Part shown: positions 1-64,000 of the stretch, piece after piece
Numbering within the stretch: position 1 is the first letter of the stretch
Layout of the letters: every line of letters starts with the position of its first letter
Assembly (NCBI RefSeq): GCF_000428525.1
Contig: NZ_AUAC01000003.1
Location: 620,001 to 684,000, forward strand
Source of the DNA: Hellea balneolensis DSM 19091
Lineage (GTDB): Bacteria > Pseudomonadota > Alphaproteobacteria > Caulobacterales > Maricaulaceae
Reading direction: 5' to 3'
DNA: 64,000 nt
Program-made: the position numbers and the translations under genes
The notes under the pieces: model-generated
What the model saw: only the letters and a program-made list of their open reading frames with translations
Told to the model about the DNA's origin: nothing
The model's database searches: none

Positions 1-389
1 AGCCCAATTGCATTCAGGGCAGACTGGTTTTTATCAATGTCGCCCATGAATATGGATGCGCTATTTTGCGCGGCGTCAATATGATCGAAGGTGTGATCGC
101 CAATCTCATGTCCACCGGCGTATAGGGCTGTCACGTCGTCAGCATCCATATGAAGACCTAGGTGATTTTCAATACCACATAACCCCATGGCAATATAGAT
201 TGTTGCGCGCCAGTTCTCTCGCTCAAGCGGTTTAATGGCATTTTCGATGACAGATTTAGGGCAATCATCAAAGCTAAAGCTGACAATGGGGCGCTCCAGC
301 TGTGGCTTTATCACACGCCTTGCCATAAACGGCGTAATGCGCCGTTTAATTTTGGCTTTAAGGGACATGTCAGGTTGATAAACAGTCAT
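1..389 (-). CDS. polysaccharide deacetylase (NodB-like), C-terminus cut by window edge
   Basis: Translating the minus strand from the ATG at 387-389 gives an open frame that runs off the left edge (about 129 residues visible). It contains FSFDDCP near residue 40, the first metal/catalytic motif of the NodB/polysaccharide deacetylase fold, and GGHEIGDHTFDH near residue 95, the H-x-x-x-H-type metal-binding motif. The family removes N- or O-acetyl groups from surface or cell-wall polysaccharides. There is no signal peptide in the visible part. The start overlaps the stop of the upstream glycosyltransferase by one base (TAATG), so it is the last visible member of the polysaccharide operon. The end of the protein is not in the window. 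Confidence 0.85.
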   Translation of the reverse strand, partial: MTVYQPDMSLKAKIKRRITPFMARRVIKPQLERPIVSFSFDDCPKSVIENAIKPLERENWRATIYIAMGLCGIENHLGLHMDADDVTALYAGGHEIGDHTFDHIDAAQNSASIFMGDIDKNQSALNAIG

Positions 390-1327
390 TACGCAAAGGC
401 CTCTGCATAATGGCTTGCGCGCCAAAGCTTAAGCGCCAAGAGCCGCAATTTCATAGGTAATACCCGTAACTTAACGGCGAGCTTTAGAGCAGGGCGCATT
501 AGCTTTTGCCCAGGCGTTTTACGCAATCTTTGCGATATTCTAAAAAGACTAAGAGTCTTAGCTATATCAGGATGCTTTTGCGTGAACCTGACATAATTAT
601 GACCGCTTGTTTTAAAGCGTCTTAGTAATGTCTCTGTTGTTTCCAACCCAAGATGCAGGGCAGGGATGTCCGCATGAAGCAATGTGAATTTTTTCGCAAT
701 GCGAGCCGCCCATTCACTGTCCTCCCAGCCCCAACCGCTAAATCCATCATCGAAGCCTTCAGCATTCAGAACTTCTTTCTTTACGGCAAGGTTTGAAGAG
801 GCAACAAATTGAGGTCCTGCGGCTTGGCGCGCGGCTAAAGAAAGACAATCTGATACTTCAGAGAGGGCCCTGTGCAGCTCTTGATCCAATGTATCTGCTT
901 TATCAGGAACAGTAAAACCGCCAAAGATAACGTCTGCGATTTTAGCGCTTATAAGAGTTGTGTAATCTGATAAAAATGCCTCAGACACTGGGCGCATATC
1001 GGCATCTAAGAATAAAACCCAATCCGCCCGAGCTTGTTCTTGCAGAGCATTTCGTGCAGCAGACCGCCCTTTATTTGTATGAGCAATCATCAGGTGTACA
1101 GCGCTGTGAGCCGACTTTACCGCTGCCGCGACTTTTGCATTGAGTTGTACATCGCCTGTGCCGTCATCATAGATAAGGATTTCCACATCTTTCCGTGTCT
1201 TCGTCTGAGAGAGCAGTGCATCTAGTAATGCAGTAGGGTCATCCCTGTAATAAGGGATGAGTACTGATAGTTTAGGTTTTGCCGGAGCTTGTTTTAAACT
1301 TTTGATATGTGTGATTTCTGTGCTCAT
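389..1327 (-). CDS. family 2 glycosyltransferase
   Basis: This 312-residue protein has a GT-A (GT2) fold. LSVLIPYYRD near residue 20 is the first nucleotide-binding strand, IYDDGTGD near 52 the donor-binding aspartates, and FLDADMRP near 106 the DxD-type metal site. GWGWEDSEWAAR near 198 resembles the acceptor-side motif of GalNAc-transferase-like GT2 enzymes. It probably adds a sugar to a lipid-linked repeat unit at the inner membrane; donor and acceptor cannot be read from sequence. Its ATG overlaps the stop of the upstream flippase gene (ATGA), and its stop overlaps the deacetylase start, so translation of the three genes looks coupled. Confidence 0.85.
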   Translation of the reverse strand: MSTEITHIKSLKQAPAKPKLSVLIPYYRDDPTALLDALLSQTKTRKDVEILIYDDGTGDVQLNAKVAAAVKSAHSAVHLMIAHTNKGRSAARNALQEQARADWVLFLDADMRPVSEAFLSDYTTLISAKIADVIFGGFTVPDKADTLDQELHRALSEVSDCLSLAARQAAGPQFVASSNLAVKKEVLNAEGFDDGFSGWGWEDSEWAARIAKKFTLLHADIPALHLGLETTETLLRRFKTSGHNYVRFTQKHPDIAKTLSLFRISQRLRKTPGQKLMRPALKLAVKLRVLPMKLRLLALKLWRASHYAEAFA

Positions 1328-2838
1328 GCGGATACAGCCTTTAAACGGCGCTTTTCTAGCAGACCCAAGACGAAACTGCGTGAGTTAGCGGCGTTAATAG
1401 CCATTGACACAACGCCATATGCCATTGCGCCAATTGACGCTTTAATCATCAAGACTACAAAGTCAGGTATATGGCTCATATCAGGCAAGGCTAGCACAGC
1501 GGCGGCCATACAGATGCAGCCAAACCCAATTTCAAAAGCGGCTCTTACTGGCAGGGGTAAGGGGTAGAATTTGCGGCCTACAGCAATAGCTAGAACAAAG
1601 CCAAGAGCATAGGAAATGACCGTCGCATATACGGCTCCCATCAGCCCATAAAGAGGAATAAGCCATAGGTTGAGCCCGATATTCAGAATAACCGGGGGTA
1701 CCATAGCCCACATGAACATGGATGTTCTGCCCGATAGCATAAAAGCTCGTTGTGCGTAGTAACTAATCAAGCCATTTAATACACCAGCAAGGGCGATAAG
1801 GGGCATTACTGTTATGGCTTCCGCTCGAACGCTTTCGCCCAAGATAAACCCAAACTCTTTTGACACTAAAGCGATGCCTGTCGCAGCAGGCATAGCAATC
1901 CAAAGTAGGGACGCGCCGTAATCCTTCATAATCTCACGAGAACGCTCAACGCCTTCTTTTTCCATAAGCGTAACAGCAATCGGTGTGGCTGCCATAGATA
2001 TCCAAACAAAGAGAATTTCAAGTGACCGATTAGCCAAGTTATATCCCGCATTATACTGTCCTGCAGAAGCTTCGCCCATCATGTAGGCAATCAAATACAT
2101 ATCAGCAGAATTAAGGGCGTAAGCCAGTAATAATGATATGCAAATTGGCACTCCATAATTGAAATAAGTCTTGGCTTTGGTGATTTGAGATTGACCGCCT
2201 TTCATTTTTTTCAACATGAAGGGAAGGTCAATCGCCAACATAACAAGTAAGGCGACTATGATACCAATGAAAGGTGCGACTTCGCGTAGTGGTGTCGTAA
2301 GAATTAATAAAATACCAATTGTAAAACTCATCAACATTTGGGTCGAATAAGTAAAACTATAACGCTTGACGCGGTGCGCCGCTTTATGAGCTTCCATACC
2401 CAGATTAAAGAAAATTTGAATCGTTGTTGAAGCTAATGTCGCGACTAAAACGGTCTTCATGAGCTGCGATATTGGAAGCGCCCAAAGAACAACCATCATG
2501 AACGCAAAGCCAGCAGCGCCGCAGGCAAGCGCATAAGTATAAAGCGTTTTTAGATGTGAGCTAACATCCCCCTCGCGTTCAGCTCTCGCTTGGAAGCGTG
2601 CCATTGCGGCTTCTAGCCACGTGAACAAGCCCATATGAGCAAATTGCATCGTAATCATGGCGAGTGCGTAGCGGCCAAACTCTTCACTGTTTAGCAAGCG
2701 CGTAAGAACCACAATCGTGCCAAAGCTGACGATAATATTCGCCAGATTAACAGGAATATAGGCTAGCATTGAACGGCCCATCATGAGCTTAATTCCCAAG
2801 GATATAAATGAATGAGTGGCATTAACGGATGTTCTCAC
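1324..2838 (-). CDS. polysaccharide flippase (Wzx/MATE-like membrane protein)
   Basis: This 504-residue, very hydrophobic protein has about 12-14 predicted membrane segments. The pattern fits the oligosaccharidyl-lipid flippase group (Wzx/RfbX, polysaccharide biosynthesis protein), including an N-terminal segment with VNLANIIVSFGTIVVLTRLL and LNSEEFGRYALAM. Such proteins move undecaprenyl-linked oligosaccharides across the inner membrane. It overlaps the upstream sugar-transferase gene by 17 bases and the downstream glycosyltransferase by 4, as expected for one operon. The family call is firm; the transported glycan is unknown. Confidence 0.85.
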   Translation of the reverse strand: MRTSVNATHSFISLGIKLMMGRSMLAYIPVNLANIIVSFGTIVVLTRLLNSEEFGRYALAMITMQFAHMGLFTWLEAAMARFQARAEREGDVSSHLKTLYTYALACGAAGFAFMMVVLWALPISQLMKTVLVATLASTTIQIFFNLGMEAHKAAHRVKRYSFTYSTQMLMSFTIGILLILTTPLREVAPFIGIIVALLVMLAIDLPFMLKKMKGGQSQITKAKTYFNYGVPICISLLLAYALNSADMYLIAYMMGEASAGQYNAGYNLANRSLEILFVWISMAATPIAVTLMEKEGVERSREIMKDYGASLLWIAMPAATGIALVSKEFGFILGESVRAEAITVMPLIALAGVLNGLISYYAQRAFMLSGRTSMFMWAMVPPVILNIGLNLWLIPLYGLMGAVYATVISYALGFVLAIAVGRKFYPLPLPVRAAFEIGFGCICMAAAVLALPDMSHIPDFVVLMIKASIGAMAYGVVSMAINAANSRSFVLGLLEKRRLKAVSA

Positions 2839-4441
2839 TATCGCCGAGAAGGACAGGAAGTGTCTTTAGCATGATGTATAAATCAAACACCGCATTGCTG
2901 CGTTCAATATACTCTACATCCAGTTCGACACGGCGGGCAACGTCATCACCATCATGCAGAGGACCCCGTGATCCATTGATTTGCGCCCATCCTGTCATGC
3001 CAGGTTTTACTTTGTGGCGGTGCGCATATTCTGCCACGAGCTCCATGGAGTCTTTACCTTGGGTACGCATGCCCACTGCATGAGGACGTGGGCCGACAAG
3101 TGACATATCGCCTTTGATGACGTTCAGAAGTTGCGGGAGCTCATCAATTGAGGTTTTACGAATAAAACGCCCTATTTTTGTAACGCGCGCGTCACCTGCG
3201 ACTGTCTGTTGAGCTGCTTTTAAGTCCGCTTGATCATTGCGCATAGAGCGGAATTTATAAACATTGAATACACGGTTATTAAACCCATGCCGCGGCTGTT
3301 TAAACAAAACAGGGCCAGGACTGTCTTTCTTGATCATAAGAGCGACGATAGCAAGAACAGGCGATAAACCGATAAGTGCCAAGGTTCCAATACTGATGTC
3401 CATAAGGCGTTTAATCGCTGTATGAGCACCGCCTTTAGGGTTGCCAGTGACTTCGCGCATGCCAACCTCAGCAATTTGTGTGAGGCGCTGTTGTACGTGG
3501 TCTAAGTTTTCAAACTCATCGACGACAAAGGCAATGCGGTTAGGCAAAAGTTTAACCTGCTCTAAAAAGGCTTGCTTACGGCTTTTAGCCATGCCGGGCA
3601 GTGTTACCACGATACGATTAATGTATGGGAGTTGATCCCAATTTAGCAAATCTTCGATTTTTCCAACTACGGGCACGCCGTGAATATTATGCGGGGCGCG
3701 TGCTAGACGTTCATCAAAAATGGCTAGAATGTTAAGCTCACGCGTCTTTGCGTTTTCTTCAATAAGACGGCGGGCAGACTCTGTCGCGCCCAACATTACA
3801 ATTGTTGGAGCCAGAGCGCCCCTATTATGCAGCCGCTTAACCTGCATGTGATAGAGACTATGTAGTATAAACAAAATCGCGGTCGCGCCTAACCCGGCGA
3901 ATGCCAATGTATCCGGCAGAAATGTGTCGGGTTTGGTAATAAGGGCTATAGTAAGCCAGAGTCCTAAAGCGCCAAAGGCAGCCATCATCACGGTCTTTAA
4001 ATGTTGCCCAAGAGTCTCTGCAGCAGGAAATTTATGGGCTCGATTAACAAATAACATTGAGATGAAGATGACGCTGCCTAATATAGCCGCTGAAACGGGA
4101 GCCAGAACACCTCTATTGTTGATCCCAACATATCCGTTCCACACGCTTAGCACTATTATAGCTGTAACCCAGAAAATATCAGAGGTCCGGAGTGCGAAAC
4201 GCAGAGCACTCATGCTTGTTTGTTTTTGTGGAACAGATACTTCTGCAGTCGTTTTTCTTTTTCGGCGGCGGTCCACAGTAACGCGTTTCTGGCTTGGTCG
4301 TATTTTTTCAGCAAAGCTGTCAAGCGGTGCTGAACGGCGTTGAGCAGAGCCACGTTTTTCATCAGAGCCTCGAACAGGTTTTGCGTTCAGGGTCTCGATC
4401 TCGAGCGCATGCTCGGACGTTGTTTTCATTGGTTTTGGCAT
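2822..4441 (-). CDS. polyprenyl glycosylphosphotransferase (exopolysaccharide initiation)
   Basis: This 539-residue protein has a basic N-terminal tail, four to five membrane segments (about 85-210) and a CoA-binding-like middle domain (about 215-330). It ends in a bacterial sugar transferase domain of the WcaJ/ExoY type. Diagnostic motifs are KRLMDISIG near 345, the KFRSM block, [20 protein letters not shown] and SLVGPRPHA. The family transfers a hexose-1-phosphate from a UDP-sugar to undecaprenyl phosphate, the first step of exopolysaccharide or O-unit synthesis. It is the first gene of the minus-strand operon and is followed by the flippase with overlapping ends. Sugar specificity cannot be judged. 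Confidence 0.88.
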
Positions 4442-4778
4442 TATCCCACCTTGTTATTAGCCATAGCTTTACTTTAAATCCGCAAAGATCTGGTAAACAT
4501 CAGATGTAAATATACGTGCCTAAACTGTGCCAATTCGGATCAGTTTGGGTCAATGCGGTGCAATCGCATAAAGCTATGGTTAATAGAGGGTAAAATACGT
4601 AGAATTTAAAAAACTACGTACAAAGAAATAAACTATTTTCGAGATTGGTTCACTAAGAGTCGCGGCAAGTTTTGCGTAATGTCTCTTTCTAAAACATCTG
4701 CGAAATGGCTAGTGTTCTAAATCTGTACAATTTTGGAATATACTAGGGTGGCTATAGCGCGTCTGAGGATGGCCTTAA
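4442..4778. other. intergenic region upstream of the polysaccharide operon
   Basis: These 337 bases hold no convincing gene. The region separates the tamB stop from the first polysaccharide gene, both on the minus strand, so it must contain the operon promoter. It is AT-rich and carries one clear dyad (TACGTAG ... CTACGTA, 4596-4620). No strong terminator was seen for either side. Confidence 0.5.
4596..4620. repeat. inverted repeat, possible operator for polysaccharide operon
   Basis: TACGTAG at 4596-4602 is mirrored perfectly by CTACGTA at 4614-4620 with an 11-base AT-rich spacer. It lies about 155 bases upstream of the ATG at 4441 of the minus-strand polysaccharide operon. Size and spacing suit a dimeric DNA-binding protein, but no regulator gene is adjacent. 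Confidence 0.35.
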
Positions 4779-7700
4779 TTAGAAGTCCTTTTTATATTTC
4801 AGAGAAAATGCCTGATCATTATCGGCTTGTAGCCTTGATCTTAGGGAGAGGTTCTTACGAATTTCCCATTCAATTACAGCGCCTGTTTGATCTTGTCCTG
4901 CACCTGAGAAAACTTGCAGATATACGTTTTTAGCCAGATACCTTCCGCCTGATATTTGCGCTGTGCCGTCTTCCGCAAAGCCGATGCTAAGCTGTCCTAT
5001 TCCAAATGCATCACGAAGTCCTCCTAGCAGGTCAAACCCTGCGCCCGATCCAGAGAACTGGGCTAGGGCTCCGGCGAGTTGCGCTGCCTCTATTGAGGAT
5101 AGCTCTGTAGCAGACCGTCCGAATAGTAGGACTGACAAGATTTCATCTTGTGGCCGTTCAGGGCTGCTGGTGAGCTCAATTGTAGGTTTTTCGACCGTAC
5201 CAGTAATCTGAATTTGGGCGGTAATATCAGTCGTATCCGTTTCGGCTAGCAAAGATAATTTGGCATCGGGCAAGGCACCGTTAAACTCTATCGCGCCATC
5301 TGTGAATTCAAGTGTCTTTCCAGCTAGTTTATATCCTCCGCGAACCACTTCGGCCTTGCCATTAAATAGAGGGTCATCGATGGCACCTGTTATATCCATG
5401 TCAACGGAGAGTTCGACATCAAGTCCGCGGCTACGAACATAAATTTCTCGCGGGGCTCTGACCTTGATATTCACATTTACGGGTAGCGGGGTGTCCTGAA
5501 GATTCATGGTTTGAACCGTTTCAGGGGGGTTGATTTCATCCACCTCAATTTCAATGACACTTTTCCCGCCGGTGATAAATTGTTTTATCTCTGCCTCATT
5601 TAGCCCGATTTCACCGACTAACTCAGCATCGTCTTGGCGGCTTAGATAGGCCAATTTACCGCTCACGACACCTTGGACATCACGTCGATCTAAGGCTCGA
5701 AATTTCTTAGCGTTGATCTCAAGCGACCCAAGCGGCCTCCCTAATTCACCTAAGGTAAATTCACCTTTCCCGCTTAGAGTGCCTTTGTCAGCATCCTGAA
5801 CATAAAGATCAGTGACGGATAATCGATCATTTTGGAAAGCTGTCGTGAACCGACCCTTTCGAATACGTGTGCCCAGCTCAGGCGCTTCGAACCGAATGTC
5901 TGTTCCTGCTGCGCGGCCATCAATAAGCGGTGCATTAGCTGTTCCCGATAACCGTAAACTTGCCGTAAGATCTCCGCCAAGCTCTGCATCACTAGGCGTG
6001 ACTAGGCCCAAAACAGAAGATGCAGCGCCCGACATGTTCAATTCCCCTGACACTGGCGCAGCGTTATCAAGGCGCAGAGCCATTAAGGTGTTTGCATTGC
6101 TAAGCCCGAACTTGCTGTTGCCGCTTACGGTGAACCCGCTGACGGATTGCCCTTTCAGTTTTATATCTCCACGGTTTCCATTTAAGCTAATTGACGTAAG
6201 AGCGTTAATCCCGTTTTCTCGTTTAACATCAAAGCCGCGCCAGTCCGTTAGCTCTAAATCTCCGCCGCCTGTAACGCCGGCCCCGTTTGATTCTAATTTA
6301 AAATTAATAGCGGCCTGGCCTAGCGTATCGGCCAAATTACCAGGCATTGGAACTAAATTAATCGGTAGGTTGGCTGTGTCCACAGTTAAAGTCTCGGAAA
6401 GGCCTTGTTTGCTATAATTGAGAGAGACCGCTTGGCCTGATATCGTCAGTGGCGCATTAAGGGCAATCGTGTGGTTTCCATATTTAAACGCAACGGGGCC
6501 GGATGAACCCAGGCCAATATCTCCATATTTTCCTCTGGGAGACATTTGCAGATGTATAAAATTATCTGCATTTCGGCTGACGTCGAAAGGGGTATCCAAT
6601 TCAAAGCCGCGGCTGAGGAGGGATATGTTGCGCCGTCCCTTGGTTTTTACCGTGCCTGAAAGATTTGCCAGAGTGCCATCTGCAGTGGCCTTGATATGAT
6701 CAAATTCATATTGCTGTAAGGCGATACTTTTCGCGTCAATAGACAGGCTGAGACCTTGCTCTATGCCAACAGGGGCAAACGCTAATGTGGCGCGTGCAAA
6801 ACGATCTCCCTCTTGAGGTAAATCTAATTCGAATTGTCCTGTCGCAAGATTTGACTCTGCAACGCTAAGGTCGCCATTGGCTGTTAAATCGCCAAGTTTA
6901 AACGTCATGTCCTCAGCAGCATAAATCCCTGGCCTTGATGCGAATTGGGATGTCAGGACTAAGTCGCCATATTCCGTTTTTGCTTCAATCTGCAGAGGAC
7001 CTTTGGGCGCATTGAATAAGTCTTGCACTTCTATGCGCATACGCGGGGTGGTAAGAGTCTGTCCGCTAATAATGACTTTTGATGAGGCGGCGTCCAGCCG
7101 TAAATCAGGGTCGGTTCGCGGCCCTGATAATTCGAAACTGACATCGCTGTTCTCACCAAGCGTTATGGAGGGCAAGGGCAGTGACGAGGTGAGCATCGCT
7201 TCTCCGCTTAGGGCATAGCTATCTGTAATACGGCCTTCTATGGCGGCGCGAATATTATCCCCGCTAATTTGCGCTTCTGAAATTTGGATCCCTCCATCTA
7301 CAGGCGACATGCGGGTTTTGAAAGTGAGGTTCTCGCCGATCACTGCACCGGCAGGCCCATCTAACTGATCACTCGGTTTAAACACACCATCGGCGTTCAG
7401 GGCCGCCGCTGATGTTTCTGTCTGCTTAATTTTAAAGCCCATTTCGAATTGCCCTGCGGGGATTGACCCTTGAGCCAGAACAGCCGCGACTGCATCACCC
7501 GCAACATCATAGGTGAGAGGCTCCCAACCGGCTTGTCCTTGAACCGTAAGTTTATTAGCCCCAGTTGATAGTTTTGTGGTTTCAAAGTTTAATTGCCGTG
7601 TTCTTAAATTAAGTTTGCCCTCAGAGCTAATTTGCGCGCTATCGCTAATCGCTATCGGCATGTCTTGAGATAAAGTAAGTGCTTCAAGGGTCAGATTGCC

Positions 7701-8936
7701 GTCATAATTATAAATATCCTCTTCAGACTGGCTTGCCGAAACAGGCCCCGACAGGCGCTTGGCTTTTCCGTAAGGGGATATAAGATTTTCAAAGTCTATC
7801 CGGCCTTGAAATGCGGGGTTCGTCGCATTGATGAATGTGCCGATGACCGTGCCTTTCCCGCCTTCATAGCCTTCCGGGAATATACTCAAATCGGATAATT
7901 TTTGAGTGTTTAACTCTAAGTCCATTTGGGTAGGTATGAGCCCGTCTTCCGGCAGTTTACCTGAGGTCTGAATTGTTAGCTTGGGTGCTTTAACATCAAA
8001 TCTGAAAGGGGCATTTGAATATCCCGCGCCACCTCTATTTTCGACAGAGCCTATAATTGTGACTGTATTTCCAATGCGCTCTCGCGCGGCCTGAAACGCG
8101 TTCCATTGCGCAATGTTTACATTTGTATTCAGCCGAGCTGTGTCTTCGGTCCAAAAAACATCTCCTGTGGCGGCATTACTTTCGCCAAAGACGAGATTAA
8201 ATTGACCGGTACCGTCTTCTGATGTTCCCTTTAATGTGCCTGTACCTGTAACAGCCTTATCAACTGGAGCTCTCATCAAGCGGGCTATGGGGCCGTTAGC
8301 TTCTGCGCGAATATCAAATATTCCGTCTAGTGAACCCTTTTGATTTCGGTTAAATTTAACATCGAAGCTATCCCCTTTAATATCAGTGCGTAGGGCATTG
8401 AGATGCGCGGATATTTCGCCGCCCGTAAGCGCCGCGCCGCCTGTCACTTTAAAGTCGGCGTTTAGTCCTATTAGAGCTTCGTGAAGCGTAAGTGTTGATA
8501 TCTGAACGTCAGGAACGGATAATCTATAGGGTTCACTTTCTGAAGCTGTCGTTTCATTTATAATAGGACGGCGAAAGGCATCCGCTTTTTGAATATCCAA
8601 CTGCTCAATTTTCAAAGTTCGCTGAATAAGTGCAAATGGCGACCATTCAATTGTGATATCCTCCGCATCAAGCCATACGCCTTTTTCATCTTTGATCTCA
8701 ACTTTAGAAATCGAAAAGGCTTTTAGAGGATCACCGGAAAGCCCTGAGATATTTACAGACGCGACAGGCCCAAAACTACGGCTATTGACTTGCTCTTCAA
8801 TGAAACGCGAACCTGAGGCAGTCGTGATAAAAACGCGCAAAGAGATTAGGGCAAGAACGGCCAACAGCATTAAAGCTAATATGGCGAATATTATGCGCCG
8901 CCTCCACCAGGGTTTATTTTGTTTCGCCTCGGCCAT
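4779..8936 (-). CDS. tamB: TamB-like translocation/assembly protein
   Basis: This 1385-residue protein has a single N-terminal membrane anchor (about 14-35) after a basic segment. A long repetitive beta-rich body follows, typical of the AsmA/TamB lipid-groove fold, and a C-terminal DUF490 domain. The diagnostic C-terminal stretch contains ILSVLLFGRSATELS, characteristic of TamB. The protein spans the periplasm from the inner membrane to TamA and takes part in outer-membrane protein insertion and phospholipid transport. It starts one base inside the stop of the tamA-like gene (TAATG), the usual tamA-tamB order. Length is in the normal family range. Confidence 0.9.
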   Translation of the reverse strand: MAEAKQNKPWWRRRIIFAILALMLLAVLALISLRVFITTASGSRFIEEQVNSRSFGPVASVNISGLSGDPLKAFSISKVEIKDEKGVWLDAEDITIEWSPFALIQRTLKIEQLDIQKADAFRRPIINETTASESEPYRLSVPDVQISTLTLHEALIGLNADFKVTGGAALTGGEISAHLNALRTDIKGDSFDVKFNRNQKGSLDGIFDIRAEANGPIARLMRAPVDKAVTGTGTLKGTSEDGTGQFNLVFGESNAATGDVFWTEDTARLNTNVNIAQWNAFQAARERIGNTVTIIGSVENRGGAGYSNAPFRFDVKAPKLTIQTSGKLPEDGLIPTQMDLELNTQKLSDLSIFPEGYEGGKGTVIGTFINATNPAFQGRIDFENLISPYGKAKRLSGPVSASQSEEDIYNYDGNLTLEALTLSQDMPIAISDSAQISSEGKLNLRTRQLNFETTKLSTGANKLTVQGQAGWEPLTYDVAGDAVAAVLAQGSIPAGQFEMGFKIKQTETSAAALNADGVFKPSDQLDGPAGAVIGENLTFKTRMSPVDGGIQISEAQISGDNIRAAIEGRITDSYALSGEAMLTSSLPLPSITLGENSDVSFELSGPRTDPDLRLDAASSKVIISGQTLTTPRMRIEVQDLFNAPKGPLQIEAKTEYGDLVLTSQFASRPGIYAAEDMTFKLGDLTANGDLSVAESNLATGQFELDLPQEGDRFARATLAFAPVGIEQGLSLSIDAKSIALQQYEFDHIKATADGTLANLSGTVKTKGRRNISLLSRGFELDTPFDVSRNADNFIHLQMSPRGKYGDIGLGSSGPVAFKYGNHTIALNAPLTISGQAVSLNYSKQGLSETLTVDTANLPINLVPMPGNLADTLGQAAINFKLESNGAGVTGGGDLELTDWRGFDVKRENGINALTSISLNGNRGDIKLKGQSVSGFTVSGNSKFGLSNANTLMALRLDNAAPVSGELNMSGAASSVLGLVTPSDAELGGDLTASLRLSGTANAPLIDGRAAGTDIRFEAPELGTRIRKGRFTTAFQNDRLSVTDLYVQDADKGTLSGKGEFTLGELGRPLGSLEINAKKFRALDRRDVQGVVSGKLAYLSRQDDAELVGEIGLNEAEIKQFITGGKSVIEIEVDEINPPETVQTMNLQDTPLPVNVNIKVRAPREIYVRSRGLDVELSVDMDITGAIDDPLFNGKAEVVRGGYKLAGKTLEFTDGAIEFNGALPDAKLSLLAETDTTDITAQIQITGTVEKPTIELTSSPERPQDEILSVLLFGRSATELSSIEAAQLAGALAQFSGSGAGFDLLGGLRDAFGIGQLSIGFAEDGTAQISGGRYLAKNVYLQVFSGAGQDQTGAVIEWEIRKNLSLRSRLQADNDQAFSLKYKKDF

Positions 8937-10723
8937 TAAAAAGCCTGCCCAATACTCAGATAGATTTGAAAGTCATTATCGCCATCACGCTTATTAAGCG
9001 GTACGGCGATGTCAGCTCTTATAGGGGCAAAGCCCGTGTAATAGCGCAGACCGACACCTGCACCGTAGCGAATGTCTGAGAGATCAGGCAGGTCTCCGCG
9101 AGAGACACTCCCTGCATCGATAAAGGCTGCGGCCCCAAATGGACTTTCGCCGCGGTAGCGAATTTCCGCACTCGCCTCCGATATGGATCGTCCGCCAATT
9201 GGGTTTCCTTCAACATCCTGTGGGGAGATGCTTTGAAACCCAAATCCGCGAACTGATCCGCCTCCGCCCGCATAATAACGGCGGTTCAAGGGAACGCTAG
9301 CTTGCCCGGCTCCAAAAATAGTGCCTAATTGGAGGCGTCCGGCTGCGACAAGACTATCTGAAACACGCTGATAAGCACTCCCGCTGATTTCAGCGGTTGT
9401 GAAAAAGCCGTTTTCTTTGCCAAGATTATAAGATGGGATGAATTCAGCCTTTAAAAGATAGCCCGTGACGGGGTCTAAAATAGAGTCGCGCGCATCATAT
9501 TGCGCACTTGCTAGGCCGTCCACCAGATAGGATCTCACCTCAGCTTCATTCTCTTTAAATTGCGAGGCTTCGAGCCCGATGCCTGCAGTGATTCTGAATT
9601 TGCTTGAGATTTTTTGTGTGAGCAAAGCGGATGTGGCTATTCTCTCCCCTGTAAAAGCATCGGTGTCTTCACGCGATATAATACCACCAATATCCAGCTC
9701 ACGATCTGCCCGCCAGGCAAATGGAATATTGTAATCAGCGCCCAGGCTTATTTGATTGGTTTTCAATGTGGAGGTGAGGATGAGCGTTTGCGCATAGCCA
9801 ATAAAGTTACGGCGTTCATACGTCACATCAAGGCCGCTACCATCAGTTGTCGAAAAGCCGATTTCTCCGCTGACAGTATTTATGGCACCTTGTTCTACAT
9901 TCAATAAAATATTTCGCGTAACAGTCCCGTCCGCATTTTCTTCTTTTTCGTCACTTAATATAGCTGTAGCACCATCAAAGACACCTGTTCCTGTGACGCG
10001 AGAAGCTAGTTTGTTGAGCTTGCGATTATCAAAAATGTCACCGTCCTTGAAAGGCGCAATCATTGGCGGCCAGCTCTTCACAATATAAGCTGTGCCTGTT
10101 TGCTCAATCTGTCCAAAGCGGGTTTTCTGACCTGCTGAAATAATGAGTTTCACCGCCATAGTCTTGCTATCATGATTGACGACAGGCTTGCTAGGCTTAG
10201 CGATGGCGTCGGGATATCCATTAGCTCGCAGATAGCTTACTACACGAAGTTCAGCCGCCACGACTTTTGCTGCAATTGCCGGGCTGTCCTTTTTTAGGTT
10301 TATCTCTCGAAATACATCCACGGCAATGTCCGGCGTGGCGCCATCATAGGAGACTGAAATGTCAGAAAAAGTGAAGATAGGTCCTTTTGAGATCACCAGA
10401 ACAGGTTCGGGGGCGCGGCGTTTTCCGTCATCCTCACCGGATACAAATTCATCTATGCGGGCTTTTACGGCTCCGCCATAATAGGCTTGTGAACGCAGGA
10501 CTGAGATGGCGTTCTCCGCCGCTTTTTCAGCCCGGCGCCGGGATTGCGCTAGAGAACGTGGTTTTTCGTCTGCCGTGCCAATGACGTCCTTCATGAGCTC
10601 GCGAAGCTCAGGCGTCAAATCCCCTTCAACTTTTGCCAAAGGCGTATTAGCTGCGGCGGCATATGGATACAATGCCACGACTAACCCTAGGATCAGGCTA
10701 ATGAATTTTACTTTTGGGAACAC
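8936..10723 (-). CDS. tamA: TamA-like Omp85-family outer membrane protein
   Basis: This 595-residue protein begins with a signal peptide (hydrophobic stretch about 8-25, cleavage likely after AAAA). The N-terminal half carries POTRA-type repeats, and the second half is a 16-strand barrel of the bacterial surface antigen family. GSVRGFGFQ near residue 490 is the conserved VRGF loop-6 motif, and the chain ends in phenylalanine (SIGQAF), as outer-membrane barrels do. It forms the TAM complex with the overlapping tamB gene. It is first in its two-gene operon; the promoter must lie between 10724 and the tRNA. Confidence 0.9.
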   Translation of the reverse strand: MFPKVKFISLILGLVVALYPYAAAANTPLAKVEGDLTPELRELMKDVIGTADEKPRSLAQSRRRAEKAAENAISVLRSQAYYGGAVKARIDEFVSGEDDGKRRAPEPVLVISKGPIFTFSDISVSYDGATPDIAVDVFREINLKKDSPAIAAKVVAAELRVVSYLRANGYPDAIAKPSKPVVNHDSKTMAVKLIISAGQKTRFGQIEQTGTAYIVKSWPPMIAPFKDGDIFDNRKLNKLASRVTGTGVFDGATAILSDEKEENADGTVTRNILLNVEQGAINTVSGEIGFSTTDGSGLDVTYERRNFIGYAQTLILTSTLKTNQISLGADYNIPFAWRADRELDIGGIISREDTDAFTGERIATSALLTQKISSKFRITAGIGLEASQFKENEAEVRSYLVDGLASAQYDARDSILDPVTGYLLKAEFIPSYNLGKENGFFTTAEISGSAYQRVSDSLVAAGRLQLGTIFGAGQASVPLNRRYYAGGGGSVRGFGFQSISPQDVEGNPIGGRSISEASAEIRYRGESPFGAAAFIDAGSVSRGDLPDLSDIRYGAGVGLRYYTGFAPIRADIAVPLNKRDGDNDFQIYLSIGQAF

Positions 10724-10904
10724 AGCGTTTCTAAAATACCTCAGAGATTGATAGCAATCCTCTCAATATTTACGCATCGTAGCAACAGCTTGTTCCAAGA
10801 ATTGTCACTCGGAGTCGATTAAAAACCAAAAACAACTACAATGGCACGAGATTTTTAACCATCTAAAAGACGGCAATACGATGTAATATCACGCCATGGG
10901 GAAA

Positions 10905-10995
10905 TGGCGGAGACGAAGGGATTCGAACCCTCGATGGGCTTATGACCCATACTCCCTTAGCAGGGGAGCGCCTTCGACCACTCGGCCACGTCTCC
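10905..10995 (-). tRNA. tRNA-Ser (anticodon GCU)
   Basis: The reverse complement folds as a class II tRNA. The acceptor stem GGAGACG pairs with CGTCTCC, there is a D-loop, and the anticodon loop CTGCTAA sits between CTCCC and GGGAG. A long variable arm and the T-arm GGGTTCGAATCCC follow. The 3' CCA is encoded (10905-10907) after discriminator G. The GCT anticodon reads AGC/AGU serine codons. Confidence 0.97.
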
Positions 10996-11109
10996 GTCGG
11001 CGGGACTAGCGAAAACCATGGAGTGGGGCAAGCTTTAATCTTATGAAATTTCAGATAAACCCGAGATCATAAGAGGTTACCTGATTAGCTAAGAGATTAG
11101 TTTGTGGGC

Positions 11110-11760
11110 TTAAACAAAACGGACAGTGATGCGCTCTAACCCTTCAATTCCGCCTGAGAGTTCATCACCGGCTTTCACAGGGCCAACACCAGCTGGAGTG
11201 CCTGTATAGATTAGATCTCCGGCTTGCAGGTCCATGTCTTTGGTCAGGTAGTCAATAATTTCTTCAATAGACCATATCAATTTGTTGAGTGCGGAATGTT
11301 GTACTATATCACCGTTTTTGCGCAGAACTATATGTGCGCTTGAAAGATCAACTTTGTCAGCCGGAGTTAAAGCCGAGCAGGGGGCCGATAAGTGAAAGTT
11401 TTTGGCGCGCGCCCAAGGCCCGCCTTTTGCCTTAGCTTTCGCTTGAATATCACGCCGCGTCATATCAATCCCAACACCATATCCAAATACGCCGTCTGGC
11501 CCCATAGCAACAACAAGTTCTACTTCATAATGCAGATTATCAGTATGGGGGGGATAAGGGATATTGGCCCCGCTTTGTACAAGTGTTTCTGCCGCCTTGG
11601 TGAAAAATATAGGTTCAGAGCGCTCAATATCGCCGCCCATTTCTATCACATGATCGGCATAATTTTTCCCAACGCAATAAATGCGTCTTACTGGAAAGCG
11701 TGAGTCGCCTCCCGCTATTGGAAGGCTAACAGGGTCTGTAGGGGGAAATGCGAAATTCAT
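11110..11760 (-). CDS. fumarylacetoacetate hydrolase family protein
   Basis: This 216-residue single-domain FAH-fold protein has YCVGKNYADH near residue 30, IFFTKAAETL near 52, YEVELVVAMG near 78 and LIYTGTPAGVGPV near 185. These are the conserved substrate and metal-binding blocks of the family. Members hydrolyse or tautomerise acylpyruvates such as fumarylpyruvate or acylpyruvate in aromatic catabolism. The short length fits the acylpyruvase/fumarylpyruvate hydrolase type rather than eukaryotic FAH. It is monocistronic here and divergent from the ParB-like gene. The exact substrate is unassigned. Confidence 0.85.
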   Translation of the reverse strand: MNFAFPPTDPVSLPIAGGDSRFPVRRIYCVGKNYADHVIEMGGDIERSEPIFFTKAAETLVQSGANIPYPPHTDNLHYEVELVVAMGPDGVFGYGVGIDMTRRDIQAKAKAKGGPWARAKNFHLSAPCSALTPADKVDLSSAHIVLRKNGDIVQHSALNKLIWSIEEIIDYLTKDMDLQAGDLIYTGTPAGVGPVKAGDELSGGIEGLERITVRFV

Positions 11761-11821
11761 ATTATCCTCATTGCGCTATCATGCGCCTATGCTAGCTTAT
11801 CCAAAAAAAGGAGAGCTGCCA

Positions 11822-12067
11822 ATGCGCGTTGTCGATGTGCCTATTGATAAAATCTATGTTCCTGCGGCCAAGAAAAAGACGCTTGATGAAGAGAAAGTTT
11901 TGCCCCTTGCCGAGGACATTCTTGAGAACGGGCAGACAACGCCAATCTATGTGCGCCTCGGCAAAGATCGTTACGTCTTGCAAGAAGGACTACATAGAGT
12001 CGAGGCGATGAAACTTCTCGGCAGCGAAACCATCGAAGGACATATCGTCCAAGCCAAAAAGCATTAA
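11822..12067 (+). CDS. stand-alone ParB-like nuclease/N-terminal domain protein
   Basis: This is an 81-residue protein. The start at 11822 is preferred because AAAGGAGAG lies just upstream; an earlier in-frame ATG at 11789 would bury that site. The sequence shows the ParB/Srx-fold pattern: VDVPIDKIYVP, PLAEDILENGQTTPIYVR, then YVLQEGLHRVEAMKLLG, where the LQEGLHR segment matches the G-x-H/R-R box of ParB N-terminal domains. There is no HTH or dimerisation domain, so it is not a chromosome-partition ParB. It ends 3 bases before the haloalkane dehalogenase ATG, suggesting cotranscription. Its function is unknown. Confidence 0.7.
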   Translation: MRVVDVPIDKIYVPAAKKKTLDEEKVLPLAEDILENGQTTPIYVRLGKDRYVLQEGLHRVEAMKLLGSETIEGHIVQAKKH

Positions 12068-12070
12068 GTT

Positions 12071-12964
12071 ATGAAAATATTACGCACGCCTGATAGCCGG
12101 TTTCAAAATCTTCCAGATTATCCGTTCGAGCCGAACTATGTCACCATAGGTGATAATCTACGTTTGCATTATGTGGATCATGGCCCGCGCGAAGGACAGC
12201 TTGTCATCATGATGCATGGTGAGCCGAGTTGGTCTTTTCTCTATCGCCATATGATCACCACCGTTGCCGCAGCTGGATATCGCGTTATTGCGCCAGACCT
12301 GATTGGCTTTGGCAAGTCGGATAAACCCGCCGAAACATCTGATTATTCTTATAGTCGTCATGTTGAATGGATGACCGAATGGTTCATGAAATTAGATGTC
12401 AGTGATGCCGTGCTCTTTTGCCAAGACTGGGGTGGTCTTTTGGGGCTGCGCTTAGTCTCATCATTCCCTGAAAGATTCGCAGGCGTGATTGCAGCTAATA
12501 CAGGATTACCAACAGGTGAGGGCACGCCCTCTGAAGCTTTTCTGGCGTGGCAAAAATACTCACAAACTGTGCCAGAATTTCCTGTCGGAAATATTATCAA
12601 TGGCGCAACTGTTACCGACCTCTCTCCTGACATCATTGCGGCCTATGACGCTCCCTATCCTAATGAAAGCTACAAAGCGGGAGCGCGTATTTTCCCCGCT
12701 TTAGTGCCGACATCGCAAGTGCAAGACGGCGCGGTAGAAAACCAAAAAGCTTGGGAGGTTTTGGCGCAATTTGAAAAACCCTTTCTAACATGTTTCTCCG
12801 ACGAAGATCCTGTCACTGGTGGTGATGAGAAACATTTCAAACGGAATATTCAAGGGGCGAAAACTCAACCTCACGAAATTGTTGAAGGCGGTGGTCATTT
12901 TCTTCAAGAAGACGTCCACGCGGAACTCTCTCAAATCATTATTGATTTTATGAAAGCGCTCTAA
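12071..12964 (+). CDS. haloalkane dehalogenase, subfamily HLD-I (DhlA-like)
   Basis: This 297-residue alpha/beta hydrolase has the oxyanion motif HGEPSWSFLYR near residue 49. The nucleophile Asp119 sits in CQDWGG, directly followed by Trp120, one of the two halide-holding tryptophans. The second expected tryptophan fits Trp160 in the cap (AFLAWQ), the HLD-I arrangement. The acid is probably Asp246 (SDEDPVTGG) and the base His276 (GGGHFLQED). The enzyme hydrolyses carbon-halogen bonds to alcohols; marine brominated alkanes are plausible substrates (inference). It sits between the ParB-like gene and an acyl-CoA dehydrogenase with gaps of 3 bases each. Confidence 0.88.
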   Translation: MKILRTPDSRFQNLPDYPFEPNYVTIGDNLRLHYVDHGPREGQLVIMMHGEPSWSFLYRHMITTVAAAGYRVIAPDLIGFGKSDKPAETSDYSYSRHVEWMTEWFMKLDVSDAVLFCQDWGGLLGLRLVSSFPERFAGVIAANTGLPTGEGTPSEAFLAWQKYSQTVPEFPVGNIINGATVTDLSPDIIAAYDAPYPNESYKAGARIFPALVPTSQVQDGAVENQKAWEVLAQFEKPFLTCFSDEDPVTGGDEKHFKRNIQGAKTQPHEIVEGGGHFLQEDVHAELSQIIIDFMKAL

Positions 12965-12967
12965 CTC

Positions 12968-14110
12968 ATGAAAAACCCTTTTGAGACTGATGAGCGCAAA
13001 GCTTTTCGGGAGACAGTTCGTAGTTTTGTTGAAGCTGAAATTACGCCTTACGCCCATGAATGGGATGAAGCCGGGCAGGTGCCGTGGAAACTTCACGAAC
13101 AATTGGGCGAGCTAGGCTTTTTTGGCTTTGGCATTGACGAAGAATATGGCGGCCTCGGATTTGATTGCCCCTTTATGCGGGCCATTGCCGCCGAAGAAAT
13201 GGCGAAATGTGGATTTGGGGGTGTAGGCGCTGCAGTCGGCGGGCGAGGTATTTCACTTGATCCTATCCAGCGATTAGCCGCACCTGAAATTCGTGATCGG
13301 GTTTTGAAGGACATTGTGCTGGGTAAAAAAGGTTCAAGCCTTGGTATTACAGAGCCAGGCGGTGGATCTGACGTAGCCAGCCTAAAAACCACAGCTAAGC
13401 GCGATGGGAATCACTTTGTCATTAATGGCTCAAAAACTTTTATAACGGGCGGCATGGAGTCCGATTATTTCGTTATTGGCGCACGCACTGGCGGCCCGGG
13501 TCTGACCGGGATTTCCCTTTTTTTTGTTGAGAAAGACGCGCCCGGATTCTCGCGTACACCTCTTTCTAAAAAAATGGGCTGGTGGGCCTCTAACCAAGCC
13601 ACGCTTTATTTTGATAATTGCCGTGTTCCAGCGACAAATCTCATGGGGCAAGAGGATTATGGCTTCATCGCGATTATGAATAATTTTAACAATGAACGTT
13701 TGGCTCTTATTGCCGGATGTCTAGGCATGATGAAGGCAGCTTATGAGGATGCCGTTGACTGGGCTAAGCAGCGGGAAACTTTTGGTAAGCCCCTCATAAA
13801 GCATCAAGTCATTCGACATAAAATTGCGGATATGTCAGCAAAAATTGATGCTGTTGAAAGCTACATGCTTATGATTTGCTGGAATATGGAGCAGGGTGAT
13901 ATTCCCGTAGCTGAATTATCCAAGGGCAAATTTTTTGCTTCCAAAGCATTAGAGTTCGTCGCATCTGAAGCCATGCAAATTATGGGCGGCGCAGGATATT
14001 TGCGCGGCAATAGGATCGAATGTATCTATCGGGAGGTCAAAGTCATGGCGATTGGCGGCGGCTCGGAAGAAATTATGCGCGATTTAGCCGTACGACAAAT
14101 GGGCTTTTAG
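12968..14110 (+). CDS. acyl-CoA dehydrogenase
   Basis: This 380-residue protein has the three-part acyl-CoA dehydrogenase fold. The N-terminal helical domain is followed by LGITEPGGGSDVASLKTTA near 118 (FAD/substrate strand) and VINGSKTFITGG near 148. The C-terminal domain includes RETFGKPLIKHQ, MQIMGGAGYLRGN near 340 and MAIGGGSEEIMRDL. It introduces an alpha-beta double bond into an acyl-CoA with FAD. It follows the dehalogenase by 3 bases, so the two may act on products of one compound class. Chain-length specificity cannot be read. Confidence 0.88.
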   Translation: MKNPFETDERKAFRETVRSFVEAEITPYAHEWDEAGQVPWKLHEQLGELGFFGFGIDEEYGGLGFDCPFMRAIAAEEMAKCGFGGVGAAVGGRGISLDPIQRLAAPEIRDRVLKDIVLGKKGSSLGITEPGGGSDVASLKTTAKRDGNHFVINGSKTFITGGMESDYFVIGARTGGPGLTGISLFFVEKDAPGFSRTPLSKKMGWWASNQATLYFDNCRVPATNLMGQEDYGFIAIMNNFNNERLALIAGCLGMMKAAYEDAVDWAKQRETFGKPLIKHQVIRHKIADMSAKIDAVESYMLMICWNMEQGDIPVAELSKGKFFASKALEFVASEAMQIMGGAGYLRGNRIECIYREVKVMAIGGGSEEIMRDLAVRQMGF

Positions 14111-14176
14111 TGGCTGTCAGAGGTCATGGTTTGATTAAAGAAAACATATAAAGAAAATTTTATATACTTTTATTTT

Positions 14177-14196
14177 AAAGCTGTTATGATAGCTTT
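14177..14196. promoter_or_regulatory. dyad directly before the ArsR-methyltransferase start
   Basis: AAAGCT (14177-14182) and AGCTTT (14191-14196) form a perfect 6-8-6 inverted repeat ending at the base before the ATG. The position suits autorepression by the ArsR-type protein encoded immediately downstream. No ribosome-binding site separates it from the start codon. Confidence 0.4.
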
Positions 14197-15147
14197 ATGG
14201 AAAAACATGTCTTAGCCTTAAAAACCCTCGGTCATATGGAGCGTTTGCGTATACTGGCGCTGCTCTCCCATGGTGAATTGACCGTCAGTGAATTAGTGCA
14301 AATTCTCGAACTCTCTCAGCCGCGCATCACCCAGTATATCATCTCATTGGAAGCGGCTGGAATTATTGAAAGGCTAAAAGAGGGGAGTTGGGTGTTTTCG
14401 CGTATCCGGCGCGGGCACGAAGCCGTTTCAGCATTGGTCGCAACAACCCTCGCAACGCTTCCGCAGAATGACCTTATTCTCATGTCTGATCTTAAAGCCT
14501 TGGAAGAGGTTAGAGCCGAGCGGTCAAAGGCTGCTGAAGCTTTTTTCGCGAATGTTGCGAATGACCGCAGTCAGCTTGGAGATGAATATCTCCCGCAAGC
14601 TGATATTGAAGCTAAAATGCAAGGCCTTTTGGGAGAAGGCCCATTTGATTACATGGTCGATCTTGGGACCGGCACAGGAAGAATGCTAGAGGTTTTCTCG
14701 GGCCGTATAATTCGTGGGTCAGGAATTGATAATAATTCACAGATGTTAAAGGTAGCGCGTTCAAAATTAGCGGATAAAGAGCATATTGCCGTGCGCCAAG
14801 GTGATATCCTTTCTACGCCCCTGGAAGATGCCGTTTCAGATTTGGTGAGTTTACATCAAGTCCTGCACTATCTAGATGACCCGCAAGCAGCGATTATGGA
14901 GGCCGCACGCCTATTAAAGCCGTCAGGTCAGCTTATTATTGTCGATTATGAAGACCATGACCTCGAAGAGTTTCGGACAGAATTTGCGCATCGCCGCTTA
15001 GGGTTTTCAGATCGTGATATAGGTGACTGGCTATTCTCAGCGGGGCTGTCATTGACCCATTCCGACAGAGTTGTAACCCAAGCAGACCGTCCGGATGTAC
15101 GTATTTGGATTGGAAACTTTGCCGCTCAAAATCAGCAAAAGGCTTAA
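14197..15147 (+). CDS. ArsR-type HTH fused to SAM-dependent methyltransferase
   Basis: This is a 316-residue fusion. Residues about 1-75 form an ArsR-like winged helix (LGHMERLRILALLSHGELTV, then ELSQPRITQYIISLEAAG). Residues about 110-310 form a class I methyltransferase with the SAM-binding motif VDLGTGTGRMLEVF near 153 and VSLHQVLHYLDDP near 223. The fusion, placed directly before metF, is a recurrent alphaproteobacterial arrangement (recollection). This suggests a regulator tied to methionine/SAM status, although the methylation substrate is unknown. The gene ends 5 bases before metF. There is no clear Shine-Dalgarno site. Confidence 0.85.
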   Translation: MEKHVLALKTLGHMERLRILALLSHGELTVSELVQILELSQPRITQYIISLEAAGIIERLKEGSWVFSRIRRGHEAVSALVATTLATLPQNDLILMSDLKALEEVRAERSKAAEAFFANVANDRSQLGDEYLPQADIEAKMQGLLGEGPFDYMVDLGTGTGRMLEVFSGRIIRGSGIDNNSQMLKVARSKLADKEHIAVRQGDILSTPLEDAVSDLVSLHQVLHYLDDPQAAIMEAARLLKPSGQLIIVDYEDHDLEEFRTEFAHRRLGFSDRDIGDWLFSAGLSLTHSDRVVTQADRPDVRIWIGNFAAQNQQKA

Positions 15148-15152
15148 GGGCG

Positions 15153-16040
15153 ATGGCACATTCAAAATTCAGTTTTGAGTTTTTCCCGCCTAAATCTGCG
15201 GCGATGGAGAAACGCCTTTGGGACACGATTGACAAACTTGAACCTTTGGGGGCTGACTTTGTTTCAGTGACCTACGGGGCCGGAGGGTCAACACAAAAGC
15301 CAACATTTGAGACTGTTTCGCGAATTCATAAGGATACATCACTTAAACCAGCCGCTCATTTAACCTGTGTTGGATCACCCCGGCACGAAATTGATAGTAT
15401 TGCTAAAATGTATTGGAGCGCCGGTATAAGGCATATTGTTGCGCTTAGAGGAGACCCGCCAAATGGAATTGGGCAGACTTATGTTCCTAAGGAAAGCGGA
15501 TATGCCTATGCTAGCGATCTAATTTCAGGCCTTAAAAGCATTGCTGATTTCGATATTAGTGTTGCAGCATACCCCGAGCGCCATCCCGAGAGTCCATCTT
15601 GGGATGCAGAGTTGGATAATTTAAAAAGAAAAATAGGTGCAGGGGCTACGCGAGCTATAACGCAATTCTTTATTAAGCCGGATGTTTTTCTGAGCTATCG
15701 AGACCGCGTACGAGATGCGGGCATTGCAATACCGTTAGTTCCTGGAATTATGTTACAGCCAAATTTCCAAAGCTTAAAACGTATGGCAGATATGTGCGGC
15801 GTAACAATCCACAATAACTATGCTGATTTGTATGACGGGATAGATGATGAACCGTATGCCAGAAAGGCAATGACAATATCTACTGTTCAGAAACTCATAG
15901 CTGGTTTAAAAGCGCAAGGTGTAGAAGAATTTCATTTTTACACACTCAACAGGGCAGATATCGCAATACCAGTCATAAAGTCGCTAAAAGACAATTCATC
16001 GCAAAACATATACGAAGAACGCTTAAAAATTATGGCTTGA
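15153..16040 (+). CDS. metF: methylenetetrahydrofolate reductase
   Basis: This is a 295-residue TIM-barrel flavoprotein. The start at 15153 (MAHSKFSFEFFPPKS) is chosen because the SFEFFPPK strand is the conserved N-terminus of MetF; an upstream in-frame extension would run into the preceding gene. Other family marks are VSVTYGAGGS near 39, IVALRGDPP near 95 and AYPERHPES near 135. It reduces 5,10-methylene-THF to 5-methyl-THF for methionine synthesis. It is cotranscribed with the ArsR-methyltransferase and followed by a strong terminator. Confidence 0.93.
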   Translation: MAHSKFSFEFFPPKSAAMEKRLWDTIDKLEPLGADFVSVTYGAGGSTQKPTFETVSRIHKDTSLKPAAHLTCVGSPRHEIDSIAKMYWSAGIRHIVALRGDPPNGIGQTYVPKESGYAYASDLISGLKSIADFDISVAAYPERHPESPSWDAELDNLKRKIGAGATRAITQFFIKPDVFLSYRDRVRDAGIAIPLVPGIMLQPNFQSLKRMADMCGVTIHNNYADLYDGIDDEPYARKAMTISTVQKLIAGLKAQGVEEFHFYTLNRADIAIPVIKSLKDNSSQNIYEERLKIMA

Positions 16041-16048
16041 AAATAACT

Positions 16049-16082
16049 AAGGCCGAACTCACGCGCCCGGGAGTTCGGCCTT
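16049..16082 (+). terminator. rho-independent terminator after metF
   Basis: AAGGCCGAACTC (16049-16060) pairs perfectly with GAGTTCGGCCTT (16071-16082) around a 10-base GC-rich loop. ATTTAAT follows. It starts 9 bases after the metF stop. Confidence 0.9.
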
Positions 16083-16276
16083 ATTTAATCAAAACCCTCC
16101 AGTGGATATGATTAAATTCGCTCTGCAAGACAAAGCGGATTGCGCCCCGTGATTACCTTACAGATAACGAATAGCAAAATCGTGTGAGACTTTATTGGCA
16201 GTTTTACCTTTAAAACTTGTCATTTTTACCCTTTGTGAATTTTAAAACAAAACGTTTTTAAATTGTTGATGCTAAG

Positions 16277-17014
16277 ATGGCCTTGGGGCAGACCGCTTTT
16301 ATGAGCATTTGGCAGCGAATCTTTTCCGCGGGTGCGCGGCTTTTTGGACCGCCTAACCTTCCTGACCGCGATGGCAGCGCGGCGAGGCTTGATGATGCGG
16401 GCTTGGTCGCGGCCCTTGTGGCGTTAGGCGCGAAAATGGCGAAAGCTGATGGACAGGTCAGACATGCCGAGATTGCTGCTTTTAAACGTGTTTTTCAAGC
16501 GTCATCAGATAATGAGCCCACAATTGCGCGCTTTTTTGATTTAGCGCGTCAAACAACAATGGGATTTGAACGCTATGCCGCAATTATTGCAAAACGCTTC
16601 AGAGCTCAACCCGCCGCTCTCGAAGATGTACTAGACGGCTTGTTTCATATTGCTTTGGCCGACGGGATTGTTACGGAAGATGAAATGTCTTTCCTGGTGC
16701 GTGTGGGCGAAATTTTTGGCTTTTCAGATCGCGAGTTTCGCCGCATTAAAATTGCACATATGGGCCGCGCCTCAGATGACCCTTATCTTATTTTAGGGGT
16801 AGACGAAGACATCTCAGATGTGGATCTCAAACGGGCTTATCGGCGTATGGCTGCCGCGAATCATCCTGATCGAATGGTTGCGCGCGGGCTCCCAAAAGAG
16901 CTGATGAAACTTGCCAATCACAAAATGGCAATGGTAAATAAGGCTTACGCTGAAATCCTTGCAGCTCGAAAGAAGCAGAGGTGCCTTACGGAAAAGTCAT
17001 CGCCAAGCTCTTGA
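16277..17014 (+). CDS. DjlA-like protein: TerB domain plus J-domain
   Basis: This 245-residue protein has a TerB-like helical domain at about 35-160 (ALGAKMAKADGQVRHAE, GLFHIALADGIVTEDE), each half carrying the acidic D-G-x-V pattern of TerB repeats. A C-terminal DnaJ domain follows (about 175-235) with YLILGVDED and the invariant HPD tripeptide (NHPDRM). It is a co-chaperone that would stimulate DnaK. DjlA of enterobacteria has a membrane anchor, which is absent here. An alternative ATG lies at 16301; neither start has a strong ribosome-binding site. The preceding stretch after the metF terminator shows nothing recognisable. Confidence 0.82.
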   Translation: MALGQTAFMSIWQRIFSAGARLFGPPNLPDRDGSAARLDDAGLVAALVALGAKMAKADGQVRHAEIAAFKRVFQASSDNEPTIARFFDLARQTTMGFERYAAIIAKRFRAQPAALEDVLDGLFHIALADGIVTEDEMSFLVRVGEIFGFSDREFRRIKIAHMGRASDDPYLILGVDEDISDVDLKRAYRRMAAANHPDRMVARGLPKELMKLANHKMAMVNKAYAEILAARKKQRCLTEKSSPSS

Positions 17015-17045
17015 CCTTTGCGCGGAATGCTCCGACATTGAGTGT

Positions 17046-17411
17046 ATGAGTAATACCTATCGTTTATCGGGCCAATCAGGCTTTCTCACTAATTTAATGC
17101 GCGGCTTGTTCTTAGCTGTCGCAGCTATTGGTGGTTTTTTCATGCTCGCATTTTCCGCAGCTTTTGCTTTTTTCGTGGTTATCGGACTGGCGTTAGTCGC
17201 CTTGGTTGTTTTCGCGTTTTTCTGGGCGAGAGCCAAATTGTTTGGCAAGCCATTTGGTCCCAAAGCCCAATTCGAAGCGGCTCGCAGAGACATGGAAGCC
17301 CAATTTCAAGGTATGGAGCTAAATATGGACCGCAATGGTCCAAAGTCCAAAGGTGATGGGCCTATAATTGACGCGCACCAAACTCCGGAAGGTTGGTCAG
17401 TTGACGATTAG
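17046..17411 (+). CDS. small membrane protein of unknown function
   Basis: This is a 121-residue protein. The ATG at 17046 is chosen; the longer frame overlaps the J-domain gene. A basic N-terminus precedes two hydrophobic segments (about 18-38 and 40-62, rich in Ala, Phe and Val). A basic stretch and a polar C-terminal tail ending in GWSVDD follow. It should be an inner-membrane protein with its tail in the cytoplasm. No family is recognised. Confidence 0.6.
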   Translation: MSNTYRLSGQSGFLTNLMRGLFLAVAAIGGFFMLAFSAAFAFFVVIGLALVALVVFAFFWARAKLFGKPFGPKAQFEAARRDMEAQFQGMELNMDRNGPKSKGDGPIIDAHQTPEGWSVDD

Positions 17412-17448
17412 TCATTGACCTTCATTTTTGCCACGTTAAGCCTGCTTC

Positions 17449-18324
17449 ATGCGGGTTTTTGATTTTGCGATATTGATGTTGTGTTGCTTGTGTTGGGCAG
17501 GTAATTTTATTGTGAGTTCCTGGGCCGTTGGAGCTCATCCTGTGCCGCCGTTTATGCTCGCTTTTATTCGGGCGGCAATCGTAATGCTGTTCATGTCTCC
17601 ATTTCTGTTTATGAAATGGCCCACTCAGTGGTGGCGCTTAGCGATTGTCTGCGCTTGTGTTGGCCCTATTCACTTGGCCTTTTTATATACAGGTTTGCAA
17701 ACAGCTCCTGCTTCGGGAAGCTCTATTGTCTCGCAAATGTTGATTCCGCTGGCGACCATATTGTCGGTGATATTCTTACGAGAGACAATCGGTTGGGTGA
17801 GGGGGCTTGGAATTATCGGAGCTTTTATTGGGACGATCATCATGATTTATGAGCCCTCGGCGTTGTCCTTTGATGTTGGGCTTATCTATATTTTATGTGC
17901 CTATCTTTCCCTCGCTGTTGGATCTGTGATGATGAAGACTGTAGGCAACGTCGATTGGCAGCAATATGTGACTTGGGTCGCAGTTATGGTTTTTGTGTTG
18001 ATGGGAGCGGCCAGTGCAGTCTTCGAACAGGATCACGTGGCTATTTGGCAGACTTCTAAATGGCCGTTATTAGTCGCTGCCGGATATGCCGCCGTCATGG
18101 TGAGTATAGTTGCTCACGGACAATATTTTAAAATGATAGCGAAATATGATGTTTCCATTGTCGTGCCGCTGACCTTGATGGTGCCCGTCTTTGCCTGTAT
18201 CTTGGCTGTCTTATTTCGAGGTGAAACTATTTTTCCGCGTTATTATATCGGAGCCGCGTTGATATTGCCGTGTGTTTTTATAATCGCAAAGCGCGGGAAA
18301 ACGGCCCCTGTTCAGGAGGACTAA
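17449..18324 (+). CDS. DMT-superfamily (EamA) transporter
   Basis: This 291-residue protein has ten predicted membrane segments arranged as two EamA repeats. Repeat 1 opens with LCCLCWAGNFIVSSWAVG and repeat 2 with YILCAYLSLAVGSVMMK. The C-terminal half contains ISIVAHGQYFKMI-type and VPLTLMVPVFACIL motifs. Such exporters move amino acids, nucleosides or metabolites; the substrate is not predictable. It shares clear motif similarity with the DMT protein at 62620-63522. Its stop abuts the next ATG (TAAATG), so the DUF1801 gene is probably cotranscribed. Confidence 0.85.
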   Translation: MRVFDFAILMLCCLCWAGNFIVSSWAVGAHPVPPFMLAFIRAAIVMLFMSPFLFMKWPTQWWRLAIVCACVGPIHLAFLYTGLQTAPASGSSIVSQMLIPLATILSVIFLRETIGWVRGLGIIGAFIGTIIMIYEPSALSFDVGLIYILCAYLSLAVGSVMMKTVGNVDWQQYVTWVAVMVFVLMGAASAVFEQDHVAIWQTSKWPLLVAAGYAAVMVSIVAHGQYFKMIAKYDVSIVVPLTLMVPVFACILAVLFRGETIFPRYYIGAALILPCVFIIAKRGKTAPVQED

Positions 18325-18762
18325 ATGGCTCAAGCGAGTAACAAGACAGTGCCCTACGAGCTGAAAGTTTCCGATTACATTGCCGCGATAGAAAAAGACG
18401 ACCGCCGGGCAGATTGTCAACAGCTGCACGATATAATGGCAGAGATGACTGGGTGGACGCCTAAAATTTGGGGGAGCACGCTTAAAAGCGGTATCGTCGG
18501 ATTTGGAGAGTATCACTATAAATATGAAAGCGGGCGGGAAGGCGACTCCTTACGCCTTGGCTTTAGCTCCCGCGTGCAAAATATAAGCATTTATATCATG
18601 CCTGGTTATCAGGATTTTTCCGAAGAACTGTCCCGTCTGGGGAAGCATAAAATCGGAAAAGCTTGTCTTTATATCAAGCGCCTGTCGGATGTGGATGAGG
18701 ATGTGTTAAAAGAAATTATGCAAAAAGGATTAGATATAATGGCGGAAAAATACCCGCTATAA
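18325..18762 (+). CDS. DUF1801 domain protein
   Basis: This 145-residue protein matches the DUF1801 (YdhG/YdeI-like) fold in pattern. It has an N-terminal VSDYIAAIEKDDRRADCQQL, WGSTLKSGIVGFGEYHYKYESG in the middle, and KIGKACLYIKRLSDVD near the end. Function is unknown for the family. It directly follows the DMT transporter and precedes a peptidoglycan amidase by 9 bases, all on the plus strand. Confidence 0.75.
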   Translation: MAQASNKTVPYELKVSDYIAAIEKDDRRADCQQLHDIMAEMTGWTPKIWGSTLKSGIVGFGEYHYKYESGREGDSLRLGFSSRVQNISIYIMPGYQDFSEELSRLGKHKIGKACLYIKRLSDVDEDVLKEIMQKGLDIMAEKYPL

Positions 18763-18771
18763 ACCGACCTT

Positions 18772-19527
18772 ATGAATATAACTCAAGTACCTTCGCCCAA
18801 TTTTGATGATCGTACTCTGCCGATCTCGCTTTTGATTTTGCATTATACCGGCATGCAATCTGGGAAGGCGGCGCTGGAGCGCATGTGCGATTCTGAGGCT
18901 AAAGTCAGCGCGCATTATATGGTCGAAGAGGATGGCCATGTCTTTCAGTTAGTCGATGAGGACAAACGCGCTTGGCATGCCGGCGTGTCAGAATGGCAGG
19001 GAGAGTCCAATATAAATTCCAATTCCATAGGTATTGAAATCGTCAATGGCGGACATGACTGGCCGCGTGTAGATGGCAGCTTGCCACCTTTTCCGGATGT
19101 GCAAATCAATGCTGTCATCGCGCTGTCAAAAGATATCATGAAACGCCATAGTAATCTTACCGTCCTGGGCCATAGCGACATTGCCCCTACGCGAAAGATT
19201 GATCCAGGTGAGCATTTTCCATGGGCGGGATTAGCGGCTGCGGGATTAGGGTATTGGCCGAATGTGTCAGGTAAAGATCGCCGCATATTGTTTGAGCCCG
19301 GAACACGGGATCGTGGTGTGGCAATCTTGCAAAGCGGTCTAGCTCATATTGGCTACGGTGCGAGAGTCACTGGCGTTTTAGACGAGGCCAGCGTAAAGAT
19401 TATAGAGGCCTTTCAACGGCGTTATCGTCCAGACCAGATTGATGGGGTAGTCGATATACATACTATGGAAATCGTCAAAGCGCTGTCAGAGAGTATTCCT
19501 AATCCAGCAGAGTTTCGCCCAATTTAA
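18772..19527 (+). CDS. N-acetylmuramoyl-L-alanine amidase (AmpD/AmiD type)
   Basis: This 251-residue protein has an amidase_2 domain (about 15-150) with zinc ligands His24 (ILHYTG), His134 and Asp144 (GHSDIAPTRKIDPG). Glu89 (IGIEIVN) lies in the active site. A C-terminal peptidoglycan-binding_1 domain follows (about 180-240, VAILQSGLAHIGYG). The enzyme cleaves the amide between muramic acid and the stem peptide. No signal peptide is visible, which would favour a cytosolic recycling role like AmpD, although the extra binding domain is more typical of AmiD. Export by another route cannot be excluded. Confidence 0.88.
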   Translation: MNITQVPSPNFDDRTLPISLLILHYTGMQSGKAALERMCDSEAKVSAHYMVEEDGHVFQLVDEDKRAWHAGVSEWQGESNINSNSIGIEIVNGGHDWPRVDGSLPPFPDVQINAVIALSKDIMKRHSNLTVLGHSDIAPTRKIDPGEHFPWAGLAAAGLGYWPNVSGKDRRILFEPGTRDRGVAILQSGLAHIGYGARVTGVLDEASVKIIEAFQRRYRPDQIDGVVDIHTMEIVKALSESIPNPAEFRPI

Positions 19528-19562
19528 TTTCGTGTTTTCCCATATACATATATATGTCAATT

Positions 19563-21926
19563 TTATGCAGCGCTGATGCCTAATTCAGTAGTGTTAGGTG
19601 TCTCATTCCGCCGTGGTGTTAGCCATTTGGACAGGCACTGAATCAAGTCCTTTTTTGCCAAGGGCTTTTGTAAAATTTCGTCCATACCGCTTTGAGCAAG
19701 ATATTGAGCATCAGGGTCTAAACCTGCTGTGAAGCCAATTATGGGTGTGTGATCAGAGTTGTACTCATTTTCGTAGTTGCGAATAAACTTGATCGCATCA
19801 AAACCATCAGTAGCACTTAAAGCATCGTCGATGAATATCAGGTCAAATTTTGTTGTCTTGCAGGCGCGTGCAGCTAACAAGCCTGTATTCACGTAAGTTA
19901 AATTAATGCGGGGGTCGGGTAGGAAAGTCTGAAACCTCATCCGATGAGCTATATCATTATCAACAATTAGTAAGTTGAGTTTTTCGTGAGGCTCCGTCTC
20001 TGAATCAGAGCCAGACTCAGTTAGACTACCTTTCTCTTCTGCGGCGTGGCCAAATTTGCTTGAGGTTAAGTCTTGTGCATTTGCCTTCTGTAAAGGTAGC
20101 TCCAATGTAAAACTGGATCCTATGCCCGGTTCCGAGCTGGCATATAGCGTTCCTCCCATTGCAGATGCGAGGCTACGCGAAATGGAGAGGCCTAGACCTG
20201 TTCCCCCATATTCGCGAGTTGTCGAGCCTTCTGCCTGAGTGAATTTATCAAATATCAGCTCTAATTTATCTGCTGCGATACCGATGCCGGTATCTTTAAT
20301 ATTAAATTTTACTAGAGTTTCACCGTTGATGTCCTCACCGCTAACATTTACGTTTATTCTGCCCTCATGGGTAAATTTGATAGCGTTTCCAATTAGGTTT
20401 GAAATAACCTGCTTTATGCGGTTTCCATCCGTAATAAATGATTTAGCTATTTGAGGATTGTAATTAAATGTCAGCTCTAGCCCTTTTTCCGCTGCCGTCG
20501 GGTGAAGTAAGTCAACAGTCTCTTTGATCACGTTTTCCAAATCACATGGAACTAAATCTATCGAGAGTTTTCCGGCTTCTAATTTTGAATAATCTAAAAT
20601 ATCACTGATGATTTTAACCAGATGATGTCCGGATTTACTTATGATGTCCGCACATGATTTTTGTTTGTCGGTTAGATTGGTCATCTTAAGGACATCGATC
20701 ATCCCCAGAACACCATTCATAGGCGTTCTGATTTCATGGCTCATATTTGCAAGAAATTCTGATTTGGCTTTATTGGCCGCCTCAGCTGCTTCTTTTGCCT
20801 TCAAGAGTGACTGTTCCGAAGCTTTGGCTTTGGAAATGTCGCGAACGTATATAATGAATATCTCACCATCTGAACTTCGGCTTCGGGAAATCGCCATCTC
20901 AGAAACGAATATCTCTTGATTAGCTTTAATAGCTTGGATTTCAATTCTTTTGTTTGAATTTTCCGAAAAGCTAAGGTTTCTTAGTTTTGTGAGTTTTTCA
21001 TGAAATGCGTTCTGCGAAATGTCCGAAATGACGAACTCTGAAATATTTTTTCCAATCGTCTCTTTTTGATCGTAACCAAATATGCGCTGAGCTGAGCGAT
21101 TGAACTCAAGAATTTTAGAGTCAGCGTTAATAATTATAATTCCATCTAAAGAGCTTGAGAAGGTGGCTTCTAATTGTTCTTGAAATATGTCTGATTTGGC
21201 TTTGGTGGTTTTTAGCTCACTAACGTCAAAGGCGGTTACCAAAAGCGCATTTTCACCTTGCTCGGAATCCAAGCATAGCTTTACGCTCAAATCGAACCAT
21301 CTTTCGCCGTAAGATGTATTAAGTTTTGTAACTTTGCGGCTATCTCCATGCTTGCGGCAAACAGATCGAATATGTCTATAGTCTTTTTGATTTAGAAAAA
21401 GGCTTTCTAAAGGGGTGTCAGTTCCCGGGAGCGCATTCCACGCAGCTGGGTTTTTATACAAGGGTTTTCCGTCGGTATTAAAAAGTGCAATGATTACATC
21501 GGTGTGCAATAGAGCTTGAGTGCTTCGAATATTACTACTGGCTTCGCCACTAATTGTCCCCATAGCCTCACATAGCATCGCCATGCGACCGTCAGACATT
21601 AGAAACCCGCTATAAATCATATCAAGTGTTATTGGTGTTTCATTAGGATGCAGGGTCCAAGCCTCGTTAAACTGAGCGCCATGCGAAATGAATCCCGCTT
21701 GATATTGCCGAAGTCTTTCAGCAACGGTTGAAGACATGCCCTTTGAAAGATCTCTTGCAGTTAATGAGGCCTCATCTTCCGCTCCCCAAAGTCTACAGGC
21801 TTCATCATTAGCATAGGCGATGCAGTAATTATCTGTATCATAAACCCAAATGGGAGTTCTTAGCCTACGGGCCAAAGAAAACGGATCAGCTAAGCTGTTT
21901 TGATAAATGTGGGTCGCTGGGCTCAT
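19563..21926 (-). CDS. soluble hybrid sensor histidine kinase with PAS domains
   Basis: This 787-residue protein carries three PAS-like segments (about 15-125, 140-240 and 248-368). A HisKA domain follows with phospho-acceptor His397 (MSHEIRTPMNG). The HATPase domain has Asn514 (NLIGNAIKF), DTGIGI near 545 and GGTGLGLSIS near 574. The C-terminal receiver (about 650-770) has Asp700 as likely phospho-site (LIFIDDALSATDG), a threonine in GFTA and lysine in LQKP. No membrane segment or HPt domain is seen, so it senses a cytoplasmic signal and needs a separate phosphotransfer partner. The usual MP after the receiver aspartate is LS here. No response regulator is adjacent. Confidence 0.9.
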   Translation of the reverse strand: MSPATHIYQNSLADPFSLARRLRTPIWVYDTDNYCIAYANDEACRLWGAEDEASLTARDLSKGMSSTVAERLRQYQAGFISHGAQFNEAWTLHPNETPITLDMIYSGFLMSDGRMAMLCEAMGTISGEASSNIRSTQALLHTDVIIALFNTDGKPLYKNPAAWNALPGTDTPLESLFLNQKDYRHIRSVCRKHGDSRKVTKLNTSYGERWFDLSVKLCLDSEQGENALLVTAFDVSELKTTKAKSDIFQEQLEATFSSSLDGIIIINADSKILEFNRSAQRIFGYDQKETIGKNISEFVISDISQNAFHEKLTKLRNLSFSENSNKRIEIQAIKANQEIFVSEMAISRSRSSDGEIFIIYVRDISKAKASEQSLLKAKEAAEAANKAKSEFLANMSHEIRTPMNGVLGMIDVLKMTNLTDKQKSCADIISKSGHHLVKIISDILDYSKLEAGKLSIDLVPCDLENVIKETVDLLHPTAAEKGLELTFNYNPQIAKSFITDGNRIKQVISNLIGNAIKFTHEGRINVNVSGEDINGETLVKFNIKDTGIGIAADKLELIFDKFTQAEGSTTREYGGTGLGLSISRSLASAMGGTLYASSEPGIGSSFTLELPLQKANAQDLTSSKFGHAAEEKGSLTESGSDSETEPHEKLNLLIVDNDIAHRMRFQTFLPDPRINLTYVNTGLLAARACKTTKFDLIFIDDALSATDGFDAIKFIRNYENEYNSDHTPIIGFTAGLDPDAQYLAQSGMDEILQKPLAKKDLIQCLSKWLTPRRNETPNTTELGISAA

Positions 21927-22079
21927 GCTCTCTGTATAGCTGCGTAATCAAATTATTAGCAGCCCACATTACTGCCACCTAAATTTAGTATAAGAAAATA
22001 CTTACTTAAGTTATAAATAAATTACTTAAGAGACTGAAAACTGCAATTGAACTCTCAAGTATAATTTCGCTCTTCTTTG

Positions 22080-23045
22080 CTAGTCCATCGTCAAAATAAC
22101 TTTCCCCATCGCGCGTCTTTGCGTCAGCTCATCGCACGCCTTGGCAAAGTCTTCTAGCGGATAGGTGTTGCTGATGCGCGGCTTAATCTTGCCCGCTTTA
22201 TACATGCCCAAGATTTCGTCCATATTGGCTTGGTGGGTTTTCGGGTCTTTCATGGTCCATGTGCCCCAGAAGACGCCGCGAATATCTATGGATTTTAAAA
22301 GGGCGAGGTTTAGGGGAATTTTTGGAATCTCGCCGCCCGCAAAGCCAATGACGAGGTAACGGCCATACCAGTTGAGGGTTCGCATGGCCGGCTCTGCGAA
22401 TTTATCTCCGACGGGATCGTAGACGACATCGCATCCGCCGAGTTCTTTGACGCGGGCTTTCAAATCTTCGTTCGTATAATTGATAAGCTCATCTGCGCCG
22501 TGCTCGCTGCAGACCGCGAGTTTTTCATCCGTTGAGGCGGCAGCAATAACTTTCGCGCCCATAGCTTTTCCAAGCTCAACGGCTGCGAGGCCAACTCCGC
22601 CCGCCGCACCGAGCACTAACAACGTTTCGCCCTCTTGCAGTTGAGCGCGTTGTTTAAGGCCGTAATAGGATGTTCCGTAAACAAGGGCCATACCAGCGGC
22701 TGTCTCAAAGGGCATATCGCCAATCGGCCATGTCACCATCATCGGGGCGAGGGCTTCGGACGCGAAGCCGCCATGTTGCACCATAGCGGCAACGCGGTCA
22801 CCGACTTTAAGATGCGGGACGTCATCAGCCAGTTCCGTGATTATACCTGCGCATTCACTTCCCGGTGTGAAGGGGAAGGGCGGACGGATTTGATATTTAC
22901 CCTCAACCATCAAAATATCAGGGAAGTTTAGTCCTGCGGCTTTCACATCAATACGAATGTGGCCGGGTTTCATGGGTTGGGAAGGCTGTTCTAAGACTTT
23001 GTGCTCGGTATAGGGTTTGAAGCTTTCAACGGTGAGGGCTTTCAT
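22080..23045 (-). CDS. zinc-free MDR-family NAD(P)H:quinone oxidoreductase-like enzyme
   Basis: This is a 321-residue protein. The ATG at 23045 is chosen because TTGGAGACC stands 5-10 bases before it; an upstream TTG would consume that site. It has the N-terminal GroES-like domain (AAGLNFPDILMVEGKY, FTPGSECAGII) and the Rossmann motif GAAGGVGLAAVELGKAMG near 145. The structural zinc cysteines of alcohol dehydrogenases are missing, as in quinone oxidoreductases and enoyl reductases. In this catabolic setting it may reduce an enoyl or enone intermediate (inference). It follows the TIGR03084 gene by 12 bases. Confidence 0.85.
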   Translation of the reverse strand: MKALTVESFKPYTEHKVLEQPSQPMKPGHIRIDVKAAGLNFPDILMVEGKYQIRPPFPFTPGSECAGIITELADDVPHLKVGDRVAAMVQHGGFASEALAPMMVTWPIGDMPFETAAGMALVYGTSYYGLKQRAQLQEGETLLVLGAAGGVGLAAVELGKAMGAKVIAAASTDEKLAVCSEHGADELINYTNEDLKARVKELGGCDVVYDPVGDKFAEPAMRTLNWYGRYLVIGFAGGEIPKIPLNLALLKSIDIRGVFWGTWTMKDPKTHQANMDEILGMYKAGKIKPRISNTYPLEDFAKACDELTQRRAMGKVILTMD

Positions 23046-23057
23046 GAGGGTCTCCAA

Positions 23058-23864
23058 TTAAACTTTATATCTTGTGTTTGGGGCGGGTGGTGTTTCAGGG
23101 CTGCCGGCAAAACATTGCGCCATACCCATCCAAGCCGTGGCGGCTTCGCCTGTCATTTTGAGTTTGGTGTCCGCGATGTTACGGCACTGGGTAACGACTT
23201 GGGAAAATTCTGTGGCCGTGCCTTCGACGCGATTATCCTCTTGCGGGTCATTCCATTCCCAAATGTCTCCGCTCGGCGCGGTGAGGCGGACATAGGGTTT
23301 GGGAAGTATGGGCGCTTGGCCTTTAACCTTGAACGACCAGCTATAGGTCGTGACCCCTATATGGGCGACATTTTTTAAGCGGTCGCCATCTTCGCGGTCT
23401 TTACTAAGTATATCATAAATGGCTTGGGAGTGAGCCCAGGCTTCCATCTGCCGCGCGATGATGGCCGAGCGAGCATTCATTTCGAGTCCGGCCCATTTCA
23501 CGCGTAGATCCGGTTCCGTGCGATGATAGGCTTTGGCCAAAGCGGCATATGTCTCTGTCCATGCCGCATAAAGCTGCTGCCCTGTCTCAAAGCCGTTATC
23601 GGCGGCCCATTGCCGATGCATATCTTGATGAGTTTTACCGCCTTGAAAAACTTCTATGGCACGGGTCATAATTTCTAAATATTTTGGTTCATCCGTGAGT
23701 GTCCAAAACGCCACTAAATTCCAGAGATGGAGATGTGCGAGGACATCAAATATCGTCCAGTCTTTAAATTGGGTGATGGTATCATAGTCAGTGACGTTGA
23801 GCGGTTTGAGTAAGCCCGCTATTGCGTTGCTTTCCGCTTTAAAATCCAAGGCTTCGTTAATCAT
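23058..23864 (-). CDS. TIGR03084-family DinB-like metal-binding protein
   Basis: This 268-residue protein has an N-terminal four-helix bundle of the DinB/maleylpyruvate-isomerase type. Likely metal ligands are His in DVLAHLHLWN near 47 and Glu and His in RQMEAWAHSQ near 140. The C-terminal half is the SCP-2-like part typical of the TIGR03084 group (TYSWSFKVKGQ, WEWNDP). The biochemical role is unestablished; members often sit beside acyl-CoA genes. It is divergent from the acyl-CoA dehydrogenase pair, with a palindrome in the shared gap. Confidence 0.78.
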   Translation of the reverse strand: MINEALDFKAESNAIAGLLKPLNVTDYDTITQFKDWTIFDVLAHLHLWNLVAFWTLTDEPKYLEIMTRAIEVFQGGKTHQDMHRQWAADNGFETGQQLYAAWTETYAALAKAYHRTEPDLRVKWAGLEMNARSAIIARQMEAWAHSQAIYDILSKDREDGDRLKNVAHIGVTTYSWSFKVKGQAPILPKPYVRLTAPSGDIWEWNDPQEDNRVEGTATEFSQVVTQCRNIADTKLKMTGEAATAWMGMAQCFAGSPETPPAPNTRYKV

Positions 23865-23900
23865 GGCTGCTCATCCTGCAAGTCATCTCATCTGTTGATT

Positions 23901-23920
23901 ATATGCAATTATGTGCATAT
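23901..23920. promoter_or_regulatory. 20-bp palindrome in divergent promoter, probable operator
   Basis: ATATGCA (23901-23907) and TGCATAT (23914-23920) form a perfect 7-6-7 inverted repeat. It lies in the 90-base gap between the minus-strand TIGR03084 gene (start 23864) and the plus-strand acyl-CoA dehydrogenase (start 23955). It differs from the CCGAAC palindrome of the TetR regulon, so another regulator is implied. Confidence 0.5.
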
Positions 23921-23954
23921 CAAGAGAGTGGTTACAAGGAAATTACGAGGGTCT

Positions 23955-25154
23955 ATGTCCGCTGAAATTGCAGAGTTTGAGAAAGACGCTTTAGGTTGGT
24001 TCGCGGAGAACACGCCGGGGGCGCAGGATTTCATGTTGCCGCTGACCTTTATGGAAGTGGGCACGAATCAGCAATTTGAATTTCTGCGCGATTGGCAACG
24101 CAAAGTTTATGAGGCGGGCTATCTGGGCGCGGCATGGCCAAAGGAATATGGCGGAGGCGGTCTCACCCAAGCGCATCAAGATGTCGCCACCAAAGCTATG
24201 AAGGCTCATAATGCGCCGATTATGTTTAACACCATTGGCTTGGGTTGGGCGGGCCCTCTCATCCTCGATATGGGAACAGAGGCGCATAAACAAAAATACA
24301 TTAAAGGGATTTTAAACGCCGAAGATGTCTGGTGTCAGGGTTTTTCGGAACCTGAAAATGGATCGGATTTAGGCAATGCGCAATTGCGGGCTGTGCGAGA
24401 TGGTGATGAATATGTTCTCAATGGCTCCAAGATTTGGACGACCCATGGGCATTACGCGAAATATATGATCTTGCTGGCGCGGACGGATTTTGACGCGCCA
24501 AATAAATATGCAGGGCTGAGCTTTTTTCTCTCGCCTATGCGCGTGGCTGGGATTGAGACTCATAAAATCCGCAAATTGACGGGTGAACACGGCTTTACGC
24601 AAACATTCTTTACCGACGCCCGTATTCCTGCCGATGGCTTAATGGGCGCGGAAGGCGCGGGTTGGCAAGTTGCCATGCAAACGCTTATGTATGAACGCAA
24701 TGCCAAAGGCGGGCAGGCAGGCGGTTATTCCATCACAGAGGTTAATCCGCTCGAAATTTTGGAGTTAGCGCGAAAGGCCGAGCGCGGCGGAAAGCCAGTA
24801 TTAGAAGATCCTGTCATTCGCGAGCGTTTGGTTGATTTCATGATTGAAGCGCAGGCTATGCGCCAAAATGCAGGGCGGGCTAAGCTGCCGCCGCTTAATC
24901 AAGATTGCCCGCAAGCGCTCCCCCTTATGTCAAAGCTGGTCATGACGGAGTATATGAGAGAGATAAATCAATTCGCGCTCAGCTTACAGGGGACGAAGGC
25001 TGGCTATTATGTAGACGAGCCCAATGCGGTGGATGATGGCTATTGGCATCGGGGCTATCTCAATGCCTTCTCGGCGACGATTGGCGGGGGCACCTCGCAA
25101 ATTCAGCGAAACATCATTGGCGAGCATGCGCTTGGCCTTCCCAAGACGCGGTAG
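23955..25154 (+). CDS. acyl-CoA dehydrogenase, first of a pair
   Basis: This is a 399-residue protein. The start at 23955 is preferred because GAGGG precedes it; the longer frame runs through the upstream palindrome. Motifs are YGGGGLTQAHQDVATKAM near 73, GFSEPENGSDL near 128, LNGSKIWTTHGHYAKYM near 155 and the C-terminal SATIGGGTSQIQRNII, where glycine replaces the MCAD-type catalytic glutamate. The next gene, 6 bases on, encodes a second, shorter dehydrogenase. Adjacent pairs of this kind form alpha2-beta2 enzymes acting on steroid side-chain CoA esters in Actinobacteria (FadE28-FadE29 type); heterotetramer formation here is inferred. Confidence 0.87.
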   Translation: MSAEIAEFEKDALGWFAENTPGAQDFMLPLTFMEVGTNQQFEFLRDWQRKVYEAGYLGAAWPKEYGGGGLTQAHQDVATKAMKAHNAPIMFNTIGLGWAGPLILDMGTEAHKQKYIKGILNAEDVWCQGFSEPENGSDLGNAQLRAVRDGDEYVLNGSKIWTTHGHYAKYMILLARTDFDAPNKYAGLSFFLSPMRVAGIETHKIRKLTGEHGFTQTFFTDARIPADGLMGAEGAGWQVAMQTLMYERNAKGGQAGGYSITEVNPLEILELARKAERGGKPVLEDPVIRERLVDFMIEAQAMRQNAGRAKLPPLNQDCPQALPLMSKLVMTEYMREINQFALSLQGTKAGYYVDEPNAVDDGYWHRGYLNAFSATIGGGTSQIQRNIIGEHALGLPKTR

Positions 25155-25160
25155 GCGGAT

Positions 25161-26291
25161 ATGAGTGGAGTTACGAAAATCGGATTTACTGAAGAGCAGA
25201 TAGATATGCTTAGTGCGGCGGAGCGTTTCTGCCGCGAAAAATCGCCCATGGAAAAAGTGCGCAAACTCATGGAGAGCGAGCGCGGCTTTGATGCTGATGT
25301 CTGGAAAGAGATAGGCCCGCTAGGGTGGCTCGGTATTGCTATCCCCGAAGAATATGGCGGGGTGGGCCTGTCGCTAACCGAGGTCGTGCCTGTCGTTGAG
25401 CAAATGGCGCGCCGCATGATGCACTCGCCATTTGTCGCGACGACTTTGGCTGCGCAGGCTGTCATTATGGGTGGCGATGATTTTCAGAAAAAGAAGTTAT
25501 TGCCAGAAATTGCGCAAGGTGCAGCTGCTACAGTCGCATTATCTGAACGGAACGCAGATTGGAATTTAGAGAATATTGATACAACTGCGCGCTTCGATAA
25601 GACGGGCTATGTATTGTCTGGAGTAAAAACATTCGTAGCAGATATTTATGCTGCAAAATGGGTGATTGTCAGTGCCAAGATGGAGGGCGGTCATATTGGT
25701 TTATTTATTGTCCCAACAGATGCCCTTTACGGAGAAGCTATCCGTCGAGAGATAATTATCGATGAAACTAAAAGGTCATATGAGTTGTTTTTGGATAAGG
25801 TATTTGTTGATGAAGAGGCGCTACTAGACGACAGCCTGTCATCGCAAATTCTTGAGCATATCCACCTCGCTGCAAACCTGCTCAGCGCCGCCGAACTTAC
25901 AGGTGCGGCACAATCCTGTATCGATTACACCGTCGAATATCTCGGCACGCGGAAACAATTCGGAAAACTTATTGGCGCATTCCAGGCCTTGAAGCATCCG
26001 ACAGTTGATGCCTTTGTCGATTACCAAAAGTCTCGCTCGCTCCTATATACGGCGGCTTATAATTTCGCGCAGCAAGGCGAGGGTGAAGTTGCGGTTCGAA
26101 TGGCTAAGGTTAAGGCCGAAGAGACGCTCTCATTCGCGGCGGATCGCTCTATTCAATTCCATGGCGGCTTTGGATTTACTTATGATTGCGACGCGCAGTT
26201 ATACCGTCGGCGCGCTATTTTCCTCGCCAGTCAATATGGGGATGCGCGCTATCACAAACAGAAACTCGCTGATTTGCTACTAAAGGCATAA
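25161..26291 (+). CDS. acyl-CoA dehydrogenase, second of a pair
   Basis: This 376-residue acyl-CoA dehydrogenase has GWLGIAIPEEYGGVGLSL near 54. Its middle domain is degenerate: the usual E-P-G-S-D loop is replaced by a weak SERNADWNLEN. The C-terminal domain is well conserved, with RKQFGKLIGAFQALKHP near 265 and RSIQFHGGFGFTYDCDAQLY near 330. The last motif is typical of the catalytic subunit of heteromeric steroid acyl-CoA dehydrogenases. The loss of FAD-binding residues in the middle domain and the tight linkage to the preceding gene support a two-subunit enzyme. The racemase gene follows after 2 bases. Confidence 0.87.
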   Translation: MSGVTKIGFTEEQIDMLSAAERFCREKSPMEKVRKLMESERGFDADVWKEIGPLGWLGIAIPEEYGGVGLSLTEVVPVVEQMARRMMHSPFVATTLAAQAVIMGGDDFQKKKLLPEIAQGAAATVALSERNADWNLENIDTTARFDKTGYVLSGVKTFVADIYAAKWVIVSAKMEGGHIGLFIVPTDALYGEAIRREIIIDETKRSYELFLDKVFVDEEALLDDSLSSQILEHIHLAANLLSAAELTGAAQSCIDYTVEYLGTRKQFGKLIGAFQALKHPTVDAFVDYQKSRSLLYTAAYNFAQQGEGEVAVRMAKVKAEETLSFAADRSIQFHGGFGFTYDCDAQLYRRRAIFLASQYGDARYHKQKLADLLLKA

Positions 26292-26293
26292 GC

Positions 26294-27427
26294 ATGACAG
26301 ATAGCAGACCTTTATCAGGCTACCGCATTATCGAACTCGCGGGAATTGGGCCTGCCCCATATGCAGGACAGCTTCTTGCGGATATGGGTGCTGAGGTTAT
26401 CCTGATAAATCGGCCCGGCGCGATGGGCGATATCCCGATGATCTCTAATCGTGGCAAGAAGACCATTAAGCTTGATTTAAGAAAGCCCGAGGGGGCCGCT
26501 GTCTTGCTTGACCTTGTTAAAACCGCTGATGCTATATTCGAGGGTTTGCGTCCAGGCGTCACAGAGCGCCTGGGTATTGGGCCGAAAGACTGTCATGCCG
26601 TAAATCCTAAGCTCGTCTATGGCCGCATGACGGGCTGGGGACAGACAGGGCCTTGGGCTAAAATGGCGGGGCACGATATCAATTATATTTCTATTACTGG
26701 CGCTTTGGCGGCTATGGGCAAAAAAGGCGACCCACCCGCGCCGCCGCTAAACCTTGTCGGAGATTTTGGCGGAGGGGCAATGTTCCTCGTTACGGGCATG
26801 CTCGCCGCTTTGCTAAAAGCTGAAAAGACGGGTGAAGGCGACGTTGTAGATGCCGCGATGATTGACGGCACGTCCTCGCTCATGACGATTTTTTATAGTC
26901 TGGCCGGATTGGGCCAATGGACTCCTAAGCGGGAGTCTAACTTGCTTGATGGGGCCATGCCTTATTATCGATGCTATAAGACCAAGGATGACAAGTTCAT
27001 GGCGGTAGGTTGTATAGAACCTCAGTTTTTTGCGGAAATGCTCACTAAACTCGAAATTGATCCTCAGGCATTTGGACCGCAGAATAAGCCTGAGCATCAT
27101 GCTGAGCAGCACCGGACATTAGAGGCGTTATTTGCTACAAGAAAACGGGATGAGTGGGCGGCTGTGTTTCACGGCTCAGATGCCTGCGTCTCGCCAGTCC
27201 TGACCTATGAGGAAGCCATTGATCATCCTCAAAACAAAGCGCGGGGCGGGCTAACAAAGCAAGGTCCGTTTACTCATCCGCGTAGTGCGCCCGTCTTTAA
27301 CAGCAGTTCTGAGGACGCGCCTTTTTCAATCCCAAGCGGTGATGCGGATAGGACAGTAATTCTGTCTGAAATTGGATATGGCTCTGATAAAATCGTGGAG
27401 CTTACGGAAAAAGATATTCTAGGATAA
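26294..27427 (+). CDS. alpha-methylacyl-CoA racemase
   Basis: This 377-residue family III CoA-transferase-fold protein has racemase rather than transferase hallmarks. His127 sits in GHDINY and Asp157 in LNLVGDFGGG, matching the His126/Asp156 acid-base pair known for mycobacterial MCR. GLRPGVTERLGIGP near 84 is also typical. It interconverts R- and S-2-methylacyl-CoA, which is needed for beta-oxidation of sterol or bile-acid side chains and branched fatty acids. It ends the acyl-CoA dehydrogenase operon. A weak hairpin (TCCT/AGGA) followed by seven T lies after the stop. Confidence 0.88.
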   Translation: MTDSRPLSGYRIIELAGIGPAPYAGQLLADMGAEVILINRPGAMGDIPMISNRGKKTIKLDLRKPEGAAVLLDLVKTADAIFEGLRPGVTERLGIGPKDCHAVNPKLVYGRMTGWGQTGPWAKMAGHDINYISITGALAAMGKKGDPPAPPLNLVGDFGGGAMFLVTGMLAALLKAEKTGEGDVVDAAMIDGTSSLMTIFYSLAGLGQWTPKRESNLLDGAMPYYRCYKTKDDKFMAVGCIEPQFFAEMLTKLEIDPQAFGPQNKPEHHAEQHRTLEALFATRKRDEWAAVFHGSDACVSPVLTYEEAIDHPQNKARGGLTKQGPFTHPRSAPVFNSSSEDAPFSIPSGDADRTVILSEIGYGSDKIVELTEKDILG

Positions 27428-27445
27428 TCCTTCTGGAGGACCTTT

Positions 27446-27520
27446 TTTTGCGTAGATAATCTGCTCTAATTTACGCAAAATCAGAATAATTGAGCCTATT
27501 TGTCTTTATTTGCGTAAAAT
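27446..27520. repeat. three copies of a TTTTGCGTA-type element upstream of the KstD-like gene
   Basis: TTTTGCGTA (27446-27454), its reverse TTACGCAAAA (27471-27480) and TTTGCGTAAAAT (27509-27520) lie in the 143-base promoter gap. Similar TGCGTA/TACGCA elements occur upstream of the TonB receptor (about 40533-40622). They could be binding sites, but the motif also occurs elsewhere in this AT-leaning intergenic DNA. Confidence 0.25.
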
Positions 27521-27594
27521 ATTCAAAATATATTGGTTTTTCGTTGCGAGCTGCGGTAGCCTGATATTTAATGAAAAAACAAGGTGAGGGGTCA

Positions 27595-29259
27595 ATGGAT
27601 TCAATTGATGTTGATGTTTTAGTGGTCGGCTCGGGCGCTGGCGCGCTTACTGCGGCTATTACGGCGCATGATCATGGCGGCAAGGTTCTTGTTGTCGAGA
27701 AATCCGATATGTATGGCGGAACCTCGGCCACATCAGGGGGTGGCATTTGGATTCCGTGCAACCACCTTATGGCAGAACATGGGCAGAGCGATACGCCCGA
27801 AGCCGCGCTGGAATATATGAAAGCCTGTATCGGGGACGTTGTGTCTGAAGACCGCCTCAAAGCCTATGTCGAAAACGCGCCGAAAATGCTCAAAGACATG
27901 GAAGATAAATCCGATGTGTGCTTCGTCTCCACGCCTTACGCCGATTACCTGACCGAGAAGCCGGGCAGTAAAGAGGGGTGGCGAACGCTTGACCCTGTGC
28001 CGCTTTCCGCGACAAAGCTTGGCAAAGAATTTTTAAATATGCGTCCCCCGCATCCGCAAACCATATTTGGCGGATTTACGATTACCATAGCAGAAGCGCA
28101 GACCATCATCACGCGCCAAAAGGGCTGGAAATGGATTATGGCCAAGCTGATGATATCATATCGCCTTGATATTCCGATGCGGATGAAATCTAAACGTCAC
28201 CGCCGTCTTTGCTTGGGGAATGCGCTTGTCGGGCGGTGTCTGACCTCAGTGTTTAAACGCAAAATTCCAGTCTGGCGCGAAACCCCTCTGAAATCGCTCA
28301 TCGAAACAGATGGCAAGGTAACTGGCGCTATTATTTCCAAAGGCCAGCAGGATTTTCGCGTCAATGCCGCCAAAGGCGTTATCCTCGCGGCGGGCGGGTT
28401 TGAGCAAAATTCCGATATGAGGGCTAAGCATTTACCAGGGCCAACTGATACAAAGTGGAGCGCTACGCCGGGGCAAAATACGGGCGACGCGCATAGAGCC
28501 GCTGAGGCTGTTGGCGCGAATTTAACCCTCATGGACGCGGCTTGGTGGGGGCCGTCTGTGCGTCTGCCGCGTGATGACCGCTCTCGAGTTCTTTTCGCCG
28601 AGCGCGCTTTACCAGGTATCTATATCGTCAATGAAAAGGGCGAGCGTTTCCTCAATGAGGCGGCGAGCTATGACGAAGTCGGGCGGCAGCTCCAAGCGCA
28701 CCCGAAAACAAGTTGGGTCATCTTTGACCGCCGTGCCCGCGAGAAATATGGCATCGGCCCGCTTTATCCTACGGCCGTTCATCCTGATTCAAAGTGGAAT
28801 GACTCGATCAAGGCTGTGGTCAAGAAAGCGGACACGATTGAAGAGCTTGCAGACCTTATGGGCGTAGATGCGGCAGGGCTTCAAGCTACCGTTGATAAGG
28901 TCGCGAAATATTCCGAGACAGGCGTTGATGAAGATTATGCCTCAGGCAGCGCCGCTTATGACCGCTATTATGGAGACCCATCCGTTACGCCTAACCCATG
29001 CCTCGCACCGCTCGCCAAAGCGCCGTTTTACGCTTTCCCCGTTTATCCGGGCGATATCGGAACCAAGGGAGGGGTAGACGTCGATGTAAATGCGCAGGCC
29101 CTAGATAAAAATGGCAAACCCATTGCGGGGCTTTATGCAACGGGTAACACCGCGTCATCTGTGATGGGCTACACCTATCCCGGAGCAGGCTCGACGATTG
29201 GGCCGGCTATGACATTCGGTTATGTGGCAGCGAAACATATGATGGGCGCTAATAGCTGA
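27595..29259 (+). CDS. 3-ketosteroid delta1-dehydrogenase-like flavoprotein
   Basis: This is a 554-residue protein. The start at 27595 is preferred because GGTGAGG lies just before it; an in-frame ATG at 27571 also exists. An N-terminal FAD site (VVGSGAGALTAA, then EKSDMYGGTSATSGGGIW) and a C-terminal block GLYATGNTASSVMGYTYPGAG are characteristic of KstD. The YPGAG Tyr/Gly correspond to the substrate-binding Tyr487 and Gly491 of the Rhodococcus enzyme, from memory. KstD introduces the 1,2-double bond in ring A of 3-ketosteroids. Specificity within the FAD_binding_2 family is inferred from this motif and context. A small beta-protein and a sulfatase follow closely. Confidence 0.8.
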   Translation: MDSIDVDVLVVGSGAGALTAAITAHDHGGKVLVVEKSDMYGGTSATSGGGIWIPCNHLMAEHGQSDTPEAALEYMKACIGDVVSEDRLKAYVENAPKMLKDMEDKSDVCFVSTPYADYLTEKPGSKEGWRTLDPVPLSATKLGKEFLNMRPPHPQTIFGGFTITIAEAQTIITRQKGWKWIMAKLMISYRLDIPMRMKSKRHRRLCLGNALVGRCLTSVFKRKIPVWRETPLKSLIETDGKVTGAIISKGQQDFRVNAAKGVILAAGGFEQNSDMRAKHLPGPTDTKWSATPGQNTGDAHRAAEAVGANLTLMDAAWWGPSVRLPRDDRSRVLFAERALPGIYIVNEKGERFLNEAASYDEVGRQLQAHPKTSWVIFDRRAREKYGIGPLYPTAVHPDSKWNDSIKAVVKKADTIEELADLMGVDAAGLQATVDKVAKYSETGVDEDYASGSAAYDRYYGDPSVTPNPCLAPLAKAPFYAFPVYPGDIGTKGGVDVDVNAQALDKNGKPIAGLYATGNTASSVMGYTYPGAGSTIGPAMTFGYVAAKHMMGANS

Positions 29260-29277
29260 TCTACACAGGAGAGACTT

Positions 29278-29574
29278 ATGTCATTTGCAGGAACTTGGAA
29301 TATCGTCATGAAAACCCCGATGGGGGACCGCGAGATCGTGATGCTGATGTCGGTAGATGGGGATAGCTTGTCTGGCACGATGGAGGCTGATGGCAATACA
29401 CTCGATATTCAAGAGGGCGATATCGAGGATGGCCGCGGAAAATGGAAAGCCGACCTCACACAGCCCATGCCCATTACCCTTGAGTTTGATGTCGGTGTTG
29501 ACGGCGATGCTATGGACGGCTCGGTCAAGCTTGGCATGTTCGGCAATTCTGCAGTGACCGGAACACGCGCCTAA
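29278..29574 (+). CDS. small beta-rich protein of unknown function
   Basis: This 98-residue protein begins MSFAGTWNI and alternates hydrophobic and polar residues, with glycine turns (VDGDSLSGTMEADG, FDVGVDGDAMDGSVK). The pattern suggests a small beta-barrel or lipocalin-like sheet. GGAGAG lies 8 bases before the start. It has no signal peptide and no cysteine. It lies between the KstD-like gene and the sulfatase with short gaps, so it is probably cotranscribed and could bind a steroid or act as an accessory protein (inference only). Confidence 0.65.
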   Translation: MSFAGTWNIVMKTPMGDREIVMLMSVDGDSLSGTMEADGNTLDIQEGDIEDGRGKWKADLTQPMPITLEFDVGVDGDAMDGSVKLGMFGNSAVTGTRA

Positions 29575-29598
29575 TGATATCTCTAATAGGGGACACTC

Positions 29599-31194
29599 AT
29601 GATTAAGAAGATATTCGTCATACTCGCCGTCTTGCTGATTGCGGGATTTATCTTTGCCAAGGTGAAATTCAAGAAAGTGGCATCTTCGGATTTTGATTTC
29701 CCTACCGCCCAGACGGAAAACCTTGCATCGCTCATCAAGACCCGCCCCGCTGATGCCCCGCCGCCTAATGTTGTTATCCTTCTCGCTGATGATTTGGGCT
29801 GGGCAGATGTTGGCTATCATGGCAGTGATATTAAGACCCCTAATATTGACCGCTTGGCCAAAGAGGGCATGCAGCTTGACCGTTTCTATGCCACACCCTT
29901 TTGTACCCCGACTCGCGCAGCGCTGATGACCGCGCGTGACCCAATTAAGCTCGGCGCAGCTCATGCGGTCTTCATGGCCTGGGATAATGGCGGTATCTCG
30001 CCGACGGAACGCTTTATGCCTGAAGATTTTAAGGACGCAGGTTATCAAACTGCGATGATTGGCAAATGGCATTTGGGTCATACGATAGAACAGCACACGC
30101 CTAATGCGCGGGGATTTGATCATTTTTATGGTCACTTTAACACGGACGTTCTCTATTTCGACCACACCTTTGCAGGGGGTCACGACTTCCAAGAAAATGG
30201 CAAACCCGTTGATCATGATGGCGAATATGCTACCAATATTCACGGCAATGAGGCCAGCCGCTATATTGAGCAGATGCGCGACCCTGATAAGCCGTTCTTC
30301 CTTTATGTCCCGTTCCTAGCGCCGCATTCCCCAATGGAAGCCAAGGATGAAGATAAGGCCAAATATCCCGCGCGCCTCGACACGCCGCGTCACCCCGCCA
30401 AGACTTATGCCGCGATGGTCGATAGTATGGACCAAGCGATTGGCAGCATTTTGGACAGCCTCGACTCGAAAGGCGTAGCGGATAATACCATTGTGCTTTT
30501 CTTCTCTGATAATGGCGGGTTTTATAATTTTGGCGGCGTGAATAAACCTTTGCGCGGCGGTAAGCTCGAAGCCTATGAAGGCGGCGTGAGGGTGACGTCC
30601 GTCATACGCTGGCCTGACGTCTTGCCGGCCAATACCGTCAATGAAAACGTTATTTCCGTTATGGATGTCTATCCAACCTTAATGAAGGCCGCCGGCGTAA
30701 CGCCCAATTACAAAAAGAAAATCGACGGCATAGACCGCTGGGACGCGGTGACGGGAACAGGCGAGAAAGATCGCGGCGAGCCTCTGATTTTTACCTCTAA
30801 TGTGCCTATCTATAATGAGTTTAAATATGGCGTTCTGGACGGGCCTTGGAAGCTTGTCCAATATGTCAATCATGAACGCCGCACGACAGAGGTCAAAACG
30901 GAGCTGTTTAATGTCTGGACGGACCCGAATGAAGCCGAGGACATTTCAGCGGCTAACCCTGCGCAGGTGACTCGCCTGACGAAGATATTAGATAAGCGCC
31001 TCGCCCTGCATCCTATTGGCGGACAATATGTCAAAATCCAGCCTCACCCCGGATGGCGCGCGCCCAATGATTACGCCGATGTGGTTATCCCCGCAGACCA
31101 AGTCCTACCCGATATGTGGGACGGTTTCGGGCCTATGGCAACAGGGGTCTTGCAGCAGACGCATGGCGAAAAGGGCCGGATTAAGTACGATTAA
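29599..31194 (+). CDS. formylglycine-dependent sulfatase, membrane-anchored
   Basis: This is a 531-residue protein. An N-terminal hydrophobic segment (about 3-20) followed by lysines gives a membrane anchor or uncleaved signal. The sulfatase domain has metal-binding ILLADDLGWAD at 60-70, the modification motif Cys102-Thr-Pro-Thr-Arg whose cysteine becomes formylglycine, and GKWHLGHT near 155. DNGG occurs near 310. Type I sulfatases hydrolyse sulfate esters in the periplasm. Cysteine-type enzymes need a maturase, which is not encoded in this window. It is strongly similar to the sulfatase at 43414-44991, including the C-terminal HPGWRAP and GEKGRIKYD-like endings. Confidence 0.92.
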   Translation: MIKKIFVILAVLLIAGFIFAKVKFKKVASSDFDFPTAQTENLASLIKTRPADAPPPNVVILLADDLGWADVGYHGSDIKTPNIDRLAKEGMQLDRFYATPFCTPTRAALMTARDPIKLGAAHAVFMAWDNGGISPTERFMPEDFKDAGYQTAMIGKWHLGHTIEQHTPNARGFDHFYGHFNTDVLYFDHTFAGGHDFQENGKPVDHDGEYATNIHGNEASRYIEQMRDPDKPFFLYVPFLAPHSPMEAKDEDKAKYPARLDTPRHPAKTYAAMVDSMDQAIGSILDSLDSKGVADNTIVLFFSDNGGFYNFGGVNKPLRGGKLEAYEGGVRVTSVIRWPDVLPANTVNENVISVMDVYPTLMKAAGVTPNYKKKIDGIDRWDAVTGTGEKDRGEPLIFTSNVPIYNEFKYGVLDGPWKLVQYVNHERRTTEVKTELFNVWTDPNEAEDISAANPAQVTRLTKILDKRLALHPIGGQYVKIQPHPGWRAPNDYADVVIPADQVLPDMWDGFGPMATGVLQQTHGEKGRIKYD

Positions 31195-31762
31195 GCCAAG
31201 CGACATTCTTGGAGGACTTCGGCGGCAGAGTGCGAAGCCAGGGAACTATAGTCTGCCACCAAACCAATGCAGCTTGGGTTAGCGGGCGACAACCTGCCTT
31301 AAAAAAAGACAGCCCGCGTGGTCGGCATCCGCGATGGAATACCAAAATGAAAAATTGTTTTACGCAGTGCAAACCACGCGGCGATGATTTTTGTGTGAGG
31401 GCCTCTTAATCGCTGAGTTACCGTGGTACGATAGCTGTCGCTATCTGACGGCACAGCTTGGGCCTAACGCCTCACAAAGATCCGGCTCAATCGGAGTCGT
31501 AACTCTCCAATGCTCAATCTCATCGTCTCCCAAAACAGCAAGTGACGTCTTACCTGTCCAATTTCTGAGAAAACATATTAAAGCTCGAAACGGTTCCTTT
31601 CCATATATGCATTTTCGAAAACCGAAAATACACAGGTTCAGAGCCAATCCCTGAACTTCAACACCTATGACTATAGGGGCAAAGGGGAGAGCAAGGATTC
31701 ATCTCTGGATTTAGTTTGTAAGGATTTGAGTTTGCTAGTGTTTTAAGTTTGCAAATTGAGGA
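31195..31762. other. 568-base gap at edge of restriction-modification block, possible gene remnant
   Basis: No intact gene is convincing. On the minus strand 31647-31441 stays open for 68 codons without an ATG start, and the frame continues open further upstream to about 31700. It encodes a protein-like segment with KEPFRALICFLRNW and DDEIEHWRVTTPIEP, which could be the end of a decayed gene. CCGCGTGG (31314-31321) is mirrored by CCACGCGG (31374-31381). The composition shifts here toward the AT-rich restriction genes. Confidence 0.4.
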
Positions 31763-32626
31763 TTAAGTTGGGTTTCGTCGAATACGCGATAATATTTTAG
31801 CTTCAAAATCAGATTTTTTTGGTGGTTCTATATACATGTTCGCATTTTGTAAGGCGTTATGAGATGTTGCTTGCGTGTCCACAATTTTCAACTCGTATTG
31901 TTGTGTGATGTCGTTGAAAACATAATCATAAATTAAAAAAACCACGCTTGATTGTGGGTCGCCTATGTTTTTATCAGTTTTGAAACTGGCTTGGCTCTGA
32001 AAATAGTCATACATTGACTTTTGAACTAAAGCTACGATTCGAGAGCCCCAAATTTGGTGGTGATGTCCTTTATAAATCAGTTGAGATAGATAGCGTTTAG
32101 CAACATTTTTCCTATTAAAACCGAAGCTATAATTTCTCTGGCCTATTTTGTCTGAAGGAATCTCGCTTTTGATTTTGCCTTCAACATAGTCTGTAAAGAA
32201 GCCGGAAACACTACCAGTAATGTCAACAGCTTGTATTTCACAAGATACAAAGGCATCAACTCCACTTGTACTAACATCAGCAATAACAAAATCTATTGTG
32301 CCAAAACCTGACATTTGTACTTCATATGCTATTTTCGGATTCTTTGGTGCGGAACCCGGCCAGGCATGTTCTGTAATGTCTTTGATGAAATTTCTTGAAT
32401 AAAACCGTCTTGGACAGATGGTAACGACTTCATCGCTGGTCTTAGGTGATATTGAACACACCGGGTAGTGAGGCTGTGAAACTTTAACACTTTTCTTTAT
32501 GCAAGTGCTACCAGTAAACGGGCATGTGAAGTTTCCAAAGTCAGGTTTAACACCTGATATTGTCCGCTTTCCGAGGAGTTCAATTATGACCTCATTAGGA
32601 GCGAAAGTTTTAGACGGTTTCGTCAT
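31763..32626 (-). CDS. NotI-family type II restriction endonuclease
   Basis: This 287-residue protein has four N-terminal cysteines (Cys35, Cys42, Cys57, Cys71; CPFTGSTC, YPVCSI, TICPRRF), as in the iron-binding Cys4 site of NotI. The PD-(D/E)xK-type core has Glu102, Asp112 (GTIDFVIAD) and Glu130-x-Gln132 (CEIQAVD). NotI uses Asp160, Glu182 and Gln184, so the unusual E-x-Q is a strong family mark. It would cut double-stranded DNA at a specific site; recognition of GCGGCCGC is possible but unproven. The gene overlaps the methyltransferase stop by 17 bases and is markedly AT-rich compared with its neighbours. Confidence 0.85.
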   Translation of the reverse strand: MTKPSKTFAPNEVIIELLGKRTISGVKPDFGNFTCPFTGSTCIKKSVKVSQPHYPVCSISPKTSDEVVTICPRRFYSRNFIKDITEHAWPGSAPKNPKIAYEVQMSGFGTIDFVIADVSTSGVDAFVSCEIQAVDITGSVSGFFTDYVEGKIKSEIPSDKIGQRNYSFGFNRKNVAKRYLSQLIYKGHHHQIWGSRIVALVQKSMYDYFQSQASFKTDKNIGDPQSSVVFLIYDYVFNDITQQYELKIVDTQATSHNALQNANMYIEPPKKSDFEAKILSRIRRNPT

Positions 32627-33743
32627 TTAAAGCTGAGTTTTTAATACTGTTTATGGTTGGTAGGATCGTTTTAGCAATGGCCTTTCCAAGTATAGGTGGA
32701 ACTGCATTTCCAACTTGAACATATTGTTCTGTTTTATTTCCAAAAAATTCTACATGATCAGGAAAGCCTTGTATTCTGGCGGCCTCCCGAACAGTGATGG
32801 CTCTATCTTGTTCCGGATGAATATAGGCCCCCCAATGAATATCGCACTTAGTTAAAATCGTGCATGACATTCCATCCCATTTCATACGTCCATATCGTTT
32901 AGTATGATCAGAGCGTTTGGCGGATTTCATGCCATTTGGAAGTAAGTCATGAGGAATATCCCGCCAACTTCCGCCCGGTTTAATGAATTTCAACCTTTCG
33001 ATATTTACTGCGCCCAACTTTGGAGCATCGTGATTCGTAATTTTAAGAGAATTTTTTCTGATATTTCGTTGATAGTTTGATTTAGGTTTTTCCAAGTAAG
33101 TTCCGTCACATAATTTTTCTCCATTTTCTAATTCGGGAAGGTCAGAAATTGAATCAAAAATTGTGACAAAGTTTTCAGCTGTATGGGTTTTTTTAGGCCA
33201 ATGAATGGGTGCATTTATGCGGTTACCCAAGAATATGACTCTTCGCCTTTCTTGAGGTATTCCATAGTCCTCTGCGAATAGGGTTTTAACTTCGATTTCA
33301 TAACCACGGTCATTTAACTCTGTTCTGATAGTCTCGATTACCTGTCCATTATCTATTGATTTTATTCCTGTAACATTTTCGATGACAATCCATTTTGGAT
33401 AAAGCTCATCGACTATCCTCAAATATTCTTTGAAAAGGTTGGCGCGCTCGTCATCCATACTGCGTTTGTGATTATAGACGCTGTAAGCTTGGCATGGTGG
33501 GCCTCCTACGAGGCAGTCAAGGTCTCCGCGCTTCATCGACATATCAGACAATATATGATTGCCTTTCAACTCTTGAATTGGCATATCATAAAATTTCGAA
33601 TTTTCATGAGCATTGGAAAATGTTTGTCCGGCAGATTTGAAAAAATCATTACCTCCAAGCACTCTAAAGTCTGCTTGCTGGAAACCTAAAGACAGGCCTC
33701 CTGCGCCGCAAAATAAATCAAAAACTGTTGGTGCTTTGCCCAT
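32610..33743 (-). CDS. DNA (cytosine-5-)-methyltransferase
   Basis: This 377-residue protein shows the ordered motifs of C5-cytosine methyltransferases. Motif I is DLFCGAGGLSLGF at 9-21, motif IV GGPPCQAYS with catalytic Cys84, motif VI IVIENVTGI near 140, motif VIII QERRRVIFLGNR near 185 and motif X QVGNAVPPILGKAIA near 343. It transfers methyl from SAM to cytosine in the recognition site of the partner NotI-like nuclease, protecting host DNA. It is the first gene of the two-gene system. Codon use is AT-rich, suggesting recent acquisition. It is divergent from the DUF4345 gene. Confidence 0.95.
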   Translation of the reverse strand: MGKAPTVFDLFCGAGGLSLGFQQADFRVLGGNDFFKSAGQTFSNAHENSKFYDMPIQELKGNHILSDMSMKRGDLDCLVGGPPCQAYSVYNHKRSMDDERANLFKEYLRIVDELYPKWIVIENVTGIKSIDNGQVIETIRTELNDRGYEIEVKTLFAEDYGIPQERRRVIFLGNRINAPIHWPKKTHTAENFVTIFDSISDLPELENGEKLCDGTYLEKPKSNYQRNIRKNSLKITNHDAPKLGAVNIERLKFIKPGGSWRDIPHDLLPNGMKSAKRSDHTKRYGRMKWDGMSCTILTKCDIHWGAYIHPEQDRAITVREAARIQGFPDHVEFFGNKTEQYVQVGNAVPPILGKAIAKTILPTINSIKNSALNDETV

Positions 33744-33906
33744 GGGAATATCTATTTACTGATTCTCTGAACTTTCTATAAATTAGTTACAGAACGTATA
33801 GTGAACAAATTGCGAAGTGTCCACGTTTAATTGACCTAAGACAGGACAACATTGACACAACCCCATCACCCCCACATCATGCCTCCATAAAACATAGGGG
33901 AATATC

Positions 33907-34290
33907 ATGAATACATTAGCAAAAATCGCCGCCGCACTTGTTGGGCTTTTTTCACTTGCTATGGGGCTTTTGGCTTGGGTTGATCCTGCCAAAGTTGGGG
34001 AGATTGTTGGCTTGGTGGGGCCTGCTGAATTGGGGCAGCATACGCTGCGCGGTGATGTGGGCGCGGTCTTTTTGGCAAGTGCTCTTGGCTGCGGACTTGC
34101 GCTGTTTAAAGGCAAAGCTATAGGCTTGAAATTACCGATTATTATTTACGGGCTTGTTCTGCTGGGTCGCCTTATCAGCCTCGTTTTGACGGGGAACGGG
34201 CCCGGCGTAATGCAGCCTATTCTCATCGAAGTCGTTTTGATCGGCTTATCTGTCTTTGCGTATAAGACCCTTAAGAGCACTAAGGCCTAA
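33907..34290 (+). CDS. DUF4345-like small membrane protein
   Basis: This 127-residue protein has four hydrophobic segments (about 5-25, 48-68, 73-95 and 100-120). The pattern, including GDVGAVFLASALGCGLAL and a basic C-terminus, resembles DUF4345 inner-membrane proteins of unknown role. It is preceded by AGGGGAAT and stands alone on the plus strand between the restriction-modification pair and a convergent beta-propeller gene that ends 5 bases away. Composition is back to the host type. Confidence 0.65.
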   Translation: MNTLAKIAAALVGLFSLAMGLLAWVDPAKVGEIVGLVGPAELGQHTLRGDVGAVFLASALGCGLALFKGKAIGLKLPIIIYGLVLLGRLISLVLTGNGPGVMQPILIEVVLIGLSVFAYKTLKSTKA

Positions 34291-34294
34291 ACGC

Positions 34295-35983
34295 TTAAGG
34301 CGTTTTAGGGTCTAGCCGCATGCGCCCGTAATAAGCTCCGACAAAGACGCGCCCCTTTTGATCAATTGTGGGGCCAGAGAACATATTATTATATTTCTGG
34401 CCGCCTAGGATGTAATGAAATGTGGGTTCTCCTGTGAGCCAGTTGACCGCCTCTAACGTCCATTCATTATCCCGCGCGCCGATGAAATAGACTTGGCCTG
34501 ATCCCGTCGAGACCCACGGAACGCCATTGGGTGAGCTGATGGTTTCATTGACCCAGGCTTTTTCCAGTCGGCGCAGTTTTGGATTCCATTCGAACTTCTG
34601 AACGCCGTAAGGTTGGAACTTTGGATTATTGCCAAGGGGGCCGATAGAGGCACCTCGGCCAACACCTTCTTTAGGCATAAAGAAGGGGGTATTTCGGGGC
34701 GTATTATTGACGACCAGTGCGCCGTAGCCCGCGACAATTACGGTTTGCTCAGACTGTATCTTTGTGACCTTTTGTTCACCCATATCGGCGGGGGCTTGTC
34801 CGGCAATACGGCGGGAAGGCGCGCCTTCGAGCTGTTCCCAATCCTCAGGGATATCATCCCGCCACATGAGCACAACATTCATACGGATATCGCCATCGGT
34901 GAGAACAACAAAACGGTCTTCATCGCCAAAGCCCATCAGGCTGGGTGTTGCACCTGAGCCTTCGATATGACCATTACGATATTTCGCCGTCCACGCGCCG
35001 TCGGCCTCATCCGTAGAAAGCGTATCACCTGTCCAAATGATTTTATGCACGTGGTTGCGCGATATGGCGTAGATGCCGCCTTCCTTATCTATGGCAATAG
35101 AATTGCGCACCCAGCCATAGCCGACGCCGTTCGTCTCAGTATTTTCCGTGTCCGCGTGTTTCATGCGAACTGAGCGATATTCTTTAAGGTCAGGGGACAC
35201 TGCGACCATGGTGCCGTTTTCCATGGGGAAGACAATCCACCCATCATAGGTCATGTTCATGCCGACACTGGCGCCCGCGAGGTCAGCGGGGAGCTGGAAA
35301 CGCGCGGCTTCTTTTATGCCCGATCCGGCGTTATCTTTGACGGCATCAGTATAGGCCACGACGGAGCCGTCTTTGCGCGCGATGTAAAGCCAGTCATTGT
35401 CGCCTACCACCGTGTAAACGCCTGACAGTGACTTTAGGGGCAGCATAGATTTAATGGCAGTCGGCATGGCGCTGGCACCGTTATTATTATCAAGCTTTGC
35501 GATGATCTTATTGGCCCAGTCTTCGTTATATTTATCAGCATTCTCAGAAGGCAGGTGGTCGATGATATCATAGCTCTCTTCATCGAGTTTAAACACGCCG
35601 TTTACGCCATTGGTCCAGACGACGCGGCGGCCATTAGGGTAGGGGCTTGAAATACTGACGCCGAAATGTCCTGGACCAAGAAATTGATAGGTGATTTCAT
35701 TTGGGTCCAAGCGGCGCGTTTTATCCAAAGGGCCAGGGATGGGGGTGGAGTCTTGTTGTGCGGGATCGCCATGCGGAATGGGATTTACGCTTTTCGCGGC
35801 CATTAGGTTTTTTTCTGGAAAGTTCATATCCATAGGCGCGGCGGTAGGGGCGCTCATTTGGGGGGCTAATGACAGGTCAAGATCAGGACGCGGCGTGGGC
35901 GGGCCGAAGTCACATCGCTTTAGCAATATTGAGGCTATAGCCGCGATAAGAAACAGCCCGAGAAATTTCAAAAATCGTTTCAT
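34295..35983 (-). CDS. membrane-anchored beta-propeller-like protein
   Basis: This 562-residue protein has an N-terminal hydrophobic segment (about 5-20), then a cysteine and a proline-rich linker. The long periplasmic domain contains recurring blade-like units (WTNGVNGVFKLDEES, YTVVGDNDWLYIARKDGSVVAY, GGIYAISRNHVHKIIW). It shares the block GSGATPSLMGFGDEDRFVVLTDGD with its paralogue at 60917-62509 and the final FVGAYYGRMRL with VGTRQGVLKI there. No enzymatic motif is recognised. It is the last gene of an SDR-ALDH operon (gap 14 bases), so it likely serves the same catabolic pathway, for example as a substrate-binding propeller or periplasmic hydrolase. Confidence 0.65.
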   Translation of the reverse strand: MKRFLKFLGLFLIAAIASILLKRCDFGPPTPRPDLDLSLAPQMSAPTAAPMDMNFPEKNLMAAKSVNPIPHGDPAQQDSTPIPGPLDKTRRLDPNEITYQFLGPGHFGVSISSPYPNGRRVVWTNGVNGVFKLDEESYDIIDHLPSENADKYNEDWANKIIAKLDNNNGASAMPTAIKSMLPLKSLSGVYTVVGDNDWLYIARKDGSVVAYTDAVKDNAGSGIKEAARFQLPADLAGASVGMNMTYDGWIVFPMENGTMVAVSPDLKEYRSVRMKHADTENTETNGVGYGWVRNSIAIDKEGGIYAISRNHVHKIIWTGDTLSTDEADGAWTAKYRNGHIEGSGATPSLMGFGDEDRFVVLTDGDIRMNVVLMWRDDIPEDWEQLEGAPSRRIAGQAPADMGEQKVTKIQSEQTVIVAGYGALVVNNTPRNTPFFMPKEGVGRGASIGPLGNNPKFQPYGVQKFEWNPKLRRLEKAWVNETISSPNGVPWVSTGSGQVYFIGARDNEWTLEAVNWLTGEPTFHYILGGQKYNNMFSGPTIDQKGRVFVGAYYGRMRLDPKTP

Positions 35984-35997
35984 AGCGGGCTTTCGAT

Positions 35998-37416
35998 TTA
36001 TTTTTTTATCGCCTTCATGATGATGTTTGAGTAACGCTCAGAATAGGGCGGGAGCTGGATAAGGAAGTCGCGAAACTTATCCAAAGGCTGGTGGACGATA
36101 GAGCGCTCATTGGACATCGTCCGAAAGCCTTCATAACCGCCAATGCGGCCCATGCCGGAATTCCCAACACCTCCAAAAGGCAAGTTAGGATTTGTCCCCG
36201 ATTGCACGCAATTATTGTTGACGACGGCAGAGCCTGAGGAAGTGTTGTTTAGAAAATATTCGATATTATCATCATTGGTGGAATAGATATAAAGCGCGAG
36301 CGAATTCGTGCGCGGGGCAATATGTTGCAAAACTTCTTCACGGTTTTTATATTCAATGATGGCCATGACCGGGCCGAATACCTCCTCTTGCATAATGTCC
36401 ATATCTTCAGTCACATCTGTAATGATGGTCGGTTCGATATAATTATCTTTGACATCAGCATTGCCGCCGCTGACTATGCTTGCGCCTTTGGCTGTGGCGT
36501 CATCAATCAGGGATTTGACGCGTGAGGTGTGGCGCTCATTTATGATACGCGGAACGTAAGAGGATTTGTCTAAGCCCGCACCATCGGAATTATAGAGCGC
36601 ATTTATTTTCTCAGATATGAGAGTTTGAAATTCGTCCTTCACGCTCTCATGCACAATGGCGTAATCGGGCGCGATACAGACTTGGCCCGCATTCATAACG
36701 CGTCCCCAAGCAAGCTTTGCTGCTGCGTTTTCAAGTTTGGCGGTTTCGTCAATGATGACGGGGTTTTTACCGCCCATTTCTAAGGTAACAGAGGCGAGAT
36801 TATCCGCAGCAGCTTTCATCACGATTTTTCCAACCGCTGTGCCACCCGTGTAATAGATATGATCAAAGGGCTGCTTTAGCAGCTCTTGCGCAACCTCTAC
36901 GCCGCCTTGGAAGACTTCGGCTTCATCGCTCGGGAAGACCTTATTGACAATCTCTTGAATAATTTGGGCTGATTGCGGCGCAAGTTCAGAGGGTTTAATC
37001 GCCATAGCATTGCCCGCCGCAATAGAGGCGAGCATGGGCACAAAGCTCTCGGCTGTCGGGGCATTGTAAGCGGCCATGTTAAGCACAACACCTTTGGATT
37101 GCCGCCGAATTTCACAGCGCTTGCCCATTGTCGCCATAGAGTTTTTGACCTTCTCAGGCTTCATCCATTTCGCCAAATGTTTGCACATATAATCGACTTC
37201 GGATTTGATCATCATGAGCTCTGCCGCCACATCAAGATCATGGGTGCCCCGCTCAGAATGCGCCGCTTTGAACAAATCCTCTTGGCGCGCACGGGTCTCT
37301 ACCCAAAGGGCTTTCATTTTCGCGCAGCGCTCTGAGGACGTGCTGTTGCGCAGGCGAGGGGCGGCGTCTTTTAAGGCTTGGACTTTGGCCGCGATGTCGG
37401 TTGTTTTAATCGCCAT
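35998..37416 (-). CDS. aldehyde dehydrogenase (class 3-like)
   Basis: This 472-residue NAD(P)-dependent aldehyde dehydrogenase has the glycine motif YYTGGTAVGKIV near 193, catalytic base Glu in LEMGGKNPVI near 215 and catalytic Cys in NAGQVCIAPDY near 248. PFGGVGNSGMGRIGG near 413 is the class 3-like C-terminal signature. A hydrophobic C-terminus absent in soluble ALDH3 is not seen. It follows the SDR gene by 3 bases. An alcohol-to-aldehyde-to-acid sequence on a hydroxylated sterol side chain would fit the pair (inference). Confidence 0.88.
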   Translation of the reverse strand: MAIKTTDIAAKVQALKDAAPRLRNSTSSERCAKMKALWVETRARQEDLFKAAHSERGTHDLDVAAELMMIKSEVDYMCKHLAKWMKPEKVKNSMATMGKRCEIRRQSKGVVLNMAAYNAPTAESFVPMLASIAAGNAMAIKPSELAPQSAQIIQEIVNKVFPSDEAEVFQGGVEVAQELLKQPFDHIYYTGGTAVGKIVMKAAADNLASVTLEMGGKNPVIIDETAKLENAAAKLAWGRVMNAGQVCIAPDYAIVHESVKDEFQTLISEKINALYNSDGAGLDKSSYVPRIINERHTSRVKSLIDDATAKGASIVSGGNADVKDNYIEPTIITDVTEDMDIMQEEVFGPVMAIIEYKNREEVLQHIAPRTNSLALYIYSTNDDNIEYFLNNTSSGSAVVNNNCVQSGTNPNLPFGGVGNSGMGRIGGYEGFRTMSNERSIVHQPLDKFRDFLIQLPPYSERYSNIIMKAIKK

Positions 37417-37419
37417 GGA

Positions 37420-38298
37420 TTATCCCTTGCCATATTGCGGAATGCCGACAGCTTTTTGTATGGTCTTTTCGAAAGCGCGTTCGGACATAAGGTTCAGCAT
37501 AACTTTCATCGGTTTAACGTCTTTGCCGACGAGATAACGTGGCTTCCAATTTTTTTTCTCGAGTAGCGCCAGGACTTCGTCTGTAACATAATCAGGGTCA
37601 TTGCCCTTATTGATGGCTTCAACCATTTTCGTTGTTGTCGTCTCTCTGAGGTGAGGTTCGTAAACCCCTTTGACATCATCCGAAATACCCGTCCAAATGT
37701 CTTTAGTCGTTTCTTCGGCATTGGCCGTCATGTGGGTTTTGACTGCTCCGGGCTCTATCGATGTGACTTCAATACCAAAAGGTGCAAGCTCATTACGCAG
37801 CGTGCAGGTCAATCCCTCAACCGCCCATTTGGACATATTGTAACTGCCCGAACAGACAGGATTTGCGCGAACCGCCCCTGAGGCGAAATTGATAATACGG
37901 GAATTAGGCGCCGCTTTTCGGATCATAGGTAAAAAGGCTTGGACAACTCGCATAGGCCCAAAGGTGTTAACCTCAAAGAGAAACCGCATCTCTTCCATAT
38001 TGATGCCTTCAATCGGCCCCGTACCCTTATTGGCTATTCCAGCATTATTGATCAGAAGGTCAAGTCCGCTGCCATTTAGGTGCTTTGCGACCACTTCTGA
38101 ACTCGTCATCACAGAGGCATCAGAGGTTACGTCTTGTTCCACTTTTATAATATTTGGAGTATCGCCAAGTTCAGACGTATCCGCGCCCGGAAGAACGCCA
38201 GCAAAAACAGTCCAGCCCCGCTCAGCGAGCTTCCTGGCTTTCATTGCGCCCATGCCCATTGCGGCGCCTGTGATAAAGGCTGTTTTTTGAGTGGCCAT
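37420..38298 (-). CDS. short-chain dehydrogenase/reductase
   Basis: This 292-residue classical SDR has the cofactor motif TGAAMGMG at 10-17, NNAG near 84, catalytic Ser140 and Tyr153-x-x-x-Lys157 (YNMSKWA). FASGAVRANP and the PG-x-V-x-T motif (EPGAVKT) follow. It would oxidise a secondary or primary alcohol with NAD(P); the C-terminal extension to 292 residues is longer than bacterial ketoacyl reductases and is seen in retinol/hydroxysteroid-type SDRs. It is first in the SDR-ALDH-propeller operon, and a TetR-type palindrome lies 31 bases upstream of its ATG. Confidence 0.87.
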   Translation of the reverse strand: MATQKTAFITGAAMGMGAMKARKLAERGWTVFAGVLPGADTSELGDTPNIIKVEQDVTSDASVMTSSEVVAKHLNGSGLDLLINNAGIANKGTGPIEGINMEEMRFLFEVNTFGPMRVVQAFLPMIRKAAPNSRIINFASGAVRANPVCSGSYNMSKWAVEGLTCTLRNELAPFGIEVTSIEPGAVKTHMTANAEETTKDIWTGISDDVKGVYEPHLRETTTTKMVEAINKGNDPDYVTDEVLALLEKKNWKPRYLVGKDVKPMKVMLNLMSERAFEKTIQKAVGIPQYGKG

Positions 38299-38328
38299 GC
38301 GAGTCCCCTGATGTTTAATTATGACTTT

Positions 38329-38343
38329 CCGAACGGCGTTCAG
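38329..38343. promoter_or_regulatory. TetR-regulon operator, copy 1
   Basis: CCGAAC-GGC-GTTCAG at 38329-38343 is a 6-3-6 inverted repeat with one imperfect position. It lies in the 76-base gap before the minus-strand SDR start (38298) and matches the sites at 47607 and 56967. Confidence 0.7.
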
Positions 38344-38374
38344 AAAAGACTATGCGGTGGTATGAGTCAAGCCA

Positions 38375-39685
38375 TCAAGCATTGTAAATATGATTTTGCC
38401 ATTCGGGTGAAAGGAGCTTCTGTTGTCCGCCCGGATTAACAAGGTCACGAATATAGACCTCTATCCCGCCATCATAGGCCGGAAAGAACATAATATTATC
38501 GCCGACATCTTGAGGATAAATTCGCGCAGGCCTTTGTCCGCTAAAATTCACATCATATACGGGCATTTTACTTTGATTATTAAGCGAGATGATAGGTTGC
38601 TTCACATCCAGTTCGGGGTTGGTGTAGCCGTGAGCCAGACAATCTGCGAGTAAATCAAGCCTGTCTTTGACATCTGTCGCCGTGGTCTTGGCTTGACGCT
38701 GTTTGAAATAACGCGCGAGAGCTCCGCGAGATGTATTTTGTAGTCCTTTAGGGAAGACGGTCTTGTCTATATGAATAAGGATTGCATTGCCAACATATTG
38801 AGCTTGCACGTAGGATGTGTCCTGAAAATAGCGATTGCGTAAATCTAAGAGTTGTCCGATTTGAATTTCGTTTTTTAGATCATCGCCATAACTTAACTTT
38901 GCAATCACGGATGTAAAATGCGCAGAAAGGGCCGTATTCGTGCTAATCCAGTCTTCGCCGCTTTCCGCAAGAACCGTCTTTTTTAGGCGGGAAATTTCTT
39001 CGGCTGTGAAATGGATTTTGACAGGCTGATTGTGACTTAGGCTTTTATCCATAGCTTTGATAATGAGGGTTTTTACGAGCCCGCCCATAATCCCTTTAAT
39101 AGGCATAGGTTTAGGCAAAGCGCGCCGTTTCAAGTCTGCGAGGCATTTCTGCTTTGAACGGCTGTTCCCAAATTTAAACGCATTTAACGCTGTGTGAAAG
39201 ACAAATTCAGGTCGCTCATTTCCTAAGCTAATAGCCGTGTAAATATCGCCAAAATGCCTCAATATGAGATGATAACCAGCCGCATCGGTTAGCACATGAC
39301 TAATGGCGACGCCGAATATCATGCCGCCATCATTAAAGGTTGTGAGGGTGAAAGTTGAGAGTAGGGCGCGGCCGTTTAAAACATCTTTTCGTCGCGGTTC
39401 ATGTACGAAATTAGGTCTTCCGCTTTTCAGGAGGGTTTCGTTCAGATTGTGAGGGTGAGTTTCATAGGTAAGGGAAACGGGTTGGTCTGAAAGTCGAAGG
39501 GTTCCGTGTTTTGCCTGATATCGCCCGGATAGAGCTGGGAATTGCGAAATTAATACCGCAACGGATTTTGCTAAAATGTCGGCATCCAAACCGTCTGTGA
39601 AGGCATATTGTAGCCCGATATAATTACCATAAAGCAGATGGTTCTCGTCAATGGGACTGACGGAATGAATGGAGGCCTCAATCAA
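38375..39685 (-). CDS. HxxxD-type (BAHD-like) acyltransferase
   Basis: This 436-residue protein has the catalytic motif His130-Val-Leu-Thr-Asp134 (ISHVLTDAAG). A late motif, VYDVNFSGQRPARIYP, occupies the position of the plant DFGWG structural motif. Length and two-lobe organisation fit the transferase family PF02458 (BAHD). These enzymes move an acyl group from acyl-CoA to an alcohol or amine; they are mostly known from plants and fungi. It follows the 3-alpha-HSD-like gene by 2 bases, so esterification of a steroid hydroxyl, or the reverse transfer, is conceivable (inference). The identification rests on the motifs and overall pattern only. Confidence 0.7.
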   Translation of the reverse strand: MIEASIHSVSPIDENHLLYGNYIGLQYAFTDGLDADILAKSVAVLISQFPALSGRYQAKHGTLRLSDQPVSLTYETHPHNLNETLLKSGRPNFVHEPRRKDVLNGRALLSTFTLTTFNDGGMIFGVAISHVLTDAAGYHLILRHFGDIYTAISLGNERPEFVFHTALNAFKFGNSRSKQKCLADLKRRALPKPMPIKGIMGGLVKTLIIKAMDKSLSHNQPVKIHFTAEEISRLKKTVLAESGEDWISTNTALSAHFTSVIAKLSYGDDLKNEIQIGQLLDLRNRYFQDTSYVQAQYVGNAILIHIDKTVFPKGLQNTSRGALARYFKQRQAKTTATDVKDRLDLLADCLAHGYTNPELDVKQPIISLNNQSKMPVYDVNFSGQRPARIYPQDVGDNIMFFPAYDGGIEVYIRDLVNPGGQQKLLSPEWQNHIYNA

Positions 39686-39687
39686 AC

Positions 39688-40449
39688 CTAAAAAGCATCA
39701 GGACGAAGCTGTGCATCCGTGCCGCCATCGACATAGATAATGCTTCCTTGCATATATTCTGCCGTATCAGAGAGCATGAATTCTATAACGCCTGCAATTT
39801 CATCGGGGGTGGCAACGCGTGTTTTTGGTATAGGAATAGCCTCGACACTCCTACCAATAACAGGGTGATCTGCGGCCCCGCGAAACATAGGCGTCTCTGT
39901 CATTCCCGGAGCGATGGCGTTGAGGGTAACACCGATTTGTCCCCATTCAGCCGCACGGCGGCGTACAGCCCGTGCAACCGCATGTTTGGAAACGCCATAT
40001 GTAAGAGCCCCGTGCGAGTCCCCGATATATTGCATGGCTTGGCCTTCATTGCCGTCCAAGAGACAGCGGACGATGTCGCTTTCAGGGTCTGTACGCATTT
40101 GTGCCGAATTTGATGAAATAACGACCACGCGCCCCTGAGTTTTTCTAAGAGCCTCTTTAAATCCATCAAGCAATTCAACGGCGCCAAAATAGTTGACGCG
40201 TGCAACAAGTTGGCCATCTTCGATATGTCCGCCTAAGCCAGCGGCTAGGACAAGTCGGTCTATATTGCCTTCACACATCTCTAAAGTTTGCGTAATTGCG
40301 GCTTGACGTCCCTCGGTTGTAGAGAGGTCTGCGCTAATAGTTTCGCCTTGCAAATCTATACCTATAATATCGTAGCCTTGTGCTTCGAGCCGCGCTTTCA
40401 CGCAGGCTCCTATACCGGAAGCGGCTCCTGTAATGACAGCAATTCCCAT
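39688..40449 (-). CDS. 3-alpha-hydroxysteroid dehydrogenase/carbonyl reductase-like SDR
   Basis: This is a 253-residue protein. The ATG at 40449 is chosen because AGGTGAG lies 7 bases before it; an upstream GTG would be inside that site. It has TGAASGIG at 7-14, a serine cluster near 112 and Tyr151-x-x-x-Lys155 (YGVSKHA). It lines up from memory with Comamonas testosteroni HsdA along its length: a GIDL...ADLSTTEGRQAAI segment, VNYFGAVELLDGF, and a DGGTDAQLRPDAF end comparable to DGGIDAVMRPTQF. HsdA oxidises 3-alpha-hydroxysteroids. The gene leads an operon with the BAHD-like gene and is divergent from the TonB receptor. Confidence 0.85.
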   Translation of the reverse strand: MGIAVITGAASGIGACVKARLEAQGYDIIGIDLQGETISADLSTTEGRQAAITQTLEMCEGNIDRLVLAAGLGGHIEDGQLVARVNYFGAVELLDGFKEALRKTQGRVVVISSNSAQMRTDPESDIVRCLLDGNEGQAMQYIGDSHGALTYGVSKHAVARAVRRRAAEWGQIGVTLNAIAPGMTETPMFRGAADHPVIGRSVEAIPIPKTRVATPDEIAGVIEFMLSDTAEYMQGSIIYVDGGTDAQLRPDAF

Positions 40450-40710
40450 TCGTTTTCTCACCTTTGAACCTTTTTCGAGTGTAAATTACCACGTTCTATG
40501 ATGCAAGAGTGAGTTTATATCTATCGTCAAAATGCGTAACAAAAATGCAACTATGCTACGCAAAATGATGATTGCAGGCCAAAAAAAGACGAAAACGCGC
40601 ATTATTAGCGTAAGTTTTTGCGACTCTTGCATTGCGCCTATTTTCATTTTGGCTTAGGCAATTAGTTAATAAAGGCAAAAAGCCGTATAAATATTCACAG
40701 GGGAGAGACA

Positions 40711-43314
40711 ATGTCATCATCTACTTTTAAAGGGCTTACAGCTTTAGCCGTTTCCACTTCGCTGCTCGCCATCAGCGCTCCAGCCTTTGCACAGCTTGAT
40801 GAGATTATCGTAACAGCTGAGAAACGAAGCGAGAACTTACAAGATGTGCCAGTCGCTATCGCAGCTTTCGATTTGGAAGCTTTAGAAAACAATCGGATTG
40901 AAGGTATTGAAGATTTGGGAACGTTCACCCCCGGGGTTTACGTTACGCCAAATCCTGCTGACCCCAACGGCGTGCGCGTCAGCATTCGTGGCATTGGCAC
41001 ATTTGATCCGCAAGTAGGACAAGATAGCCGCGTGGCTATTTATCAAGATGGTGTGTATCTTGGCAAAACACAGGGATTGGCAATTGATATGCCGGACTTG
41101 GCCAGGGTTGAGCTTTTGAAAGGCCCGCAAGGTACCCTATACGGACGAAATACAACCGCTGGCGCAATTAATCTTATATCCGCACGTCCTGACCCCAGTG
41201 AGTTTTCAGGTAGGTTGACTGCTGAATACGGTAATTATGATCATAAAAAGCTTTCTGCCGCAGTGAATATTCCTATGGGCGGAACAGCTGCGGCTCGACT
41301 TTCCGGCCTGTTTCTTGACCGCGGTGGTTGGGTTGAAAATGATGGACCGGGAACTGACTTTGGCGGCGAGAAAAAATATGGACTCCGCGGCGCAGTAGGT
41401 TTTGATGTCGGTGAAAGCGTCAATCTTGAGTTCGCAGCTGATTACAATAAAACAGAGAAAGAGCCGCTCTTTTATCAATCACTGACAGGTTTTGGGGAAA
41501 ATAACCCTCTCTTCGGGCCAGCTATTGGGACAGCCACAGGGCGTCAGGATGAAGTCACCACGAGCTTTGAAAATGAAGCCGGTGACCTTGAGACAAAAGG
41601 TGTAACGGCTATAGCCAACTGGAACGTTGCTGACGGTCATGACGTCAAATTCACAGCCGCTTATCGTGAAGTTGAGAGCTCGCGTTTTGTAACTTTGGTT
41701 CCAACGGCAAATCCAGCAGTTATTAATGCTATTACAGGCGGCTTTAACCAAGCGATTGGGGCTTTACCATTTGCTTTTGGGGCTGCGCGGCAGCCATTAC
41801 GCCCTGATTTTGGAACACAGTTTGATGGGTCAACTCCTGATCGGGGGTTATTCCTATCACCGCCTGGCGGATCAAGCTCTTTGGATGATCATAGTCAAAC
41901 TAGCTTTGAAGCTACCTATAATGGTGAGTTTGCGGACGGACGCTTAGAGTTTACGGGCGGGGCTTTCTATTACGATGAAAAAACAGGCATTAATGGAGGG
42001 CAAAACTTTGCCAACGCGAATGATTATCTGTTTGTGCTTGGCCAGTTTGACCCTCGCGTAACCGCGCCAAATATTACAGGATTTTTGACGGCAAATAATG
42101 TTCCAGCGGCTGCACAGGGTCCTATTCCTGCTGCGGGTGTATTACTATCATTCTTGCAAACACCACTTGCAGGACAGGCCTTTCCGTTAGTTAATCAGAT
42201 TGTTGGTAACGGTACGACCTGTCAGCAAACTGGTATGTCTCCAATGGCGGCAAATAATTTCTGCCTCCCGACTTTATCAGTTGCACTTGATGCAGCGCGT
42301 CAGACAACAACGAATGATCTTTTTATTGATACAACAGCTTTTGCACTTTACGGACAAGCCACTTGGCATCTGACAGATGATCTGCGGATCACAGGCGGAT
42401 TGCGCTACTCAGATGAGAGTAAAGATGGTGAGGGGCAAACAAAATCAGTCTTCTTCAACGATAATATAACCCTAACAGGAAACACTATACTTCCGAATTC
42501 TGCATCATTTGATGACACAGTTTTAGATCCTTCACTCACAATTGAATATGATCTCAATGAAGATGTGTTGCTTTATGCAAGTTATAAGGAAAGCTTCCGG
42601 TCTGGCGGCTTTAACCAAACGGCTTCTGCTGTGCGTTTGCCGGGACAGACTGCTGGTGTAGACTTCGTTTTCGGGTCAGAAAGCAATACGGCCTATGAGG
42701 CAGGTTTCAAAGGTGACTTTGGAAATCGCGTTCGCTTGAACGTTGCTGCTTTCTATTATGATTTCCAAGACAAGCAGAACACATTGGCAACGAACCCGTT
42801 AATTGCCACTGAACGTATTATTGTGAATGTTGATGATGAAATCTACGGTATTGAGTTAGATGGTCAGTTTGCAGTTACAGATGAAATCACAATGGCGGCG
42901 AGTTACTCTTATGTTGACGGTACAGCGGGTGAGATTATCAATCCTTTTACAGGTAATGCTGATCCATCCTCTCGCGAGGAACTGCAAGGTACGCCAAAAA
43001 ATTCATATCTTCTCTCTTTAAATTATGACGGGAATAATGGCTTTTTTGGTAATGTAAGTTACAGTCATAAAGATAGTGTTCTGCAAGTGCCGGCAAATGA
43101 TCTACGTCTGCCAAGCGTTAACCTCGTCAATGGTCGAATTGGTTATGATTTTGACATGGCCAATGGAAATACAGCTACTGTAGCATTGTGGGGACAAAAC
43201 CTTTTAGATGAAGAGTATCTAGTGGATAGTTTACCATTTGAGACCTTCGCATATCGCACACAGGTCTTTGGGCAACCGCGGACATATGGTGCTTCTTTGG
43301 GTATCAAGTTCTAA
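40711..43314 (+). CDS. TonB-dependent outer membrane receptor
   Basis: This 867-residue protein has a signal peptide (cleavage after AFA near 27) and a TonB box-like DEIIVTAEKR. The plug domain has VSIRGIG and GPQGTLYGRNTTAGAINLIS near 140. The 22-strand barrel ends in SLGIKF with terminal phenylalanine. It imports a large or hydrophobic ligand using TonB energy. The setting between a 3-alpha-HSD-like gene and a sulfatase points to a steroid or sulfated steroid ligand (inference). GGGGAGAG precedes the ATG. The 261-base upstream gap holds TTAGTT and TATAAA boxes 18 bases apart (40662, 40686), a weak promoter candidate. Confidence 0.92.
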   Translation: MSSSTFKGLTALAVSTSLLAISAPAFAQLDEIIVTAEKRSENLQDVPVAIAAFDLEALENNRIEGIEDLGTFTPGVYVTPNPADPNGVRVSIRGIGTFDPQVGQDSRVAIYQDGVYLGKTQGLAIDMPDLARVELLKGPQGTLYGRNTTAGAINLISARPDPSEFSGRLTAEYGNYDHKKLSAAVNIPMGGTAAARLSGLFLDRGGWVENDGPGTDFGGEKKYGLRGAVGFDVGESVNLEFAADYNKTEKEPLFYQSLTGFGENNPLFGPAIGTATGRQDEVTTSFENEAGDLETKGVTAIANWNVADGHDVKFTAAYREVESSRFVTLVPTANPAVINAITGGFNQAIGALPFAFGAARQPLRPDFGTQFDGSTPDRGLFLSPPGGSSSLDDHSQTSFEATYNGEFADGRLEFTGGAFYYDEKTGINGGQNFANANDYLFVLGQFDPRVTAPNITGFLTANNVPAAAQGPIPAAGVLLSFLQTPLAGQAFPLVNQIVGNGTTCQQTGMSPMAANNFCLPTLSVALDAARQTTTNDLFIDTTAFALYGQATWHLTDDLRITGGLRYSDESKDGEGQTKSVFFNDNITLTGNTILPNSASFDDTVLDPSLTIEYDLNEDVLLYASYKESFRSGGFNQTASAVRLPGQTAGVDFVFGSESNTAYEAGFKGDFGNRVRLNVAAFYYDFQDKQNTLATNPLIATERIIVNVDDEIYGIELDGQFAVTDEITMAASYSYVDGTAGEIINPFTGNADPSSREELQGTPKNSYLLSLNYDGNNGFFGNVSYSHKDSVLQVPANDLRLPSVNLVNGRIGYDFDMANGNTATVALWGQNLLDEEYLVDSLPFETFAYRTQVFGQPRTYGASLGIKF

Positions 43315-43342
43315 GACGAAGTTCTGGGGGAGAGATGGGGCG

Positions 43343-43394
43343 AAAGCGGGTCGTTTCGGCATTTGTATCAACAAATGCGGGAGCGGCCCGCTTT
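43343..43394 (+). terminator. nested stem-loop between TonB receptor and sulfatase
   Basis: AAAGCGGGTCG (43343-43353) pairs with CGGCCCGCTTT (43384-43394), one pair being a G-U wobble. Inside it GCATTTGT (43359-43366) pairs perfectly with ACAAATGC (43371-43378) over a 4-base loop. Only a short T-run follows, so it may be a partial terminator or a transcript-stabilising structure that sets different levels for the two genes. Confidence 0.65.
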
Positions 43395-43413
43395 ACTTAA
43401 TAAGGATACGTTT

Positions 43414-44991
43414 ATGAGAGGTTTTGTTGCAGCTCTTGGACTTGGGGCTTTTCTGCTCGGATGCCAAAATAGTTATGAGAGTGAAACTGTAAAATCGCCT
43501 GAACGCTTATCCCAAGCTGTAAAGGTTTCATCGCAGACCATAGAAGGCGCATACACGCAGCCCAATATTGTTATCCTTCTGGCAGATGATCTAGGTTGGG
43601 CTGACCTTGGCTTTCGCGGCAGTGATATTGAGACCCCGCATATTGATAGTCTTGCGCGAGATGGATTAACGCTAAACCGTTTCTATGCCATGCCGATATG
43701 CACCCCGACACGCAGTGCTTTAATGACGGCGCGTGATCCCATGAAAATGGGAACGGCCTATGCTGGGTTTCAGCCTTGGCAGAATGGCGGCGTGTCGCCG
43801 GATGAGCATTTTATGCCAGAGAGTTTCAAGGCCGCGGGTTATCAAACGGCCATGATTGGAAAATGGCACTTGGGCCATACGATAGAGCCGCTTGTCCCGA
43901 ATTCTCGCGGCTTTGATCATTTCTTTGGGCACTTAAATACGCAAATTGATTATTTCGATTACACCGTCGCGGGAGGCTATGACCTGCAAGAAAATGGCGT
44001 GTCCGTGAAACGTGAAGATCAATATATGACGGATATACATGGCGATGAAGCTGTGCGTTATATTGAAGAACTCCGTGATCCAGAAAAACCCTTCTTTCTA
44101 TATGTACCATTCCTCGCGCCGCATTCCCCCATGCAGGCCCCGGCAGAGCTTGAGGACAAATATAAGAAACGCCTGAACCGGCCTTTTCCGAAACGCACAT
44201 ATGCGGCGATGGTCGATAGTCTCGATCAAGCTGTAGGCCGCATTCTTGAAAGCTTGGACGCGCAAGGTTTGAGCGAAAATACGTTGGTGTTTTTCTTTTC
44301 CGATAATGGCGGGTTGAAAGCCTTTGGGGCCGATAACAGCCCTTATCGCGGTGGCAAGCTTGAGACTTTTGAGGGCGGCATACGCGTTAATGCGATTATG
44401 CGTTGGCCTGAGAAAATTGCATCAGGCACAACGACAGAAGATGTTATTTCGGTGATGGATGTCTTTCCGACTTTTGCCGATGCAGTTGGTATTGAGATGA
44501 AACATGAGAAGGCGTCAGACGGTCAAGACCGTTGGGAGGCGCTCATGAATTCAGGCGAAGACCCGCGAAATGGGGATTTATATTTTGCGTCCAACTCTCC
44601 CATATTCGATAAATACCATGTAAGTGTCATGGAACAGCGTTGGAAGCTTGTACAAATTATTGACCACAAATCGGCTTCGACTGAGGTCGAGAATTTCCTC
44701 TTTGATATCACGGCTGACCCAGAGGAAAAAAACAATCTGGCCAAAGATAATACCAAAGTGGTTGAGCGCATGGCCAAAAAGATACTCAAATGGCGGGCCC
44801 AGCATCCGATCAATGGTGTTCGCGTGGCTCTCGCCCCGCATCCTGGGTGGCGCGCCCCCAAAGATTATGCCGTATCTGTCATTCCTACTGAGGAGCTTCA
44901 AGAGGACTATTTGAATAGCTACACCTCAGGCATGCGCGGTAAAATCTTGCAAAAGCGTCATGGCGATAAAGGAAAGCTGGCCTATGACTAA
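43414..44991 (+). CDS. formylglycine-dependent sulfatase, lipoprotein
   Basis: This is a 525-residue protein. The start at 43414 is chosen because TAAGGA precedes it and because it yields a signal peptide ending in the lipobox LLGC with Cys17; the longer frame would begin inside the hairpin. Metal-binding ILLADDLGWAD is followed by Cys96-Thr-Pro-Thr-Arg, the formylglycine site, GKWHLGHT and FSDNGG. It is a close paralogue of the 29599 sulfatase but lipid-anchored instead of membrane-spanning. It likely desulfates the ligand imported by the neighbouring receptor (inference). The next gene starts 8 bases inside its end. Confidence 0.92.
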   Translation: MRGFVAALGLGAFLLGCQNSYESETVKSPERLSQAVKVSSQTIEGAYTQPNIVILLADDLGWADLGFRGSDIETPHIDSLARDGLTLNRFYAMPICTPTRSALMTARDPMKMGTAYAGFQPWQNGGVSPDEHFMPESFKAAGYQTAMIGKWHLGHTIEPLVPNSRGFDHFFGHLNTQIDYFDYTVAGGYDLQENGVSVKREDQYMTDIHGDEAVRYIEELRDPEKPFFLYVPFLAPHSPMQAPAELEDKYKKRLNRPFPKRTYAAMVDSLDQAVGRILESLDAQGLSENTLVFFFSDNGGLKAFGADNSPYRGGKLETFEGGIRVNAIMRWPEKIASGTTTEDVISVMDVFPTFADAVGIEMKHEKASDGQDRWEALMNSGEDPRNGDLYFASNSPIFDKYHVSVMEQRWKLVQIIDHKSASTEVENFLFDITADPEEKNNLAKDNTKVVERMAKKILKWRAQHPINGVRVALAPHPGWRAPKDYAVSVIPTEELQEDYLNSYTSGMRGKILQKRHGDKGKLAYD

Positions 44992-46402
44992 GCTGACGGA
45001 TTTCTATTTTAAACTGATAAAACTAATTGGCTATATTCTGCCAATTTTGTTGGTGTTGCTACTGGCCTATAATCATATTCCGGGCTTCAAGAAAAAAGTT
45101 CAAATTGCCGCCGTCGATAAAATGGGCGATGTGGGCATGAAACGCATAGCGTCAAATCCTGAGGCAAAAGGCTCTGTCGCTGCGGAATTTATCAACATTC
45201 CGATTGAGGCCCGTGAAATATCGGAGGGTATTTGGCAAGCCACAGGCGTCGGGAATGCGCACCTCATTACGACATCCGGGAAAGATGTTCTTTTCGATAC
45301 GGGTCTGGCCACGCAAGTGCCTAAACAGATGAACGTCTTAAATGAAGCTGTATCAAATTTAGAGCTGTCCCATATAATCGTATCCCATTCCCATGCGGAT
45401 CATTCCGGGGGCACGAAGTTCTGGCAGGAAGAGGGCATAGAAATTGTTGCACATGCAGAGTTCGAAGAGGAACAGCGCTACCTTAAAGAATTAGAGCCTT
45501 ATTTTTGGCACCGTAATCGCACGCTCTTTCCCTTCATGCCAGAAGAGCCGCCAAATATTGGCTTGATTGCGACGGGTGGAGTGATTCCGACGCGCCGCAT
45601 TTATAATGGCCAGCCTTATAAATTTTCCCAAGGCGGCGTTGATTTTGAAGTCCATGCTCTGCCGGGCGCTGAGGGTGCGGATAATATCGTGCTTTGGCTC
45701 CCGCAAAAAAAGATACTCTTTAGCGGTGATTTTTTCGGCCCTCTTTTTCCGCAATTTCCTAATATTTTCACCATGCGCGGGGAGAAAATCCGTAAACCTG
45801 TGGAGTATGTAAATTCACTCAAAACTATCATTGCACTCGACCCGGACATGATTGTGCCTAGTCATAAAGACCCCATTACCGACAAGGCCGTGATAGAAAG
45901 CGGTCTTCTAAAAATACGAGACGCGACGAAGTATGTTCACGATAAAACCGTTGAAGGTATGAATGCCGGTAAAACAGTCGAGCAGCTTATGCGTGAAATC
46001 GAATTGCCCGCTAATCTCGCGCTTACGCAAGAACACGGGAAAGTGTCTTGGGCGGTAAAATCAATTTGGGAATATTACGCCACCTGGTTTCATTTTGATA
46101 AAACAACAGAACTTTACGCTGTGCCGCAAAGTGAAATCTACAAGGATATTACGACTTGGATGGGAGATGAAATCCCCGCTTTGGCAGATCAATATGTAAA
46201 AGCCAATGCGCCAGAAAAAGCGCTGCACCTCATACAGATGTTGTTGCATCATGACCCAAATAACATATCTGCCCTGAGCGTTCAAAAGCAAGCCTTACAA
46301 CAAATATTGGAGCGTGCTGAGGCGACAACTAATAACAGCTATGAGATTTATTGGCTGAAATACCGCATTAGAGACGCTCAATCTAAATTGGACGCCCAGT
46401 GA
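44984..46402 (+). CDS. metallo-beta-lactamase-fold hydrolase with alkylsulfatase-like tail
   Basis: This is a 472-residue protein. The ATG at 44984 overlaps the sulfatase stop by 8 bases. An N-terminal membrane segment (about 11-29) is followed by an MBL domain with His135-x-His137-x-Asp139-His140 (SHSHADHSGG). The later metal ligands fit GAEGADNIVLW and VPSHKDP. The C-terminal part (about 390-470; ADQYVKANAPEKALHLIQM, NNSYEIYWLKYRI) resembles the dimerisation domain of SdsA-type alkylsulfatases. It may hydrolyse a sulfate ester or another ester in the periplasm. Translational coupling to a sulfatase supports the first option, which is inference. Confidence 0.82.
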   Translation: MTKLTDFYFKLIKLIGYILPILLVLLLAYNHIPGFKKKVQIAAVDKMGDVGMKRIASNPEAKGSVAAEFINIPIEAREISEGIWQATGVGNAHLITTSGKDVLFDTGLATQVPKQMNVLNEAVSNLELSHIIVSHSHADHSGGTKFWQEEGIEIVAHAEFEEEQRYLKELEPYFWHRNRTLFPFMPEEPPNIGLIATGGVIPTRRIYNGQPYKFSQGGVDFEVHALPGAEGADNIVLWLPQKKILFSGDFFGPLFPQFPNIFTMRGEKIRKPVEYVNSLKTIIALDPDMIVPSHKDPITDKAVIESGLLKIRDATKYVHDKTVEGMNAGKTVEQLMREIELPANLALTQEHGKVSWAVKSIWEYYATWFHFDKTTELYAVPQSEIYKDITTWMGDEIPALADQYVKANAPEKALHLIQMLLHHDPNNISALSVQKQALQQILERAEATTNNSYEIYWLKYRIRDAQSKLDAQ

Positions 46403-47244
46403 TCTAATCTTTCGCATAGGGTCTCTATCGAACTAAAGGCGAAGTGATTATGGCCTGTCTTTTCTAGCACAATTAATTCAGTGCTAAGCGCATTGATAAA
46501 GTCTTTGGGCGCTTTTTTGGGAGGTATTCCAATATCGCGATCACCGAATGCGAAGAATATCGGCGCGTCGATGGCTTGGACTTCTGTCTGAAAACTTCCG
46601 CGCATCATACTCATCATGGCAGAGGCTGAATTCATCTCGCAGGAAATGTCTCGCATGCGCTTGGTGAGTTCCGCTGTTTCGCCGCCAAAGGTAATTGACT
46701 CGCCGCTGGGCCCGTCGCCGGCGCGTGTATATGGGCCTCCAAATTTAGCAAGGGAGAGCTTTTCCAAATCGCGTTTAAACTTTAGCTCTTGATTGATGTA
46801 AGGCTTTTCCACCTCGGATAACCCCCAATCCAATCCACCTGCACTTGAGCCGAACAAACCCAATCCGCAAAAGGGTGCGTGATTTCCTTGTATCAACATG
46901 ATCATCATCCCGCCCATGGAATGTCCAATCCCTATAACGGGTGAGCCATGACTCCACTGCGCTAAAGCTTGTGCTAGATATCCGGCGGCTTCACGGGGCG
47001 TGAAATAAGGATGATCAGGGTGCAGGATATTTGTACGGATTCCCGGATGATCCATTATCAAGACGCTATAACCTCTATCCGTCATGCGATTTGCGAAGCT
47101 GTAACCCGGGGCTAGATCAAAATAATCCCGCATCAGGCCGCCGCCAGGTAAGCAAAAAAGAAGCGGTTTATCTGTTATCTCTGCGGGCTCAAAAAGCTTG
47201 GCGGTTAGTGAAAAGCCGTCAATATCTGCTGTCAGATCAGTCAA
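46378..47244 (-). CDS. alpha/beta hydrolase
   Basis: This 288-residue hydrolase has the nucleophile elbow GHSMGG with Ser109, the acid likely in FGDRDIGIPP near 250 and the base His in KTGHNHF near 270. LPGGG near 33 forms the oxyanion region. Substrates may be acyl-CoA thioesters or esters; nothing decides this. It follows the ferredoxin gene by 2 bases on the minus strand. Its 3' end overlaps the end of the MBL-hydrolase gene by 25 bases in convergent orientation. Confidence 0.82.
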   Translation of the reverse strand: MTDLTADIDGFSLTAKLFEPAEITDKPLLFCLPGGGLMRDYFDLAPGYSFANRMTDRGYSVLIMDHPGIRTNILHPDHPYFTPREAAGYLAQALAQWSHGSPVIGIGHSMGGMMIMLIQGNHAPFCGLGLFGSSAGGLDWGLSEVEKPYINQELKFKRDLEKLSLAKFGGPYTRAGDGPSGESITFGGETAELTKRMRDISCEMNSASAMMSMMRGSFQTEVQAIDAPIFFAFGDRDIGIPPKKAPKDFINALSTELIVLEKTGHNHFAFSSIETLCERLDHWASNLD

Positions 47245-47246
47245 GG

Positions 47247-47561
47247 CTAAGCTTCCGGCGCGATCTCAATTTTCAAACCGTCATGAGCATCCGTCACTTT
47301 AAGCTGGCAAGAGAGGCGAGACCCTTCGCGGATATCAACAAAACCCTCCAAGCCTTCCAGCATATAACCTTCATCCTCTGTTTGCTCACCTGCAATTTCT
47401 TTATTCGTAAAATATACATGACAGGTTCCGCAACTGGCCGCGCCACCGCAGGTGCCCTCGACGAGACCTTCGGCTTGTAAGGCTTCCATTAAAGTAATTC
47501 CCGTTGCCGCTTGAAGCTCTTTCGTTTCGCCCGTTGCTGTTGTGATGTGTAAACTTGGCAT
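47247..47561 (-). CDS. [2Fe-2S] ferredoxin
   Basis: This is a 104-residue protein. The ATG at 47561 follows AAGAGGAT and is preferred over a longer frame. The cluster ligands are Cys38, Cys44, Cys47 and Cys85 (GTCGGAASCGTC ... SCQL), the spacing of adrenodoxin/putidaredoxin-type ferredoxins. It is the likely electron donor for the cytochrome P450 at 57686 or the Rieske oxygenase at 59096. All three lie next to copies of the same palindromic operator. No ferredoxin reductase gene is visible in the window. Confidence 0.9.
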   Translation of the reverse strand: MPSLHITTATGETKELQAATGITLMEALQAEGLVEGTCGGAASCGTCHVYFTNKEIAGEQTEDEGYMLEGLEGFVDIREGSRLSCQLKVTDAHDGLKIEIAPEA

Positions 47562-47606
47562 CTTTATCCTCTTTACAGCTTGACTGTGGTTATTCAAAAG
47601 CTATTT

Positions 47607-47621
47607 TCGAACAGCGTTCGG
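47607..47621. promoter_or_regulatory. TetR-regulon operator, copy 2
   Basis: TCGAAC-AGC-GTTCGG (47607-47621) is a 6-3-6 inverted repeat with one end mismatch. It lies in the 100-base gap between the minus-strand ferredoxin (start 47561) and the plus-strand CoA-transferase operon (start 47662), so it can control both. From the second base on it is identical to copy 3. Confidence 0.8.
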
Positions 47622-47661
47622 AAACTCCCTAGCGCGGTCGATTATAGAAGGCAAGCGGACT

Positions 47662-50076
47662 ATGACAGGTGTGTTAAGCGGTATCAAAGTTCTGGACCTT
47701 TCTTGGGGTATTGCTGGGCCTATGACGGGAATGCTATTGGCTGATCACGGCGCTGATGTAACCCGTATTGAGCGGCCGCAAGGCGACCCTTTCGGTGATT
47801 TACTAGGCTACAGAGTTTGGCATCGTGGTAAGAAAAACGCCGTTCTGGATTTTCATACCGTCGGGGATTTAGGCCTTTTCAAGAAACTTGCTGCGGATGC
47901 GGACGTTTTGATCGAATCTATGCGGCCAGGTAAAATGAAAGAATTTGGTCTCGATTATGACCAGCTAGCAAAGCTGAACCCCAAACTGATCTATTGCTCT
48001 ATTTCTGGCTATGGCGATGATGACGATCGCCCCGGATATGACGCTTTGGTCGCTGCCAGTTCCGGCTTGCAATTTGAGCAGCGCGGCTGGGCAGAAGGCG
48101 CGCTAAATCACATGGCGGGACGTGAAGACCCCTTTGCGGGCGCTGCCGAAATTGATCCGAACCATGTTCAAGGTGCCAACCGGGAAGGCCCGTTGCACGT
48201 GGCCTCAAAATGGCCAAGTATGGGAGCTTTCTTCTCTGCGATTACAGGTATTTCCGCCGCCCTATTTGCGCGGGAAAAAACAGGACGCGGTCAGAGGGTC
48301 ACAACATCTCTGCAACAAGGCGCAATGGCGTGCGGGTCCGGTGTCTGGCAACGCGCCGAAGATATTGATGCTCAAGGATTTAATACATGGATCATGGGCA
48401 GTGCGTCTCCCAAAGGGCATTTCAAATGCGCGGATGATAAATGGTTGCATAATTGGGTGCCTAATCCACGCTTTATCTTAGAAGCCTCTAAAGGCGATAC
48501 GCTTGATGCCTCGCCGGACCTGAGTGTTCAAAATGATCCCGACCGTTTTGGCATTGGCCCCGAAGAACTTTTGGTCATGGCGCATTATCAGCCTATTTTG
48601 GCTGATGCAGTGAAGAAATTTAAGTGTGATGACTGGGTCAAGGCTGCTGCAGATGGAAATATGACTATGCAGCCTTGCCGGAATATCGAAGAGAGCCTTA
48701 CAGACCCACTTCTCTTAAATGATAATTGCGTAGTAACTATCGATGACCCTGAGCTTGGGCCTATCAATCAAGTCGGGATTACCTACCGCCTAAGTAATAG
48801 CCAAGGCGCTATTCAAGGGCCGATGCGCGTAAGCGGCGCTGATACAGAGGCGGTGAAGGCTTATGCGGCCAGCCTTACCGATGCGCATGTTCAGAAAGCT
48901 CCGGCTCAACCAACGGGCAAAGGGCCGCTGGACGGTATTCGCGTTCTGGATCTAGGTCTCGCCATTGCTGGGCCATTTGGCTGTCAGCTCTTAGCCGATA
49001 TGGGAGCCGAAGTGATTAAAATGAATACACTTTGGGACAGTTATTGGCACCGTTGCCACATTGCTTACATGGCTAATCGTGGAAAGAAAAGTTTGGCGGT
49101 GATGCTCAAGCACCCCAAAGGTATGGAGGCGATTAAGAAAGTTATCGCGACCTGTGACGTGGTCCAGCATAATATGCGCTATCCCGCGACCCAAAGATTA
49201 GGCTTGGATTATGACAGCCTTAAAGAAGAATTTCCGCACCTGATTTATTGCCATTCCCGCGGTTTTGAAGAGGGGCCTAGAAAGAACCTCCCAGGGAATG
49301 ATCAAACAGGCGCCTGTCTTGCAGGGGTTCAGCATGAAGATGGCGCGCTCCATGCGGGCGGTGATACTCACCCTATGTGGTCATTGACGTCTTTGGGCGA
49401 TACCGGAAATGGCTTTCTGACAGCGGTCGGGATTTGCAATGCCCTGATGGAGCGCGAACGCACTGGTAAAGGGCAATTTGTGGATACATCAATCGTCAAT
49501 GCGTGCCTTTTAAATACAAGCTATGCCGTCGCAAAGCCCGACGGATCCGCTGTAGCACGAGAGCGCCTCAATGCCGACCAAACAGGTTATGGTGATTATT
49601 ACCGTCTCTACGAGTGCAGTGATGGTGTATGGATTCAAGTCGCAGCTATAAGTGAAGCACACAAAGCAGCACTAGATGAAGTGGCGGGTCAGGATAAGAT
49701 CGCGAGTTTCAAAGCGGCGACAAGCGATGTGCAAATGAAAGTCCTTGCAGATGCGACTATCCCTGCCGCAATTTCAGATGCCGAAGCCTCGCGCCGTCTC
49801 TTTGATAATGAAGACTATAAGGCGAAGGGCTGGACGGCTGAATATCATCACCCATATGTGGGTAAGCTTGAGCAAATCGGGCTGACTTATAATCTGTCTG
49901 ATACGCCGGGCGTTATCGGGACAGCTCCTTTAATCGTCGGAGATTGCACCAAGGCCATTCTTGAAGAGATCGGTTATTCAGAGGAAGAGATTTTGGCGAT
50001 GGCGAATGAAACGGCGATACTCTGCGATCCACCTTTGCCCGGGCAAAAAGAGATGAAGAACCCGTGGGGCTTGTAG
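47662..50076 (+). CDS. two-domain family III CoA-transferase (CaiB/BaiF) fusion
   Basis: This is an 804-residue tandem fusion. Copy 1 (about 1-400) starts VLDLSWGIAGPMTGMLLADHGADV and copy 2 (about 415-804) VLDLGLAIAGPFGCQLLADMGAEV. Copy 2 keeps the catalytic aspartate, Asp580 in SLGDTGNG. At the aligned place copy 1 reads KWPSMGAFF with Ser instead, and so probably cannot form the aspartyl-CoA anhydride. Single-domain family members act as interlocked dimers, so the fusion could be a built-in heterodimer with one active site (inference). It heads a seven-gene operon behind operator copy 2. The CoA donor and acceptor are unknown. Confidence 0.87.
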   Translation: MTGVLSGIKVLDLSWGIAGPMTGMLLADHGADVTRIERPQGDPFGDLLGYRVWHRGKKNAVLDFHTVGDLGLFKKLAADADVLIESMRPGKMKEFGLDYDQLAKLNPKLIYCSISGYGDDDDRPGYDALVAASSGLQFEQRGWAEGALNHMAGREDPFAGAAEIDPNHVQGANREGPLHVASKWPSMGAFFSAITGISAALFAREKTGRGQRVTTSLQQGAMACGSGVWQRAEDIDAQGFNTWIMGSASPKGHFKCADDKWLHNWVPNPRFILEASKGDTLDASPDLSVQNDPDRFGIGPEELLVMAHYQPILADAVKKFKCDDWVKAAADGNMTMQPCRNIEESLTDPLLLNDNCVVTIDDPELGPINQVGITYRLSNSQGAIQGPMRVSGADTEAVKAYAASLTDAHVQKAPAQPTGKGPLDGIRVLDLGLAIAGPFGCQLLADMGAEVIKMNTLWDSYWHRCHIAYMANRGKKSLAVMLKHPKGMEAIKKVIATCDVVQHNMRYPATQRLGLDYDSLKEEFPHLIYCHSRGFEEGPRKNLPGNDQTGACLAGVQHEDGALHAGGDTHPMWSLTSLGDTGNGFLTAVGICNALMERERTGKGQFVDTSIVNACLLNTSYAVAKPDGSAVARERLNADQTGYGDYYRLYECSDGVWIQVAAISEAHKAALDEVAGQDKIASFKAATSDVQMKVLADATIPAAISDAEASRRLFDNEDYKAKGWTAEYHHPYVGKLEQIGLTYNLSDTPGVIGTAPLIVGDCTKAILEEIGYSEEEILAMANETAILCDPPLPGQKEMKNPWGL

Positions 50077-50110
50077 GAAAATCGATTGAGTATCGATTTT
50101 CCTACAAGCC
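50068..50110 (+). repeat. perfect 19-bp hairpin overlapping the CoA-transferase stop
   Basis: Bases 50068-50086 pair without mismatch with 50092-50110 around loop TGAGT. The stop codon (50074-50076) lies within the stem. No T-run follows, so it is not a classic terminator. A role in mRNA stability or in setting downstream expression in the operon is possible. Confidence 0.75.
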
Positions 50111-50149
50111 GATACAGTGCTTGCGCCGCATCGGAATAGAAAGACTTAG

Positions 50150-50539
50150 ATGAGACCTGACCCCATACAACGCCTGGACACAACACTCTTTTGGGATGCG
50201 TGTGAACGCGGTGAATTCGTCGCTCAAAAATGCGAGCCTTGTAATAAGCTTTGGCATCCTCCGCGGCCTATGTGCCCGTCCTGCCATTCACTTGAAAAAT
50301 CCACGCAACCGCTCTCGGGTAAGGCGAAGGTTTTGTCATGGGTACGACAAGTCCGGCCCGCGAGCTATGGCTTTAAAGAAAGTCCCATCGTTATATTGGT
50401 TGAGCTCGAAGAGGGACTTCGGATGGTTTCCAACCTTGTCGGAGATGAACCGCCAATAATCGGTGATGCGGTTGAAGTTGATTTTGAAAAGACTATGGGC
50501 GGCAAAGCTGTCCCCGTTTTCAAGAAAGTGGCGACGTAA
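50150..50539 (+). CDS. DUF35 zinc-ribbon/OB-fold protein, aldolase partner
   Basis: This 129-residue protein has an N-terminal rubredoxin-like zinc ribbon with Cys28-x-x-Cys31 and Cys42-x-x-Cys45 (KCEPC, MCPSC). A small OB-fold follows (KVLSWVRQVRP, IVILVELEEGLRMVSNL). Such proteins bind acyl-CoA and partner with thiolase-fold enzymes; the ChsH2 DUF35 domain does this for Ltp2 in cholesterol side-chain cleavage. Here it is a stand-alone DUF35 protein with no hydratase domain attached. It is coupled to the thiolase-fold gene by a TAATG overlap. Confidence 0.87.
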   Translation: MRPDPIQRLDTTLFWDACERGEFVAQKCEPCNKLWHPPRPMCPSCHSLEKSTQPLSGKAKVLSWVRQVRPASYGFKESPIVILVELEEGLRMVSNLVGDEPPIIGDAVEVDFEKTMGGKAVPVFKKVAT

Positions 50540-51696
50540 TGGCTAGCGCGTCTCAGCAAGCCTGTATTGTGGGTATAGGGCAAACGGAGTTTTCCAAAGC
50601 GTCCGGACGATCAGAGCAGCAGCTCGCTATGGAAGCCATTCTTGCTGCCTGTCAGGATGCAGGCGTTAATCCCGCTGAGATTGACGGCATGACGACATTT
50701 GATTTGGACAATACTGATGAAGTTGATGTCATGCGCTCGCTTGGCGCAAAAGAGATAAAATATACGACGCGATTACCCCAAGGCGGCGCAGCGTCTGTGG
50801 CAACCATTGTCCATGCCAAGAATGCCGTAGAAAGTGGTTTGTGCGATGTTTTTGTTATCTGGCGCGCCATGAATGAACGTAGTCAATACCGTTTCGGACA
50901 GCCGCATCACAGCATGTCTCCTGATGCCCATAGTTCGACATTTATGGAATGGTGTTTCCCCTTCGGCGCTCAAACACCTGCCTCATGGGAAGCTTTATCT
51001 TGCGGGCCATATCTGCACAAATATGGTGTTACATCAGAGGACTTAGGCCGGATTGCTGTCATATTCCGCAAAGCGGCTGCGACAAATCCCGCCGCGTGGT
51101 TTTATGGAAAGCCTATCACACTTGACGATCATCAAAATTCCCGCTGGATTGTCGAGCCGACTTTGCGCCTTTTGGATTGTTGTCAGGAAAGCGATGGCGC
51201 TGTGGCGCTTATCATTACGCGAGCTGATCGCGCTAAAGACCTAAAGCAAATTCCGGTACGTATTTTGGGAGCGGAATATTCGATGTTGTTTAATCACGAG
51301 ATTATTTCAGACTTTTACGCGGGCGACCTTATACGCACCGAGAATAGCGAAATTGTGGCTGATCGTCTTGAGGCGGCTGCCGGGATCGCGCCTAAGGATA
51401 CGGATGTCGCGATGATTTATGATAATTTTACGCCGCAAATTTTACGGCAGCTCGAAGGCTTTAAATATTGCGGGATTGGCGAGGCTAATGACTATGTCAA
51501 AGACGGCCATTTAGAACTGGATGGGAAAACACCTCTGTCGCCGAATGGTGGCTTGATGGGGGAGGGGTACATTCATGGCATGAATAATATCACCGAAGGC
51601 GTTCGACAAATTCGGGGCAATGCTGCCAACCAGATCAAAAATGTTAGAACTGCCATGCTTGCCTCAGGCGTGGCGGGCGCAATCATAGGAGCTTAA
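50539..51696 (+). CDS. Ltp2-like thiolase-fold retro-aldolase
   Basis: This 385-residue protein has the thiolase fold (CIVGIGQTEFSKASGR at the start) but lacks the nucleophilic cysteine: the corresponding stretch reads LPQGGAASVATIVHAKNAV. It carries Tyr294 in MIYDNFTPQIL and Tyr344 in GEGYIHGMNN. These are the same numbers and contexts as the active-site tyrosines reported for Thermomonospora curvata Ltp2, recalled from memory. Ltp2 releases propionyl-CoA from the 17-hydroxy steroid CoA ester by retro-aldol cleavage, with DUF35 as partner. The DUF35 gene directly upstream supports this role. Confidence 0.85.
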   Translation: MASASQQACIVGIGQTEFSKASGRSEQQLAMEAILAACQDAGVNPAEIDGMTTFDLDNTDEVDVMRSLGAKEIKYTTRLPQGGAASVATIVHAKNAVESGLCDVFVIWRAMNERSQYRFGQPHHSMSPDAHSSTFMEWCFPFGAQTPASWEALSCGPYLHKYGVTSEDLGRIAVIFRKAAATNPAAWFYGKPITLDDHQNSRWIVEPTLRLLDCCQESDGAVALIITRADRAKDLKQIPVRILGAEYSMLFNHEIISDFYAGDLIRTENSEIVADRLEAAAGIAPKDTDVAMIYDNFTPQILRQLEGFKYCGIGEANDYVKDGHLELDGKTPLSPNGGLMGEGYIHGMNNITEGVRQIRGNAANQIKNVRTAMLASGVAGAIIGA

Positions 51697-51697
51697 A

Positions 51698-52003
51698 GTG
51701 GGCCAGATTTATAAACCGGGAACGAAGCTTTCGAGCACAGTCTGCAAGACACAAATTATGGCGCTGCGTGTCCCTGCACAGGAGCTTATAATAAGCTGCG
51801 GTGGTGCACCAATGCAAATTGGCGACCCTCCAGAGCTTGGCGAGATGCAGGGCGAAAATAGCGGGACTTTAGTAGGTAAGCGTTATACAGATGCTGATGA
51901 AACGATGGAATTTCTCTGCACGCGTGGAGGTGAAGGTACCGTAAGTGTGGAAGGCTATGTCATTGATATTAAAGCCGCTAAAAAACTGCCCAGCTCTGAT
52001 TAA
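51698..52003 (+). CDS. small protein of unknown function in acyl-CoA operon
   Basis: This is a 101-residue protein with a GTG start at 51698, supported by AGGAG 6-10 bases upstream and by the tight fit between neighbours (1-base gap before, direct abutment to the next ATG). It has scattered cysteines (Cys16, Cys34 and one near 74), a GGAPMQIGDPPELGEM middle and a VSVEGYVIDIKAAKKL end, suggesting a small beta-structured domain. No family is recognised. Its placement between the retro-aldolase and the CoA ligase points to an accessory role in that step. Confidence 0.75.
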   Translation: MGQIYKPGTKLSSTVCKTQIMALRVPAQELIISCGGAPMQIGDPPELGEMQGENSGTLVGKRYTDADETMEFLCTRGGEGTVSVEGYVIDIKAAKKLPSSD

Positions 52004-53455
52004 ATGAATATCCATCTGCTTCTTCAAATGGCCTCTGAAACTATGGGGAATCGCGAGGCTTTGGTCTGTGGTGAAACACGGTTGACATTTCAAGAGTTGA
52101 GCGAGATGGCCAAGACGGTTGCGGCTAAGGTCGGTGAGGGTGAAAAACTGGCATATTTGGCTGAGGCTGAGCCTGTCTTTCCGGCGGCTTTGTTTGGCGC
52201 AGCTTTGGCGGGAACACAATTTGTTCCGCTAAATTATCGCTTGTCAGAAGCACAGCTCAAAGCGCAAATGAAACGTATTACGCCCGCTAAGTTGATCGGC
52301 GAAAAAAGCATTTCAATACAAGGAATCCAGCCGATCTCGGCGTCGGAAATTCTGGTCGGAATACCTTCAGAAAGAGACGCCTCTGATGAGGATGGCGGCG
52401 TTGCGGTTGAGCTCTTCACGAGCGGTACAACTGGCGAACCAAAATCAGCTATTTTGCGGCATAGCAATTTGATGGCCTATATTTTCGGGACGGTGGAATT
52501 TATGAGCGCCGAAGAAGATGAGGCTACATTGCTAACAGTGCCGCCCTATCATATAGCAGGTATCGCCGGAGTTCTGTCCTCAACCTATGCGGGGAGGCGT
52601 ATGGTGCAGCTCCCGAATTTCACGGCCGAAGCATGGATTAAGCTTGCGAAAGATGAAGCGGTTACGAATGCTTTTCTTGTGCCGACAATGTTGCAACGCA
52701 TTGTAGATACTGCCGAGGACAGCCTGGATTTACCCGCCTTACGAAACATAGCCTATGGCGGCGGAAAAATGCCGCGCTCCACCATTGAAACGGCTATGCG
52801 TTTGCTTCCCCATGTTAATTTTACAAATGCTTACGGCCTGACGGAAACGAGCGCGACGATTTGTATGTTAGGTCCGGAGGACCACCGTGCGGCCTATGAG
52901 AGTCATGACCCTGCCATCCAGCGCAGACTTGGCTCGGCTGGGCGGGCTATTCCGTCTATCGAGTTGAAAGTGCGCTCTGACGAAGGTGAGCTCTGCGGCC
53001 CCGAAGAAACGGGGCTTGTTTGGGTGCGCGGCGATCAAGTCAGCGGTGAGTATAAAGGCATGGGTTCTCAGCTCGATAGTGAGGGTTGGTTTTTGACGAA
53101 AGATCGCGGCTTCTTGGATGCAGAAGGTTATCTATTTATAGATGGACGCGCGGATGACGTCATTGTGCGCGGCGGCGAAAACATTTCTCCTGGCGAGATT
53201 GAAGACGTCCTTCGCCAGCATGACGGAGTCAAAGATGTTGCTGCTATAGCTGTTACGGATACGGAATGGGGCGAGGCTGTTGGCTTAGCTATTGTCTGCA
53301 CATCAGAGGTTAGCGATGAAGATATTTGCGGCCTTGTGCGCTCAAAACTGCGTTCCTCCCGTGTGCCGTCTGTGATAAAGCGCATGGATGAACTCCCCTA
53401 TAATGAAACCGGAAAAATCTTGCGCCGCGTCATCAGAGACAGCTTTGCAGACTGA
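52004..53455 (+). CDS. acyl-CoA synthetase (AMP-forming, FadD-like)
   Basis: This 483-residue protein has the AMP-binding P-loop FTSGTTGEPKSA at 138-149 and NAYGLTETSATICML near 280. GWFLTKDRGFLD and the hinge GRADDVIVRGGENISPGEIED follow near 380, with the C-terminal lysine in ETGKILRR. It makes acyl-CoA from a carboxylic acid via an acyl-adenylate. In context it probably activates a side-chain or ring-derived steroid acid. The ATG directly follows the previous stop. The next gene overlaps its end. Confidence 0.9.
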   Translation: MNIHLLLQMASETMGNREALVCGETRLTFQELSEMAKTVAAKVGEGEKLAYLAEAEPVFPAALFGAALAGTQFVPLNYRLSEAQLKAQMKRITPAKLIGEKSISIQGIQPISASEILVGIPSERDASDEDGGVAVELFTSGTTGEPKSAILRHSNLMAYIFGTVEFMSAEEDEATLLTVPPYHIAGIAGVLSSTYAGRRMVQLPNFTAEAWIKLAKDEAVTNAFLVPTMLQRIVDTAEDSLDLPALRNIAYGGGKMPRSTIETAMRLLPHVNFTNAYGLTETSATICMLGPEDHRAAYESHDPAIQRRLGSAGRAIPSIELKVRSDEGELCGPEETGLVWVRGDQVSGEYKGMGSQLDSEGWFLTKDRGFLDAEGYLFIDGRADDVIVRGGENISPGEIEDVLRQHDGVKDVAAIAVTDTEWGEAVGLAIVCTSEVSDEDICGLVRSKLRSSRVPSVIKRMDELPYNETGKILRRVIRDSFAD

Positions 53456-54704
53456 ACATGCGGCGCAATATGCCAATGGGCTATTGACTGATTTAGGGTT
53501 CAGTCCAAATGTTGAGACTTTAGCCGATCATCCTGCTTTATCTTATCGCCGCTCAGGACTGTTAAAAACGACAGGGCTGATGCTACCCTTTCCTCTGGCG
53601 AGCCATATAGATGGGGCCTTAATGGCGTTAAAAACTTTAGCGAGCACAGCTGAGAAGCTACCAAATTGTGGGAGCTTACTTTTGGGCGAAAGAGCGCGAT
53701 TACGCGAGACCGTTCGGGATGGACGCTTTTGCGCGGGAGGTTATGGGCGGCTCATTGAGACGAAAGACGGCCTTATTGCGCTTAATCTTGTGCGCGAAGA
53801 TGATTGGGATTTAATTCCCGCATGGCTTGAGGATTATGCGCAAAATTGGGACGACATAGAAAGGTTCTCAGCTGAAAAAGACGCTGATTATTTAGTAGAA
53901 CGCGCGGCTGAGATTGGCCTGGCCGTTGCCAAGGATGAGATGCCGCCCAAGCCGGAAAGTTGGTTTTCTATTCAGTCCTTTACACAAGCGAAATGTAGTA
54001 ATCCTCTTATTGTTGATTTGTCAGGGCTATGGGCGGGGCCATTGGCATCCAGTTTATTGAGCTTGGCAGGTGCGCGAGTGATAAAAGTTGAAAGCCCTAC
54101 ACGTCCCGATGGTATGCGCGGCGGGCATCAAGGGTTCTATTCACTTTTAAATGCGGGCAAAGATTGCGTTGCGCTGAATTTTCGGGATGCAGATGATTTA
54201 GAAAAATTAAAAGGCTTATTGGAAAAAGCCGATATTGTTATCGAAGCTTCCCGTCCTAGGGCTTTGCGTCAGCTCGGCATTCGTGCTGAAGATTTTGTCG
54301 CAAGACAACCGGGAAAAATTTGGGCGCGCCTCACGGCTTATGGACAAGCAGAGAACCGGATTGGTTTTGGGGATGATATAGGCATTTCAGCGGGGCTCGC
54401 GAGTATTATGGGGCAAGCTCATGGTGAGCCTTGCTTTGTGGGGGACGCCATCGCCGACCCTGTCAACGGAGTTCACCTCGCATTGGCCATTCAAGCTTAT
54501 CTGAAAAAAGGCGGGGGAGTTGTCATTGATCTAACTATGCGAGACGTGCTGCGCTGCGCTATGGGGGATATTCCGCAAGACTGTGCAGCTATTGCGCGGG
54601 AGTGGCAAGACTTGGTAGACCAAGACAATATGCCTTTATACCAAATGCGTGAGCCCGGCGGCGAGGTTAAACTCTTAGGTGCGGATAATGAGGTTTGGGT
54701 ATGA
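53388..54704 (+). CDS. CaiB-like CoA-transferase with lobes in reversed order
   Basis: This is a 438-residue protein. Residues about 200-438 form a typical family III N-lobe (VDLSGLWAGPLASSLLSLAGARVIKVES, KADIVIEASRPRALRQLGI, and GDAIADPVNGVHLAL with the candidate catalytic Asp). Residues about 40-190 look like the second half of such an enzyme (LPFPLASHIDGALMAL, GGYGRLIETKDGLIALNL, DDWDLIPAWLE). The C-terminal small domain is missing at the end. The arrangement is therefore C-lobe first, like a circular permutation. Starts at 53388 or 53403 both lie inside the CoA ligase end; the true start is uncertain. Its stop overlaps the amidohydrolase ATG (ATGA). Confidence 0.75.
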   Translation: MNSPIMKPEKSCAASSETALQTEHAAQYANGLLTDLGFSPNVETLADHPALSYRRSGLLKTTGLMLPFPLASHIDGALMALKTLASTAEKLPNCGSLLLGERARLRETVRDGRFCAGGYGRLIETKDGLIALNLVREDDWDLIPAWLEDYAQNWDDIERFSAEKDADYLVERAAEIGLAVAKDEMPPKPESWFSIQSFTQAKCSNPLIVDLSGLWAGPLASSLLSLAGARVIKVESPTRPDGMRGGHQGFYSLLNAGKDCVALNFRDADDLEKLKGLLEKADIVIEASRPRALRQLGIRAEDFVARQPGKIWARLTAYGQAENRIGFGDDIGISAGLASIMGQAHGEPCFVGDAIADPVNGVHLALAIQAYLKKGGGVVIDLTMRDVLRCAMGDIPQDCAAIAREWQDLVDQDNMPLYQMREPGGEVKLLGADNEVWV

Positions 54705-55993
54705 TTGTCCGCAATTGTGAAATTGAGGGCCGCATCACAGATATCAAAATCGCGAAGGGCCGTATCTCCCAAATTGGAGGTAATATTAAAGGGGAGCGTT
54801 ATTTTGATGCCAAAGGCGGAGCTTTAATCCCGGGACTGCATGATCATCATATTCATTTAAACGCGGCCGCAGCTGCGATGAACTGTGTGCGCTGTGGCCC
54901 GCCCGAAGTGACCTCTGAATCCGAGCTTATTAGAGTTTTAAATATGAAGGGCGAGGGGTGGTTGCGCGGTGTGGGTTATTATCACAGCGTTGCTGGCGAG
55001 ATTGACCGAAGCTGGCTTGATAATAACGGCCCTAACCGTCCCGTACGCATTCAACACCGAAGTGGCCGTCTCTGGATATTAAATAGCTTGGCTATAGATC
55101 ATCTTTCTATGGAGGCCCCGAAGGACGGGCGGCTTCTTGATGGTGATAATACTATAAGGTCAATCTCGCAGTTTCCAGACCTCAGGCCTCTAGTGAACAG
55201 GCTTTTATCTTACGGTATAACAGGCGTAACGGAAGTCACGCCAAGCAATGGCGCGGCAGAATATGAAAATTATATAAAGGCTGCCAAACCGCTTCGCTTA
55301 ACACTCATGGGAAAAGCGGAATTATCTTTGGTGCAATCCAGTCATTTAAAACTGCATTACCATGATCATAATTTACCCCCGCTTGAAGAGCTTACAGCGG
55401 AAATAATTTCTGCACATCAAGCGGGGCGAAATATCGCTGCGCATTGTGTGACTCGGGCGGAGCTTATGCTGACCTTAGCGGCAATCGATATGGCCGGAGC
55501 CGAAAAAGGCGACCGTATTGAACATGCGGCCATAGCTGACGAGGCCGCAATGGAGTGGATGTCAAAGCTTGGGGTAATAGTCGTGACGCAGCCGAATTTT
55601 ATCGCTGAGCGTGCTGCGGCCTATCTGAAAGATGTGCCGCGAGAAGATCATGAGAATTTGTGGAGATTAAAAGCTTTTGCTGATAGGGGATTAAAGCTTG
55701 CGGCTGGAAGCGACGCCCCTTTCGGGGACCCAAACCCTTGGGCGGCGATGGCTGCAGCTGTTAAAAGACCCAAAGGATTTGAGGCCGAGGCGATATCACC
55801 CGATTTAGCCTTAGAGCTTTATACAAAACCTGCAGATGATGCTGGCGCCCCGGCCCGCCGCGTCGTCATTGGCGCAAAGGCGGATTTATGTTTACTGGAT
55901 AGGTCTTGGGCGCAGGCCAAGCTAGGTTTAGATGATGTGACTGTGAAAGCCACATGGATTGATGGTGAGTTAGTCTATAATCTCATCGATTAG
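54701..55993 (+). CDS. amidohydrolase-superfamily metal-dependent hydrolase
   Basis: This is a 430-residue protein. The ATG at 54701 overlaps the previous stop. The metal-binding motif HDHHIHL holds His50-x-His52 after ALIPGL. Later ligands fit AAHCVTRAE near 252 and RIEHAAIAD near 278, and the terminal Asp lies in AGSDAPFGDPNPW near 347. The fold is the TIM-barrel amidohydrolase_3/YtcJ type. Substrates may be amides, lactones or other cyclic esters; lactone opening in steroid catabolism is conceivable but unsupported. It closes the seven-gene operon and converges with the enoyl-CoA hydratase (24-base overlap). Confidence 0.82.
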   Translation: MIVRNCEIEGRITDIKIAKGRISQIGGNIKGERYFDAKGGALIPGLHDHHIHLNAAAAAMNCVRCGPPEVTSESELIRVLNMKGEGWLRGVGYYHSVAGEIDRSWLDNNGPNRPVRIQHRSGRLWILNSLAIDHLSMEAPKDGRLLDGDNTIRSISQFPDLRPLVNRLLSYGITGVTEVTPSNGAAEYENYIKAAKPLRLTLMGKAELSLVQSSHLKLHYHDHNLPPLEELTAEIISAHQAGRNIAAHCVTRAELMLTLAAIDMAGAEKGDRIEHAAIADEAAMEWMSKLGVIVVTQPNFIAERAAAYLKDVPREDHENLWRLKAFADRGLKLAAGSDAPFGDPNPWAAMAAAVKRPKGFEAEAISPDLALELYTKPADDAGAPARRVVIGAKADLCLLDRSWAQAKLGLDDVTVKATWIDGELVYNLID

Positions 55994-56938
55994 GCCCCAT
56001 TTCAGCGCAGCTTCGGCTCTAATTTTTTCCATGCTCAGCGCCATAAAAGCTGTTTTTTGACGCCCAATTCTACGCGGGAGACTAACTGTTCCGCCCGCGC
56101 CTGGGATAAGACCATATTTCAATTCGGGAAGTTGGAACCAAGCTTTAGAGGAGGCCGTTACATGATGTCCAAAGGCCGCAATTTCTACGCCCGCCCCAAT
56201 TGCTGCTCCGTTGACATGAATTCGTAATCGGTTTTCCAAACGGGCAAATCTCCAAGCGGGCAGGCGTAAAGTGCGAACCCAATGCGCCGTTGCGGGATCA
56301 GGGGTCCCTCCAAACTCTTCAATCGCGCCGCCTGTTGAAAAGGCAGCCCCGTTTCCTGTTAGCACGACTTTGGGCATGTCGGCGGCAAGCGCCAAATCCA
56401 GGGCGTTGCACAACGCGTCGCGCATTTCTGTTCCAATGGCATTATGTGTCTCAGGACTATTCAATACCAAGCTCATTTCATTATCTGAATTGACGTCAAT
56501 ATCGAGAATGGGACCTGATGATGTGGCTAGGGGTTGTCTTTCATACTGACTAAGCCATTTCTGAAACTCCGGCCCAGCCTGGATCGCGGCGTAAGCAAAG
56601 CTCTCTGCTGTCAAAGCATCTGTGGCGGAGAGTGTTTCGCTTGCCCGCAAATGTTGAACCAAAACCATAGCGGCGAGTGGAGCTTGCGTGATATTAGCAG
56701 CTATAAGAGGAAGTTTTCTTTCAGTCTCAAGAACGACATCGCATGCGTCTTCTAAAACCCCTCTTCCAATGCCAATTACAGGGCAGGGTACGTCTTTTAG
56801 CCAACCGCAAAGCTGAGCTTCTGAGTCCTCCAAATTAAATGCAATATAGGGTCGATCTGAGAATGGGCCGAAACTCTCAATTGGCGGATGGCTTGATGCG
56901 AGTTCTTGTAATTGCCTAAATGTAAGCGGGTTTTTCAT
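55970..56938 (-). CDS. enoyl-CoA hydratase/isomerase family protein with N-terminal extension
   Basis: This 322-residue protein has its crotonase core only from about 145. The oxyanion-hole segment is GAAFSTGGAIEEF and the active-site helix PELKYGLIPGAGGTVSLPR, where the glutamate equivalent to ECH Glu144 is kept. The Glu164 equivalent appears to be Phe. The usual C-terminal helices after GLIDE are absent, while the N-terminal 130 residues resemble such helices (TAESFAYAAIQAGPEFQKWL). It may be a hydratase or isomerase acting on bulky CoA esters. It is divergent from tetR and shares the operator-bearing gap. Confidence 0.82.
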   Translation of the reverse strand: MKNPLTFRQLQELASSHPPIESFGPFSDRPYIAFNLEDSEAQLCGWLKDVPCPVIGIGRGVLEDACDVVLETERKLPLIAANITQAPLAAMVLVQHLRASETLSATDALTAESFAYAAIQAGPEFQKWLSQYERQPLATSSGPILDIDVNSDNEMSLVLNSPETHNAIGTEMRDALCNALDLALAADMPKVVLTGNGAAFSTGGAIEEFGGTPDPATAHWVRTLRLPAWRFARLENRLRIHVNGAAIGAGVEIAAFGHHVTASSKAWFQLPELKYGLIPGAGGTVSLPRRIGRQKTAFMALSMEKIRAEAALKWGLIDEIID

Positions 56939-56966
56939 TGACTCCTGCTATTGCTTGGGTGAATAT

Positions 56967-56981
56967 CCGAACAGCGTTCGG
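56967..56981. promoter_or_regulatory. TetR-regulon operator, copy 3
   Basis: CCGAAC-AGC-GTTCGG at 56967-56981 is a perfect 6-3-6 inverted repeat. It sits 10 bases before the tetR ATG (56992) and 29 bases from the divergent crotonase start (56938). It overlaps the probable tetR ribosome-binding region, suggesting autorepression and control of the P450-Rieske operon. Confidence 0.85.
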
Positions 56982-56991
56982 AAAGTCATAT

Positions 56992-57684
56992 ATGTCGTCT
57001 TCTACAGCGAAAAAGCAAGCAAAACAAACGACTTATGGTCGTCCACGTCTGTTGTCACATGAAGAGATTTTAGAAGGCGCGGTTGAGCTTGGCCTCGAAG
57101 GCTTGACGATGAAAAAGTTGGCGACTTATCTTAATGTTGGCACCGCGACGCTCTATCAATATTTTGACAGCCGCAAAGCTCTGATGCGGGCAGCAGCGGT
57201 TTATTCGCTCTCAGATGTCCCGCTACCCGAAGACACGGGACAGCATTGGTCAGTTTTGGCGCGGGATTATGTTGAAAGCATCAAGACGCTGCTCGCGGAA
57301 AATCCGAGCTTTATCTATAGTCATCAACATTCGGATTATGGTTTTGAAGTTCATTTTCGCCTGATCGAACCGTTTCTTGAAGCAATGAACCAACGCGATT
57401 TTGAGCCCGAAGCGGCGATGGAGGTTTTCAACCTCATCGGCATGGCGGCTTTTGGCGGAGCTGTGGAAACTGTTCGACAGCGCGAATTTGAATATCAGGA
57501 CGAAACAATGGCAATCGTAGCGCGGCGTCAGTTTGACCGCTTAGATGCAGATAAATTCCCGCTGCTGGGGCAAGCTTTCGGGGTGTTTACACAGACCCCT
57601 GAAGAGAAAGTTGAAGGACTATTGTCCAAAGCCTTCAAATCTATCGCGCGTGAACGCGGTGAAGACGAAAGCGAGATAATTTAA
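56992..57684 (+). CDS. TetR-family transcriptional regulator
   Basis: This is a 230-residue protein. The start at 56992 (MSSSTAKKQ) is chosen because an upstream in-frame ATG at 56938 would translate through the operator palindrome. The N-terminal HTH (about 25-65) has MKKLATYLNVGTATLYQYFDSRKALM, the typical TetR recognition helix followed by Y-x-Y-F. The C-terminal ligand domain is unassigned. It precedes the cytochrome P450 by one base and probably represses the three operons carrying CCGAAC-NNN-GTTCGG, with a steroid acid or CoA ester as inducer (inference). Confidence 0.9.
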   Translation: MSSSTAKKQAKQTTYGRPRLLSHEEILEGAVELGLEGLTMKKLATYLNVGTATLYQYFDSRKALMRAAAVYSLSDVPLPEDTGQHWSVLARDYVESIKTLLAENPSFIYSHQHSDYGFEVHFRLIEPFLEAMNQRDFEPEAAMEVFNLIGMAAFGGAVETVRQREFEYQDETMAIVARRQFDRLDADKFPLLGQAFGVFTQTPEEKVEGLLSKAFKSIARERGEDESEII

Positions 57685-57685
57685 G

Positions 57686-59086
57686 ATGGTCGCGCAGATT
57701 GACACCCAAGTTGAAAGCAAGGCGATACCGCGCGTAAAAGGTATTCCATTTGTAGGCAGCACTTTGGAAATGGCAAAAGATCCCGCGGCTTTTTTCGTGC
57801 GTGCGTATCGGGATTATGGTCCTGTCTATCAGGTCAATGTTTTTGGGCGTAAACAGTATGTGATTGCGGGCGTTGAATCTGCCAAACTTATGTCTACGAA
57901 GAAGGGGCGGGACGGCCTACGCTCTAAGGAGTTTTGGCAAGACTTCGTAGATCACTTTGGAGCGTCAAAAACCTTGACCCAAATTGACGGGGAAGAGCAC
58001 CGAAAAATGCGCGCCATTATGCGCAAAGGTTTTTCCCGCGAAGCCGCAGCCGGAAAATATCACATGCTGACGGAGATTGGCGATAAGTCCATTACGCGTG
58101 ATTGGAAGCAGGGCGAGAGCGTTCCCGTTGTCGAGGCTTTCCAATATATGATTGTGCAGATGATTGGAGAAATGATGAGCGGTGACGCACCGCTCGAATA
58201 TGTAAAAGACATTCGGACTAATATCCTCTTTTTACTCAACACATTAGTTGCACGTGTCAGGCCAAAATTCTTTTTGAAATCACCAAAGTTTAAAAAAGCC
58301 AGCAAGCGTGTCGATGAGCTTGGTGAAAAACTTATCGCGCAATTTAGAGCTTATGCCGAGTCGGGTGAGCTGCCGGATAACTTGCTAGGTGATGTCTATC
58401 AGGCCCATATTGATGACCCTGAATTTATACAAGCGCGGGATCTCAGTGTCCTTTTGACAGGGCCCTATGTGGCTGGATTGGATACGGTCGCTAATACGGT
58501 GGCAGCAGCAACTTATGGTATTTTGAAAACGCCGGGCGTTCTTGAAAAAGTGCAAGCCGAAGCGGATGCGCTATATGCAAAAGAGACTGTGACGGAAATG
58601 GATATTCGCGAGCTTGATTATATTCAAGGCTGCCTGAAAGAAGCGATGCGCCTTTGGCCTATTGCTGTGGCGCAGATGCGTACGACTAATCACGATCTCG
58701 AATTTGAAGGTCATATTATTCCCAAAGATGAATTGATTTTTATCGGCACATCAGTTCCGCATTTTATGGAAGAATATTTCCCAGACCCGTTTAAATTTGA
58801 TCCTGAGCGATTTAACGAAGAGCGCCGCGAACATATGAAGCCAGGCGTCTATGCCCCCTTTGGAAGAGGACCGCATAGCTGCTTGGGGCAAAATTTGGCC
58901 GAAGTTTTGATGGGCGTAATTATGGCCCGTCTGTTTCATCGCCTCGATCTTTCATTGGACCCGCTTGATTATGTGCTTAAGACAAAATCAGCGCCCACGC
59001 CAGGACCAGCCATGAGCTTTGCAGTAAAAGTCAATGGAGAGCGCCATCCAGCGAAAATGTTAATTCCTGAAATATTAGAAGAGTAG
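57686..59086 (+). CDS. cytochrome P450
   Basis: This 466-residue soluble P450 has the I-helix motif VAGLDTVANT near 265, K-helix KEAMR (E-x-x-R) near 312 and haem-binding FGRGPHSCLG with Cys399 as iron ligand. It lacks an N-terminal membrane anchor. The sequence style is closer to the CYP51/eukaryote-like group than to CYP125, so a steroid side-chain hydroxylase is suggested by context, not by subfamily. It is the second gene in the tetR operon, 9 bases before the Rieske oxygenase, and probably takes electrons from the ferredoxin at 47247. Confidence 0.93.
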   Translation: MVAQIDTQVESKAIPRVKGIPFVGSTLEMAKDPAAFFVRAYRDYGPVYQVNVFGRKQYVIAGVESAKLMSTKKGRDGLRSKEFWQDFVDHFGASKTLTQIDGEEHRKMRAIMRKGFSREAAAGKYHMLTEIGDKSITRDWKQGESVPVVEAFQYMIVQMIGEMMSGDAPLEYVKDIRTNILFLLNTLVARVRPKFFLKSPKFKKASKRVDELGEKLIAQFRAYAESGELPDNLLGDVYQAHIDDPEFIQARDLSVLLTGPYVAGLDTVANTVAAATYGILKTPGVLEKVQAEADALYAKETVTEMDIRELDYIQGCLKEAMRLWPIAVAQMRTTNHDLEFEGHIIPKDELIFIGTSVPHFMEEYFPDPFKFDPERFNEERREHMKPGVYAPFGRGPHSCLGQNLAEVLMGVIMARLFHRLDLSLDPLDYVLKTKSAPTPGPAMSFAVKVNGERHPAKMLIPEILEE

Positions 59087-59095
59087 GAGACCGTT

Positions 59096-60118
59096 ATGAA
59101 CGCACCTGTAAATCCGGACCACATTCAAACAGGCGAAGAATTGGAACGCTGTCCGTTCCCCATTCCTTATGGATGGTTTTGCGTCCATTTTTCGCATGAA
59201 CTTCAGCCCGGCGATATCAAGATCGAGAAAATGTTTGGCAAGGAGTGGGTTTTGTTTCGCGGCGAAGATGGCTCAGTTGGCATGACCGATCCATTCTGTC
59301 CGCATTTGGGAGCGCATTTAGGCCATGGTGGCAAAGTTGTTGGTAATAATATCCAATGCCCGTTCCATAATTGGGAATTTGACAGTGAGGGTTGGTGCAA
59401 GAAAATTCCTTACGGCAAAGTGATGCCGGGCGTCGCGCGCAAACGCGCTATTCTTCAAGCCCTTCCGACTATTGAAAAATATGGAGCTATTTGGGCTTGG
59501 TACCATCCCAAAGGTGAGACGCCGATGTGGGAGCTTCCGACACATGAGGAATTTGAAAATGAGGTCGAGCATGTCGAAACCAAATTCCATAGCTGGGATA
59601 TTGGGACCTGCCTTCAGGAAATGGGAGAAAACTCAGTTGATACGCCGCATCTGAAGTTTCTTCACGGCGCGCCTATCATTCCCGATGTGACCGCTAAAGC
59701 TGAGGGGCATATTTGGCATTATGATATTATGGACGGTTATATTGTCGGGGAAAGCCATGGCCCAGGCCTTGCTCCCAATCGCCACTCTAAAGATGGCGTT
59801 TCCATGTTGATGTATGCCATGCCGTCGCCTGTGGATGAGGAAATGTCGCGTGTGCGTATGATGTTCAAATGGAAAAAATATCCGGAAGGGTCCAAAGAGG
59901 CTGCTATCGGCCAACATCTTTATGAGCACTCAATCGGAGAAGCTGAAGGCGAAGAGTCCGCAGGATTTGAATCCGTCGATCTGATTGTCTGGGATAATAA
60001 AAAATATCGCCCGAAACCTTTGCTTTGTGACGGCGACGGACCAATCCTCGCTTGGCGTAAATACTTCCGTCAGTTCTATGTCGATCTTGATGAAAATGAT
60101 CCTGCGGTGGCTATGTAA
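59096..60118 (+). CDS. Rieske non-haem iron oxygenase (KshA/DAF-36-like)
   Basis: This 340-residue protein has a Rieske domain with Cys68-x-His70 and Cys88-x-x-His91 (CPHLGAH ... CPFHNW). The mononuclear iron site is Asp182, His185 and His190 (DTPHLKFLH). The C-terminus (KPLLCDGDGPI, YFRQFY) resembles KshA and the sterol oxygenase DAF-36/Neverland. Members hydroxylate or desaturate steroid nuclei; KshA is the 3-ketosteroid 9-alpha-hydroxylase. Position on the steroid cannot be deduced. It needs a reductase not seen in the window. A TAATG overlap links it to the next SDR. Confidence 0.88.
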   Translation: MNAPVNPDHIQTGEELERCPFPIPYGWFCVHFSHELQPGDIKIEKMFGKEWVLFRGEDGSVGMTDPFCPHLGAHLGHGGKVVGNNIQCPFHNWEFDSEGWCKKIPYGKVMPGVARKRAILQALPTIEKYGAIWAWYHPKGETPMWELPTHEEFENEVEHVETKFHSWDIGTCLQEMGENSVDTPHLKFLHGAPIIPDVTAKAEGHIWHYDIMDGYIVGESHGPGLAPNRHSKDGVSMLMYAMPSPVDEEMSRVRMMFKWKKYPEGSKEAAIGQHLYEHSIGEAEGEESAGFESVDLIVWDNKKYRPKPLLCDGDGPILAWRKYFRQFYVDLDENDPAVAM

Positions 60119-60909
60119 TGGGAGATCGCTTAAAAGGTAAGGCCTGTATAATTACAGGGGCGGCCCAAGGTATGGGCGAAGCGACAGCTAGGCTTTTTGC
60201 GTCAGAAGGTGCAAAACTTGCATTGGCAGATGTAAATATCGAAAAAGGTGAAGCTGTAGCTAAGGATATTGGCGGCGATACTTTCTTCCAAAAGCTTGAC
60301 GTTTCTGATAACGAAAATTGGAAACACTTCTCGGGCGCTGTCCGGGACAAGTTCGGTACTATTGATGTTCTTGTCAATAATGCCGGACTTGTACATTTCA
60401 CGCCAGTCGAAATGCTAGACCCTGATGATTTCAATCGAATTTTGGGTGTAAACACTTTGGGTCCAATTTTAGGTACGAAGCATGTCACACCGACCATGAA
60501 AGCGGTCGGAAAAGGCTCAATTATAAATATCAGTTCTGTAGATGGTTTGCGTGGAGCCAATGGATTGACGTGTTACACCGCCAGTAAATGGGCGCTGCGA
60601 GGTATAACCAAATGCCATGCTTATGAGCTAGGTACGTCGGGTATTCGAGTAAATTCAGTACATCCCGGGGGCGTAAATACGCCCATGGGCAATGCAGCCG
60701 GCCGCCCCGAAGAGGAGGTCAATCAAGTCTTTCGGAGATTGCCTTTGGGCAGAATTGGCCGCCCTGATGAAATAGCGCAGGCCTCATTATTCCTGGCTAG
60801 CGATGAATCTTCTTACATCACTGGGGCTGAAATTGCCGTTGATGGCGGCTGGACCGCTGGTACATATCTGACCATGTTGCCTGGTGCGCCTGAAGGTCTG
60901 CCAATCTGA
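60118..60909 (+). CDS. short-chain dehydrogenase (hydroxysteroid-dehydrogenase-like)
   Basis: This 263-residue classical SDR has TGAAQGMG at 13-20, NNAG at 87-90, Ser140 and Tyr153-x-x-x-Lys157 (YTASKWAL). The PGG motif (HPGGVNTPMGN) and the end IAVDGGWTAG follow. The pattern resembles 3-alpha/20-beta- and 3-beta/17-beta-hydroxysteroid dehydrogenases, but SDR specificity is hard to read. It is translationally coupled to the Rieske oxygenase, so it may oxidise a hydroxyl on the same substrate. Confidence 0.87.
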   Translation: MGDRLKGKACIITGAAQGMGEATARLFASEGAKLALADVNIEKGEAVAKDIGGDTFFQKLDVSDNENWKHFSGAVRDKFGTIDVLVNNAGLVHFTPVEMLDPDDFNRILGVNTLGPILGTKHVTPTMKAVGKGSIINISSVDGLRGANGLTCYTASKWALRGITKCHAYELGTSGIRVNSVHPGGVNTPMGNAAGRPEEEVNQVFRRLPLGRIGRPDEIAQASLFLASDESSYITGAEIAVDGGWTAGTYLTMLPGAPEGLPI

Positions 60910-60916
60910 TCAGTCT

Positions 60917-62509
60917 ATGGCCAAATTTCTAAAGTTCATCTTCAAAGCTCTGCTGGTATTGCTCTTAATAGTTATGGCAGGGCTTTTCTTTGTGAAGTGG
61001 AGAATGGATCATGAAGTCGCGGCTGTAACGCCCCTTTCCATGAGCACTGAAGATGTTGACCTTACGCCGCGCATTGACCCCAGTTTTACGCCTAAGAGAC
61101 TGCCACTGACAGGAGAACCACAACATCCCTTTATGGCGGTCACAGACACAAGCGCCATGCATTCAGGTAGTTGGGAAAGTGACACCCATCCGGCAAAAGC
61201 CGTTTCGTCTGATAAACTAGGCATTATAACGCGGCGGGCCGGCGGAAAAGCGGCCCGGCAATGCGCGACCTTCACTTTTATTAAGGCCGGGCATCCGCTT
61301 ATTCTTTGCGGCGGCTTTACGAGTTTCCGTTTGCAGCTCCTTGATAAAGATACACTGGAAATGCTCGCAATGTATGACCTGCCTATGAGGCCCAGCACAT
61401 TTGAGGCCATGGTCAAGCGCGATACAGATATCATCTTCACCGATACTTCGGGCGGGGCCTATATGTATCTGGATGATCAAGATCGCGCCGTTCTCGCCGA
61501 TGCTAAGCAGCGCATACGCCGCATTAAAGCGGAGCAGCTGGGTAATGGTAAATGGCAATTTCTTGAGACAGATAGTTGGGACATGACGGATTATGTGCCC
61601 AATGATTGTTATCACTGGAATAATCTACGGCCGACAGGGGAATGCGATGGTATCACGACGATCATGCCCGATTATAACGGCTTGCTCTGGTGGGTCACGC
61701 GCAAGGGCCGTGTGGGTTCGCTAAACCCTGAAAATGGAAAGGTTATCGCGACTGAATTAGGCGGAGAGGAAATTCAAAACTCTTTCGCACTCGATATGGA
61801 CGGCGCTTACATTGTTTCCGACCATGCCATGTATCATATGAAATTGGTAGAAGGGATGCCAACACAGCAATGGCGCGTACCATATGATCGCGGTTCAGGA
61901 CGCAAAGTGGGCTCTATAAATCAAGGCAGCGGAACCTCGCCAAGCTTGTTTGGTGAAAACTACCTAACATTTACCGACAATGCCGATGACCATATGAATA
62001 TCTATGTCGCGCGGCGCGGTGACCTCGCGGACGACGAAAGCCGCGTGATTTGTAAAGTGCCTGTCTTTACCAAAGGGGCAAGCGTAACGGATAATTCCAT
62101 GATTGCCTATGGCCGCACTATTATCCTCGAAAATAATGCTGGTTATACCAATTCCATGATCCAGAAGGATTACAACGACGTGGAGGGCGGCGTTGTTCGC
62201 GTCGATGTGCGTGAAGATGAAAGCGGTTGTGACATTGTTTGGGATAACCCGCTCAAGGTACCGTCTGTTGTGCCCAAGCTGTCTCTCGGAAATGGGATTG
62301 CGTATTTCTATAGTTTCGACCTGCTAGAAAATGGCGATCGTCTCTGGTCGCTTGTGGGGCTTGATTTTGAGACGGGCAATGAAGTCATCCGCATTCCTAC
62401 GGGTACTGGTGAAGCATTTAACAATAATTGGGCAAGTATTGCTATTGCGCCCAATGGCGATACTTGGGTCGGCACGCGGCAGGGCGTTTTAAAGATAAGA
62501 GAAAAATAA
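60917..62509 (+). CDS. membrane-anchored beta-propeller-like protein, paralogue of 34295-35983
   Basis: This is a 530-residue protein. The start at 60917 (MAKFLKFIF) gives an N-terminal anchor (about 8-25) like its paralogue; the longer frame overlaps the SDR gene. The periplasmic part has propeller-like repeats (GLLWWVTRKGRVGSLNPENG, FALDMDGAYIVSDHAMYHMK, TWVGTRQGVLKI). GSGTSPSLFGENYLTFTDNA matches GSGATPSLMGFGDEDRFVVL of the paralogue. Two cysteine-bearing segments near 120-135 and 240-255 could be disulfide-bonded. No catalytic motif is recognised. Both copies close operons controlled by the TetR palindrome, which implies a shared pathway role. Confidence 0.65.
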   Translation: MAKFLKFIFKALLVLLLIVMAGLFFVKWRMDHEVAAVTPLSMSTEDVDLTPRIDPSFTPKRLPLTGEPQHPFMAVTDTSAMHSGSWESDTHPAKAVSSDKLGIITRRAGGKAARQCATFTFIKAGHPLILCGGFTSFRLQLLDKDTLEMLAMYDLPMRPSTFEAMVKRDTDIIFTDTSGGAYMYLDDQDRAVLADAKQRIRRIKAEQLGNGKWQFLETDSWDMTDYVPNDCYHWNNLRPTGECDGITTIMPDYNGLLWWVTRKGRVGSLNPENGKVIATELGGEEIQNSFALDMDGAYIVSDHAMYHMKLVEGMPTQQWRVPYDRGSGRKVGSINQGSGTSPSLFGENYLTFTDNADDHMNIYVARRGDLADDESRVICKVPVFTKGASVTDNSMIAYGRTIILENNAGYTNSMIQKDYNDVEGGVVRVDVREDESGCDIVWDNPLKVPSVVPKLSLGNGIAYFYSFDLLENGDRLWSLVGLDFETGNEVIRIPTGTGEAFNNNWASIAIAPNGDTWVGTRQGVLKIREK

Positions 62510-62610
62510 TGTATTTTGGCCCGATTACCCAACTTAGCCATTTAACCGATGATTTGGAGAAGACGGCAGGCTTAGCGCTCCACCATAGACTAAGGCGTGA
62601 AAAGAGTTAG
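62509..62610 (+). CDS. possible 33-residue protein or VOC-domain remnant
   Basis: An ATG overlaps the propeller stop (TAATG) and opens a 33-codon frame. Its start, MYFGPITQLSHLTDDLEKT, resembles the first strand and helix of glyoxalase/VOC proteins, which then stop abruptly. It could be a decayed VOC gene or a chance frame; the start of the next gene follows 10 bases later. Confidence 0.3.
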   Translation: MYFGPITQLSHLTDDLEKTAGLALHHRLRREKS

Positions 62611-62619
62611 AAGCCTTTC

Positions 62620-63522
62620 ATGGGATTTAAGGATTTTTTACTACTTTTTACAGTTTGTTTTGTCTGGGGTTTGAACATTGTTCTGACGCGCTGGGTGGTT
62701 TTTGATGCCGCTGTGCCGCCTGTATTTTTTGCCGCCATAAGGTTTTTAGGTGTCGCACTTTGTCTTATTCCGTTTCTAAGGCCCATTCCCGAAGATATCA
62801 AAACCTTGTTTTGGATATCCTTCTTTATCGGGTCAGGGCATTTTGCGCTACTATTCATAGGATTAGCAAATGCCGAAGCGTCTGCTGCGTCCATTGTCGG
62901 GCAATTGGGTGTGCCTTTCTCCACACTAATGAGTATGGCTTTTCTGGGAGAAAAAGTTGGCTGGCGACGCGGCACCGGTATTATGCTGGCTTTTGCAGGG
63001 GTGATCGTTATTGCAATAGATCCCGAGAGCTTCAGCGTCACATTCGGTCTGTTATATATTGCAGGAGCAGCATTTATCGGATCAATTGGCGGCATTTTAA
63101 TGAAGCGTACAAAGCCTGTTTCAGCGCTGCAAATGCAAGTCTGGATTGGTCTGTTTTCCTTCGCACCTCTGTTTCTGGTTTCGGGTTTGTTAGAGACAGG
63201 TCAGTGGAACACATATGTCTCGGGAGGGTGGCAGGTATGGGCCGCAACTGCTTTTGCCGTGATTGGTGTGTCAATCTTTGGGCATGGCGCTTTTTATCAC
63301 CTGATAAAGAAATATGATATTTCGCTATTATCACCGCTAACACTTATGACACCCATTTGGGGCGTTGTGTTGAGTATTGTGCTTTTAAAAGAAGCGATTA
63401 CGGCTCAGTTGATAATAGGGTCTATCATTTCGTTGGGCGGCGTATTCGTGATCGCCGTTCGACCAAATAAAACTCTGCCAGAAGCAGGCATGGGCAAGAA
63501 ATTAGGAAGCGGCGGCTCATAA
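62620..63522 (+). CDS. DMT-superfamily (EamA) transporter
   Basis: This 300-residue protein has ten predicted membrane segments in two EamA repeats. The first opens with LLLFTVCFVWGLNIVLTRWV, and the second holds IGSIGGILMKRTKPVSALQM. It shares the late motif FGHGAFYHLIKKYDISLLSPLTLM with the 17449 transporter (AHGQYFKMIAKYDVSIVVPLTLM). The substrate is unknown. As the last plus-strand gene of the tetR operon it might export an intermediate or by-product (inference). Confidence 0.85.
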   Translation: MGFKDFLLLFTVCFVWGLNIVLTRWVVFDAAVPPVFFAAIRFLGVALCLIPFLRPIPEDIKTLFWISFFIGSGHFALLFIGLANAEASAASIVGQLGVPFSTLMSMAFLGEKVGWRRGTGIMLAFAGVIVIAIDPESFSVTFGLLYIAGAAFIGSIGGILMKRTKPVSALQMQVWIGLFSFAPLFLVSGLLETGQWNTYVSGGWQVWAATAFAVIGVSIFGHGAFYHLIKKYDISLLSPLTLMTPIWGVVLSIVLLKEAITAQLIIGSIISLGGVFVIAVRPNKTLPEAGMGKKLGSGGS

Positions 63523-63569
63523 TTGAGGTCGGCTGCTTTCCGTAAAAGTTCTCAAGAGAGGCTGAAAGA

Positions 63570-64000
63570 TTACTCCGCAGCCTCCACCCAAGGGTCTCTC
63601 TTCGTGCCCTTTGTCACCCAGTGACCATTTGATTTGGCCTGATATTTTTTAACGTCCTTACGCGGGTTGTAAAACTGCTTGTACCACAAACGAGCCTTAC
63701 CAAAGGGACCGTCGCCGATTACTTGCATAATCGACAGGCATGGCGCTTTGTTGGCCCAGACATCAAAGTCTTGAAGCAATGCCATTTTTGAGCCTTCTTG
63801 GAAGGCTGGTACAGCGGCTTTGTCATCTTCATTCATTGGGAAGTTCGGCGGTTCTACCATGAGGCCATGCCAGGCGCGGACTTGGCCATCTTCAATGGGC
63901 GTATGGCAAATCATCATCAGTGAATTGTAATAACCATTCATGCGGGAGAGCAGCAGACCAGGTCCTGTGTACCATGTGTCGTTAGTCATGACTTCATCGG
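63570..64000 (-). CDS. C-terminal part of a Rieske oxygenase (KshA/DAF-36-like), cut by window edge
   Basis: The frame is open from the right edge to the stop at 63570; the ATG at 63989 is internal, since in-frame codons continue upstream to base 64000. The visible 143 residues have no Rieske motif but match the end of the catalytic domain: RAWHGLMVEPPN, FQEGSKMALLQDFDVWANK, MQVIGDGPFGKARLWYKQFYNP. The last segment parallels KPLLCDGDGPI...YFRQFY in the oxygenase at 59096. It is a second, divergent Rieske oxygenase of the locus; the gene begins outside the window. Confidence 0.8.
   Translation of the reverse strand, partial: DEVMTNDTWYTGPGLLLSRMNGYYNSLMMICHTPIEDGQVRAWHGLMVEPPNFPMNEDDKAAVPAFQEGSKMALLQDFDVWANKAPCLSIMQVIGDGPFGKARLWYKQFYNPRKDVKKYQAKSNGHWVTKGTKRDPWVEAAE

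What the first reader, a model, noticed from the sequence alone, without database searches (positions are those of the whole stretch)
31195..33906. AT-rich NotI-like restriction-modification module inserted in the catabolic locus
The endonuclease has the NotI-type Cys4 site and E-x-Q catalytic variant, and the methyltransferase overlaps it by 17 bases. Both are visibly richer in AT than the flanking genes. NotI homologues are uncommon. GCGGCCGC occurs at 47772 and 54863 in this window, about what chance predicts, so there is no sign of site avoidance; this fits recent acquisition, full methylation or another specificity.
Basis: partly seen in the sequence, partly recalled or inferred. Interest (0 to 1): 0.55.

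Follow-up and report, generated by a model that had tools for sequence, protein, structure and literature searches.

The report
Chimeric NotI-like module beside structured repeat
A bacterium carries a NotI-like DNA-cutting enzyme with its protecting methylase, inserted next to a folded repeat that is scattered over its relatives' genomes and often has foreign, defence-like genes on one side, so the repeat may mark where such genes come and go.

Summary
On the minus strand a C5 methyltransferase (32610-33743) overlaps by 17 bp a NotI-family endonuclease (31763-32626): Pfam NotI E=1.9e-9, predicted fold matching NotI at Z=18.5, Cys4 and E-x-Q conserved. GC is 38.9% against 48.2±2.5% in a genome sample. 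None of nine other genus genomes searched has it. The family is thin but widespread (13 of 398 phylum genomes). The target site is unknown; GCGGCCGC should not be assumed. Methyltransferase and endonuclease trees conflict (AU p=7e-9), so partners were exchanged.

The newer part is the setting. 31308-31559 is a covarying, dispersed repeat (matches in 21 of 136 family genomes). In 30 loci examined, the first gene on its 3' side is AT-rich (GC ≤0.44) in 19, on the 5' side in 0, against 79 of 745 background genes. Such genes include another type II RM. In the closest relative a KAP NTPase fills exactly this slot, and the sister methyltransferase in another genus also lies 3' of a repeat copy. I read the module as exchangeable cargo at a structured-repeat hot spot. 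No mobilising enzyme or far end was found, so incidental adjacency is not excluded.

The parts
31763..32626 (-). NotI-family restriction endonuclease, 287 aa
   Evidence: Pfam PF12183 E=1.9e-9; PDB profile hit NotI 3bvq E=7e-6; model pLDDT 86.5, Z=18.5 to 3c25; Cys4, E102, D112, E130-x-Q132
32610..33743 (-). C5 cytosine DNA methyltransferase, 377 aa, first gene of the pair
   Evidence: Pfam PF00145 E=1.7e-69; same gene order as in 28 of 30 nearest endonuclease loci
31778..33853 (.). extent of the replaced segment (cargo), from the end and the return of homology to G005
   Evidence: the left junction falls within the last codons of the endonuclease
31308..31559 (+). core of the dispersed structured repeat
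   Evidence: profile match 31308-31559 E=1.6e-74; covariation
31195..31307 (+). 5' flanking module of the repeat, partly shared with G005 and another copy in this genome
31560..31777 (+). 3' flanking module of the repeat with GGATT boxes
29599..31194 (+). sulfatase, left neighbour, conserved in relatives
   Evidence: PF00884 E=5.7e-63; present in 7 of 10 genus genomes at E<=1e-100, paralogues included
33907..34290 (+). DUF4345 gene, right neighbour; in G005 only its start region is left and another gene stands there
   Evidence: PF14248 E=1.6e-8

Best explanation
A type II restriction-modification system of the NotI family, carried as cargo. The C5 methyltransferase marks a cytosine in an unknown, probably palindromic site; the endonuclease cuts unmarked DNA there with a PD-(D/E)xK-type centre (D112, E130-x-Q132), with an N-terminal Cys4 metal site. 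It sits in the chromosome as a segment of about 2.1 kb directly 3' of a structured dispersed repeat, in a slot whose cargo differs between species. Shown: family, fold, key residues, gene order, foreign composition, absence in the relatives searched, a different cargo in the same slot, partner exchange, and the one-sided link of the repeat with AT-rich genes. Inferred: that the system is active, that the metal is iron as in NotI, that the repeat takes part in cargo exchange, and how.
For: NotI membership. Pairing with C5 methyltransferase in 28 of 30 nearest loci. Foreign composition. Slot: G005 has a KAP NTPase there; G006 and G001 have nothing. Repeat is structured: 75 compensatory cells against 26.8±3.8 shuffled. 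First 3' gene GC<=0.44 in 19 of 30 loci, first 5' gene 0 of 30, background 79 of 745. Same neighbours with different 3' genes at three places. Sister methyltransferase in G051 also 3' of a copy.
Against: 11 of 30 repeat loci have no AT-rich 3' gene, and in 6 of 30 the 3' gene is not poorer in GC than the 5' gene. Four NotI-type RMs of other genera of the family have no repeat nearby. No conserved far end and no 34-bp motif at this module's edges. In the window the endonuclease end faces the repeat, in G051 the methyltransferase start does. The loci were chosen by repeat match in five genomes, not as a census.
Confidence: 0.72

Rival explanations
1. An ordinary horizontally acquired NotI-type RM that landed by illegitimate recombination next to a common intergenic repeat; the repeat has no part in it.
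For: The repeat is frequent (53 BLAST pieces in G009). Close relatives of the RM live on plasmids and near transposition genes without this repeat, and four RMs of the family lack it.
Against: The one-sided cargo bias (19 of 30 against 0 of 30), the swap of cargo at the same slot in G005 and the second RM of the same methyltransferase lineage beside a copy in G051.
Confidence: 0.22
2. The pair is decayed: the endonuclease end was made by the insertion junction and the enzyme no longer cuts, leaving at most an orphan methyltransferase.
For: The last codons of the endonuclease lie in DNA shared with G005. No site avoidance.
Against: Both frames are intact, the family-invariant residues are present, the length is near that of relatives (mostly 268-320 aa), the model is confident near the C-terminus (last full block pLDDT 90).
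Confidence: 0.15
3. The system recognises GCGGCCGC, as NotI does.
For: Same family and fold. Among solved methyltransferases the nearest bacterial one is M.HaeIII (its GGCC site and the GGCC core of NotI are recalled).
Against: Only 16% identity to NotI; family members pair with other kinds of methyltransferase; no avoidance, 12 observed against 12.2 expected, although a fully methylated site need not be avoided.
Confidence: 0.12

Closest known systems
NotI restriction endonuclease (PF12183; PDB 3bvq, 3c25)
   Same: Fold over 257 residues, Cys4 site, D and E-x-Q catalytic residues
   Different: 287 aa against 383; 16% identity; partner is a C5 methyltransferase overlapping the gene; site unknown
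NotI-family RM of Sphingobium plasmids (NZ_CP010960, NC_016000)
   Same: C5 methyltransferase then endonuclease, short overlap; endonuclease 40% and methyltransferase 57% identical
   Different: On a plasmid; methyltransferase of another branch than the window's
NotI-family RM of G051 (same family, other genus)
   Same: Sister methyltransferase, 64% identical; also 3' of the repeat
   Different: Endonuclease only 24% identical and of another clade; other chromosomal place; opposite orientation to the repeat
Mobile insertion cassettes / MITEs and integron cassettes
   Same: Short non-autonomous units that bring one or two accessory genes next to folded non-coding DNA (comparison from general knowledge; PMC5444012 seen in a listing only)
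   Different: A long covarying element on one side only; no array seen; cargo genes in either orientation; no conserved far end at this locus

Membership tests
NotI endonuclease family (PF12183) | Match to the family model above its cut-off | tested here: met
   37.7 bits, cut-off 22
NotI endonuclease family (PF12183) | NotI fold | tested here: met
   Z=18.5, rmsd 4.3, 257 residues aligned to 3c25; Foldseek E=2.1e-8 to 3bvq
NotI endonuclease family (PF12183) | Cys4 metal site and D ... E-x-Q centre | tested here: met
   Residues conserved in 22 members; Fe2+ Cys4 and Q for K in NotI stated in PMC4081073 (passages)
NotI endonuclease family (PF12183) | Bound metal and DNA cleavage | not testable with these tools
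   Needs protein
NotI as isoschizomer (GCGGCCGC) | Same recognition site | tested here: inconclusive
   No avoidance of the site; no palindrome specifically depleted against G009 and G044
Type II RM system | Endonuclease with cognate methyltransferase | tested here: met
   Overlapping genes, PF00145 E=1.7e-69; same order in 28 of 30 nearest loci
Rfam family (for the repeat) | Match above a gathering score | tested here: not met
   None at E<=1 over 7 kb; best E=0.15 in the strip, far below its gathering score
Integron cassette | Cargo gene in fixed orientation to its attachment site, arrays | tested here: not met
   First 3' genes lie on both strands; usually one cargo gene, no array seen
IscB omega-RNA | IscB-type RRXRR protein in the genome | tested here: inconclusive
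   0 of 6 genomes, but the family rang in no control either
Retroelement with its own reverse transcriptase | RVT_1 protein in repeat-rich genomes | tested here: not met
   None in G000 or G009; matches in 2 of 6 genomes (G005, G051)
MITE / mobile insertion cassette | Terminal inverted repeats at both ends of the cargo unit and target duplication | not tested
   The core alone has 6-bp complementary ends; duplications were not examined

The most novel reading that the evidence does not exclude
The structured repeat is the fixed part of an undescribed gene-capture system of this bacterial family: a covarying core of about 250-310 nt with 5' and 3' modules stays at chromosomal places and exchanges AT-rich, often defence-type cargo on its 3' side. 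Some cargoes are bounded by 34-bp imperfect palindromes (about GAGYGGCTTATTTTGGGCGATTTTAGGACRCTC), perhaps the recombination sites. The NotI module is one such cargo.
Probability: 0.3. Interest if true: 0.85.

Novelty: new variant of a known kind. Interest (0 to 1): 0.58.

Why it matters
The RM shows partner exchange: sister methyltransferases serve endonucleases only 24% alike, which makes it directly testable whether such different NotI-family enzymes read the same site. The setting matters more. A covarying non-coding element with one-sided turnover of foreign genes, among them two unrelated kinds of type II RM, a KAP NTPase that PADLOC lists as a candidate defence protein and a RES-domain protein, would be a new guide to defence genes and a mobile unit still to be explained.

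Tried and rejected
Recognition site: no avoidance of GCGGCCGC. Of 62 palindromic hexamers compared with G009, the most depleted here is GCGCGC, z=-2.8, not significant after 62 tests. No site was inferred.

Repeat as a known RNA: nothing in Rfam at E<=1 over 7 kb; three matches to E=10 in the 321-bp strip, all far below gathering scores. Reverse transcriptase and IscB ideas. Integron idea: 15 tyrosine-recombinase-like places in this genome; I did not examine their surroundings, and cargo orientation does not fit.

The 34-bp motif: 16 sites at E<0.02 in 1.2 Mb, all 157-3118 bp 3' of a repeat copy, but seven of them (five loci) seeded the model and it was retrained on its hits. A matrix made from it scores 16 bits or more at 14 sites in 9 of 30 loci on the 3' side and nowhere on the 5' side, where the best is 9.5. 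Less biased: in 400 kb of G009 and G044 taken without regard to the repeat, the seed model finds 2 sites at E<=1, both beside a repeat copy, around two small ORFs. Against exclusivity, one G009 locus has the motif around a gene with the nearest repeat about 6.7 kb away. It is not at the NotI module's edges.

Conserved far end of the cargo: pieces right of the cargo from ten loci (this one and nine others) gave no common sequence beyond the 34-bp motif.

Papers: ten searches; of these, bear on the repeat, and none of their listings showed it, in a library that holds only open-licence papers. 'NotI family' with 'restriction endonuclease' gave 0 papers. Passages only were read in PMC7720504 and PMC4081073; all others were seen as listings.

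Rows dropped: L143, L145 and L049 from the clade test as long branches; L145 from the endonuclease tree; near-duplicates before the trees. L034 fell out by the end filter; L115 had no right gene.

Full report
1. The module. Two minus-strand genes overlap by 17 bp: a C5 methyltransferase (32610-33743) and an endonuclease (31763-32626). The endonuclease matches Pfam NotI at E=1.9e-9. A single-sequence PDB search missed NotI; a profile of five relatives finds it at E=7e-6. A model built on 22 aligned family members (pLDDT 86.5) has NotI chains as its only matches at E<=0.001 (Foldseek E=2.1e-8) and as top rows of the second look (Z=18.5, rmsd 4.3, 257 residues; next Z=8.1). C35, C57, C71, E102, D112, E130 and Q132 are invariant in the 22, C42 nearly so. 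For NotI itself an Fe2+ Cys4 site and Q in place of K are stated in PMC4081073 (passages).

2. Distribution. By the protein: 6 of 137 genomes of the taxonomic family and 4 of 385 of the class; by the Pfam model: 13 of 398 of the phylum, 0 of 14 control genomes; own genome included in each. 7 of 72,556 plasmid records and 0 of 50,697 phage records match the endonuclease. In one-genome-per-species data 91 relatives were found and 80 kept; a first scan with the single protein had found none. Of the 30 loci nearest to this endonuclease (L116-L145), 28 have a related C5 methyltransferase upstream in the same order, some cut by contig ends; of 49 more distant ones (L147-L195) none has one within 1.5 kb. 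Of 88 plasmid records that match the methyltransferase at E<=1e-40 I opened four, and in all four a NotI-family gene follows: Sphingobium, Sedimenticola, Klebsiella pGES-GZ beside transposition genes, Roseivivax. In phage vB_Pae_U8, the one opened of 24 phage records, the next gene is annotated hypothetical and aligns with the family.

3. Partner exchange. The window's methyltransferase is sister to that of G051 (64% identity, support 100/100), but the two endonucleases are 24% identical and fall in different clades. Holding the 21 methyltransferases that serve the window's endonuclease clade together is rejected (p=7e-9). The endonuclease tree is a quick one with long branches; the placement of the window's endonuclease also rests on 36-41% identity to its clade against 21-26% to others.

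4. Insertion. GC is 38.9%; 0 of 740 equal-length segments outside the window are as low. In G006 and G001 the matches to the sulfatase and to the next conserved gene (aldehyde-dehydrogenase-like by eye) end 59 bp apart; in the window 4.8 kb apart. In the closest relative G005 (sulfatase 97% identical) the slot holds a KAP NTPase (PF07693 E=1.2e-14; PADLOC PDC-S49 E=8e-146). Homology between window and G005 ends near 31777 and returns at 33854, so the segment is about 2.08 kb here and 2.03 kb in G005. The DUF4345 gene is also replaced in G005, so this stretch turns over more than once.

5. The strip on the left is a dispersed repeat: matches in 6 of 10 genus genomes with 53 pieces in G009, and in 21 of 136 genomes of the family. 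24 full-length copies with sharp ends were gathered. In 22 aligned copies 30 proposed pairs are 85.1% paired (31-47% when slid), with 75 compensatory cells against 26.8±3.8 shuffled; in the long hairpin 8 of 12 pairs change on both sides. I drew the structure from these sequences, which favours it over the slid versions, and the measure 'further pair types' does not exceed the shuffles; nine pairs of the long hairpin and the terminal stem were also predicted without me. Two or more GGATT boxes follow within 260 bp in 17 of 31 copies, 0 of 31 on the 5' side.

6. What lies beside it. In 30 loci of five genomes (16 in G009, 5 in G044, 4 in G005, 3 in G002, 2 in the own genome) the first 3' gene has GC<=0.44 in 19 and the first 5' gene in 0; background 79 of 745 genes, Fisher p=3e-11; the 3' gene is poorer in GC than the 5' gene in 24 of 30, Wilcoxon p=3e-5. 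Genes were picked mechanically and loci by repeat match, so this is no census, and 11 of 30 have no AT-rich 3' gene. 3' genes include an MvaI/BcnI-type endonuclease with a C5 methyltransferase, a RES-domain protein, a phosphorylase-domain protein, DUF4747 and TPR proteins; several have no Pfam match. The 5' genes look like core functions by eye (recalled, not run). Copies beside the same gene carry different 3' genes at three places: the sulfatase (window, G005, G009), a thiC-like gene (G009, G002; distance to the repeat about 900 and 79 bp) and a symporter (G044, G051). One G009 copy with its cargo has an empty counterpart in this genome. The G051 RM lies 3' of a copy; four further RMs of the family have none nearby.

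7. A 34-bp imperfect palindrome flanks some cargoes. It is absent from this module's edges and occurs at one place away from a repeat. I treat it as a lead.

8. Verdict. The RM is a new, chimeric member of a known family. Its setting, a structured-repeat slot with changing one-sided cargo, is the interesting part. It rests on statistics and three compared places; no enzyme or mechanism is known.

Noticed in passing
window 31308-31559; copies in G009, G005, G002, G008, G044, G051: Dispersed structured repeat of about 250-310 bp with mosaic flanking hairpins, no Rfam match, AT-rich genes mostly on its 3' side.
   Followed up: partly
L087, L092, L108, L111, L035, L209, L034, L098, L101, L113; also L231 7422-8702: 34-bp imperfect palindrome flanking single genes, mostly 3' of the repeat; once without a repeat nearby.
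   Followed up: partly
window 43556-44474: A second sulfatase-like stretch, about 69% identical in DNA to the sulfatase at 29599-31194.
   Followed up: no
L054 1486-2787: One frame in which the first 190 aa of a C5 methyltransferase run into a NotI-family endonuclease: a deletion fusion or relic.
   Followed up: no
L061 (Klebsiella plasmid pGES-GZ): NotI-family RM between transposition genes and IS1071.
   Followed up: no
L086 2521-4550: A different type II RM (MvaI/BcnI-type endonuclease with C5 methyltransferase) directly 3' of a repeat copy in G009.
   Followed up: partly
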